A DNA stretch of 45,742 nt, taken from Thioalkalivibrio sp. GTDB lineage: Bacteria; Pseudomonadota; Gammaproteobacteria; Ectothiorhodospirales; Ectothiorhodospiraceae. The stretch is taken from positions 1-45,742 of the forward strand of contig NZ_REBW01000169.1 in assembly GCF_007692535.1 (NCBI RefSeq). The letters are read 5' to 3'. Made by a program: the position numbers and the translations under genes. Every line of letters begins with the position of its first letter. The stretch's first letter is position 1. The notes below the pieces were generated by a model. That model was not told the origin of the DNA. It worked only from the letters and a program-made list of their open reading frames with translations, and searched no databases. This document shows positions 1 to 45,742 of this stretch, one piece after another.

Positions 1-2
1 TC

Positions 3-56
3 GGTGCCGCCGCCGACCAGCCGCACCGGGTGAAATACAAGCGCCTGGCGTCCTAG
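3..56 (+). CDS. Possible 3' end of an upstream gene (partial)
   Basis: One plus-strand frame is open from the window edge to a TAG at 54-56 and would encode a 17-residue basic tail ending HRVKYKRLAS. The REP-like repeat begins a few bases later, as it does after other genes here. Too little is present to name a family, and chance openness over 17 codons cannot be excluded. Confidence 0.25.
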   Translation, partial: GAAADQPHRVKYKRLAS

Positions 57-59
57 TGG

Positions 60-154
60 GCCATGCGGAATGCGGGGGTCAGTGAATCGCGGCCCCCCTG
101 GCTTCCCTGCCAGCCGGGGCCCCGATAGCGGCGGCAAGCCGCCGCACTCCATAC
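60..154 (+). repeat. REP-like intergenic repeat, copy 1
   Basis: The right half (about 124-153) is a GGCGGCAAGCCGCC palindrome followed by GCACTCCAT, the same as the right half of copies near 23.0 and 45.6 kb. The left half is degenerate but keeps a GTGCGGG-like stretch. It lies just downstream of the minus-strand hsp20 gene, where it could act as a transcript-end hairpin. Confidence 0.6.
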
Positions 155-175
155 GGCCCTTTGGGCCGGTCCTGG

Positions 176-583
176 CTACGCCACCTCCACCTCGATACGC
201 TTGGGCTGGGCGTGCTCGGCCTTCGGTATGCGCAGGGTCAACACGCCGTTGCGAAATTCGGCGCTGACCTTCTCGGTGTCCAGTTCCCTGGAAAGGGTGA
301 ACACCCGCCGGTACCGGCCCAGGCTCACCTCGGCATGCGTGGCCTCCATGCCCTCAGGCATCTCGACGTCCAGCTCGCCCTCGATGGTCAGGGTCTCGGC
401 CTCGACGTGGAGTTGCAGCTTGTCTTTGGGCACACCCGGCAGATCCGCATACAGGATGATTCCGGTGGCATCCTCGATCACATCGACCGGGGGCGTCAAC
501 GCGGCCTCGGTGCGGGCGGGTGCGTCTTCCTGCCGGGCGACTTTTGAGCCTTCCTGTTTGGCAACTTTGGTCTGTTCGTTCAT
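176..583 (-). CDS. Small heat-shock protein, Hsp20/alpha-crystallin family (second gene of pair)
   Basis: A 135-residue ATP-independent holdase that would bind unfolding proteins in the cytoplasm until DnaK or ClpB refolds them. An Ala/Glu-rich N-terminal arm is followed by a complete alpha-crystallin domain. It starts near PPVDVIEDATGI, includes YADLPGVPKDKLQL, and ends with the family signature FRNGVLTLRIPK. The start at 583 is chosen because GGAGGA sits seven bases upstream. A GTG at 601 overlapping the upstream gene's stop is possible but lacks a ribosome-binding site. It follows the other hsp20 with almost no gap, so the two are probably one transcript. Family certain; no IbpA/IbpB-type name can be assigned. 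Confidence 0.93.
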   Translation of the reverse strand: MNEQTKVAKQEGSKVARQEDAPARTEAALTPPVDVIEDATGIILYADLPGVPKDKLQLHVEAETLTIEGELDVEMPEGMEATHAEVSLGRYRRVFTLSRELDTEKVSAEFRNGVLTLRIPKAEHAQPKRIEVEVA

Positions 584-597
584 GGCGCGATCCTCCG

Positions 598-1035
598 TCA
601 CTGAATGCTGATGCGTCGTGGCTGCGCGGTCTCGCGGCGCTGGATGCTGATGTGCAGCACACCGTCACGATAGCGGGCGGAAACCTTTTCCGGGTCTGCA
701 TCCTCGGGCAGCGTCACGACCCGGCGGAATGCCCCTGTGAACCGCTCTTCGATATGCACGTTGGCCTTGACGTCCTGCCCTGGCAGATCGGATGTGCGTG
801 CGCCGGCTACGGTCAGCACCCCCTTCTCCAGTGTCACTTCGATACTGGCCGGATCAATGCCCGGTGCAAAAGCGTAGATCTCGACGGACTGCGGCGTACC
901 CCCGACGTTCATCGCCGGAAAGCCGCCGCGGGCGAGCCCACGTATGCTGGGTGAGAAAGCAAAGGCCTGGTTCATCTCCCGCTGCAGGCGATCGAGCTCC
1001 GAGAACATATCGGGCGAAAACAATGCACGGTACAT
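598..1035 (-). CDS. Small heat-shock protein, Hsp20/alpha-crystallin family (first gene of pair)
   Basis: A 145-residue small heat-shock chaperone. The N-terminal arm MYRALFSPDMFSELDRLQRE resembles class A bacterial Hsp20 proteins. The crystallin domain runs from about residue 40 (VEIYAFAPGIDP) to YRDGVLHISIQRR near the end. The start at 1035 is preferred over an in-frame codon at 1059 because GGAGGA lies eight bases upstream of it. The two products differ clearly in the N-terminal arm, which suggests hetero-oligomers or different clients (inference). The gene diverges from cbpA-cbpM, so the locus is a compact chaperone cluster that probably responds to heat. Confidence 0.93.
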   Translation of the reverse strand: MYRALFSPDMFSELDRLQREMNQAFAFSPSIRGLARGGFPAMNVGGTPQSVEIYAFAPGIDPASIEVTLEKGVLTVAGARTSDLPGQDVKANVHIEERFTGAFRRVVTLPEDADPEKVSARYRDGVLHISIQRRETAQPRRISIQ

Positions 1036-1275
1036 GATGGGTTCCTCCATTGGTTGCACAGGGCATCAGCTGCACGACGCCCTAATACGTGGCGATCTGA
1101 CTGGCAAGATCTCGATGCGGAGCACGCCGCAGGATGTGTACAGCTGGCAGGACTGATTCAATCCCCCTTCGCCAGCATAGACAAGGCGTGTAAGTACCCT
1201 GCCCTGCATGGCCGCGCTGCCCCGCATTCGGGTCCTGCAGGTACTATCATGGGGGTTCGGTCGGCCCGTTCAATA

Positions 1276-1303
1276 CCTTGAAATCCGCGACCGGCGCTAC
1301 TAT
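1276..1303 (+). promoter_or_regulatory. Candidate sigma-32 type heat-shock promoter for cbpA
   Basis: CTTGAAA at 1277-1283 matches the sigma-32 -35 consensus. A TACTAT-containing -10 region lies about 14 bases further on, too close for sigma-70 but normal for sigma-32. The -10 match to CCCCATnT is poor, so this is tentative. It lies 45 bases before the cbpA start. Confidence 0.35.
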
Positions 1304-1347
1304 CACGATTCCAGGGCGCGTCCAGCGCCTGCAGCGAAGGAGTCCGC

Positions 1348-2301
1348 ATGGAATTCAAGGACTATTACAAGACCCTCGGCGTGGCGCGGGACGCCACGGT
1401 GCAGGACATCAAGAAGGCCTTCCGCAAGCTCGCCCGCAAGTACCACCCGGACGTATCGAAGGAACCCGATGCCGAGGCCCGGATGCAGGAGTTGAACGAG
1501 GCCTACGCGGTGCTCTCCGACCCCGAGAAACGTGCCGCCTATGACCAGCTCGGGCGCGGCCATCAGCCCGGCGAGGAATTCCGGCCGCCACCGGACTGGG
1601 ATGCCGGCTACGAGTTTTCGGGCCGCGGCTTCTCTCCCTCCGAGGAGGCCGCCTTCAGCGATTTCTTCTCCGAACTGTTCGGACACATGGGTGGCGCCCG
1701 GGGTCGCTACCACACCGGGGGCGCCGAGTTCCGTGCGCGAGGCGAGGATCACCACGCCAAGGTGTTGCTGGCACTCGAGGATGCCTTCGAGGGCGCCACG
1801 CGGCAGATTTCGCTGCGCGTACCCCGGCTGGATTCCGAAGGCCGTGTCGTCGTCGATACCCGCACCCTGAACGTGCGGATCCCGAAAGGCGTGCACGAAG
1901 GACAGATCATTCGCCTCGCCGGCCAGGGCTCGCCCGGGATTGGCGGCGGCCCCGCGGGCGATCTGCTGCTGGAGGTCCATTTCCGTCCGCACCCCCGTTT
2001 CCGCCCCGATGGCCGCGATCTGCACATGACCCTGCCGGTCACCCCCTGGGAGGCGGCTTTGGGCGCGGTGATCCCGGTGGATCTTCCCAGCGGCAGCGTC
2101 AAGGTCCGCATCCCCGAAAACGCCCAGAGTGGGCGCCAGTTGCGCGTACGCGGCAAGGGCATCCCGGGAAGCCCGTCCGGTGACCTGCTGCTGGAGATCC
2201 AGGTGGTGCTGCCTTCCCCCGACGACCCGAAGGCGCGAAGGCTCTATGAGCAGATGGCGCGCGAAATCCCCTTCGATCCGCGCCGCAACCAGAGGGCATG
2301 A
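1348..2301 (+). CDS. cbpA: Curved DNA-binding J-domain protein CbpA
   Basis: A 317-residue class II DnaJ-like co-chaperone that would stimulate DnaK's ATPase; in E. coli it is also a nucleoid-associated protein that binds curved DNA. The N-terminal J domain (about residues 4-70) has the essential HPD at 33-35 in [14 protein letters not shown] Gly/Phe-containing linker follows. Two C-terminal beta-sandwich substrate-binding domains span about 130-300. There is no zinc-finger CxxCxGxG domain, which separates it from DnaJ. GAAGGAG precedes the ATG. The stop codon overlaps the cbpM start by four bases (ATGA), so translation is probably coupled. Length matches the family (about 305). Confidence 0.95.
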
Positions 2302-2612
2302 TCATGCGCGACGACGACATCCTGACCGGCAGCCTGCTCGACGAAAGCTGGCTGACCCTCGAACAGATCGCCGCGGCCTGCACCGTGGAGCCACGGTGGC
2401 TGGAACGCCATATCAAGGAAGGACTCTTCCCCCACACCGAGTGCGTGGCCGGGACCTGGCGCATCACCGCCCTCCATCTGCGTCGCGCGCGGCGCATGCG
2501 GGAGATCGAGCGGGTGTTCGACGCCGAACCGGAACTGGCTGCCCTGGTCGCGGATCTGCTGGAGGAGATGGACGAGCTGCATTCCCGGCTGCGTCGAGCG
2601 GGACTGGAGTGA
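2298..2612 (+). CDS. cbpM: Chaperone modulator CbpM
   Basis: A 104-residue protein of the CbpM/MerR-like type. In E. coli, CbpM binds the J domain of CbpA and blocks both its co-chaperone and DNA-binding activities. The N-terminal half looks like a winged-helix MerR-type fold ([26 protein letters not shown]). The C-terminal half is helical with a final coiled segment ([22 protein letters not shown]). The start overlaps the cbpA stop by four bases. The direct cbpA-cbpM pairing supports the assignment. Confidence 0.92.
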
Positions 2613-2614
2613 CA

Positions 2615-2642
2615 CCCGTGGCGGCAAGCCGCGTCGCTCCAC
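2615..2642 (+). repeat. REP-like repeat, truncated half copy
   Basis: GTGGCGGCAAGCCGCGTCGCTCCA resembles only the right half of the ~80-bp repeat seen elsewhere. It lies immediately after cbpM. Confidence 0.45.
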
Positions 2643-2711
2643 AGGCACTGCGCGCCGGTGCAGTCGAACCATCGTGTTGGATATCGAGGGTTCGAACCTG
2701 GCTTCATCGGA

Positions 2712-2747
2712 CATGAAAAAGGGGCCCTTTGTGGCCCCTTTTTCATG
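2712..2747. terminator. Bidirectional rho-independent terminator between cbpM and tRNA-Ser
   Basis: A perfect 15-bp inverted repeat (2712-2726 with 2733-2747) has a GGGGCC core flanked by A5 on one side and T5 on the other, with a six-base loop. It can terminate the rightward cbpA-cbpM transcript and the leftward tRNA-Ser transcript. Confidence 0.85.
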
Positions 2748-2749
2748 AC

Positions 2750-2840
2750 TGGCGGAGAGAGAGGGATTCGAACCCTCGATGGGCTTTTGACCCATACTCC
2801 CTTAGCAGGGGAGCGCCTTCGACCACTCGGCCATCTCTCC
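2750..2840 (-). tRNA. tRNA-Ser (anticodon GCU)
   Basis: A 91-nt class II tRNA on the minus strand. The acceptor stem GGAGAGA pairs with TCTCTCC, followed by discriminator G and an encoded CCA. The anticodon loop is CTGCTAA, giving GCU, which reads AGC/AGU serine codons. A long variable arm (TATGGGTCAAAAGCCCAT) and T loop GGTTCGAATCC are present. It lies downstream of csrA, the usual gammaproteobacterial arrangement alaS-csrA-tRNA-Ser. Confidence 0.97.
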
Positions 2841-2854
2841 GAAACAGGTCGCAA

Positions 2855-2883
2855 AGAATACGGGGTCCAGGGGCAAATGGGAA
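2855..2883 (-). promoter_or_regulatory. Candidate sigma-70 promoter for tRNA-Ser
   Basis: On the minus strand, TTCCCA (2878-2883), a 17-base spacer and TATTCT (2855-2860) end about 15 bases before the tRNA 5' end. The -10 is good and the -35 is weak. Confidence 0.4.
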
Positions 2884-2970
2884 GACCGTGTCGGCTCGCA
2901 TGAGCCGGAACCCCGTGGATTTTCCGATGAAGGAAGCCGGACGCCGGTGCGCCCTTCCCGGCCGTACCTT

Positions 2971-3183
2971 TTAACTGTTACTGGGCTCGGGGTCCTGGTC
3001 CGCCGATCCCGGGGCCCGGTTTTCGCGCTGGATGCGCTCGTAGATCTCCTCACGATGCACGGCGACATCCTGGGGGGCGTTGATGCCAATGCGCACCTGG
3101 TTCCCCTTCACACCCAGCACGGTGACGGAAATCTCCTCACCGATCATCAGGGTCTCGCCCACGCGTCGAGTCAAAATGAGCAT
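2971..3183 (-). CDS. csrA: Carbon storage regulator CsrA (RsmA)
   Basis: A 70-residue RNA-binding translational regulator that blocks or stabilises mRNAs by binding GGA motifs in hairpin loops. The sequence begins [15 protein letters not shown] and contains [18 protein letters not shown], then [13 protein letters not shown], which is the complete CsrA core. The tail after about residue 58 is a variable acidic/proline extension. The start at 3183 rather than 3195 is supported by GGAG seven bases upstream and by the invariant N-terminus. It lies after lysC and alaS, the classic position. About 130 bases separate it from tRNA-Ser. Confidence 0.97.
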
Positions 3184-3260
3184 GCCTTTCTCCACAGTAC
3201 CTGTGTCGGACGGTATCGGTCGCCCGGTTGCCGTTGCTTCCCGCTGTATGCGTAAATCGC

Positions 3261-4499
3261 TCAGCTTGCTGATGGACCTGCCGGTTCTCGCTCAAGTTCA
3301 AAGGTATCGTGCAATGTGCGGACTCCCAGCTCCATGTACTTCTCGTCCACCACCACCGAAATCTTGATCTCCGAGGTCGAAATCATCCGGATGTTGATCG
3401 ATTCCTTCGCCAGGGCCTTGAACATGCGGCTGGCGATACCCGCATGCGAGCGCATCCCGACCCCGACCACCGAGATCTTCGCAATCTTGGTGTCACCGGA
3501 GACCTGCCGCGCGCCCACGCCTTGGGCCACTTTCTGCAGAACCTCCATGGCCTTCTCGTAATCGTTCCTGTTCACGGTGAAAGTGAAGTCGGTGGTACCG
3601 TCACCGCCGATGTTCTGAACGATCATGTCCACTTCGATGTTTGCGTCCGCGATCGGGCCAAGGATGCCGTAGGCGACGCCGGGCTGGTCCGGCACCCCCT
3701 GGATCGTCAACTGGGCCTCGTTCTGCGTGAACGCGATACCTGCCACCAACGCCTGCTCCACGCGTCCCTCCTCGGTTGTGATGAGCGTCCCCGGGCCTTC
3801 CTCGAACGAGGACAGAACCCGCAGGGGCACATTGTATTTGCCGGCGAACTCCACCGACCGGATCTGCAACACCTTGGAACCCAGGCTGGCCATTTCCAGC
3901 ATCTCCTCGAAGGTGATGCGCTCCAGGCGCCGGGCGTGCTTGACCACCCGAGGATCGGTCGTATAGACACCGTCCACGTCGGTGTAGATCCGACACTCGT
4001 CGGCCTTCAGGGCCGCGGCCAATGCCACCGCCGTCGTGTCCGATCCGCCACGTCCGAGTGTGGTGATCGCGCCTTCCTCGTCGACACCCTGGAATCCGGC
4101 GACCACCACGACGCGCCCGGCGTCCAGATCGCCACGGATACGCACGTCGTCGATGCTGCGGATCCGCGCCTTGTTGTGCATGCTGTCGGTCAGGATCCGG
4201 ACCTGCCCACCCGTGTAGGAACGCGCGGGGCAGCCGCGCGACTCCAGGGCCATCGACAGCAGGGCGATGGTGACCTGTTCGCCGGTGGACAACAGCACAT
4301 CGAGCTCGCGCCCCTCCGACCGCGGCTGTATTTCACGGGCGAGGCCCATCAGCCGATCGGTCTCGCCACTCATCGCGGAGACCACGACGATCAGCGCGTG
4401 GCCCTCGCCGCGCAGGCGCAGCACGCGCTCAGCGACGTTCTTGATGCGCTCGGGACTCCCGACGGAAGTGCCACCGAATTTCAGTACCAGCAGGGACAT
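3261..4499 (-). CDS. lysC: Aspartate kinase, monofunctional, LysC type
   Basis: A 412-residue enzyme that phosphorylates L-aspartate with ATP, the first step to lysine, threonine, methionine and diaminopimelate. The N-terminal kinase domain has KFGGTSVG at residues 7-14, SGETDRL, and [16 protein letters not shown], with [15 protein letters not shown] as the amino-acid-kinase signature. Two C-terminal ACT domains (about residues 265-400) would give feedback control; [14 protein letters not shown] and [13 protein letters not shown] are ACT landmarks. There is no homoserine dehydrogenase domain. The length of about 410 matches the alpha subunit of alpha2beta2 enzymes, so an internal start giving a regulatory beta subunit is possible. 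It sits between alaS and csrA. Confidence 0.96.
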
Positions 4500-4623
4500 G
4501 ACTATCTCGAAACTCCGTTAAGCGCGGATGGGGGACAGGGTGTGCGCGGGGAACGACATGTCGGGCTCGATCTGGGTAATCATACCCATTGGATTCTTTG
4601 CCGTCTGCCCATGCGCCTCGAAA

Positions 4624-7239
<2,616 letters not shown>

Positions 7240-7314
7240 TGAGGCCTGATACATGTGTTGCGGAAAAGCACAGAATACCACGCACATGTAACACCTGCGC
7301 GCATTTCACCCCGG

Positions 7315-7762
7315 TTACTGCACGCTTTTGCTCCATTCCGCGACAGCCGCACTGGCCACGCCGGAGGCAAAACCGCGCTGGGTCAGATGGCGCATCATGC
7401 GTGCCCTTGCGGCGGAAGTTGCCGGTGCTTCGGCGAAGTGCCGGCGGGCCTGTGCGAGTGCCTGAACGCACCAGTCGACACCAAGATCCGCCAGTGCCTG
7501 ATCGACCACCGCGCGCTCCATACCGTGCTGCTTGAGTTCGGCGCGGATGCGCAGGTCGCCGTAGCCCTGGCCGGCACGATGCCGCGCGAGGGAACCGGCA
7601 AACCGTGCGTCGCTCAGATATCCCGCAACGCGCAGCCGCTCCAGCGCGGGTCCGATCGACGCTCTGGTGAAACCACGCTGTTCCAGTTTGCGTGTGAGTT
7701 CGAGCCCACTGTGCTCACGGCGTGCGAGCAGCCGGAGGCCGGCCGCGTACGCCTCCTCCGGT

Positions 7763-7791
<29 letters not shown>
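7315..7791 (-). CDS. recX: Regulatory protein RecX
   Basis: A 158-residue modulator that binds RecA filaments and caps their growth. Helical repeats typical of RecX are visible: [19 protein letters not shown], then [20 protein letters not shown] and [15 protein letters not shown] (compare the family pattern GxxRIxxELxxKG). It follows recA directly and overlaps its 3' end. The GTG at 7791 is my best start: it gives near-family length (E. coli 166), but no strong Shine-Dalgarno is visible. A TTG at 7851 is a longer alternative. The overlap suggests coupling, which would keep RecX below RecA. Confidence 0.9.
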
Positions 7792-8794
<1,003 letters not shown>

Positions 8795-8929
8795 ACTATC
8801 CTCCTTGGTGTTCTTCAGCCGGTCCAATCGCGCCGGAGTATCCCATAACGGGCGCGTCCAGCCCAAGCAGGCGTACGGAGCGTCCGGTCCCTGCCGGCAG
8901 GGGTGGGACTCCCTCGATGCCGGCGGCGA

Positions 8930-9427
8930 TCAATCCGACGCGAGCTCGTGATCGAGCAGCTGCTGCAGCCCCCAGCGCACGGCGGCACGCCGGATCTCGG
9001 CGCGGTCTCCCGAGAACATCTGGCGTGCCGTGCGGCAATCGCGCTCGCGTTCCGCCCAGGCAAACCAGACCAGCCCGACCGGCTTGTCCGCGGTGCCGCC
9101 GCCTGGACCGGCGATCCCGGTGACGGCAACCGCCAGATCCGCCCCACTGTGCTCCAGGGCGCCACGGGCCATCGCTGCAGCCACAGCCTCGCTGACCGCG
9201 CCCCAACGATGGATCAGATCGGACGGAACGCTCAGCAGGCGCGTCTTGGACGCGTTGCTGTAGGTCACCCAACCGCACTCGTACCACTCCGAACTGCCAG
9301 CGACCTCGGTCAGGGCATGCGCCATGCCGCCGCCGGTACAGGACTCGGCGGTACACAGCCGCCGGCTCCGTTCCAGCAAACGCTGCCGGAGTGCAGCGAC
9401 AAGATCGTCCAATGGTTCCGTCATCAT
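8930..9427 (-). CDS. pncC: Nicotinamide-nucleotide amidohydrolase (PncC / CinA C-terminal family)
   Basis: A 165-residue single-domain CinA-C protein. PncC converts NMN to nicotinate mononucleotide in the pyridine-nucleotide salvage cycle. Landmarks are [20 protein letters not shown] at the N-terminus, [31 protein letters not shown] and [20 protein letters not shown], the complete family set. There is no N-terminal CinA molybdopterin-binding domain. It is upstream of recA-recX on the same strand, a conserved neighbourhood in gammaproteobacteria. It diverges from mutS across about 170 bases. Confidence 0.95.
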
Positions 9428-9596
9428 CCATCCCTCCGAACCCCGAGATCCTGAAACGGGCCGACATGCCCCCGACGCTGACCGCGCGCTTCAGGCAGGA
9501 TACGCATTCCCCTCCGGTCGCAACAAGCAGATCACCGCAGGCCCGTGCGAGCCCGGCCGCTGCCCTATACTCCCCGTTTTGCCCACCGCGAGCGCC

Positions 9597-12167
9597 ATGG
9601 ACCCCTTGTCAGCTCACACCCCGATGATGCAGCAATACCTCCGGATCAAGGCGGAGCATCCGGATACCCTGCTGCTGTACCGCATGGGCGATTTCTACGA
9701 GCTGTTTTACGCCGACGCCCAGCGCGCCGCGCAGCTGCTCGACATCACGTTGACACGGCGTGGGGAGTCCGCGGGCCAGCCGATCCCGATGGCCGGCATT
9801 CCGGTGCACACTCTCGAGAGTTACCTCGCGCGGCTGTTGAAGAAGGGCGAGGCCGTGGCGATCTGCGAGCAGACCGGCGAGGTCGGTGTCGGCAAAGGGC
9901 CGGTGCAGCGCGAGGTCGTGCGCATCGTCACGCCAGGCACGATCTCCGAGGAGGCGCTGCTTGACGCCCGCGAGGTCAACCTGATCGTTGCCCTGTGCCC
10001 CGGCGCCAGCAATTCCGACCCGGGTGCGGTCGGCCTCGGCATCCTCGAGTTTGCCAGCGGCCGCTTCAGCGTGACCGAGGTCGCGGCAGGCGAACCGCTC
10101 GCCGCCGAACTCGCCCGTCTGAGCCCGGTGGAGTGCCTGGTCCCCGAGGGTCTCGGTGCCGGGCTTCCGGACGGTCAGCGGTTCCCGGACTGGCATTTCG
10201 ACCCGGTGTCCGCCCGACGGGTGCTGACCGCGCACTTCGGGACCCGGGACCTCGCAGGCTTCGGCTGTGACGACCTCCCCCTGGGGCTGGCGGCGGCCGG
10301 CGCGCTGCTGGCCTACGTACAGACCCGTTATCGCGGCGAACTGGGGCACATCACCGGCCTCCGCCGGGAGATGCGTGGCGATACCCTGCAGCTCGATGCC
10401 GCAACCCGGCAGAACCTGGAATTGAACCGGACGCTGTCAGGCCGGCGCGAGGGCAGTCTGATCGCTCTGCTCGACTGCAGCCGCACCGCCATGGGCTCGC
10501 GCCTGCTCAGCCGCTGGCTGAACCAGCCGCTACGTGACCGCGAAGGCATCCGTCGACGCCACGGCGTGGTGCAGGAACTCCTGGACGGCGGCCAGCACCG
10601 CGGACTGCGCCGGCATCTCTCCGGATTCGCGGACTGCGAGCGCATCATCAGCCGCATCGCGCTCGGCAGTGCGCGGCCCCGGGATCTGGCTGCCCTGCTC
10701 CACGGCCTGCAGCGGCTTCCGGAACTCCATGCCGGTCTCCCCGGGGAGGACACGTCAGCCCTGCTTGCCGAGATCCGCGACCGGCTGGCCCCGCGTGCCG
10801 AACTGGCCCACCTCCTCGACCGGGCCCTGGAGGAGCAACCGCCGCTGCGCCTCAGCGACGGCGGCGTGATCCGCCCGGGCTTCGACCCGGAACTGGACCG
10901 CCTGCGCGGCCTGCAGGCTGACGCCGACCAGTTCCTGCGTGAACTGGAGGTCCGCGAACGCGAGGCCACGGGGCTTGCGCAGCTGCGCGTCGCCTACAAC
11001 CGTGTCCACGGTTACTACATCGAGATCGCCCGCAGCCTGTCCGACCGTGTTCCGGCACGCTTTGTCCGGCGCCAGACCCTGAAGAACGCAGAACGCTACA
11101 CCACCGAGGAACTGAAGCAGTTCGAGGACGAGATCCTCTCGGCCCGTGACCGCGCCCTGAACCTGGAGCGCGAGCTCTTCGAACGGCTCCTGGGCAGTCT
11201 GCGCGAGACGATCGCAACGTTGCGTGAATTCTCCGATGCGGTCGCCGAACTCGATGTCTTCTGCGCGCTGGCCGATAGCGCCGAACGCCTGGACTGGGCC
11301 TGCCCGGTGATGCCTGCGGAACCGGGCATCCTGATCGAAGCAGGACGGCATCCGGTGGTGGAGGCCGCCCTGCGGGAGCCCTTCGTTCCCAACGACGTTC
11401 GCCTGGATCCCGAGACGAGGCGGCTGCTGGTGATCACCGGCCCGAACATGGGCGGCAAGTCCACCTACATGCGCCAGACGGCGCTGATCGTGATCCTGGC
11501 CTGCATGGGCAGCTTCATTCCCGCACGCAATGCCCGGATCGGCCCGGTGGACCGCATCTTCACCCGCATCGGCGCGTCGGACGATCTGGCATCGGGCCGC
11601 TCGACCTTCATGGTCGAGATGACCGAGGCTGCGAACATCCTGCACAACGCCGGGCCGGAAAGCCTGGTGCTGATGGACGAGATCGGGCGCGGCACCAGTA
11701 CCTTCGACGGGCTGGCGCTGGCTCTGGCCTGCGCGGAACGGTTGGCGCGACACAATCGCTCGCTGACCCTGTTCGCCACCCATTATTTCGAGCTGACCAC
11801 ATTGGCCGAACGCCAGCGCGGGGTGGCCAACGTACATACCGATGCCATCGAGCACCGGGATACCGTCGTCTTTCTCCACCAGGTCCAGGAAGGGCCGGCC
11901 AACCAGAGCTACGGGCTGCAGGTGGCCGCACTCGCCGGTGTCCCGGCGGCGGTCCTGAAGCGCGCCCGCGCGCACCTGGCCGAACTCGAGGCCCGCGCGC
12001 TCGCGGCCGGGGAGCAGCCGCAACTCGGACTGTTCACGCAGGCGCCGCCGCCTCCCGACCCGGGACCCGGCGAGTCGTTGCTAGCCGAACTGCGCGAGCT
12101 CAACCCGGACGAATTGACTCCGCGCGAGGCCCTCGACGCCCTCTACCGGCTCCGGGAAAAGCTGTGA
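9597..12167 (+). CDS. mutS: DNA mismatch repair protein MutS
   Basis: An 856-residue mismatch-recognition ATPase that acts with MutL. Domain I carries the mismatch-wedge motif in [16 protein letters not shown] (FYE near residue 35). The core and clamp domains follow. Walker [10 protein letters not shown] begins near residue 615, followed by [14 protein letters not shown], the Walker B and signature region [16 protein letters not shown], and FATHYFELT. The C-terminus ends in a short helical tail [13 protein letters not shown]. Length matches E. coli MutS (853). The start [15 protein letters not shown] is used because longer in-frame codons overlap pncC. A -10-like TATACT lies at 9566-9571. Confidence 0.98.
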
Positions 12168-12297
12168 AGAGTGCTCGTATCGACGCATCCGGGGTCGGCT
12201 TTGCGCCAAAGCGCGTAAGTGTTAGCGCCCACCAACCCCCTTGGCGTTAGAATGCAGCGGCGAATTTCACCGATGGATTGCCGAAACGGAGAATCAG

Positions 12298-12621
12298 ATG
12301 ACCTACGTCGTTCTTGAAAACTGCATCAAGTGCAAATACACGGACTGCGTCGAAGTCTGCCCGGTGGACTGTTTCCACGAGGGCCCGAACTTCCTGGTGA
12401 TCGATCCCGATGAATGCATCGATTGCACGCTGTGCGAACCGGAATGTCCCGCGGAGGCCATCGTTCCGGAAGACGATGTCCCGGAGGGACAGGAGGCTTT
12501 CATCGAACTGAATGCCGAACTGTCGCGCTCCTGGCCGGTGATCACGACGCGCAAGGAGGCGCCGCCGGACGCCGACGAGTGGGACGGCAAACCCGACAAG
12601 CTTCAATATCTCGAGCGCTGA
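12298..12621 (+). CDS. fdxA: Seven-iron ferredoxin FdxA
   Basis: A 107-residue cytoplasmic electron carrier with one [3Fe-4S] and one [4Fe-4S] cluster. The cysteine pattern is C9, C12, C17, C21, C25 and then C40, C43, C46, C50, with CPVDC and [13 protein letters not shown] as in Azotobacter ferredoxin I. A characteristic C-terminal extension (about residues 60-107) follows. The start at 12298 is chosen by the invariant [17 protein letters not shown] opening and GGAG eight bases upstream. It lies 130 bases after mutS, a common linkage. The redox partner is unknown. Confidence 0.96.
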
Positions 12622-12729
12622 CGGCGCGCGATACCGTTGCGAGCGCTCATGGGGAGGGACTGTGTGGCTGCGGGGACGCGTATCCCCAGACTGGCACCGC
12701 CAGTCACTCGCCCTTGCGGCTGACGCGCA

Positions 12730-13224
12730 TCAAACCAGGGGGTCGACCAGCGGCAGACTCGCCGTCGTGTCCCGGACCCGAAACTGGTGGCCCTGCGTCA
12801 GGCAGAAACCCAGCCACTTGAACAGGAACCGGTTGTGGCGCCAGCGGCAGGCCAGTCCGGAGACGCCCGCCATGGCGTCCACCGTCAGGTCTTCGCCGCG
12901 GCGCCGGCAATACCGGCCCACGACCTCCGCCTGGCGGGCATCGTGAAACATCCGGATGATCATGTCCGGCTGACGCCGTACCCGCTCGCCGAACCCAAAC
13001 GCGTAGCTCAGGCGCAGTCTGGTCGTGTAGGGCGTACGTTCGACGACCGTCAGGTGCAGATCGGAAGCACCCGCCACGCGGGAGACCTGCTCCCCCTTCA
13101 TCGCATCCAGGTCGGGACACAGGCGCCGCAGACGCAGGTAGTTGCTCTCGTACAGTTCCATCAGCGCCGCAAACGTGACGTAGCGCGGATTCAGGTGGGT
13201 CGGCAATGGGCGTTCCAGGATCAT
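12730..13224 (-). CDS. DUF1249 family protein (YqiB-like)
   Basis: A protein of about 164 residues related to E. coli YqiB, of unknown function. Visible landmarks are LMELYESNYLRLRRLCPDL near the N-terminus, TPYTTRLRLSYAFG in the middle, IRMFHDARQAEVV, then a Cys-containing CRRRGEDL and the ending NRFLFKWLGFCLTQGH. The tail HFNRFLxxWLxxCLxxGH is the family hallmark. ATG at 13224 is used; a GTG at 13260 would add 12 residues. No membrane segment or known catalytic motif is seen. It stands alone on minus between fdxA and pgm. Confidence 0.85.
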   Translation of the reverse strand: MILERPLPTHLNPRYVTFAALMELYESNYLRLRRLCPDLDAMKGEQVSRVAGASDLHLTVVERTPYTTRLRLSYAFGFGERVRRQPDMIIRMFHDARQAEVVGRYCRRRGEDLTVDAMAGVSGLACRWRHNRFLFKWLGFCLTQGHQFRVRDTTASLPLVDPLV

Positions 13225-13273
13225 GGCGCGCAGTGTACTGCGTCCAACCGGTACAGGCACAATGAGTCCCTGA

Positions 13274-15043
<1,770 letters not shown>

Positions 15044-15053
15044 GTCCGACCGG

Positions 15054-15458
15054 TCAGAACGTGTTCGCAACGCGTTCCACGCCGGGGGCCCGCGCACGGA
15101 CCAGACGCTCGACGACGTTCTTGAGGTCCAGCGTGGAACGCGGACAGCCCACGCAGGCACCCTTCAGACGCACCTGCACCGTGCGTCCATCGAGGCCCAC
15201 GTATTCGATGTCACCGCCGTCCTGCTGCAGGATCCGGCGCGCCTCCTCCACCGCCTGACGCACCGCCGCCTCGTCGATCGGACCCTCGGCGGGCTCATCG
15301 AGCGCCTGGCGCTGCGCGAAGGTCTGTGCGCGGTCCAGGCGCAGGGCCAACTCGGGATCGACGGCCTCGATCGCGTCCAGTTCATCCTCGGTGTAGACGT
15401 GTTCCGGATCGTCACTGAGCAGATGATCGACCGCGGCCATGTCCCGGGGCGTATTCAT
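15054..15458 (-). CDS. NifU-like Fe-S scaffold/carrier domain from internal start (alternative product)
   Basis: From the internal ATG the product is 134 residues: an acidic N-terminal region (DDPEHVYTEDELDAIEA, helical) and a complete NifU C-terminal domain with VEEARRILQQDGGDIEYV and CVGC. The family delivers or holds Fe-S clusters, and as neighbour of SdhB (three Fe-S clusters) a maturation role is plausible but inferred. GGAG eight bases before the ATG is as good as sites used elsewhere here. The extra N-terminal region is not part of the NifU domain, which supports a natural protein start at this point. Confidence 0.6.
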   Translation of the reverse strand: MNTPRDMAAVDHLLSDDPEHVYTEDELDAIEAVDPELALRLDRAQTFAQRQALDEPAEGPIDEAAVRQAVEEARRILQQDGGDIEYVGLDGRTVQVRLKGACVGCPRSTLDLKNVVERLVRARAPGVERVANTF

Positions 15459-15998
15459 GGGCTGCGCTCCGCGCTTGGTCAGGGCGGCGAGTATACCAAC
15501 GGCCCGCTGCGCGCCCTCCTGAAGCCGCGCGGTCAGGCCGGGTTTGTCGTCTGCCTCCGGCGGCCAGCGCAGGCGCACCCGCAGGCGGCGGAAGTCCTCC
15601 GGGTCCAGCCGCCACCAGGGCAGCCACAGCACCTGGACCGTTCCCGTGTCCGCGACGCCGCAGACCAGCACGACCATCCGGGCCCCCACGCGGCTGTCTC
15701 CCGAGACCCGGATGCCGGTCCGCTGTTCATGACGCAGCCCCTCGCGCGTCGCCAGCCACCACTGTCCCTCGGTATCACAGCCCAGCCAGTCCCAACGGGG
15801 GCCGCGCAGACGCACGGACCAGGCCACGGCAAAAAGGGAGAGGATCAGCGTCAGCAGCGCGGGGATCCAGCCGCTGTACGCCAGTGCGTAGAGCACCACG
15901 CCGGCCGCCACCGCGAACAGCCCCAGCGCCGCCAGCGGCGGCAGGAAGGGGTCATGCCTCAGGGCGATCCGCAGTGGCGGCGCGGATGAGCGGGACAA
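15054..15998 (-). CDS. Composite ORF: YgfX-like membrane domain joined to a NifU C-terminal Fe-S domain
   Basis: One uninterrupted 314-residue frame. Residues 1-180 resemble YgfX (CptA-type partner of SdhE): two hydrophobic segments at about 17-40 and 44-60, then a soluble part with GPRWDWLGCDTEGQWWLA and VLWLPWWRLDPEDFRRLRV. Residues about 240-314 are a NifU-type domain with GGDIEYVGLDGRTVQVRLKG and the Fe-S ligand pair CVGC. YgfX is expected directly after sdhE, and it overlaps that gene's end here by 47 bases. The apparent start is TTG; no ATG precedes the membrane segment in frame. An internal ATG at 15458 with GGAG eight bases upstream could give the NifU part alone. Whether the cell makes the fusion, the short form or both is open. 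Confidence 0.75.
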   Translation of the reverse strand: MSRSSAPPLRIALRHDPFLPPLAALGLFAVAAGVVLYALAYSGWIPALLTLILSLFAVAWSVRLRGPRWDWLGCDTEGQWWLATREGLRHEQRTGIRVSGDSRVGARMVVLVCGVADTGTVQVLWLPWWRLDPEDFRRLRVRLRWPPEADDKPGLTARLQEGAQRAVGILAALTKRGAQPMNTPRDMAAVDHLLSDDPEHVYTEDELDAIEAVDPELALRLDRAQTFAQRQALDEPAEGPIDEAAVRQAVEEARRILQQDGGDIEYVGLDGRTVQVRLKGACVGCPRSTLDLKNVVERLVRARAPGVERVANTF

Positions 15999-16209
15999 GG
16001 CGGGCTATGCCCGAATCCACCGTCGCCTGGCGCCCCAGCACCAGGTCCAGCAAAAGATTGTCGGGGTAGCCCAGCAAGCGTTCGAAGGCATCGCGACCCT
16101 CCTGGTCAAGACTGTCATATCCATGATCGAGAAAACGGCCCAGCAGCAGGTCATTTTCCAGCATGCCCCGACGACAGCGCCAGCGCGTGCGGGTGTCGGG
16201 CATCACCAT
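15952..16209 (-). CDS. sdhE: Succinate dehydrogenase assembly factor SdhE (YgfY)
   Basis: An 85-residue cytoplasmic factor that promotes covalent attachment of FAD to SdhA. The essential RGxxE motif is present as RRGMLENDLLL near residue 14, followed by FLDHGYDSLDQEGRDAFERLL and DNLLLDLVLGR, the standard helical bundle. Start ATG 16209 has GGAGG about nine bases upstream; another ATG lies two codons later. It follows sdhB by 28 bases, so it is co-transcribed with its substrate. Its end overlaps the YgfX-like ORF, as in other gammaproteobacteria where ygfY and ygfX overlap. Confidence 0.94.
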   Translation of the reverse strand: MVMPDTRTRWRCRRGMLENDLLLGRFLDHGYDSLDQEGRDAFERLLGYPDNLLLDLVLGRQATVDSGIARLVPLIRAATADRPEA

Positions 16210-16237
16210 CGCAGCCCGCCTCCGTGTTCGACCGCGA

Positions 16238-16939
16238 TCACACCGAGCGCTTGATCATGGTCCTGCGGATGTCGCCGATCGCCTTCGAGGGATTCAGGCC
16301 CTTCGGACACACCTGCGTGCAGTTCATGATGCCGTGGCAGCGATAGAGACGGTAGGCGTCGTCGAGACGCTCGAGCCGGTGCTCGGTGGCCTGGTCGCGG
16401 CTGTCCTCGATAAAGCGCGCGGCCTGCAGCAGCGCCGCCGGTCCCAGGAAGCGGTCCGGGTTCCACCAATAGGAGGGGCAGGACGCCGAGCAGCAGCCGC
16501 AGAGGATGCACTCGTACAGCCCGTCGAGGCGGTCGCGATCCTCCGGGGACTGCAGGCGCTCGACCTCGGGCTCCGGCGAGTCGTTGATCAGCCAGGGCTC
16601 CGCCTCACGGTACTGGCGGTAGAAGTTGTCCATATCGACGATCAGGTCACGGATCACCGGCATGCCCGGGAACGGGCGCAGCACCACGGGCGCCTTCAGA
16701 TTCGCAAGCGGCATGATGCAGGCAAGCCCATTGGTACCGTTGACGTTCATCCCGTCGCTGCCACAGACACCGTGCTGACACGAGCGCCGGAAGCCGAGGC
16801 TGTCGTCCTGCTCCTTCAGCAGCAGCAGGGCGTCCAGCAGCATCATGCCGGGTTCGACCTGGTCGTCGGGCAGCGTGAACGACTGCATGTAGGGTGCGCT
16901 GTCGGTGTCGGGATTGAACCGGTAGATCGAAAATTCCAT
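16238..16939 (-). CDS. sdhB: Succinate dehydrogenase iron-sulfur subunit SdhB
   Basis: A 233-residue membrane-peripheral subunit passing electrons from FAD to ubiquinone. The N-terminal [2Fe-2S] domain has C54, C59, D62 and C74 in SCQHGVCGSDG and GLAC. The C-terminal domain has CILCGCCSASCP for [4Fe-4S] and CHGIMNCTQVCPKGLNP completing the [4Fe-4S]/[3Fe-4S] ligands. The start at 16939 is fixed by AGGAGG seven bases upstream and by MEFSIYRF. The product ends in the usual basic tail MIKRSV. It is separated from sdhA by an unusual A-rich 73-base spacer. Confidence 0.97.
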   Translation of the reverse strand: MEFSIYRFNPDTDSAPYMQSFTLPDDQVEPGMMLLDALLLLKEQDDSLGFRRSCQHGVCGSDGMNVNGTNGLACIMPLANLKAPVVLRPFPGMPVIRDLIVDMDNFYRQYREAEPWLINDSPEPEVERLQSPEDRDRLDGLYECILCGCCSASCPSYWWNPDRFLGPAALLQAARFIEDSRDQATEHRLERLDDAYRLYRCHGIMNCTQVCPKGLNPSKAIGDIRRTMIKRSV

Positions 16940-17012
16940 CCGCAAGCCTCCTGGGGGCACGCAACCAACGACTGGCTAAAAGCCAAAAACTAAAAGCTAA
17001 AACCCAAACCTG
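16940..17012 (-). repeat. A/T-rich short-repeat spacer between sdhA and sdhB
   Basis: On the minus strand this spacer contains repeated TTTTAGC-type units (TTTTAGCTTTTAGTTTTTGG and CTTTTAGCC), unlike the GC-rich surroundings. Other junctions in this operon are 4-base overlaps or under 30 bases. It ends with the sdhB ribosome-binding site. Function unknown. Confidence 0.5.
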
Positions 17013-18776
17013 TCAGTAAACCCGCTTTTTCGGCGGGAAGGATTCGACCGTCACCGGCTGAGTACGCACCGGCTTGTAGTCCATCGAATCGTCGAGCAGC
17101 GAATAAAGCGAGTGTTTCAGCCAGCGCTCGTCGTCCCGTTCGGGAAAGTCGACCCGGCTGTGTGCGCCACGGCTCTCTTCCCGGCCCAGTGCCGAGCACA
17201 TCGTGGCCATTGCACAGTCCATCAGGTTCTCGAGTTCCATCGCCTCGATCCGCGCGGTGTTGAAGGTCTGCGTGTGGTCCCGGATCACCGCGTTTTCGAT
17301 CCGTTCGCGAAGCACGCGCAGCTTGTCCACACCCTCCTGCATCACCTCGGCGGTGCGGAATACGCCGCAGTGGTCCTCCATGACCTTGCGCAACTCCCGC
17401 CGCAGCGGCTCCACCGCCTCCCCGTCGCCCTTGCGCTCCCAGCGCGAAAGGCGTTCCAGGGCCTGGTCCACCGACGCCTGGGGCAATGGACGGTGATAGC
17501 GGTTTTCCTTCAGGAAATCGAGGATGTGGTTGGCCGCCGCACGGCCGAACACCAGGATGTCGAGCAGGGAATTGCCACCCAGCCGGTTCGCGCCGTGCAC
17601 CGAGACGCAGGCGGCCTCGCCCGCGGCGTAGAGCCCTGGCACCGGGTCCTCCGGCGTATCCTTGACCGGAACCACGACCTGGCCATCGCGGTTGGTGGGG
17701 ATGCCACCCATGCTGTAGTGACACGTCGGAAAGACGGCAATGGGTTTCTCGATGGGATCGACGCCGAGAAAGGTCATGCTCATCTCGCGGATGCCCGGGA
17801 GCTTCTTCATGATCGTGTCGGTGCCGAGGTGGCGCATATCCAGAAGGACGTGATCCTTGTTCTTGCCGCAGCCCCGACCCTCGCGTATTTCGATTGCGAT
17901 CGCACGGCTGACCACGTCGCGGGATGCGAGGTCCTTTGCCTGCGGCGCGTAGCGCTCCATGAAGCGCTCACCCTCACCGTTGATCAGGAAGCCGCCCTCG
18001 CCGCGCACGCCCTCGGTGATCAGCATCCCGCGACCGGCGATTCCGGTCGGGTGAAACTGCACGAATTCCATGTCTTCCAGCGGCACACCCGCGCGCAGGG
18101 CCATGGCCATGCCATCGCCGGTGTTGCTCAGGGCGTTGGTGTTGGTGCGAAAGATCTGCCCCGCGCCGCCGGTGGCGATCAGCGTCGTCTTGGCCTCGAT
18201 CACGATCGGCTCACCGCTCAGGATCTCGAAGGCCACCACGCCAAGCACATAGCCTGCTTCGTCCTTGATCAGGTCGATCGCGAAGTACTCGTCGAAGAAA
18301 TGTGTGCGCGCGCGAAGGTTCTGCTGGTACAGCGAGTGCAGGATCGCATGACCGGTCCGGTCCGCGGCGGCACAGGTCCGTGCCGCCTGTTCCTTGCCGA
18401 AATTCTGGCTCTGTCCACCGAAGGCCCGCTGGTAGATCCCGCCATTGTCCAGCCGTGAGAACGGCACACCGAAGTGCTCCAGTTCGTAGACGACCTTCGG
18501 GGCGGCCCGGCACATGTACTCGATCGCATCCTGGTCCCCGAGATAGTCGGAGCCCTTGATGGTGTCGAACATGTGCCAGTGCCAGGAGTCCGGCAGAACG
18601 TTGGCCAGCGCGGCATTCACACCGCCCTGCGCGGCGACAGTGTGCGAGCGCGTCGGAAACACCTTGGAGACGACCGCGACACGGGCGTCGGCGTTGGACA
18701 ACTGCAGTGCGGCGCGCAGACCGGCGCCGCCGGCCCCGATGATCAGGGCATCGAACTTCCGCGTGGTGAGTTTCAT
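17013..18776 (-). CDS. sdhA: Succinate dehydrogenase flavoprotein subunit SdhA
   Basis: A 587-residue catalytic subunit oxidising succinate to fumarate in the TCA cycle and respiratory complex II. The Rossmann GAGGAGLRAAL lies near residue 14. The covalent-FAD histidine is in RSHTVAAQGG. The substrate-site motifs are QFHPTGIAG, the active-site arginine region near RYAPQAKDLASRDVVSRAI, and HYSMGGIPTN. The C-terminus DYKPVRTQPVTVESFPPKKR is typical. Start ATG 18776 overlaps the sdhD stop by four bases (ATGA); nine further upstream codons in frame lie within sdhD and are not family-like. Confidence 0.98.
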   Translation of the reverse strand: MKLTTRKFDALIIGAGGAGLRAALQLSNADARVAVVSKVFPTRSHTVAAQGGVNAALANVLPDSWHWHMFDTIKGSDYLGDQDAIEYMCRAAPKVVYELEHFGVPFSRLDNGGIYQRAFGGQSQNFGKEQAARTCAAADRTGHAILHSLYQQNLRARTHFFDEYFAIDLIKDEAGYVLGVVAFEILSGEPIVIEAKTTLIATGGAGQIFRTNTNALSNTGDGMAMALRAGVPLEDMEFVQFHPTGIAGRGMLITEGVRGEGGFLINGEGERFMERYAPQAKDLASRDVVSRAIAIEIREGRGCGKNKDHVLLDMRHLGTDTIMKKLPGIREMSMTFLGVDPIEKPIAVFPTCHYSMGGIPTNRDGQVVVPVKDTPEDPVPGLYAAGEAACVSVHGANRLGGNSLLDILVFGRAAANHILDFLKENRYHRPLPQASVDQALERLSRWERKGDGEAVEPLRRELRKVMEDHCGVFRTAEVMQEGVDKLRVLRERIENAVIRDHTQTFNTARIEAMELENLMDCAMATMCSALGREESRGAHSRVDFPERDDERWLKHSLYSLLDDSMDYKPVRTQPVTVESFPPKKRVY

Positions 18777-19111
18777 GTCAGTGCCGCCTCGATCAGGATC
18801 CACAGTGCCCAGAAGCCGAGCAGCAGAAACGCCACTGCCACGGCCACCAGGGCCGTCAGCCGCACGGACACGGGTCGCACGTAATCGATGATCACGTCGC
18901 GCAGCCCGATCCAGGCGTGCAGCAGCATCAGAAGGATGAACGCCACGGTCGCCAGCCAGACCACCGGATGCGTGACCAGGGCAACCCAGGCACCGTGATC
19001 GGCGGGGGGCCTCGCCAGCAGGACCGCGATTGCGAGGAAGACGTAGAGTCCGGCATAGATCGCGGTAACCCGTTGCAGCAACCAGGCGCGCTGCCCGCTC
19101 AGCAAACTCAT
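18773..19111 (-). CDS. sdhD: Succinate dehydrogenase membrane anchor SdhD
   Basis: A 112-residue inner-membrane anchor with three transmembrane helices (about 12-34, 47-68 and 85-108). Together with SdhC it forms the quinone and heme b site. The conserved segment LLHAWIGLRDVIIDYVRP carries the heme-ligand histidine and the Asp-Tyr pair (D82/Y83 of E. coli) that lines the quinone pocket. The N-terminal WLLQRVTAIYAGLYV matches the family. Four-base overlaps with both sdhC and sdhA indicate tight coupling. Confidence 0.95.
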   Translation of the reverse strand: MSLLSGQRAWLLQRVTAIYAGLYVFLAIAVLLARPPADHGAWVALVTHPVVWLATVAFILLMLLHAWIGLRDVIIDYVRPVSVRLTALVAVAVAFLLLGFWALWILIEAALT

Positions 19112-19485
19112 AGGAACATCACCCAGAGCAGGACCGCGGCGACCACCCCGGCGATCAACGCAGACCAGGCCGTCTGCCGCCCGCCCTCACGCGTCTCGCC
19201 GATGCCGATCTCCACAAGCAGGAACCGGATTCCCACGAAGAAATGATGCATCAGAAGCCACAGCCAGACGAGCAGCAGGAACAATCCAATCGGGTGTCGA
19301 AGCACGTCCACGGCCTGGGCGAACCCCCCGGGATCCGCAAGCGAACGACCGAAAAGCCACAAAACCAGAGGGATTGAAAGAATGAGCAGAACCCCGGTGA
19401 CACGGTGGAGAATGGAAACCAAGGCATTGACGGGAAGGCTGATCTTGGTTAGATCCAGGAAGACCGGACGCGCCTGACTGGGCAT
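19108..19485 (-). CDS. sdhC: Succinate dehydrogenase cytochrome b556 subunit SdhC
   Basis: A 125-residue inner-membrane protein with three helices (about 28-47, 66-88 and 104-124). SILHRVTG near residue 24 supplies the Ser and Arg of the quinone site. HHFFVGIR retains the heme ligand (H81, equal to E. coli H84). The next residue, His91 in E. coli, is Phe here, and the following Asp is Glu. Start ATG 19485 has GAGGAG six bases upstream. It is the first gene of the operon and diverges from ygfZ across about 114 bases. Confidence 0.95.
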   Translation of the reverse strand: MPSQARPVFLDLTKISLPVNALVSILHRVTGVLLILSIPLVLWLFGRSLADPGGFAQAVDVLRHPIGLFLLLVWLWLLMHHFFVGIRFLLVEIGIGETREGGRQTAWSALIAGVVAAVLLWVMFL

Positions 19486-19599
19486 GCATTTCTCCTCTTC
19501 GTCACGGGTGCCGTGGGACTAACTGACGCCCGTTGATCTGTTCGTCTACTATGGCCGGGGTTGGTTCCACAGTATAGCCACACCGCGAGGAAGCAAGCG

Positions 19600-20649
19600 A
19601 TGCGCGACGACTGGAAAAGACACCTGATCGATGTAGGCGCCGAGTTCGAAGGCGACCTGCTGCGGGATTTCGGCAACGCCGAGCGCGAACGGCGCGTGGC
19701 GGTCAATGGCGATGTGATCTGCGATCTTTCGCACCGGGGCCTGCTCGAGGTACGGGGCAAGGATGCGCAGTCCTTTCTGCAGGGACAATTCGGCAATGAC
19801 ATCCGCGAGGTCAGTGAGACCCGCTCCCAGCTCTCCAGCTTCTCCAGCCCGAAGGGGCGTGCCTACGCCGTTTTCCGGGTCATGCTGGACCGCGACGCCT
19901 ACTTGCTGGAGATGAATCCGGAGCCGGTGGAAACCGTGCGCAAGCGGCTGGCGATGTTCGTGATGCGGGCCGAGGTGGTGATCGAGAACGCGGAAGACTC
20001 CCGCATCCGCTTCGGCCTGTCCGGGCCCACGGCGGAGCAGCAACTCGCCGATACCCTCGGCGCCTTTCCCAAGGAAGTCAACGACGTACTGAGCCGCAAG
20101 GGCGTCAGCGTGGTTCGGGTGCAGCACATGGTGCACCCGCGCTTCGAGTTCGCCGGCGAGATCGATGCCTGCCGGTCGCTCTGGAACGACCTGAACGTGC
20201 ACAGTGCGCCGGTGGGACCCGAGGGCTGGCGCCTGCTGGACATCCTCGCGGGGGTGCCGACCATCTACCCGGAGACCAGCGAGACGTTCGTCCCGCAGAT
20301 GGTCAACCTGCACGCCCTGAACGGGATCAGTTTCAAAAAGGGCTGTTACCCGGGGCAGGAGGTGGTGGCGCGCATGCATTATCTCGGCAAGCTGAAGCGG
20401 CGGATGTTCCGGTTGGCCATCGAGGGGCAGGAGCGCCCGCTGCCGGGCAGCCCCGTCTACCGCGCCAGTGGCGAGCCGGGCCAGCCCGACGGCGAAATCG
20501 TGGATGCGGTCATGCACCCTGACGGCCTCTACGCCGCGCTGGCGGTGGTGCAGATCGCCGCATCCGAGGAACCGCTTCGCTGGAGCAGCCCCGACGGCTC
20601 CGCCGCGCACGTGATTCCCCTTCCCTACACGATCCCCGGGAGTGCCTGA
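19600..20649 (+). CDS. ygfZ: tRNA-modifying / Fe-S cluster repair protein YgfZ (folate-binding)
   Basis: A 349-residue folate-binding protein of the GcvT-like fold, required for full activity of some Fe-S enzymes such as the tRNA methylthiotransferase MiaB and for oxidative-stress tolerance. The family hallmark KGCYPGQEVVARMHYLGK is present with its cysteine near residue 248. The N-terminal segment ICDLSHRGLLEVRGKDAQSF and FLQGQFGNDI are typical. The start at 19600 (MRDDWKRHL) has GAGG upstream; an in-frame codon at 19561 is less likely. Divergence from the sdh operon fits a shared theme of Fe-S maintenance. Confidence 0.94.
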   Translation: MRDDWKRHLIDVGAEFEGDLLRDFGNAERERRVAVNGDVICDLSHRGLLEVRGKDAQSFLQGQFGNDIREVSETRSQLSSFSSPKGRAYAVFRVMLDRDAYLLEMNPEPVETVRKRLAMFVMRAEVVIENAEDSRIRFGLSGPTAEQQLADTLGAFPKEVNDVLSRKGVSVVRVQHMVHPRFEFAGEIDACRSLWNDLNVHSAPVGPEGWRLLDILAGVPTIYPETSETFVPQMVNLHALNGISFKKGCYPGQEVVARMHYLGKLKRRMFRLAIEGQERPLPGSPVYRASGEPGQPDGEIVDAVMHPDGLYAALAVVQIAASEEPLRWSSPDGSAAHVIPLPYTIPGSA

Positions 20650-20654
20650 GAACC

Positions 20655-20819
20655 ATGCGTTTCCTGTTCTTCTTTGTCGTATTGATCCTTCTGTCGCTTT
20701 GGGCCGCCTTCTTCAGCCGACCCAACAACCGGAAGCTCTCGAATATCCTTTACGTGATCGCCGGCGTGCTCTCCCTGCTGTTCGTGATCGGCTACCTGCG
20801 CCTCGACGGCTATTTCTGA
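20655..20819 (+). CDS. Small two-helix membrane protein, unknown function
   Basis: A 54-residue ORF starting five bases after the ygfZ stop, so it is almost certainly co-transcribed. It reads MRFLFFFVVLILLSLWAAFF, then a short polar loop RPNNRKLSNI, then a second hydrophobic helix LYVIAGVLSLLFVIGYL and a short tail. Two transmembrane segments with a basic loop suggest a small inner-membrane protein. No motif identifies a family, and no function is claimed. Confidence 0.7.
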   Translation: MRFLFFFVVLILLSLWAAFFSRPNNRKLSNILYVIAGVLSLLFVIGYLRLDGYF

Positions 20820-20975
20820 CGTGCGGGCGTGCGGTTAGCCCGCGCCATCGGTCCGGCTCCGGGGCTCTCCATCGGCGCTTTCTCCCCATCGATGTACCGG
20901 GGAAGCGCCGTTCCCGTTGTCAGCGCATGAGCGACACGCCAGAATTCGCCTCATTCATCCAAACGGAAGCGTCTG

Positions 20976-23024
20976 ATGACTCCGACCGCAGTACACGACA
21001 TTCGTAATGTCGCCCTCCTAGGCCACGCCGGCAGCGGCAAGACCACCCTGCTGGAGGCCCTTCTCGCGGCCACCGGGGAAATCAAGACCCCCGGGCAGGT
21101 CGAGCGGGGCGACACGCTGAGCGACCAGGATCCCCTGGAAAAGGCCATGGGGCATTCGCTGAGCACCACCCTCGCCCACATGGAATGGGCCGGGCATTGG
21201 ATCAATCTCCTGGACACCCCCGGACTGCCGGATCTGCTCGGCCGGGCCCTGCTCGCCCTGCCCGCCGTGGAAACCGCGGCCCTGGTGATCAACGCCTCGG
21301 CCGGGATCGAGGCCGTCAGCCGCAAGGTGATGGACGCTGCCGACGACAAATGCCGCATGATCATCGTCAACCGCATCGACGCCGCCGGCGAGGATCTCGG
21401 CGAACTCATGCGCAGCATCACCGACAGCTTCGGTCCGGTGTGCCTGCCGATCAACCTGCCGGCCCCGGGTGGTGCCGGCGTGATCGACTGCTTCTTCAAT
21501 CCCGACGAATCCGCCGCCACCGCATTTTCGAGCGTCGCGGATGCCCACGAAGCGATCGTGGACCAGGTCGTCGAGCTGGACGAGGATCTGATGGCGCGCT
21601 ACCTGGAACAGGGGCAGTCCCTGGATCCTGAACAGCTGCACGACCCCTTCGAACAGGCGCTGCGCGAGGGTCACCTGATCCCGGTCTGCTTCGTGTCCGC
21701 GCAGACCGGTGCCGGAATCCGCGAGCTGCTGGATATCCTCGGGCGCCTGATGCCCGACCCCACCGAGGGCAACCTGCCGCACTTCGTCAAGGGCGAGGGC
21801 GCAGCCGCCAAGCCCGTCGAGGTCGTCCCGGACCCGGACCGGCACGTCATCGCCCACGTGTTCCAGGTGCAGAACGACCCCTTCCGCGGCCACCTCGCGC
21901 TGTTTCGCATTCACCAGGGCACCGTGACCCCGAACACCCAGCTGTTGATCGGAGATGCCAGAAAGCCGTTCAAGGTTTCCCACCTGCTGCGCCTGCAGGG
22001 ACGCAACCAGAACGAGACGGCGCGCGGCGTTCCCGGAGACATCTGCGCGGTGGCCCGGGTCGACGAACTCCACCGGGATGCGGTATTGCATGATTCCCAT
22101 GACGAGGACTACTTCCATCTGGTCCCGCCGCCCTTTCCGAAACCCGTCTTCGGGCTGGCGCTGCTGCCGCGCAAGCACGGTGACGAGCAGAAGCTCTCCG
22201 AAGCCCTGCCGCGCATGCTCGACGAGGATCCCTGCCTGGAGGTGGGTTTCGAGCCCCAGACGCGCCAGACTGTGGTCCGCGGCCTGGGGGAACTGCACCT
22301 GAAGCTGCTGCTGGATCAGCTCTCGGGGCGCTGGAACCTTCAGCTCGACACCGCGGCGCCCGAGGTGCCGTACCGCGAGACGATCATCGGCTCCGCCGAA
22401 GCCCGTTACCGTCACAAGAAGCAGAGTGGCGGTTCCGGGCAGTTCGGCGAGGTCGCGCTGCGCGTGGAACCGTTACCGCGTGGTGCGGGTTTCGATTTCC
22501 AGGACGAGGTCAAAGGCGGCGCGATCCCCGGAAACTTCATGAGCGCGGTGCAGAAAGGGGTGATTCAGGCGCTGGAAGACGGTGCCCTGGCCGGTTACCC
22601 GATCCAGGATCTGCGCGTGACCGTCTTCGACGGCAAGCACCATGCGGTGGATTCCAACGAAATCTCGTTCTCTCTCGCCGCGAAGCACGCCACGCTCGAG
22701 GCTGCGCGAGGCGCCCGGCCGGTGGTGCTGGAACCGCTCGTGAACGTCAGCGTCAAGGCGGCCGACCGTCACTTCGGCGAGATCAGCGCGGAATTCTCCA
22801 GCCGACGCGGCCGTGTCACCGGAACGGACAGCCCGAGTCCCGGCTGGACCGAGATCCATGCGCTGGTGCCGCTGGCCGAAATGGACGGCTTCGAGGCCCG
22901 GCTGAAGTCGATCTGCGCCGGGGACAGCGAGTTCGTGGTGTCGGGAGGCGACTACGAGCCGGCACCCCACGATGTCCAGACCCGGCTTGCACAGGCCTAC
23001 AATGGACGTGCCGAGGCGCATTGA
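20976..23024 (+). CDS. Elongation factor G-like GTPase (EF-G paralogue, FusA2-type)
   Basis: A 682-residue translational GTPase with EF-G domain order: G domain, beta-barrel domain II, and domains III-V. G1 is GHAGSGKT (16-23), G3 DTPG (80-83) and G4 NRID (132-135) in place of the usual NKxD. The switch I RGITI signature of EF-G is absent; AMGHSLSTTL occupies that region. FVSAQTGAGIRELLD is the G5 area. Domain IV retains GQFGEVALRVEP and GNFMSAVQKGV, and domain V ends with LVPLAEMDGFE. This matches the divergent bacterial EF-G-like family whose role (recycling, stress or neither) is uncertain. GGAAG precedes the start. Canonical fusA is presumably elsewhere. Confidence 0.9.
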   Translation: MTPTAVHDIRNVALLGHAGSGKTTLLEALLAATGEIKTPGQVERGDTLSDQDPLEKAMGHSLSTTLAHMEWAGHWINLLDTPGLPDLLGRALLALPAVETAALVINASAGIEAVSRKVMDAADDKCRMIIVNRIDAAGEDLGELMRSITDSFGPVCLPINLPAPGGAGVIDCFFNPDESAATAFSSVADAHEAIVDQVVELDEDLMARYLEQGQSLDPEQLHDPFEQALREGHLIPVCFVSAQTGAGIRELLDILGRLMPDPTEGNLPHFVKGEGAAAKPVEVVPDPDRHVIAHVFQVQNDPFRGHLALFRIHQGTVTPNTQLLIGDARKPFKVSHLLRLQGRNQNETARGVPGDICAVARVDELHRDAVLHDSHDEDYFHLVPPPFPKPVFGLALLPRKHGDEQKLSEALPRMLDEDPCLEVGFEPQTRQTVVRGLGELHLKLLLDQLSGRWNLQLDTAAPEVPYRETIIGSAEARYRHKKQSGGSGQFGEVALRVEPLPRGAGFDFQDEVKGGAIPGNFMSAVQKGVIQALEDGALAGYPIQDLRVTVFDGKHHAVDSNEISFSLAAKHATLEAARGARPVVLEPLVNVSVKAADRHFGEISAEFSSRRGRVTGTDSPSPGWTEIHALVPLAEMDGFEARLKSICAGDSEFVVSGGDYEPAPHDVQTRLAQAYNGRAEAH

Positions 23025-23040
23025 CGAGCACCCCCGCCAT

Positions 23041-23119
23041 ATGGAGTGCGGGAGCTTGCTCCCGCTTTCGGCACCGATCCCGGCCCAGATCCAAAGCGGT
23101 GGCAAGCCACCGCACTCCA
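23041..23119 (+). repeat. REP-like intergenic repeat, copy 2 (reference copy)
   Basis: About 79 bases: left half ATGGAGTGCGGGAGCTTGCT plus CCCGC forms a hairpin, a variable centre follows, and right half GCGGTGGCAAGCCACCGC plus ACTCCA forms a second hairpin. The outer TGGAGTGCGG and CCGCACTCCA are inverted, so the whole unit can fold end to end. It lies between the convergent EF-G-like and HAD genes. Confidence 0.75.
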
Positions 23120-23160
23120 GAGCCAGCGCTGCCGCTGCCGGGAGCGGGGCGCGGCGCGGG

Positions 23161-23898
23161 TCACACCCCGGTCATGGCGGGTAGCTCGCGCAGATCCCGG
23201 ATCACCTTGACGCCGGGCGGAAGCGCTCCGGAACCGTCGTCCCCGTCCCGCTGCAGATGCACCGCAAGCAGGCCGGCGGACAGCGCCCCCTCCGCATCCT
23301 CGCTGAGCGAGTCACCCACATGCAGGGCCGCTGACGGCGACAGCCCGAACCGCTGTACTGCGGCATGGAAGATCCCCGCCCCAGGCTTGGCCACCCCCAC
23401 CTCGGCTGCGATCACGATGGCGTCCACCGCTGCAGTCAGCCCCAGTCCCTCACAAACCGGGAGCAGCCGGGCATCGAAGTTCGAGACGATGGCGAGCCGC
23501 AGCCCCCTTCGCCGCAGATCCTCCAGGACCCCTGCCGCCTCCGGATAAGTCTCCCAGACTGACGGATCGGCAAAGACGGCGTAGACCTGATCGAAGAAGT
23601 CCGTGAACGACAGGGGTCCCAGCCCCTCCAGCACGCGGGCCACCAGCAGGCGCCACCACTCGCGATCGACGCTGTCATTATAAGTCCGGTCACCGAACCG
23701 ATAGACGGGCGCAGGCATGGCCGGAAATGCGGTCCTGAACCGTTCCTCAAGTACCTGCGCGAGGTCTTCCCGATCGGGCAGCCCATAGGCCACGGCGATC
23801 TCGGCATAGATGGCGCCTACCGATCCCCGCACGCGGAACAGCGTCCCTGCCGCATCGAGGCAGATCAACCGCGGGGGACGATCGGCGAGAATGTTCAT
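23161..23898 (-). CDS. HAD-superfamily hydrolase, subfamily IA (REG-2/HDHD3-like)
   Basis: A 245-residue cytoplasmic phosphatase-like protein. Motif I is CLDAAGTLF with nucleophile D15; the usual second Asp is Ala, as in REG-2-like members. Motif II is VSNFD, motif III VGVAKPGAGIF and motif IV LHVGDSLSEDAEGA, so all HAD motifs are in order. The helical cap lies between about residues 30 and 120. Start MNILADRPPRLICLD at 23898 is preferred; an in-frame extension to 24072 has no family features. Substrate unknown. Convergent with the EF-G-like gene. Confidence 0.88.
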   Translation of the reverse strand: MNILADRPPRLICLDAAGTLFRVRGSVGAIYAEIAVAYGLPDREDLAQVLEERFRTAFPAMPAPVYRFGDRTYNDSVDREWWRLLVARVLEGLGPLSFTDFFDQVYAVFADPSVWETYPEAAGVLEDLRRRGLRLAIVSNFDARLLPVCEGLGLTAAVDAIVIAAEVGVAKPGAGIFHAAVQRFGLSPSAALHVGDSLSEDAEGALSAGLLAVHLQRDGDDGSGALPPGVKVIRDLRELPAMTGV

Positions 23899-24244
23899 GA
23901 TTGCCGCTGCCGCATTGGTTGGCCAAAACGGGAAATCTCGCTCGGCAACCCGCCTCCAATCGAACCTGTCCCACCTGTCATTGCCGGTGGCGCTTACGGC
24001 CCGGAACGGGATCCCGCGGCCCCTGTGAACCGTCCTTCTCCCGCAACACCCGCGGCGTGTTCCTCGCCGCATCGCTGAACAGGAAGCGGCCCGCCAGTAC
24101 GCACCCCTTCATTCCGGGCTCGCAGGTCCTGCCCAGCACCCGCTGGCATTCACCACGAACTTCGTGCGGACACCCCCACCCACCCATGCCTCGACTCCCG
24201 AGAGGATTTGCCGCCCAGTTTACCGTGAAAACAAGGGCGCTCAT
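23899..24244. other. Intergenic stretch with no intact gene
   Basis: No convincing ORF is seen upstream of the HAD gene. One minus-strand frame around 24110-24210 reads GVRTKFVVNASGCWAG before a stop, which resembles the VVNAAGPW segment of FAD-dependent oxidoreductases. It could be a decayed remnant, but the match is short. Confidence 0.3.
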
Positions 24245-24325
24245 CTGGACTGCGGGAGCATGCTCCCGCTTTTCACCCTGCGACCCGACCTCGTTCCCAA
24301 AGCGCTGACAAGCCACCGTGCTCCG
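24245..24325 (+). repeat. REP-like intergenic repeat, copy 3 (degenerate)
   Basis: The left half CTGCGGGAGCATGCTCCCGC is well preserved. The right half GCTGACAAGCCACCGTGCTCC has lost the pairing of its inner palindrome. Overall length is the same as copy 2. It lies after the lysS stop. Confidence 0.6.
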
Positions 24326-24371
24326 ACAAGCAAAGCAACCCCGGACTCAAGCACGGAGCCGCGATGGAGCG

Positions 24372-25865
24372 TCAGGTCTCGGGACGCAGATGCGGGAACA
24401 GCAGAACGTCGCGGATCGACGGGGAATCGGTGAGCAGCATCACGAGGCGGTCGATGCCGATACCCTCGCCCGCCGTCGGGGGCAATCCGTATTCCAGCGC
24501 CCGGATGTAGTCGGCATCGTAATGCATCGCCTCCAGGTCGCCGGCTTCCTTCTCCACGACCTGGCTGCGGAAACGCTCCGCCTGATCTTCCGGGTCGTTC
24601 AATTCGGAGAAGCCGTTGGCGATCTCGCGTCCGCCGACGAAGAACTCGAACCGGTCGGTCACGAAGGGATCGGCGTCACTGCGCCGGGCCAGCGGTGAAA
24701 CCTCGGTGGGATAGGCGGTGATGAAGGTCGGATCCCGCAGCCCCGTCTCCACGGTCTTCTCGAAGACCTCGATCCACAGCTTGCCGAGACCGTAACCCGG
24801 CTTCAGCGGGATGCCGAGTCGTTCGCAGTGGGCGCGCATACGCTCCGCATCGTCCAGCTCCGCATCCGCGATCTCCGGGTTGAAGGCGACGATGGCCTCG
24901 CGCACGGTCATGCGCGTGAACGGCCGCCCGAAATCGTGGCTCTCACCCTGGTATTCGATCACCGTGGTTCCGAGCACGTCCGCGCACAGACCGCGCACCA
25001 GTTCCTCCGTGCGGTCCATCAGTTCGTGATGGGTCACGAAGGCCTCGTAGAATTCGAGCATCGTGAACTCGGGATTGTGCCGGGTGGAGAGACCCTCGTT
25101 CCGGAAGTTGCGGTTGATCTCGAAGACCTTCTCGAAGCCGCCGACGACGAGCCTTTTCAGGTACAGCTCCGGGGCGATGCGCAGAAACAGATCCATCCCC
25201 AGGGCGTTGTGGTGGGTCACGAACGGACGTGCCGTGGCGCCCCCGGGGATCGCCTGCATCATTGGCGTCTCGACCTCCAGGAATCCGGCGTCGGTGAAGT
25301 AGTCGCGGATGTAGTCGATGATCCGGGTGCGCCTGCGGAACAGCGCCCGGGTCTCCTCGGAAGTGATCAGATCGACATAGCGCTGACGGTAGCGTGTCTC
25401 CAGGTCGGACAGGCCGTGGAATTTCTCCGGCAGCGGACGCAAACTCTTGGTCAGCAGCCGCAACTCCTGCACCTGGATCGACAACTCCCCGGTGCGGGTT
25501 TTGAACAGCGTTCCCCGCGCGCCGAGCACGTCGCCGAGATCCCACTGCTTGAACGCGGGGTACACGCCCTCCGGCAGGGCATCGCGCTGCACGAACAGCT
25601 GGATGTCCCCGGACATGTCGCGCAGGGTTGCGAAGCTGGCCTTGCCCATCACGCGTTTGCCGAGCATGCGCCCGGCCACCGCGACCTCGATCCCCGCCGC
25701 CTGCAGTTCACCGGGTTCCGTATCGTCATGTTTGCCATGCAGATCGGCGGCCAGTGCGTCCCGACGGAAGTCGTTTGGATACGCAGACCCCTCCTGGCGT
25801 AGCGCGGAGAGCTTGTCGCGCCGTTGCGCGATCAGCCGATTCTCGTCAAGTTCCGGCGCATTCAT
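24372..25865 (-). CDS. lysS: Lysyl-tRNA synthetase, class II
   Basis: A 497-residue synthetase charging tRNA-Lys. The N-terminal OB-fold anticodon-binding domain contains [20 protein letters not shown]. Class II motif 1 includes [21 protein letters not shown], motif 2 [22 protein letters not shown] (given here as [11 protein letters not shown] and [11 protein letters not shown]), and motif 3 [14 protein letters not shown]. Length matches LysS (505 in E. coli). The start lies six bases after the prfB stop with no clear ribosome-binding site, so translational coupling to prfB is likely. The prfB-lysS order is conserved in many proteobacteria. Confidence 0.97.
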
Positions 25866-25871
25866 TCTGTG

Positions 25872-26967
25872 TCAGAGTCCGCTCTTGAGGCTGGCTTCGA
25901 TGAACTGGTCGAGGTCGCCATCCAGCACCGCCTGTGTATTTCCCACTTCAATACCCGTGCGTAGGTCCTTGATTCTTGATTGGTCCAACACGTAGGAACG
26001 GATCTGGCTGCCCCAACCGATATCCGATTTGGCATCTTCCTCCGCCTGCTTCTCGGCGTTGCGCTTCTGGATCTCCAGCTCGTAGAGCTTGGCCTTGAGC
26101 TGCTTCATCGCCGTGTCGCGGTTCTTGTGCTGGGAGCGGTCGTTCTGACACGCAACAACGACGCCCGACGGCATGTGCGTGATCCGGATCGCGGACTCGG
26201 TGCGGTTCACGTGCTGGCCGCCAGCGCCGCTCGCGCGGTAGGTGTCCACCTTCAGGTCCGCCGGGTTGATCTCGATCTCGAAGGAATCGTCGACCTCGGG
26301 CGAAACGAAGACCGCGGCAAAAGAAGTATGGCGCCGATTACCCGAATCGAAAGGCGACTTGCGCACCAGGCGGTGTACGCCGGTCTCGGTGCGCAGCCAG
26401 CCGAAGGCGTATTCACCCTCGAAGCGCACGGTCGCACTCTTGATCCCGGCCACCTCACCCTCGGAGAGCTCGATCACTTCGGTCTTGAAACCGCGGCGCT
26501 CGCCCCAGCGCAGGTACATGCGCAGCAGAATGTTCGCCCAGTCCTGTGCCTCGGTGCCGCCGGAGCCTGCCTGGATGTCCAGAAAGGCGTTCGCCGGATC
26601 CATCTCGCCGGCGAACATGCGCCGAAACTCGAGCTCCTCGACGCGCGCGTTCAGCCTGGCCAGGTCGGTATCGATCGCGGCCACGGTCTCGCTGTCGTCA
26701 TCGGCCTCGGCGAGTTCCAGCAGACCCAGGCTGTCATTGAGCTGGCCCTCGATCTCGCGAATGTTGAGGACCACGGCCTCCAGCTGTGCGCGCTCCCGTC
26801 CTAGCGCCTGCGCACGCTCCGGGTCGTTCCAGACGTCGGGTGCCTCGAGTTCACGCAGGATCTCTTCCAGCCGCTCTTCCCGGGCAGCGAAGTCAAAGAT
26901 ACCCCCTAAGGCCTTCGAGGCGGCCTTGGAGGTCGGTAATATTGGAGTAGTAGGGGTTGAGTTCCAT
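25872..26967 (-). CDS. prfB: Peptide chain release factor 2, with programmed +1 frameshift
   Basis: RF2 reads UGA and UAA stop codons. Translation starts at 26967 ([13 protein letters not shown]) and meets an in-frame UGA at 26893-26895 after 24 codons. A +1 shift at CUU continues with GAC at 26894 to give 364 residues (E. coli 365). After the shift the protein has the anticodon-mimic SPF in [15 protein letters not shown] and the peptidyl-hydrolysis motif GGQ in [17 protein letters not shown]. It ends at 25872. Without the shift only a 24-residue peptide is made, so RF2 sets its own level. It is followed by lysS and preceded by the RpfE-like gene. Confidence 0.97.
26892..26907 (-). promoter_or_regulatory. 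prfB programmed +1 frameshift site
   Basis: On the minus strand the sequence is AGGGGG-TAT-CTT-TGA-C: an internal Shine-Dalgarno-like AGGGGG three bases before the slippery CTT, then the in-frame TGA and C. This is the same arrangement as E. coli prfB. Low RF2 lets the ribosome slip to TTT and read on in the +1 frame. Confidence 0.95.
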
Positions 26968-27067
26968 GGCGATGCATCCCGACGGCAAAGCCCGACAGTA
27001 TACTAAGGGTCCGCCAGCCAAAGCCACCGGCCTACGAACGCCAGAGTGTGCGCCCGCTTCCCTCTTC

Positions 27068-28006
27068 TCAGCGAGGAGAGGCGGTGCCGCCGCCCCTCGG
27101 CACCAGTGGGCGGCCTCGGCGCCAGAAGCGGCGCCAGTCCGCCCGTCGCAGCCGCAACCGGGCCGCACCGGGATCATGGAGGCGGACCTCCGCCAACTGC
27201 CCGCTGCGAAGACGCGCAATCCGAGGCGCGAGCACGTCGCTGCAAAACGACTCGAGCAGCACATCGCGCCGATCCTCATGCTCTGCGCGGGAAAAGACAT
27301 CGATCACCGCCAATTCGGCCTCGGAATCGAAGGGATCGGCAGACCACGAAACCCCCGCGCCTTCGGCGAGCCACCGTGCAAGGCTTCCCCCCCCGGCGAT
27401 CCGTTGCACCGAGGGGGCTGCGGCCGGCACGCCGGGCGACCAGAACCAGAGCCCCTGCACGGGCATGCGACCCAAGCGCAACCGTTCCCGGTTCACCGGG
27501 TGCTCGAACCAGAGCATCTGGACCATGTTGCCCAGTACCTGCAGGCGCCGGGCAACCGGGCTGTCCAGCTTGGGCACGCGCATGGGTCTTCCAAGAGCGA
27601 CCGAGGGCGGCGGCCCTTCCCAATCGCCCTCGCCTTCGAGGTCCAGCGTGGGCAAGCCCCCGACCTCAGTATGCCAAGTCGCGCCGGCCTGCTCGAGTTC
27701 CGGCAGAATGGCTGCCCGCAGGGATTCCCACTCGTCCGGAGCCACGTCCTCGACCCGGGTGGCGACCAGGTCGGTCATGCCAGCCGCCAGGGAGACCGGC
27801 AAAGCCAGCCAGCGTCGACGCCCCGAGCTCACGCGTTGAAAGCCGAGGAGATCGGCAGCGGCCGCCTCCCAACCCGGGCTTGTGCTGCCGACGAGGTGAC
27901 CGCGGCCCAGCATGCGGGCCAGCAGCGCGGGGGTGGCGGGATCGGGGTCCTGCCCGGGGATCCGCCAGAGACCCGGCACCAGCACCTCGAAAATGGCGCT
28001 CGTCAC
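27068..28006 (-). CDS. RpfE-like / cofactor-independent phosphoglycerate mutase-related hypothetical protein
   Basis: A 312-residue protein of unknown function. The segment LGNMVQMLWFEHPVNRERLR followed by MPVQGLWFWSPG is characteristic of the RpfE-type family (COG4255-like). Family members are described as distantly related to phosphoglycerate-mutase proteins, but no metal-site residues can be pointed to here. It has no signal peptide or membrane segment, and a Pro/Arg-rich tail. A four-base GTGA overlap with the upstream PsiE-like gene and position before prfB-lysS suggest an operon. In Xanthomonas, rpfE and prfB-lysS also lie near the rpf region (recalled, not checked). GTG start. Confidence 0.7.
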   Translation of the reverse strand: MTSAIFEVLVPGLWRIPGQDPDPATPALLARMLGRGHLVGSTSPGWEAAAADLLGFQRVSSGRRRWLALPVSLAAGMTDLVATRVEDVAPDEWESLRAAILPELEQAGATWHTEVGGLPTLDLEGEGDWEGPPPSVALGRPMRVPKLDSPVARRLQVLGNMVQMLWFEHPVNRERLRLGRMPVQGLWFWSPGVPAAAPSVQRIAGGGSLARWLAEGAGVSWSADPFDSEAELAVIDVFSRAEHEDRRDVLLESFCSDVLAPRIARLRSGQLAEVRLHDPGAARLRLRRADWRRFWRRGRPLVPRGGGTASPR

Positions 28007-28431
28007 GCGGGCCCGGGCCCCCGCTTCGGACCCTCGGCATGCCCTGCTTCGTCGGTGTACGGGAAGCGGATATGCCCAAAGCGCAGGATGAGAATGGAAA
28101 TCGTGATCAAGAGAATGGCAATCGCGATACCGACCATGACCCAGAAGTCCATCGCCTTCATGTCGATGATGATGTAACGCGCCAGGGCCACGATGGCGAT
28201 ATACAGCGGCAGGCGCACCGGCAATCGGCCCGACTTGTAGTAGATGCCGACCATGGCCAGCACCTCCAGGAAAATGAACAGCAGCAGCAGATCCGCGAGC
28301 GTGACCTCCAGGTTGGCGATCATCAAAGCGATCTCCTGAAGAATCGCCACCACGGTCGCGATCGCGATCACGATCAAAACAGCGATCTCCGTGCCGTGCA
28401 GCGCCTTTCTGCTCGCCTTGTCGAAATTCAT
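28003..28431 (-). CDS. PsiE-like phosphate-starvation-inducible membrane protein (first copy)
   Basis: A 142-residue inner-membrane protein with four hydrophobic segments (about 15-40, 43-62, 72-90 and 96-118). The conserved part LLLLFIFLEVLAMVGIYYKSGRLPVRLPLYIAIVALARYIIID matches PsiE (key points FIFLEVLAM, YYKSGRLPVR and ALARYIIID). In E. coli psiE is induced by phosphate starvation; its mechanism is unknown. GGGGG precedes the ATG. It is the first gene of a likely operon with the RpfE-like gene, prfB and lysS, and a second PsiE-like gene lies 2 kb away. Confidence 0.85.
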   Translation of the reverse strand: MNFDKASRKALHGTEIAVLIVIAIATVVAILQEIALMIANLEVTLADLLLLFIFLEVLAMVGIYYKSGRLPVRLPLYIAIVALARYIIIDMKAMDFWVMVGIAIAILLITISILILRFGHIRFPYTDEAGHAEGPKRGPGPA

Positions 28432-28568
28432 GTAGCCCCCATCACTGTCAAGAATTGCACCGGCCAGACCGGCACAGGCAGGGAAATGGCGCCGGACATA
28501 AGGGTTGCTAGTGTATCCTTCTCGCCGCCCGCCCGCCGCAGGCCGCTACTCGTTAACGCGGAAATATG

Positions 28569-28648
28569 GCCACGGAAGAACACAGAAACACACGGAAAAA
28601 AGTTTGAAAGCCCTTCGTTTTCCGTGGTGTCCGTGCTCTTCCGTGGCG
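28569..28648. repeat. Long imperfect inverted repeat downstream of rluB
   Basis: Left arm 28569-28599 starts GCCACGGAAGAACACAG and right arm 28618-28648 ends CTCTTCCGTGGC. The arms pair over about 30 bases with a few mismatches around a 20-base A/T-rich loop. The CCACGGAAGAACAC type of unit is a dispersed repeat in several proteobacteria (recalled). It could act as a terminator for rluB. Confidence 0.65.
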
Positions 28649-28662
28649 CGCCCACCCCCGCC

Positions 28663-29475
28663 TCAGCGGGTCCGGCGCGGTTTGCCGGGGGCGGGCCGGG
28701 AACCGCCCCGCCCGGGCCGCTTGCCGGTGGGCCGTGCCGACCGGGGTGGGCTCATCTCCGCCGCGGTATACAGCGCCCGCACCTCACGTGGATCGAGGTC
28801 GCGGAAGTGGCCGGCCTTCAGCCCGCGGCCAAGATCGACCGGCCCGTAGCGGATTCGGATCAGGCGGCTCACCGTGACACCAACGGCGTCCCAAAGGCGG
28901 CGGACCAGGCGGTTCCTGCCCTCGCTGACGGTGACGTGAAACCAGTGATTGGCACCCTCGCCACCGGCCTCGGCCAGGGACTCGAAGCGGGCCAGTCCAT
29001 CCTCGAGTTCGACACCCCGCAGCAGGCTGTGCTGAATCTCCTCCGGCACCTCCCCGAGCACACGCACGGCATACTCGCGCTCGAGCCCCCGCGAGGGGTG
29101 CATCAATCCGTGCGCGAGCCCGCCATCGGTCGTGAACAGCAGCAGCCCCGAGGTATTGAGGTCCAGGCGCCCCACGGAGACCCAACGCTGGCCGCGCAGC
29201 CGCGGGAGACTCGCAAAAACGCTGCTGCGGCCCTCGGGATCCGAGCGGGTGCAGATCTCGCCCTCGGGCTTGTGGTAGGCCACCCAGCGGTGAGCGCGCT
29301 CGTCGCTCTTCACCGGCTTGCCCCGCACGAGGATCGTGTCCCCGGAATCCACCTGGTCACCGAGCTTCGCAACCCGGCCATTTACCTGGATCTCGCCTCG
29401 TTCGATCCAGCCCTCGATCTCACGCCGGGAACCAAGGCCGCGGGCCGCCAGGTATTTCTGCAGACGATCTGCCAT
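28663..29475 (-). CDS. rluB: 23S rRNA pseudouridine synthase RluB
   Basis: A 270-residue enzyme of the RsuA/RluB family; RluB makes pseudouridine 2605 of 23S rRNA. An S4 RNA-binding domain (residues 2-48: LQKYLAARGLGSRREIEGWI) precedes the catalytic domain with nucleophile D105 in GRLDLNTSGLLLFTTDG. The sequence NRLVRRLWDAVG and VSRLIRIRYGPV follow as expected. The C-terminal tail is rich in Arg, Gly and Pro, typical of RluB rather than RsuA. ATG 29475 is preferred over a TTG two codons upstream. It diverges from moaB with a 61-base gap. Confidence 0.92.
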   Translation of the reverse strand: MADRLQKYLAARGLGSRREIEGWIERGEIQVNGRVAKLGDQVDSGDTILVRGKPVKSDERAHRWVAYHKPEGEICTRSDPEGRSSVFASLPRLRGQRWVSVGRLDLNTSGLLLFTTDGGLAHGLMHPSRGLEREYAVRVLGEVPEEIQHSLLRGVELEDGLARFESLAEAGGEGANHWFHVTVSEGRNRLVRRLWDAVGVTVSRLIRIRYGPVDLGRGLKAGHFRDLDPREVRALYTAAEMSPPRSARPTGKRPGRGGSRPAPGKPRRTR

Positions 29476-29536
29476 TTTCAAGGCTCGCTTGGGCTGTCTA
29501 TGATGGCTGCCGACGATACACCAAAAGGATGCCTAC

Positions 29537-30049
29537 ATGACCGATCAGGCCACACCCCTCAACATCGCCGTACTTACCGTTTCCGACAGCCGCTCGCTGA
29601 GCGAGGACAGCTCGGGGGCCGCCTTGGTCGCACTTCTGGAGGCTGCCGGTCACCGGCTCGCCGAGCGCCGGATCGTGAAGGACGACATCTACCAGATCCG
29701 GGCAGAGGTCTCACGCTGGATCGCCGACCCAGCCGTGGACTGCGTCCTCACGACGGGGGGCACGGGGATCACGGGGCGGGACGGGACACCCGAGGCGGTA
29801 GCGCCACTTCTAGACAAGGAAATCAGTGGCTTTGGCGAACTCTTTCGATATCTTTCGTACGAGGAAATCGGGACGTCCAGCCTGCAGTCGCGGGCACTGT
29901 CCGGCGTCGCCAACCGCACTTTCATCTTTGTCCTGCCCGGCTCGAGCAACGCCTGTCGCACGGCATGGACCCGCGTCATCGAGGCCCAGCTCGACTCGCG
30001 CACGCAGCCCTGCAACCTGACCATGCTGATGCCACGCCTGAAGGAATGA
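29537..30049 (+). CDS. moaB: Molybdenum cofactor biosynthesis protein B (MoaB)
   Basis: A 170-residue MogA/MoaB-fold protein, associated with adenylylation of molybdopterin during cofactor synthesis. LTTGGTGITGRDGTPEAVAPL is the fold's signature (as TTGGTGITGRD). AVLTVSDSRS at the start, LSYEEIGTSSLQSRALSGV, and VLPGSSNACRTAW complete the pattern. The C-terminal QPCNLTMLMPRLKE is MoaB-like rather than MogA-like. AAGGAT precedes the ATG. It stands alone without other moa genes, and its product could serve molybdoenzymes encoded elsewhere. Confidence 0.92.
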   Translation: MTDQATPLNIAVLTVSDSRSLSEDSSGAALVALLEAAGHRLAERRIVKDDIYQIRAEVSRWIADPAVDCVLTTGGTGITGRDGTPEAVAPLLDKEISGFGELFRYLSYEEIGTSSLQSRALSGVANRTFIFVLPGSSNACRTAWTRVIEAQLDSRTQPCNLTMLMPRLKE

Positions 30050-30065
30050 GCACGTCCGCGGTCCA

Positions 30066-30503
30066 CTACTCCTTCTGTTCGTCGTCCTCGCCGAACCAGA
30101 CCTCGCACCAGCGGAGAATCAGCACGCCCAGGGTCAGGACGAAGATCGCACCCACCAGGGTAAGGACCGTAGTGTTTTCCATCGTCTTGGCATCCACCAC
30201 GAGCACCCGGGTCAGGGCAGTGATCGCGATGTAGACCAGGAACCGGACCGACAGACGGTTCGTCTTGAAATAGATCGCCACCATCGCCGCCAGCTCGATC
30301 AGCAGGAACAGCATCAGCACGTCGCCGAGGTTCGGGCCACCCTTGCCCACGACCGCGAACACCTCGATGACGGTCGCCCAGAGGATGCCGAACCCGGCCA
30401 GGAACAGCAGCAGCAGCTGGAAAGTCTCGGCCATCTTGACCCCGGCCATCTTGCTCACTGCGAAGATCTTGTCCGACATGCCCTTGGCATCCTCCGGAGA
30501 CAT
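30066..30503 (-). CDS. PsiE-like membrane protein (second copy)
   Basis: A 145-residue inner-membrane protein with four hydrophobic segments, similar in layout to the copy at 28.0-28.4 kb. Shared landmarks are LMLFLLIELAAMVAIYFKT, NRLSVRFLVYIAITALTR and VLVVDAKTM, followed by a last membrane helix ending ILRWCEVWF. The N-terminal 24 residues are longer and soluble. ATG 30503 lacks a ribosome-binding site. An in-frame ATG at 30479 (MSDKIFAV) with GGAGG 11 bases upstream is an alternative. It is convergent with moaB (16-base gap). Function unknown beyond the family name. Confidence 0.82.
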   Translation of the reverse strand: MSPEDAKGMSDKIFAVSKMAGVKMAETFQLLLLFLAGFGILWATVIEVFAVVGKGGPNLGDVLMLFLLIELAAMVAIYFKTNRLSVRFLVYIAITALTRVLVVDAKTMENTTVLTLVGAIFVLTLGVLILRWCEVWFGEDDEQKE

Positions 30504-30679
30504 CGACTGGAAATGGCGCGCGACTCAAGGCAACCCCCTGAGCGCGGTACCGCTCACGAACCCTTGCGCAGGCACGCTGCACAATGCGGTGAATATAGTT
30601 GAAGATGGCGGGTTTTGAGACAGAACGCGAATTCGCGATCCCGCAGCCGGTGCCACCGCCCCCCCCGAAGCCAGGACTG

Positions 30680-32017
30680 TTACGGAACAAGAGACCTCGG
30701 GGTGCCGGACCGATCAGGCAGACGCACGCGCCAGGTCGCCACGAACGCGGCGAAAAACAGGAGCAGGCAGAACAGGATGGCGTTGGCCAGCCCCAGCCAC
30801 ATCTGCAGCAGACCGATCCCCATCAGCCCAAAGATGGCGGCCGCACGACCGGACAGACCCCAGAAGCCAAACCAGCGCCCTGCCTCGCCGACGGGTACCA
30901 TCATCGCGACCAGTGCACGGCCCGCCGACTGGGCTGAACCGAGGCACAGACCGGCCAGGGCTCCCACGAACAGAAATACCTGCTGCGCCTCCACCGGGCG
31001 CCCGAGGATTCCCGTCAGTCGCTCCGCCAGCCAGGGTGTCAGGAAGATCCCCAATACCGCCAAGGTCCAGAACAGCAGGGTGAACCGGTACACGGGCACA
31101 GCACCAATCCGGTCCTGCAGCCAGCCGAATCCCAGTGCTCCGATCGCGGCCATGATCTGCGTGACGATGAACATGGCGACACGGGTCGACTCGTCCCACT
31201 GGATGACCTGGGATCCGTAGATGAAGGTGAACGAGATGACGATGTAGATGCCCGCCATCAAGAAGAAGATCGACACGAACAGGTCCCGGAGTTCCGGTCG
31301 CTGACGCAGGGTGACGAGGCTCTTGGCCACGCGCCGGAAGCCCATGCTCAACTGCAGTCGGCCGGCCACGTTCCGGCGCGGGCCCCGCTCCCGCAGGAAC
31401 AGGAAGGTGGGAAGCGCCGAGAGCAGGAAGAAGGCGGCAGCGAAGGGCCCCACCCAGCGGATGCGCTCGAAGTTCTCGGCCGAGACGTCGCCCAGGAGAC
31501 CCAGCGCAAAGGCCGTGGCCACGAGTCCGCCCACGTAGCCCAGCGCCCACCCGAGACCCGAGATCCACCCCAAACGCTCGGGCGGACCCAGATCCGGCAG
31601 GAAACTCGCGATGAAGGACTCGCCAATCGCATACCCGAAATTCGAGATCACGATCAGCACCATCCCCAGGATGATCAGACCCGGTTCCACCCAGTACAGC
31701 GTTGCGGTCGTGAAGACGGTGAGGAGCCAGGAGGCCATCAGGAAGCGTTTGCGCGAACGCGTCGCATCCATGATCGACCCGGCGACCGGCGCGGCGACCA
31801 GCACCAGCAGATAGCTGATGGCCAGCGCAATGCTCCACAGCAGGTTGCCCAGGCGGTAGTCCGGCCCGTCACCGACGATCACTCGGGTGAACAGGTCACC
31901 GAAGATGACGGTGATGATCAGCAGCGTGTAGGCCTGGTTGGCGAAGTCGAACATCGCCCACCCGAACACCTCCCGCTTGCGCACACGCCTGGCCTTGGTA
32001 ATGGCGAACTCCTGCAA
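30680..32017 (-). CDS. MFS transporter, Atg22/UMF1 family
   Basis: A 445-residue inner-membrane transporter with about 12 hydrophobic segments. The N-terminal GWAMFDFANQAYTLLI is the family mark, followed by APVAGSIMDATRSRKRFLMAS as the MFS loop 2-3 motif and GWISGLGWALGYVGGLVATA in helix 5. In yeast, Atg22 exports amino acids from the vacuole; bacterial substrates are unknown. The first in-frame start is TTG at 32017, and a GTG lies at 31984; CAGGAG upstream of the latter region leaves the exact start open. A palindromic repeat element separates it from ppk2. Confidence 0.88.
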   Translation of the reverse strand: MQEFAITKARRVRKREVFGWAMFDFANQAYTLLIITVIFGDLFTRVIVGDGPDYRLGNLLWSIALAISYLLVLVAAPVAGSIMDATRSRKRFLMASWLLTVFTTATLYWVEPGLIILGMVLIVISNFGYAIGESFIASFLPDLGPPERLGWISGLGWALGYVGGLVATAFALGLLGDVSAENFERIRWVGPFAAAFFLLSALPTFLFLRERGPRRNVAGRLQLSMGFRRVAKSLVTLRQRPELRDLFVSIFFLMAGIYIVISFTFIYGSQVIQWDESTRVAMFIVTQIMAAIGALGFGWLQDRIGAVPVYRFTLLFWTLAVLGIFLTPWLAERLTGILGRPVEAQQVFLFVGALAGLCLGSAQSAGRALVAMMVPVGEAGRWFGFWGLSGRAAAIFGLMGIGLLQMWLGLANAILFCLLLFFAAFVATWRVRLPDRSGTPRSLVP

Positions 32018-32100
32018 AGAAACAAGGCTTGCGGGCGACGGCGGGACGGGGCTCCGCGTTCAGCCGACGCCCCTTCTCCCCCTGGAACGGGGCGCGCGGC

Positions 32101-32269
32101 CTAGCAGCCTGTCGGACTTGGGCTGCCCCTACTGCGCCGGCGGAGGGAGCGGTGCATTTTTCCCTGATTTCTCGTTACATAGAACCACTATGCGCCTCGA
32201 AATCATGAAAAACTGCGCTCGCTCTCCCACCCGGCTCGCTACGGGCACCCAAGTCCGACAGGCTGCTAG
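32101..32269. repeat. ~169-bp imperfect palindromic element
   Basis: The outer 22 bases (32101-32122, CTAGCAGCCTGTCGGACTTG plus GG) are a perfect inverted copy of 32248-32269. Inward, both arms keep aligning: GCCGG-GGGAG-AGCG, TTTTTC, TGATTTC-CG and CATAG with scattered mismatches. Nearly the whole element can therefore fold on itself. It contains no ORF. Its right end includes the ppk2 stop codon (32266-32268). It looks like a MITE or large REP-type unit; no flanking target duplication is evident to me. Confidence 0.75.
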
Positions 32270-33354
32270 CCCATGTTGCCGGTGAAGCTCGCCCGTCCCA
32301 CGATCAGCGGGTCGGTCTGCCCCACGTTGCGCAAGTCCTTGTCCGTGTAATCCATCGAGTTGAGAACGTAGCGCATCGCATTGAGTCGCGCACGCTTCTT
32401 GCAGTCGGATTTGACCACGATCCACGGACATTCCGAGTGATCGGTGTGGAAGAACATCGCCTCTTTGGCCGTGGTGTACTCGTCCCACTTGTCCAGCGAT
32501 GCAAGGTCGATCGGGCTCAGCTTCCACTGCTTCAGCGGGTGCAGCTTGCGCTCCTTGAATCGGCGCCGCTGCTCGGTCTGGCTGACCGAGAACCACAGCT
32601 TGATCAGGTGGATCCCGCTGTTCACCAGGTGGCGCTCCATTTCCGGCGCCTGGTGCATGAAGGTCGCGTATTCCTCGTCGGTGCAGAATCCCATCACCCG
32701 TTCGACCCCGGACCGGTTGTACCAGGAGCGGTCGAACAGCACGATCTCACCACTGGTCGGCAGATGCTTCAGATAGCGCTGGAAATACCACTGACCCAGT
32801 TCCTCCGTGGTGGGTTTCTCCAGCGCCACCACCCGCGCTCCGCGTGGGTTCAGATGCTCCATGAAACGCTTGATCGTCCCGCCCTTGCCCGCCGCATCGC
32901 GGCCTTCGAACAGGATCACCACCCGTTGCCCGGTCTCCTTGACCCAGGCCTGCAGCTTCAGCAGTTCCACCTGCAGGTGGTATTTCTGGCGCTCATAGTT
33001 CTTGCGCGAGAGGCGGTTCTTGTACGGATAGACCGCGCTGCGCCAGTCATCCACGAGCTCGTCATCCGGACTCACCGGCAGCCTGGTTTCGAATTTCTGC
33101 CAGCGCATCAGGGCCGACTTCAGGGCGGCGGCATCATCGGGCGACGCGCCTTCGAGGATGGCCTCGAGGGTCTTCAGCGCGGCATCGTAATCGGCCGGCT
33201 TCGGGTCTGAATGCTCCAGGATATCCTCGGCGGCGCTGAACTGCGCGTCCTGCGCCTCGGAACTCTGCTGGGTCACGGTGTACGCCTCCACGCTGCTGGC
33301 GGCGAGCGTGCTGTCGTCCTTGGTACGGTCACCTTCCTTATCGATCTTGGCCAT
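32266..33354 (-). CDS. ppk2: Polyphosphate kinase 2 (PPK2 family)
   Basis: A 362-residue kinase that transfers phosphate between polyphosphate and nucleotides (usually polyP-driven GDP or ADP phosphorylation). Walker A EGRDAAGKGG is at 150-159 and Walker B VLFDRSWYNRSGVERVMGF has D208-R209. Lid residues lie in FKERKLHPLKQWKLSPID, and TDHSECPWIVVKSDCKKRARLN near the end is typical. Residues 1-100 are a helical family extension. The start at 33354 follows GGGGGAG; a codon at 33399 is weaker. Last codon and TAG lie inside the palindromic element. Diverges from nrfA. Confidence 0.94.
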   Translation of the reverse strand: MAKIDKEGDRTKDDSTLAASSVEAYTVTQQSSEAQDAQFSAAEDILEHSDPKPADYDAALKTLEAILEGASPDDAAALKSALMRWQKFETRLPVSPDDELVDDWRSAVYPYKNRLSRKNYERQKYHLQVELLKLQAWVKETGQRVVILFEGRDAAGKGGTIKRFMEHLNPRGARVVALEKPTTEELGQWYFQRYLKHLPTSGEIVLFDRSWYNRSGVERVMGFCTDEEYATFMHQAPEMERHLVNSGIHLIKLWFSVSQTEQRRRFKERKLHPLKQWKLSPIDLASLDKWDEYTTAKEAMFFHTDHSECPWIVVKSDCKKRARLNAMRYVLNSMDYTDKDLRNVGQTDPLIVGRASFTGNMG

Positions 33355-33806
33355 CGTCTCCCCCTCGAATTGAGGCACACATGCTGAAAGAATAAACATT
33401 CGATTATAGACGAAAGTACGGCCATCCGCCGGCCACGGGACTCCTTCTCAAACCACGGGAAAGGCCACCAGAGCAACTTGGCGGGGGATTCGCGCGCTGC
33501 GTGCAGACCCATGTACTCCGTTTTGGGCATGCTTCTACCATCCCTGCTGTATAGAAACTCCACTAATGGCTGCGAATAACCAGCTTTGATTGGCTGACAC
33601 TTTCCGGATTCCCTATCCTTTATTTTAAGGATCGGGATTGCCTGTTTTACTGTGCCTTTGGCCCCATGACCCATGGTTGCCGCGCCCACCGCCTCCAAAA
33701 AAATCCCTTCCCGACCGGTCGTCTTTCCCGCGGCGCCGGGGTTTACCAGGACTCAACCAGGCTCCGGGCCCCTGACGGGCCCGGACGCGAAAACAAGGAG
33801 CGAATC
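33355..33806. other. AT-richer intergenic region between ppk2 and nrfA
   Basis: About 450 bases without a credible gene. Base composition is visibly more A/T-rich between 33395 and 33640 than around it, as expected for divergent promoters. It contains the dyad described separately. I do not see a clean FNR box (TTGAT-N4-ATCAA). Confidence 0.6.
33613..33637. promoter_or_regulatory. Inverted repeat upstream of nrfA, candidate operator
   Basis: ATCCTT-TATTTT-AAGGAT (33615-33632) is a perfect 6-bp dyad with an AT spacer, extended imperfectly outward by CCCT and CGGG. It is centred about 185 bases before the nrfA start. A two-fold site of this size could bind a dimeric regulator, but no known consensus is matched. 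Confidence 0.35.
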
Positions 33807-35297
33807 ATGCGCCACATCGTTGTTCTTGCCGCAAGCGCGATCCTCTTCGGGACTGTGCTGACTGCAGGTGCCGAGGAGTGGGAACTGGGTGAAGGCAACA
33901 AGGCCTTCCAGCATCTGCCGCAGTATCAATCGTATCTGAAGAATTACGACGATACGCAGATGACGGAATACGGTGGATCCGTACCGCACCGCAAGCATGA
34001 CGACTTCAATCCGTTGCCGAAGGGGTACAAACACGCGCAGCCTTACCTGAAGAACCTCTGGCTCGGGTACCCCTTCAGCTACGAGTACGACCGGGCACGC
34101 GGCCACGTGTACTCGATCGAGGACGTGACCCACATTGACCGCATCAACCGATACAGCGAGCAGGCCGACTTGCCGACCACCTGCTGGAATTGCAAGACCA
34201 ACACGATGCCCCAATTGCTGGAGGAGCACGGCGACGCCCTGTGGTCCATGAACTTCCATGACTTCCGGAAGATGCACGATCCGGCGCGACACAGCATCGG
34301 CTGCACCAACTGCCACGATCCCGCCAATCAGATGCGCCTGGCGATCACCAGCGTCCCGCTCGCCGAGGCCCTCGAGCGGCAGGGAAAGGACTGGCGCAAC
34401 GCCTCGCGAGACGAGATGCGTTCCCTGGTCTGCGCCCAGTGCCACGTCGAGTATTACTTCGAGACGGCTGAGCATGGTGTCGCGGCCAAACCGCACTTCC
34501 CCTGGGACAAGGGCATGAACGCCGAGGACATCTATCGCTTCAAGGCGGATGGAGACCCCGAGCGCGACGGCTTCGAGGGCCAGTTCACCGACTGGGTGCA
34601 CGCCGTGTCGAAGACCCCGATGATCAAGGTCCAGCACCCGGAATACGAGATGTTCCATGACAGTGTCCATGCCCAGGCCGGGGTGAGTTGCGCCGACTGC
34701 CACATGGCCCGCGTCACGGAAGGACCCATCCGGACCAGTTCACACCATTGGACCTCCCCGCTGAAGACCGACCAGATGATCCGCAACGCGTGCATGGGCT
34801 GCCATGCCGATCGCTCCCCTGCTGATCTTCGCGATCGGACCGTGTACAACCAGGAACGTGTCTGGAAACAGCTCAACATCGCGCAGGAGAAGTCGGTCCG
34901 CGCCCACGAGGCGGTGCGCCAGGCGATGGAGCACGGCTTCGCGGACGAGGAGATCCTGGACCAGGCCCGGGAGAAGGTGCGCAAGGGACAGTGGTTCTGG
35001 GACTACGTATCGGCCGAGAACAGCGCGGGCGCGCACAACCCGGTCAAAGCGCTGGACACGCTCGCCGCCTCGCAGCAGTACAGCGACGAGGCCGTGCAGC
35101 TCGCCATCCGCTCGACCAACTACGAGATCGCCGAGTCGATGGACAAGCCCATCAAGGAGCTCGTGCCCCCGATCCGCGAACACAGCCGCAAGCTCCAGCA
35201 AAGCCAGGAGCACCTCGACTCCCATGTTTGGCTGCAGTATCTGCCCCTGCTGCCCGAGGCCGAATTGGTCTGGGACGGCAACGAGCGGCTGCGTTGA
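33807..35297 (+). CDS. nrfA: Ammonia-forming cytochrome c nitrite reductase NrfA
   Basis: A 496-residue periplasmic pentaheme enzyme that reduces nitrite to ammonium with six electrons. A signal peptide (1-22, ending TAGA-EE) is followed by the catalytic heme motif CWNCK (126-130) with its distinctive lysine ligand, then CTNCH (166-170), CAQCH (209-213), CADCH (295-299) and CMGCH (329-333). The active-site tyrosine is in CHVEYYF and the histidine in KVQHPEYE. Length matches NrfA (478 in E. coli), and the lysine form excludes the octaheme type. AAGGAG six bases before ATG 33807 sets the start. It is followed by nrfH, the reverse of the common nrfH-nrfA order. Confidence 0.96.
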   Translation: MRHIVVLAASAILFGTVLTAGAEEWELGEGNKAFQHLPQYQSYLKNYDDTQMTEYGGSVPHRKHDDFNPLPKGYKHAQPYLKNLWLGYPFSYEYDRARGHVYSIEDVTHIDRINRYSEQADLPTTCWNCKTNTMPQLLEEHGDALWSMNFHDFRKMHDPARHSIGCTNCHDPANQMRLAITSVPLAEALERQGKDWRNASRDEMRSLVCAQCHVEYYFETAEHGVAAKPHFPWDKGMNAEDIYRFKADGDPERDGFEGQFTDWVHAVSKTPMIKVQHPEYEMFHDSVHAQAGVSCADCHMARVTEGPIRTSSHHWTSPLKTDQMIRNACMGCHADRSPADLRDRTVYNQERVWKQLNIAQEKSVRAHEAVRQAMEHGFADEEILDQAREKVRKGQWFWDYVSAENSAGAHNPVKALDTLAASQQYSDEAVQLAIRSTNYEIAESMDKPIKELVPPIREHSRKLQQSQEHLDSHVWLQYLPLLPEAELVWDGNERLR

Positions 35298-35361
35298 GGA
35301 TTCCCGGCGGGCGCCACGCCCGCCGGGGCGTCGTCAAAGTCCATTCGGGGAGTAAGAGGAA

Positions 35362-35829
35362 ATGAAAAAGATCTGGATCGTTGTCCTCATTGCCGCCGTG
35401 CTGGCGCTTTTGGCGCTGGGCGGAACGGCCGGACACCAAGTGACCACCACGGACGCGTTCTGCAGTTCCTGCCATGCCTACGAAAAGGCATCCTGGGACC
35501 ATGGCGTCCACCACAGTGTCGGCTGCCTGGACTGCCACACCGGCGGGTTCGTTCGCGACAAGACCCAAGGTTCGCGCAAGGTCTACCTGGTCTTCACCGG
35601 GCAAGTGGACCCCCACCACGACAGACTGCCCAGCTACCCGGACAAGACCATGTCCAACTGCATCGGCTGCCATATGACCGAGGAGGTCGCCGAGAAAAAC
35701 CCGATCTACATGGAACGTCACTCGGAGTATCTCGTGGCTGCCGAGAACTGCATCGCGTGCCACGAGGGAGGCCATGTGCAGGAGATCCGGGACAAGCGCT
35801 ACCTGGCCGTCCGGCGCGGGGAGCAGTGA
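35362..35829 (+). CDS. nrfH: Cytochrome c nitrite reductase membrane subunit NrfH (NapC/NirT family)
   Basis: A 155-residue tetraheme quinol dehydrogenase that anchors NrfA and passes it electrons from the quinol pool. One N-terminal transmembrane helix (about 4-23) precedes four heme motifs: CSSCH (34-38), CLDCH (55-59), CIGCH (100-104) and CIACH (130-134). VHHSVGCLDCHTG and NCIGCHM resemble NrfH. Length matches NrfH (about 160-177) and is shorter than NapC. AGAGGAA precedes the ATG. It is 64 bases after nrfA, so one operon. A hairpin and then a terminator follow. Confidence 0.94.
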   Translation: MKKIWIVVLIAAVLALLALGGTAGHQVTTTDAFCSSCHAYEKASWDHGVHHSVGCLDCHTGGFVRDKTQGSRKVYLVFTGQVDPHHDRLPSYPDKTMSNCIGCHMTEEVAEKNPIYMERHSEYLVAAENCIACHEGGHVQEIRDKRYLAVRRGEQ

Positions 35830-35839
35830 CGGCGCCGCC

Positions 35840-35869
35840 TGGGCCCACGAATATCCTTCGTGGGCCCGG
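35840..35869. other. Strong hairpin after nrfH
   Basis: GGGCCCACGA and TCGTGGGCCC pair around a short loop ATATCCT, about 11-12 bp of stem with no following T-run. It lies 15-45 bases after the nrfH stop and may protect the nrf mRNA end. Confidence 0.55.
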
Positions 35870-35920
35870 GAAGCAAGGTCGACCGTCGCACTCGCGCATG
35901 CGACCTGTCTGTATCGGAAA

Positions 35921-35963
35921 CAGAAACGGCCGCCGAGTCTCCCCGTGCGGCCGTTTTTGTCTG
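35921..35963. terminator. Rho-independent terminator between nrfH and tRNA-Val
   Basis: Stem CAGAAACGGCCGC (35921-35933) pairs with GCGGCCGTTTTTGT... to 35963, with T5 for rightward transcripts and matching A-run for leftward ones. It can end both nrfAH and the convergent tRNA-Val transcript. Confidence 0.85.
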
Positions 35964-35971
35964 ATGGCATC

Positions 35972-36048
35972 TGGTAGGCGCGATTGGACTCGAACCAACG
36001 ACCCCCACCATGTCAAGGTGGTGCTCTAACCAGCTGAGCTACGCGCCT
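35972..36048 (-). tRNA. tRNA-Val (anticodon GAC)
   Basis: A 77-nt tRNA on the minus strand: acceptor AGGCGCG pairs with CGCGCCT, D arm GCTC/GAGC, anticodon loop CTTGACA (GAC, reads GUC/GUU valine codons), T loop GGTTCGAGTCC, discriminator A and an encoded CCA. Confidence 0.97.
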
Positions 36049-36066
36049 GGATCGTTCGAAGGGCGT

Positions 36067-36094
36067 ATTCTACAGTCTTGGCCTGCGCTGTCAA
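36067..36094 (-). promoter_or_regulatory. Sigma-70 promoter of tRNA-Val
   Basis: On the minus strand TTGACA (36089-36094, perfect -35), a 16-base spacer and TAGAAT (36067-36072, -10) lie 18 bases before the tRNA 5' end. This is the best-matching promoter I see in the window. Confidence 0.85.
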
Positions 36095-36269
36095 AGATTT
36101 TATAAGCTTATGATCTTCGTCCATTTTCCCAAACACGGCAGAAAGCCTGACAATGGCTTCCGTCAGCGGGCAGGGATGCGTTGACCCCCGGCCCCGCGGG
36201 TCCTGGAGTTGCTATGCAGCCGGATTCTGCGTGTCCCTGGCTCTTTCCTTCCAATCGACAGGTGGTTCT

Positions 36270-37154
36270 ATGCGTATTCTGGTTTCCGGCGGCACGGGTT
36301 TCATCGGGCAGGCCTTGTGTCCGCAACTGGCACAAGAAGGCCACGACGTCGTTGTCTGGAGTCGTCAGGCGAACCCGGATGTCGCCGAAGGCGTCTCCGC
36401 CATTCAGCGGCTCGACGAACTATCGGGCCCGGATCCGGATGCGGTCATCAATCTGGCCGGGGCGTCGATCGCGGACGGCCGCTGGACGGAGGCACGCAAG
36501 CGCCTCCTGGTGGACTCACGCTTGGAAACGACCGGAAAGCTGGTGGAATGGATGCGCGCAATGGAGAGCCCACCCAAGGCTCTGATTTCTGCCTCTGCCG
36601 TCGGCTACTACGGCGAGCAGGGTGACCGCGTGATCACCGAGGACACGCCACCGACGTCCGGTTTCACGCATGATCTCTGCGATCAGTGGGAGAACGAGGC
36701 GCTCAAGGCGGAGGCACTGGGCGTACGCGTCTGCCTGGTACGGACCGGCGTTGTGCTCGACCGCGACGGCGGAGCCCTGGCGAAGATGCTGCTTCCCTTC
36801 AAACTGGGCACCGGAGGGCGCCTGGGTTCCGGGGAACACTATTTCCCGTGGATCCACCGGGCAGACATCGTCGGCATCTACCAGTGGCTGGTGGAGAACG
36901 AACAGGCCTCGGGGGCCTACAATGCGAGCGCCCCGAAGCCGGTGACCAACGCCGAATTCACCCGCGCGCTGGGCAGGGCGCTGAAACGCCCCACCCTGCT
37001 CCCGATGCCCGAACCGGTACTGCGCCTCCTGTTCGGCGAGATGTCCGAACTGCTGCTCGTCAGCAACCGCATGATGCCGAAACGCCTGCTGGATGAAGGT
37101 TTCGAGTTCCGTTACCCGGAACTGAAACAGGCGCTTCACGCCATTTTGGGGTGA
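36270..37154 (+). CDS. TIGR01777 family NAD(P)-binding epimerase-like protein (YfcH)
   Basis: A 294-residue extended short-chain dehydrogenase fold protein. The nucleotide-binding loop GGTGFIG is at residues 7-13. DAVINLAGASIADGRW, then KALISASAVGYYGEQGD with the SDR-type serine and YYG tyrosine, LVRTGVVLDRDGGALAKML, and FPWIHRADIVG are characteristic. A small C-terminal domain with NAEFTRALGRALKRPT follows. Substrate unknown. The start MRILVSGG at 36270 is chosen because the fold begins there; an in-frame codon 39 residues upstream adds unrelated sequence. Confidence 0.9.
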   Translation: MRILVSGGTGFIGQALCPQLAQEGHDVVVWSRQANPDVAEGVSAIQRLDELSGPDPDAVINLAGASIADGRWTEARKRLLVDSRLETTGKLVEWMRAMESPPKALISASAVGYYGEQGDRVITEDTPPTSGFTHDLCDQWENEALKAEALGVRVCLVRTGVVLDRDGGALAKMLLPFKLGTGGRLGSGEHYFPWIHRADIVGIYQWLVENEQASGAYNASAPKPVTNAEFTRALGRALKRPTLLPMPEPVLRLLFGEMSELLLVSNRMMPKRLLDEGFEFRYPELKQALHAILG

Positions 37155-37167
37155 GCCGCATAGCCCG

Positions 37168-38148
37168 CTAGTGTCGGGCACCGCGGCCGTGCGGCGCGTT
37201 GAAATCGAGATCCGGACCACGGGGGATGATGCCGCTCGGGTTGAGGTGCTCGTGGCTCCCGAAGTAGTGCGTCTTGATGTGCTCCAGATTCAGCGTCTGC
37301 GCAATCCCCGGCACCTGGTAAAGCTCACGCGTGTAGGCCCACAGGTTCGGGTAGTCGACCAGCCGTCGCCGGTTGCACTTGAAGTGGCTGTAATACACGG
37401 CGTCGAAGCGCACCAGTGTGGTGAACAGGCGCCAGTCGGCCTCGGTAAGCCGGTCGCCCACCAGATAACGTTGGTATTCCAGGCGTTCCTCCAGCCAGTC
37501 CATGGTTTCGAACAGACGCTCGTAGGCGCGATCGTACGCCGCCTGCTCGCTGGCGAACCCGGCGCGATAGACCCCGTTGTTCAGGGTTTCGTAGACGCGT
37601 TCGTTCACCGCGTCGATCTCCCCGCGCAGCGTCTCGGGGTAGTAATCCTCCCGCCGGTCGGTCAGGTCGTCGAAGGCGCTGTTGAACATGCGGATGATCT
37701 CGGCGGACTCGTTGTTCACGATGGTGCGCCGCTCACGGTCCCACAGCACCGGCACCGTGACGATCCCGGTGTATTCGGGGTCGGCGAGCGTGTAGGCCTG
37801 GTGCAGGTATTCGAAGCCATGGAGGTGGTCTTCCGTACTGCCCGGGTAGGGGTGGAAGCTCCAGCCGGGCTCCAGCATGTACGGACTGACCACGGAGACC
37901 GTGATCAGATCCTCCAGCCCCTTCAGCGCCCGGAAAACCAGCGTACGATGCGCCCAGGGGCAGGCCAGGGACACGTACAGGTGATAGCGCCCGGCCTGTG
38001 CCGGAAACCCGCCCGCCCCGCTGGGCCCGGGGGAACCGTCGGGGGTGACCCAGTGGCGGAACTGCGAGTCCTTGCGAACGAACTCCCCCGCTTCGCTCTC
38101 CTCGTCCAACCAGTTGCTTTGAAGACGTCCGTCGATCATCAGGCTCAT
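37168..38148 (-). CDS. yqjG: Glutathionyl-hydroquinone reductase (YqjG/EcmB-type, xi-class GST)
   Basis: A 326-residue enzyme that reductively removes glutathione from glutathionyl-hydroquinones. The catalytic cysteine is C63 in YVSLACPWAHRTLVFRALKG (as LACPWAHRT). The thioredoxin-like domain is followed by an alpha-helical domain with NNESAEIIRMFNSAFDDL and the family ending THYFGSHEHLNPSGIIPRGP. Length matches YqjG (328). GGGGAGAGG precedes ATG 38148. The organism should therefore make glutathione or import it. It is convergent with the YfcH-like gene and diverges from the RibD-C gene. Confidence 0.94.
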   Translation of the reverse strand: MSLMIDGRLQSNWLDEESEAGEFVRKDSQFRHWVTPDGSPGPSGAGGFPAQAGRYHLYVSLACPWAHRTLVFRALKGLEDLITVSVVSPYMLEPGWSFHPYPGSTEDHLHGFEYLHQAYTLADPEYTGIVTVPVLWDRERRTIVNNESAEIIRMFNSAFDDLTDRREDYYPETLRGEIDAVNERVYETLNNGVYRAGFASEQAAYDRAYERLFETMDWLEERLEYQRYLVGDRLTEADWRLFTTLVRFDAVYYSHFKCNRRRLVDYPNLWAYTRELYQVPGIAQTLNLEHIKTHYFGSHEHLNPSGIIPRGPDLDFNAPHGRGARH

Positions 38149-38290
38149 GTCCTCTCCCCTTTGTACTCGCGGCGCAGCTGCTGCGCCTACTCTTTACGGA
38201 CCCGCATGCCTGCGCGCTGGTTCAAGCCCCGGGCCGCGCCCCGGTGGGACGATCATCTAAGATCCCCATGAACTCTGCCGGAGAAAATTG

Positions 38291-39145
38291 ATGACCACTC
38301 CAACGGTACTGCAACTCTACCCGCCCCCGCACCGCGAGTGCGCGCTCGAAGGACTGTATCTCGAGCATCCGATGGGCCACCCGGACCAGCGTGACGAGCC
38401 CTTTGTCTACACCAACTTCGTCTCCAGCCTGGATGGCAGAATCGCCGTGGAGCACCCAAGAGAGCGGCGTCTCGCGGCGCCGAAGGCCATCACCAATGCC
38501 CGGGATTGGCGCCTGTTCCAGGAACTCGCCGCGCGTGCCGACGCACTGATCGTGAGCGCCAGCTTCCTGCGCAACCTGGCCGCAGGCACCGCCCAGGACA
38601 AGCTGCCGCTGAGCGACGATCCGATCTTTGCCGACCTCCACGACTGGCGCAGGAACCAGGGCATGACGCCGCAACCGGCATTGGTGATTCTCAGCCGCAG
38701 CCTGGACGTGCCGCTCGCGGAACTCGGCAGGATCACCGACCGTCCGGTCTATCTCGCGGTCGGACAACGGGTGGACCAGCAGGATCTGAAGGCGGCTGAG
38801 AAAACCGGACTCCGTGTCCTGACTGCCGGGTCCGGTGACACGGTCGAGGGCAAGGCCCTGATCGATGCACTGGGCAACGCAGGGTTTCGGCGCATCTATT
38901 CCATGGCGGGACCCAGGGTCCTGCACACGCTGCTGCGGGACCGGGTCCTCCACCGCCTGTACCTCACGCATTTCCATCGCGTGCTGGGCGGCCGTTCCTT
39001 CGACACCCTGCTGGAAGGCGATCCGCTGGCGACACCGGCATCGTTCGCCGTCGGATCCCTGTACTACGATCCCGTAGCTGAGAAGGACGTCGGCCAGTTC
39101 TTCGCCACGTATGACCTGCTCCCTGAAGATTCCGACCTGCGTTGA
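38291..39145 (+). CDS. RibD C-terminal domain / dihydrofolate reductase-like protein
   Basis: A 284-residue protein with the pyrimidine-reductase fold of RibD's C-terminal domain. FVYTNFVSSLDGRIAV matches the N-SxDG motif at the start of that fold, LFQELAARADALIVSASFLR contains the usual dinucleotide region, and GFRRIYSMAGPRVLHTLL the family's G-pattern. No deaminase (zinc) domain is present, so it may act on another pteridine-like substrate or be a partner of a separate RibD. ATG 38291 has GGAG seven bases upstream. The function beyond NAD(P)H-dependent reductase is not assigned. Confidence 0.82.
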   Translation: MTTPTVLQLYPPPHRECALEGLYLEHPMGHPDQRDEPFVYTNFVSSLDGRIAVEHPRERRLAAPKAITNARDWRLFQELAARADALIVSASFLRNLAAGTAQDKLPLSDDPIFADLHDWRRNQGMTPQPALVILSRSLDVPLAELGRITDRPVYLAVGQRVDQQDLKAAEKTGLRVLTAGSGDTVEGKALIDALGNAGFRRIYSMAGPRVLHTLLRDRVLHRLYLTHFHRVLGGRSFDTLLEGDPLATPASFAVGSLYYDPVAEKDVGQFFATYDLLPEDSDLR

Positions 39146-39158
39146 CGCGGAAGCGCCT

Positions 39159-39240
39159 GGGGAGTGCGGGGGCTCGCCGCCGCTGTGGGGAGCTGGATGA
39201 TCCGGCATCGAATAGCGGGAGCAAGCTTCCGCACTCCATA
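39159..39240 (-). repeat. REP-like intergenic repeat, copy 4 (reverse orientation)
   Basis: Read on the minus strand it gives TGGAGTGCGGAAGCTTGCTC, CCGCTAT, a centre with GATGATCC-like bases, then AGCGGCGGCGAGCC and GCACTCC. It matches copy 5 at 45.6 kb through the centre too, so these two copies share an extra sequence. It lies between the RibD-C and rhomboid genes. Confidence 0.75.
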
Positions 39241-39362
39241 AGCTGAGGTGCAAGCCGTCATCCGCCCCGGCGGCGTGGGCCATAGCACAGGCGTGACCAG
39301 GACTTTCACGGTCAGGATTCCGGGCAATTGGACGGACCCAGCTGCCGTGGCAAGGTAGAGCC

Positions 39363-40127
39363 ATGTTCAATCTGCGACGACCCGCGCTCCCGAGGGATCC
39401 GGAAGAGGAACGCGAGCGTATCCGGCGAGCGCTGGTACTGCCCCTGGTCGGCGTCGGCATCCTGGTGGCCATCCAATTGCTTCAGGGCCTGCTGAGTGGG
39501 GACTTCCTGCGCCTGGGCATCCTGCCGCGCGACCCTACCGGCGTGCTGGGCATCATCACCTCGCCCCTGATCCACGGCTCATGGGGCCACCTGATGGCCA
39601 ACGTACCCGCCCTGTGGGTTCTTGCTGCCCTCAGCCTGTATGGCTTTCCCAAAGCAACCCGCATCGCGCTGCCGTTGATCTGGGTGATGGGCGGCCTCGG
39701 CGTCTGGCTGTTCGCGCGCGAAGCCTTCCACATCGGTGCCAGCGGCCTGACCCACGGGCTGATGTTCTTCGCAGTCGTGATCGGGATCCGGCGCCGCGAC
39801 GCCCTGTCGATCGCACTGGCGCTCATTGTGCTGTTTCTGTACGGGAGCATGCTCTGGGGCGTGATCCCCAGCAGCCCCGGCATCTCCTTCGAGGCCCACC
39901 TGGCCGGCGCCGTCACCGGTGCGCTGTGCGGCTGGTTCCTCTACCGCCAGGATCCGTTCCCGGTCTACAGGCGCTATGACTGGGAAGACGAGGAGGAGGA
40001 CGGCCCGGATTCGCACACGCTGAGTGGCGGGCGGGTCATCGACCTCGACGCTGGAGCCGGCGGCCAGGCGCAGGAGACACCGCGGCGAGGGCTCGAATCA
40101 CCCGAAGACCCCCCAGACCGAGGCTAG
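39363..40127 (+). CDS. Rhomboid-family intramembrane serine protease
   Basis: A 254-residue inner-membrane protease that cleaves transmembrane substrates. HGSWGHLMANVPAL (residues 71-84) is the family TM2 motif. The catalytic serine is S127 in HIGASGLTHG and the catalytic histidine H179 in EAHLAGAVTGALCG. About six transmembrane helices span 25-195. The cytoplasmic C-terminus (about 200-254) is acidic, Gly/Pro-rich and probably disordered. AAGG lies upstream of the start. Substrates cannot be predicted; no neighbouring gene is an obvious partner. Confidence 0.92.
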   Translation: MFNLRRPALPRDPEEERERIRRALVLPLVGVGILVAIQLLQGLLSGDFLRLGILPRDPTGVLGIITSPLIHGSWGHLMANVPALWVLAALSLYGFPKATRIALPLIWVMGGLGVWLFAREAFHIGASGLTHGLMFFAVVIGIRRRDALSIALALIVLFLYGSMLWGVIPSSPGISFEAHLAGAVTGALCGWFLYRQDPFPVYRRYDWEDEEEDGPDSHTLSGGRVIDLDAGAGGQAQETPRRGLESPEDPPDRG

Positions 40128-40360
40128 TGGGCCGACCGCAGTTGGAACCGGGCTGGGTCGCGGTTCCCGCGCCCGCCAGAGCAGCAGGGGGAAACAATCC
40201 GCGTCGCACCTACGCATTCTCACGTAGGGCGTTTCCCGCTACCGCGTGCTGTACTCATGGTCAGTCCATTCGCTGGCGACCCGGTCTCGGCACTGCGCCA
40301 GGACCCGCATTCCGACCTCCAACCGGAAGACCCCAACCGCCCGTCACCATGGGGATCATC

Positions 40361-41485
40361 ATGAATACCTTCGGTACCCGGCCCACTCCCATCCGACCCG
40401 CTCACCGGATCCCGGCCTGTCGATGGCCCCTGGCCGGGCCACCCGGCCCGCGCCTCCGCGGGAGAATCCTTTGTAGAACCATCGCGGGCTGCACACTCCT
40501 GCTCGCGCTCGGTCTCGCCGGGTGCTCACCGGTGGCGACAGGACAGACGATGAACGGTTTCGACGTCTCCCAGCGGGACATTCCGCTGGCTGAAATCCAT
40601 CGCGGCGGGCCGCCGCGCGACGGCATCCCCGCCCTGACCGACCCCGAATTCGTGGCGGCCACGTCCGCCCATGGCCTGCAACCGGACGATCGCATCCTGG
40701 GACTCCACCGAAACGGCGTCAGCAAGGCCTACCCGCTTGGCATCATGAACTACCATGAGGTCGTGAACGATTTCGTCGCCGGCGAGGCGATCACCGTGAC
40801 CTATTGCCCGCTTTGCTTCACCGGAGTGGCCTTCGAGGCAAGGACCGACGACGGCTCGCGGCGCCTGTTCGGTGTATCCGGGCTACTGTACAACTCCGCG
40901 GTCCTGCTCTACGACCGCGACAGCGAGTCTCTCTGGTCCCAGATCTCCGCAACGGCCGTGACCGGCCCCAGGATCGGTGAGCAACTGACGATGGTTCCGG
41001 TGGACAACACCACCTGGAGTGCGTGGCGGCGCGAACACCCGGACACCCAGGTGCTGTCCCGGAACACCAATTACGCACGCAACTACGACCGCGATCCCTA
41101 TGCCGCCTACGCGGAGGACGATGCCCTGATGTTCCCGGTGGCATTCCGCATGCAGGGCAAGCATCCGAAGACCCCGGTGCTGGGCGTGCGCATCGAAGAC
41201 CAGGCCCGCGCCTACCCCTTCCCCGCCTTCCCCGAAACCGGACGCCACCGCCTGGAGGACACCCTGGCTGGCCAGGAAATCACGCTGCTGATCGACGCCG
41301 ATGCGCAGAGCGGTCGGGTCCTCGATGCCCGGGGCGAGGAGATGCCGAGCATGATCGCCTACTGGTTCGCCTGGTTCGCTTTTCACCCGCACACCGAACG
41401 CTACACTGGCGACCCGGCACCGCTGCCGCTGCCCGACGTCACCCGCGCCCCGTCGCTCCCCGATACGGATCAGACGTCGAGGTAA
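40361..41485 (+). CDS. DUF3179 domain-containing lipoprotein
   Basis: A 374-residue exported protein of unknown function. A basic Arg/Pro-rich start is followed by a hydrophobic segment and the lipobox LAGC near residue 50, so it is predicted to be lipidated at that cysteine. The DUF3179 core follows: GHRVNG-type KAYPLGIMNYHEVVNDF, TYCPLCFTGVAFE with two conserved cysteines, RLFGVSGLLYNSAVLLYDR, and DSESLWSQI. Later TQVLSRNTNYARNYDRDPYA and KTPVLGVRIEDQARAYPF are usual. The CPLC pair suggests metal or thiol chemistry (inference). The start at 40361 is likelier than 40127, which overlaps the rhomboid gene. The 3' end overlaps srkA by 16 bases tail to tail. Confidence 0.83.
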   Translation: MNTFGTRPTPIRPAHRIPACRWPLAGPPGPRLRGRILCRTIAGCTLLLALGLAGCSPVATGQTMNGFDVSQRDIPLAEIHRGGPPRDGIPALTDPEFVAATSAHGLQPDDRILGLHRNGVSKAYPLGIMNYHEVVNDFVAGEAITVTYCPLCFTGVAFEARTDDGSRRLFGVSGLLYNSAVLLYDRDSESLWSQISATAVTGPRIGEQLTMVPVDNTTWSAWRREHPDTQVLSRNTNYARNYDRDPYAAYAEDDALMFPVAFRMQGKHPKTPVLGVRIEDQARAYPFPAFPETGRHRLEDTLAGQEITLLIDADAQSGRVLDARGEEMPSMIAYWFAWFAFHPHTERYTGDPAPLPLPDVTRAPSLPDTDQTSR

Positions 41486-42456
41486 ATGGGGGGCTCGTCA
41501 AGGGCGGCGGCCTGTTCACGCAGGGTCAGGATATGGTCCTCCCAATACCGCGTGGTGTAGAAGACCGGAAACGCCTGGACGAAAGCGGGATCGTCGGCGC
41601 GGCGTGCAAGCCAGGCTGCGTGGCGCAGGATGCGCAGTGTACGCAGCGGCGTGATCAGCGCCAGCTCGCGGCGGTCAAATCGCACGAAGGTCTCGTAACC
41701 CTCCAGCAGCGCCAGCATCTGGGAGGACATCTCCATCGCGTCGCCGGACAGAAACATCCAGAGATCCTGTACCGCAGGCCCGGTACAGGCGTCATCGAGG
41801 TCCACGAAGTGGGGGCCGGTCTCGGTCCACAGGATGTTACCGGGGTGCGTGTCGCCATGGAGGCGGATCTGCGGCACGGGGCCTGCCTCGGCAATCCGGC
41901 GCACGATGCGATCGAGGACGTCCGCACTGAGGTCGTCGTAGACCGATTCCAGCTCGACGGGGAGACGCTCGCTGGCGAGAACGTCTTCGCGTGCGATTTC
42001 GCCCAGTTCATCGGCGTCCAGGCGCTCACGAGCCTCGAAGTGTCCGGCGCGGCCAACCGCATGGATGCGCGCGATGAAGCGTCCGATGCGCACGAGGTTC
42101 TCGCGCTGCTCCAGGTCGGGAGTACGCCCGCCCTGCCGGGGATATAGGGCGAACAGAAAGCCCTGGTGGGGGTGCAGCGTCTCCCCCACGGCATCGGCCA
42201 TCGGCGCGACGACAGGAACCTCCTGGGCCGCGAGTTCCAGCGCGAAGGCGTGTTCCTCACGGATGGCCGCCTCGGACCAGCGCCCCGGTCGATAGAACTT
42301 TACGACCACCGGCGCGGCATCCTCGATGCCGACCTGATAGACCCGGTTCTCGTAGCTGTTGAGCGCCAGCAACCGACCGTCTGCGCGCAGCCCGGTGGAC
42401 TCCACGGCGTCCAGAATGACTTCCGGCTTCAGACGGGCATAGGGATGGACGCTCAT
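41470..42456 (-). CDS. srkA: Stress response kinase A (SrkA/YihE)
   Basis: A 328-residue aminoglycoside-phosphotransferase-like Ser/Thr kinase; in E. coli it protects stressed cells against death. The ATP-binding lysine is in VVVKFYRPGRW near residue 53. The catalytic loop is HGDTHPGN at 200-207 and the metal-binding motif DLDD at 219-222. LNSYENRVYQVG and FYTTRYWEDH are SrkA marks. Length matches E. coli (328). ATG 42456 or GTG 42462 could be the start; neither has a clear ribosome-binding site. It is convergent with the DUF3179 gene and diverges from mdh. Confidence 0.92.
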   Translation of the reverse strand: MSVHPYARLKPEVILDAVESTGLRADGRLLALNSYENRVYQVGIEDAAPVVVKFYRPGRWSEAAIREEHAFALELAAQEVPVVAPMADAVGETLHPHQGFLFALYPRQGGRTPDLEQRENLVRIGRFIARIHAVGRAGHFEARERLDADELGEIAREDVLASERLPVELESVYDDLSADVLDRIVRRIAEAGPVPQIRLHGDTHPGNILWTETGPHFVDLDDACTGPAVQDLWMFLSGDAMEMSSQMLALLEGYETFVRFDRRELALITPLRTLRILRHAAWLARRADDPAFVQAFPVFYTTRYWEDHILTLREQAAALDEPPIYLDV

Positions 42457-42726
42457 ACGCACAGTCTACGTTGCGCGCCCCCCAGGTGCGCGAAATACTC
42501 ACCCCGCTCCGCTGACCCGTGCCCACAGTGGACGCTGCCTCGATCCGGGTCGGGCGGAGCCGCGCCTCCGGATTCACCCAGGCCGGCGATACGCATACAC
42601 TACCCCAACAGCGCAACAGGAATTACCCAGCCTTGCGTCGTCGCCCCCTTCGCGTGCCGCAACCGGAGACGGCAGCGCAAAGGCGCCACGCCTGCTGCCC
42701 ACGAACCATTCAACGGGGAAGAGATC

Positions 42727-43683
42727 ATGAAGATTTCAGTCGTAGGAGCCGGGGGCAACGTCGGCGCAGCCGCGGCGCTGACCATTGCCCAACGCGATTT
42801 CGCCCAGGAGGTCGTGGCCATCGATCTCGAAATAAAGCGGGAGGACCGAACCTTCAATCCCGCCAAAGGCCGCGCCCTGGACCAGTGGCACACGTCACCA
42901 ATCCACCTCTTCGACACCCGGGTCCATGGCACGACCGACTACGCCGCCACCAGCGATTCCGACATCTGCATCATTACCGCCGGCGTGCCGCGCCGGCCCG
43001 GGATGAGCCGCGACGACCTGCTCAGCACCAATGCCGAAATCGTCAGACCGGTGGCGGAAAAACTGGCCCATTACTCACCCGGGACCATCCTCATTGTGGT
43101 GTCGAACCCGCTCGATGCCATGACCTATGTCGCCTACAGGGCGAGCGGTCTGCCGGCGGAGCGGGTCATGGGCATGGCCGGTCTGCTGGATACGGCCCGC
43201 TTCCGCGCCTTTCTCGCCGAAGAACTCGCGGTCTCGCCGAAAGACATCCAGACGCAGATCCTGGGTGGCCACGGTGACACGATGGTGCCCCTGCCCCGTT
43301 ACACGACCGTGGCCGGCATCCCGGTCACGCAACTGATCAGCGGGGAGAAACTGGACGCCATCATCGAACGGACAAAGTTCGGCGGTGGGGAATTCGTCGG
43401 CATCATGGGCACCTCCGCCTGGTACGCACCCGGCGCGGCGGCGGCGCAGATGGCGGAAGCGATCGCCCTGGACCAGAACCGGATCTTCCCCTGCGCCGCC
43501 TGGTTGACCGGACAGTACGGCCTGAAAGACCTGTTCGTGGGTGTGCCGGTCAAGCTGGGCAAGGGCGGAATCAAGCAGATACTGGAACTGGAGCTCGACG
43601 CGGACGAGAAGGCGCTGCTCGAGACGTCGGCCCAGGACGTGCGCCGCTCATTCGAGGACCTCGGACGCTTGATGCAGTTCTGA
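42727..43683 (+). CDS. mdh: Malate dehydrogenase (LDH-like type)
   Basis: A 318-residue NAD-dependent enzyme oxidising malate to oxaloacetate in the TCA cycle. The Rossmann motif is VGAGGNVGAAAA (residues 5-16). GVPRRPGMSRDDLL gives the malate-specific arginine loop (RRPGMSRDDL). VSNPLDAMTYV has the substrate Asn, and QILGGHGDTMVPL the catalytic histidine. The sequence MTYVAYRASGLPAERVMGMAG is typical of the LDH-like MDH group rather than the E. coli type. GGGGAAGAG precedes ATG 42727; longer in-frame codons back to 42166 lie over srkA. It stands alone, without other TCA genes nearby. Confidence 0.96.
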   Translation: MKISVVGAGGNVGAAAALTIAQRDFAQEVVAIDLEIKREDRTFNPAKGRALDQWHTSPIHLFDTRVHGTTDYAATSDSDICIITAGVPRRPGMSRDDLLSTNAEIVRPVAEKLAHYSPGTILIVVSNPLDAMTYVAYRASGLPAERVMGMAGLLDTARFRAFLAEELAVSPKDIQTQILGGHGDTMVPLPRYTTVAGIPVTQLISGEKLDAIIERTKFGGGEFVGIMGTSAWYAPGAAAAQMAEAIALDQNRIFPCAAWLTGQYGLKDLFVGVPVKLGKGGIKQILELELDADEKALLETSAQDVRRSFEDLGRLMQF

Positions 43684-44013
43684 CGGCCGCGGTGCCGGGG
43701 CTCTTCAGGTCGTCTCCAGGGACCGAAAAACGCCTCGATTACCCGTTCAGGGCAGGGTCGGCAGACCCCGTCCTGGAGGAAAACGCAGAAAAAACTGGTA
43801 GTTTGGGTGAATTCCGGTTGATAATGGGGGCGAGGTAACAGTATCGGGCGCTATATCGCGTTAGGCGACAGTTCAGGCATGGTCTTGCAGATTCCAATCC
43901 TTCGTCTGTTCCAGGCATTACGGAATGAGGGCATACAGCCCTTGTCGACCTGGTAGCCCTTCAGTATTTCCTCGCAATCGATCGACAACAATTACACAGC
44001 ACAGGTAAAAGAA
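43684..44013 (+). promoter_or_regulatory. Long leader region upstream of the cold-shock gene
   Basis: About 330 bases without a gene between mdh and the cold-shock gene. It is less GC-rich near its 3' end, and a GATAAT -10-like element at 43820-43825 would give a transcript leader of nearly 190 bases. A long 5' leader is normal for cold-shock mRNAs, which fold differently in the cold. No good -35 is seen, so the promoter is unproven. Confidence 0.4.
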
Positions 44014-44217
44014 ATGGCTACAGGTACAGTGAAGTGGTTCAGTGACGAAAAGGGTTTTGGTTTCATCTCCCCGTCCGATGGTTCGAAAGACGTCTTTGTT
44101 CACCATAGCGCCATCCAGGGCAGCGGCTTCAAGTCGCTGGCGGAAGGCCAGACCGTGTCCTTCGACGTCGAGCAGGGTCCCAAGGGTCCCAGCGCTGCCA
44201 ACGTCAAGCCCGAGTAA
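44014..44217 (+). CDS. Cold-shock protein (CspA family)
   Basis: A 67-residue single-domain RNA chaperone that melts mRNA secondary structure. The cold-shock domain is complete: [17 protein letters not shown] carries RNP-1 (KGFGFI), and DVFVHHSAI carries RNP-2 (VFVHH). The sequence continues [23 protein letters not shown], typical of CspA/CspE. Weak ribosome-binding site AAAAGAA. Cold induction cannot be told from constitutive expression by sequence alone. A clear terminator follows. Confidence 0.96.
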
Positions 44218-44251
44218 ACCGGGCAGTCCGGGCGCATGACGCCTGGAGTGG

Positions 44252-44280
44252 AAAGTCCCGCCCTGTGCGGGACTTTTTTA
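44252..44280 (+). terminator. Rho-independent terminator after the cold-shock gene
   Basis: Stem AAAGTCCCG pairs with CGGGACTTT around loop CCCTGTG and is followed by T-rich sequence (TTTTTTA). Confidence 0.9.
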
Positions 44281-44383
44281 TGCAGCCCTTGCGTCTGCTT
44301 TCATGCACGTTGCCGGGTGCATGAGTCCGGGTCCCCGTCCTGACCCTCACGCCAAAAGTCACCACCGATCAACGAGGTATACG

Positions 44384-44854
44384 ATGCCCAACGAACGCTG
44401 CAGGCAGATGGAGCAACTGTCCCGCGAGCACGACGAGGGGATGGCCTTTGCGGACCGGATCTCCGAGCTGGCCAGCGATGGCAGCGAGGAGAGCCTTGCG
44501 GAGGGAGTCAGGCTGGTCCAGGCGTACTACCAGGAAGAACTGGAACAGCATCTGCAGCACGAGGAGCAGACGATCTTCGCGCCGATCGTGCAGTTTCATC
44601 GGGAGCATTTTTCCCTTTGCGTCCGATTGGGCACCGAGCACGGACTCTTGCGGACCATGGCCACGGGCATGCGCCTCGAGACCGCGCAAAGGGATCTGCC
44701 GGCCTTCGCCGACATCCTGAGGAAGCACACCGTGGCCGAGGAGGAGGAGCTGTTGCCTCTGGTCGAATCGCTGTTCACGCCCGAGCAACTCGATGCCGTG
44801 ATGCATTTCACGCCTCTGCCCGGAACCCCGCATGGCCGCGGCCCGGCCAACTGA
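44384..44854 (+). CDS. Hemerythrin-like domain protein
   Basis: A 156-residue four-helix-bundle protein likely to bind a non-heme di-iron site. Metal-ligand candidates lie in SREHDEGM (H16), EQHLQHEEQTIF (H56, H59, E60-E62), LGTEHGLLR (H86) and LRKHTVAEEEELLPL (H115, E119). No signal peptide or membrane segment is present, so it is probably cytoplasmic, possibly O2, NO or iron sensing or storage (inference). GAGG lies six bases before ATG 44384; codons upstream of it in frame have no family similarity. It precedes darP by about 40 bases. Confidence 0.82.
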   Translation: MPNERCRQMEQLSREHDEGMAFADRISELASDGSEESLAEGVRLVQAYYQEELEQHLQHEEQTIFAPIVQFHREHFSLCVRLGTEHGLLRTMATGMRLETAQRDLPAFADILRKHTVAEEEELLPLVESLFTPEQLDAVMHFTPLPGTPHGRGPAN

Positions 44855-44894
44855 GCGACCCCGGCACCTCGACACGAGAGCCACCTTCCAGGAC

Positions 44895-45425
44895 ATGGAC
44901 GATCACGACATCGACGACGCCCCGGCGCTCCCCAGCAAGTCCCAGCGCAAGCGGGAAAGCAACGCGCTGCAGGATCTCGGCCGGGCGCTGGTGAAACTTC
45001 CCGAGGAGCGCGTCAGGCGGCTGGACCTACCCGACGCGCTGCGCGTTGCCGTGCTGGAGGCCCAGCGCATCCAGAGCCACGGCGCATTGCGTCGGCAGAT
45101 GCAATACATCGGGAAGCTGATGCGCGATGTCGATGCCGATCCGATTGCCGGTCAGCTCGCAGAGATCCGCGGCACATCCGATCGCGCCAAGGCGGCGTTT
45201 CACGCGCTGGAACACTGGCGGGACCGACTGCTGGCCGATGATCAGGCACTCACCGAGTGGCTGGCCCGCCACCCGGAATGTGACATCCAGCAACTGCGTC
45301 AATTGATACGGAACGCCCGCAAGGAGGCTGCCCAGGGCAATCCCCCGCGTTCCAGCCGCGCACTGTTCCGCATGCTGGCGCAGGCCAGCGACGCGTCTCA
45401 GGGCGACGATACGGAATCGGGATAG
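44895..45425 (+). CDS. darP: Ribosome-associated protein DarP (YjgA)
   Basis: A 176-residue protein of the YjgA family, which associates with 50S ribosomal precursors and promotes late 50S assembly. The family core begins SKSQRKRESNALQDLGRALV, continues LPEERVRRLDLPDALRVAVLEAQRI, then GALRRQMQYIGKLMRDVD, and ends in helical ALEHWRDRLLADDQAL and QLRQLIRNARKE. The start at 44895 (MDDHDIDDAP) is preferred; an upstream in-frame codon at 44832 would overlap the hemerythrin-like gene. AGG precedes the ATG. Length matches E. coli (183). Confidence 0.93.
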   Translation: MDDHDIDDAPALPSKSQRKRESNALQDLGRALVKLPEERVRRLDLPDALRVAVLEAQRIQSHGALRRQMQYIGKLMRDVDADPIAGQLAEIRGTSDRAKAAFHALEHWRDRLLADDQALTEWLARHPECDIQQLRQLIRNARKEAAQGNPPRSSRALFRMLAQASDASQGDDTESG

Positions 45426-45429
45426 TCCT

Positions 45430-45461
45430 GTAGGTCGGGTTAGCGCAGCGTAACCCGACGA
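45430..45461. repeat. 32-bp repeat, copy A
   Basis: GTAGGTCGGGTTAGCGCAGC and GTAACCCGACGA form an internal palindrome (TCGGGTTA-GCG-AGCG-TAACCCGA). Copy B, 80 bases further on, differs by one base. Such GTCGGGTTAGCG units are dispersed in several gammaproteobacteria (recalled). Confidence 0.8.
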
Positions 45462-45509
45462 CGTGCCGGGGACGACGCTATTTTGCGCCCATGGGTGGGG
45501 TGCGAGGCT

Positions 45510-45541
45510 GTAGGTCGGGTTAGCGTAGCGTAACCCGACGA
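45510..45541. repeat. 32-bp repeat, copy B
   Basis: Same unit as copy A with T instead of C after TTAGCG, in the same orientation. The two copies flank about 48 bases. Confidence 0.8.
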
Positions 45542-45554
45542 GCCGGGAAGGACT

Positions 45555-45638
45555 CATGGAGTGCGGGAGCTTCCTCCCGCTATGCGGCTTCGGCGATGAT
45601 CCAGTGCCCACAGCGGCGGCAAGCCGCCGCACTCGACA
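45555..45638 (+). repeat. REP-like intergenic repeat, copy 5
   Basis: CATGGAGTGCGGGAGCTTCC, TCCCGCTAT, a centre with GATGATCCAGTGCCCACAGC, and the right half GCGGCAAGCCGCCGCACTCG. The centre matches copy 4 in inverse orientation. Confidence 0.8.
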
Positions 45639-45742
45639 GGCGCTTGCGCTTTCATCACTCGCGACACCGCGCTCCGCGGCCATGGGCATTAAACGGCTTC
45701 CTCGGTAGGCTTTTCTGTTCCAAAGGCCACGGAATCCCGCAA

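Follow-up and report, generated by a model that had tools for sequence, protein, structure and literature searches.

We propose that the open reading frame found downstream of the succinate dehydrogenase genes of a sulfur bacterium, a Thioalkalivibrio species, is a dual-product gene, which probably yields both a membrane-tethered YgfX-Nfu protein and a free Nfu expressed from an internal promoter. The window, that is, the whole stretch of 45,742 nucleotides that was analysed, belongs to a draft assembly of 277 contigs. The composite ORF comes after sdhCDAB-sdhE, all on one strand (Table 1), and therefore has the sdhE neighbour expected of ygfX. It runs on the minus strand for 314 codons from TTG to stop with no internal stop, and the TTG start, which lies inside sdhE, is shared by all 28 genes of the genus and follows an in-frame stop by two codons. 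The initial annotation had read here a single stop-free frame joining a YgfX-like domain to a NifU-type domain, with an ATG at the domain border and a GGAG eight bases upstream of it; all of these are present in the sequence.

Table 1. Positions, in the window, of the sdh genes, the composite ORF and its elements
Feature	Position	Strand	Remarks
sdhC, cytochrome b subunit	19108..19485	-	PF01127, 6.6e-26
sdhD, membrane anchor	18773..19111	-	PF01127, 1.2e-9
sdhA, flavoprotein subunit	17013..18803	-	PF00890, 1.4e-114
sdhB, iron-sulfur subunit	16238..16960	-	PF13085, 3.8e-28
sdhE, SDH flavinator	15952..16209	-	PF03937, 1.3e-21; overlaps ygfX start by 47 nt
Composite ORF ygfX-nfu	15054..15998	-	314 aa, TTG start at 15996-15998
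YgfX/CptA part, residues about 1-145	15564..15998	-	two predicted membrane helices and beta-rich domain
Linker, residues about 146-180	15459..15563	-	low-confidence in model; carries putative internal promoter and leader
CGGCTTC block upstream of -10, conserved	15521..15527	-	4 changes in 7 sites, against a linker mean of 3.4 per site
Extended -10 promoter-like element TTGGTATACT	15490..15499	-	TGnTATACT, ATA codon
GGAG, Shine-Dalgarno-like	15467..15470	-	8 nt before internal ATG; 27/28 genus genomes
Internal start codon ATG of nfu, residue 181 of fusion	15456..15458	-	kept in 27/28 genus genomes
nfu reading frame	15054..15458	-	134 aa if internal start used; NifU domain 15069-15263

The domain assignments, for which a profile check had been suggested, stand well for NifU and a little less well for YgfX. 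Pfam places the NifU domain (PF01106) of the window protein at residues 246-310 with an E value of 4.4e-21 and 75.2 bits against a cut-off of 27, and the C-x-x-C motif (C282 and C285) is invariant in ten of ten aligned sequences. This domain is the sole one of its kind in the window genome; a NifU profile search across 30 genomes of the genus recovered one domain in 28, always in the composite frame, and none in the other two, which are 80% and 66% complete. The protein does not qualify as NfuA (TIGR03341, 13.4 bits against a cut-off of 269.35), no A-type domain was matched in the fused protein, and the match to NifU proper (TIGR02000, 44.4 bits against 273.3) concerns the C-terminal domain alone and does not make it a full-length member. 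Since three A-type carrier genes are located elsewhere in the genome, other Fe-S carriers exist in the cell. The helical region of Nfu, HVYTEDELDAIEAVDPELALRLDRAQ (window 15264-15431), is conserved and has no Pfam match at E <= 0.01; a similar stretch is retained in the better Nfu matches of the same class. As for YgfX, whose absence from residues 1-180 in a profile search would have told against the initial annotation, PF07254 finds residues 25-146 of the window protein (E 9.6e-6), but with 26.2 bits the match falls just under the cut-off of 27.3. The assignment is nonetheless supported, because the fused proteins of relatives match the same profile: eight of the ten scanned among the 28 of the genus at E <= 0.01 (best 4.5e-8), and both of the two scanned among the three fusions of a second genus above the cut-off (39.4 and 38.9 bits). 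An AlphaFold model of the fusion, built on 11 sequences and of moderate quality (mean pLDDT 65, pTM 0.37), predicts helices at residues 19-41 and 44-63 followed by strands, in keeping with a two-helix YgfX, the helices being taken from the model only. Residues 146-198, between the two better-modelled parts, have a pLDDT below 50, as has the C-x-x-C loop (282-286); a low-confidence segment between two parts predicted to fold fits a tether.

The fused open frame is more than a chance occurrence, as it recurs in 31 of the 35 genomes matched when 58 were searched with the whole protein. Within the genus it is open in every one of the 28 genomes with a match (30 searched, own genome included; 316-323 aa), and in a second genus of the same family in three genomes out of three (342-346 aa), which at the level of sequence shows it to be a natural fusion conserved across two genera, one of the readings offered by the initial annotation. 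The remaining four matches correspond to a separate nfu (G033, G055) or to NifU-type matches in other frames (G030, G057). When the Nfu part was searched across the class, 50 of 369 sampled genomes matched, and long open frames were again returned, among them those of L053, L058, L061, L063 and L067 and weak matches (below about 60 bits, frames of 190-430 codons). L053 was looked at more closely: what precedes nfu in its frame is not recognisable as YgfX, and ygfX is found in another frame. There may be further ygfX-nfu fusions outside the family. The two genera may have acquired the fusion once or twice: on the Nfu tree, the fusion label needs three changes, two of them forced by well-supported branches, and 0% of 200 bootstrap trees manage with one label change; the same tree nests Ectothiorhodospira shaposhnikovii within the genus, at the end of a long branch.

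What did the locus look like before the fusion? In two other families, f127 (three genomes) and f151 (three genomes), sdhB, sdhE, ygfX and nfu follow one another on one strand as separate genes, and all six ygfX frames exceed the PF07254 cut-off (36.7-49.8 bits). Each of them ends in a stop of its own, which precedes nfu in the f127 genomes and falls close to the start of nfu in those of f151. In the three f151 loci (L053, L055, L057), the ygfX stop and the nfu start overlap or almost do so, in different frames, an arrangement that is possibly a step toward fusion, or a case of translational coupling. Both strains of E. shaposhnikovii encode a ygfX (39.6 and 31.7 bits with PF07254) that stops 14-23 nt short of the candidate ATG codons of nfu and is in a different frame, and G033 possesses a short YgfX-like frame (15.9 bits, below the cut-off, E 0.015) whose TAA precedes the nfu ATG by 4 nt. 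As separate ygfX and nfu genes occur in relatives, the ancestral state was likely that of two adjacent genes. G030 and G035 harbour ygfX (37.4 and 49.6 bits), and no nfu of the composite type was found in either genome; the NifU match of G030 (L047, 3320-4402) belongs to a frame of 361 codons, which on visual reading resembles a long NifU preceded by an IscU-like part. In G033, G035 and E. shaposhnikovii (L044, L084, L083, L042), ygfX faces sdhE on the opposite strand and is accompanied by nfu in G033 and E. shaposhnikovii, while the SdhB near L083 appears by eye to be of a different type.

The alignment of the junction brought out a TTG-n-TATACT block ahead of the internal ATG. TGnTATACT, which we take by its consensus to be an extended -10 element, is found in 29 of the 31 fused genes, the exceptions being L012 (TACACT) and L014, and its TATACT is 31 nt from the ATG in all 29; it is thus a TGnTATAAT-like sequence at a fixed place before the start codon, as befits an extended -10 sigma-70 element. 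In the three genes of the second genus, the ATG stands two codons further on in the alignment. Codon usage speaks in the same sense: codon -12 is the rare ATA in 26 of 28 genus genes, against two of their other 212 isoleucine codons, and the two clades compared show a pS of 0.13 and 0 over the five promoter codons, where the YgfX, Nfu helix and NifU parts reach 0.42-0.50. Judged from these patterns, the conserved thing at the -10 block is DNA and not protein. On the tree, TATACT underwent three changes over six sites, GGAG two over four and ATG three over three, against the linker mean, and loss of the ATG is confined to L014. Because the nine-base windows with the fewest changes sit elsewhere in the gene, in the sdhE overlap and the YgfX and Nfu parts, we compare these elements with the linker only; among the 893 nine-base windows of the whole gene, TATACT is not one of the most conserved. 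A simple sigma-70 scan of positions 15000-16300 gave no -35/-10 pair, so that the -10 match rests on its conservation, and a standard scan of the same interval gave no terminator. Extended -10 promoters can do without a -35 box. We infer that TGnTATACT, as a putative promoter, drives transcription of a short nfu transcript. The CGGCTTC block, which uses an uncommon CTT codon, is conserved at 0.89-1.00 per base in 27 genus genes, a profile that leaves out L014. As a -35 box it was rejected, its end being 25 nt before TATACT, which is too far; it is possibly the site of a regulator.

Similar hexamers precede nfu in part of the loci where the genes are separate. TATAAT occurs 32-35 nt before nfu in all three f127 loci, and G033 shows TATACT 29 nt before nfu, inside the YgfX-like frame and in the same codon phase. 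The scan of the 20 non-fused loci covered 19, L059 being without an ATG candidate: TATA[AC]T lies at 29-36 nt in five and at 6 nt in one, and is absent from the 60 nt before nfu in 14, among which the unscannable L059 is counted. The three f151 loci and both E. shaposhnikovii records, where ygfX is beside nfu, show no TATA[AC]T within 60 nt before nfu. In shuffled upstream DNA, 0.3% of 42-nt stretches contain the hexamer.

The genome G012 (locus L014) deserves particular attention, as it keeps the fusion without the internal start. This single-contig genome, rated 100% complete, encodes one NifU domain, in the fused frame, and its gene has lost the -10 element (CATGCT instead), the GGAG and the ATG (CGC instead); two in-frame ATG codons and some GTG codons are left in the vicinity, and visual inspection shows no clear Shine-Dalgarno sequence for any of them. 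The joint loss fits with three elements that would work together. The dN/dS of its Nfu is 0.28-0.38 to the neighbour L013 and 0.12-0.17 to more distant genes, close to the 0.08-0.14 that L013 itself gives with them; the Nfu of G012 is still constrained, perhaps more loosely. It fits these data that the fusion alone can do the Nfu job in this species and, given a G012 devoid of -10, GGAG and ATG, free Nfu is not always needed.

A dual-product gene was one of three possibilities raised by the initial annotation, next to a natural fusion and to two genes whose separating stop has been lost, and it is the one best supported by sequence comparison, since ATG and GGAG are conserved together with an extended -10 element that had escaped the annotation. 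The 277 contigs of the window assembly might suggest that an assembly or sequencing error deleted a stop between two genes, in which case relatives were predicted to show a stop or a frameshift. However, the genus orthologues compared are open in 28 of 28 genomes (G010, G012 and G029 consist of one or two contigs), as are three of another genus; because 30 other genomes carry the open frame, we reject such an error, to which we attach hardly any probability. The loss of a stop is thus a likely event in the history of the gene, as separate genes in relatives indicate, but not an artefact of this genome. One may also argue that only the fusion is made, with Nfu present solely as a membrane-tethered protein and ATG, GGAG and TATACT surviving as relics. 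The two parts are indeed without a separating stop, and G012, which has a single NifU domain, appears to be in this situation. Relics should decay, yet ATG and GGAG persist in 27 of 28 genomes and the rare ATA in 26 of 28, and silent change is lowest at the promoter codons, which makes this explanation very improbable.

Conversely, it could be that only free Nfu matters, the fused frame being a by-product of a chance loss of the ygfX stop that added a harmless Nfu tail, with selection acting on the promoter, the leader and Nfu alone. The evolution of the linker lends some credit to this idea: its parts have dN/dS values of 0.5-1.7 (one part is undefined, pS being 0), compared with 0.26-0.39 for YgfX and 0.01-0.03 for NifU, in a comparison of 10 and 13 of the 28 genus genes that left out L012, L013, L014, L027 and L028. 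By these ratios the linker behaves as promoter and leader DNA whose amino acids are nearly unconstrained, and a GC-rich linker may stay open by chance. Against this, none of the 28 genus genomes has a stop in the linker, whereas stops were expected in 7.5 of 28 tips under a neutral simulation replaying 369 parsimony changes randomly on the tree; 2.1% of 2000 runs were stop-free (P about 0.02), and 1.6% of 1000 runs with a stronger transition bias. As a single genome of the 28 shows a stop in the +2 frame of the linker (9 of 28 for the +1 frame), this frame-retention signal is only moderate. The second genus has the fused frame as well, and the fusion of G012 has stayed intact after the loss of the internal start. 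On balance we hold the by-product explanation to be unlikely, without dismissing it, and retain the dual-product gene.

If so, ygfX would be translated from the sdh operon transcript at the TTG within sdhE and, for want of a stop, give a 34-kDa fusion in which a flexible tether links the two-helix membrane anchor and the YgfX domain to an Nfu domain at the C-terminus. From the extended -10 within the tether a short nfu mRNA would arise, and its GGAG and ATG would direct the synthesis of free Nfu (about 15 kDa); the old nfu promoter would thus have been retained inside a natural fusion kept by evolution. Through its N-terminal anchor, the fusion would keep Nfu membrane-bound, close to SdhE and the SDH subunits, and the Nfu part probably delivers Fe-S clusters to client proteins. 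From this arrangement we infer that the two products are both made, that the -10 is in use and that the tethered form serves SdhB. It is tempting to go further and to imagine the fusion as a dedicated tethered carrier that loads SdhB, in parallel to SdhE loading FAD on SdhA, while other clients receive free Nfu expressed from the intragenic promoter and the tethered form of G012 is the sole Nfu; we put this forward as a tentative idea, more doubtful than probable.

Fusion, dual product and intragenic promoter are known in general, and bacterial genes with two products arising from an internal promoter or start are a known kind. In common with them, one frame would here give a long and a short product, with the difference that the short product represents the older gene, once separate, and the long one comes from fusion with a neighbour. 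YgfX/CptA (PF07254), the partner gene of SdhE, shares with the composite protein the two predicted membrane helices, the soluble domain and the position directly after sdhE, but the fusion adds the tether and the Nfu domain and begins at a TTG inside sdhE. Likewise, the C-x-x-C NifU domain is common to Nfu/NifU C-terminal domain proteins (PF01106; solved relatives 2z51, 1xhj, 2m5o), which are encoded by a separate gene in related lineages; unlike these, Nfu is here fused to a membrane anchor and keeps its own start and a promoter-like element within the fused frame. The NfuA of E. coli and Pseudomonas has the NifU domain in common with it, although the NfuA profile is far below cut-off. P. aeruginosa nfuA has its own promoter with a +1 located 20 nt before the ATG and an IscR site and control (PMC6084964), a layout similar to that of the putative nfu promoter described here. 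No paper on YgfX with NifU, or on Thioalkalivibrio with YgfX, was found in the open-access literature, nor was the combination of a ygfX-nfu fusion with an internal promoter-like element, in a search that covered few subscription papers.

These observations may bear on the function of YgfX, which is disputed: according to PMC8621075, YgfX has been described as a toxin in E. coli, whereas work in Shewanella saw no toxicity, and it has no agreed function. The pairing of YgfX and SDH with Nfu makes sense in the light of yeast, where the loss of Nfu1 reduces SDH activity and Sdh2 levels (PMC5014551). The gene offers a clear example of a fused coding frame that has preserved a promoter-like element within it, and G012 provides a natural fusion-only species for comparison. 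Finally, the conserved fusion to an Fe-S carrier within an sdh operon hints, on genetic grounds, at a place for YgfX in SDH or Fe-S assembly.
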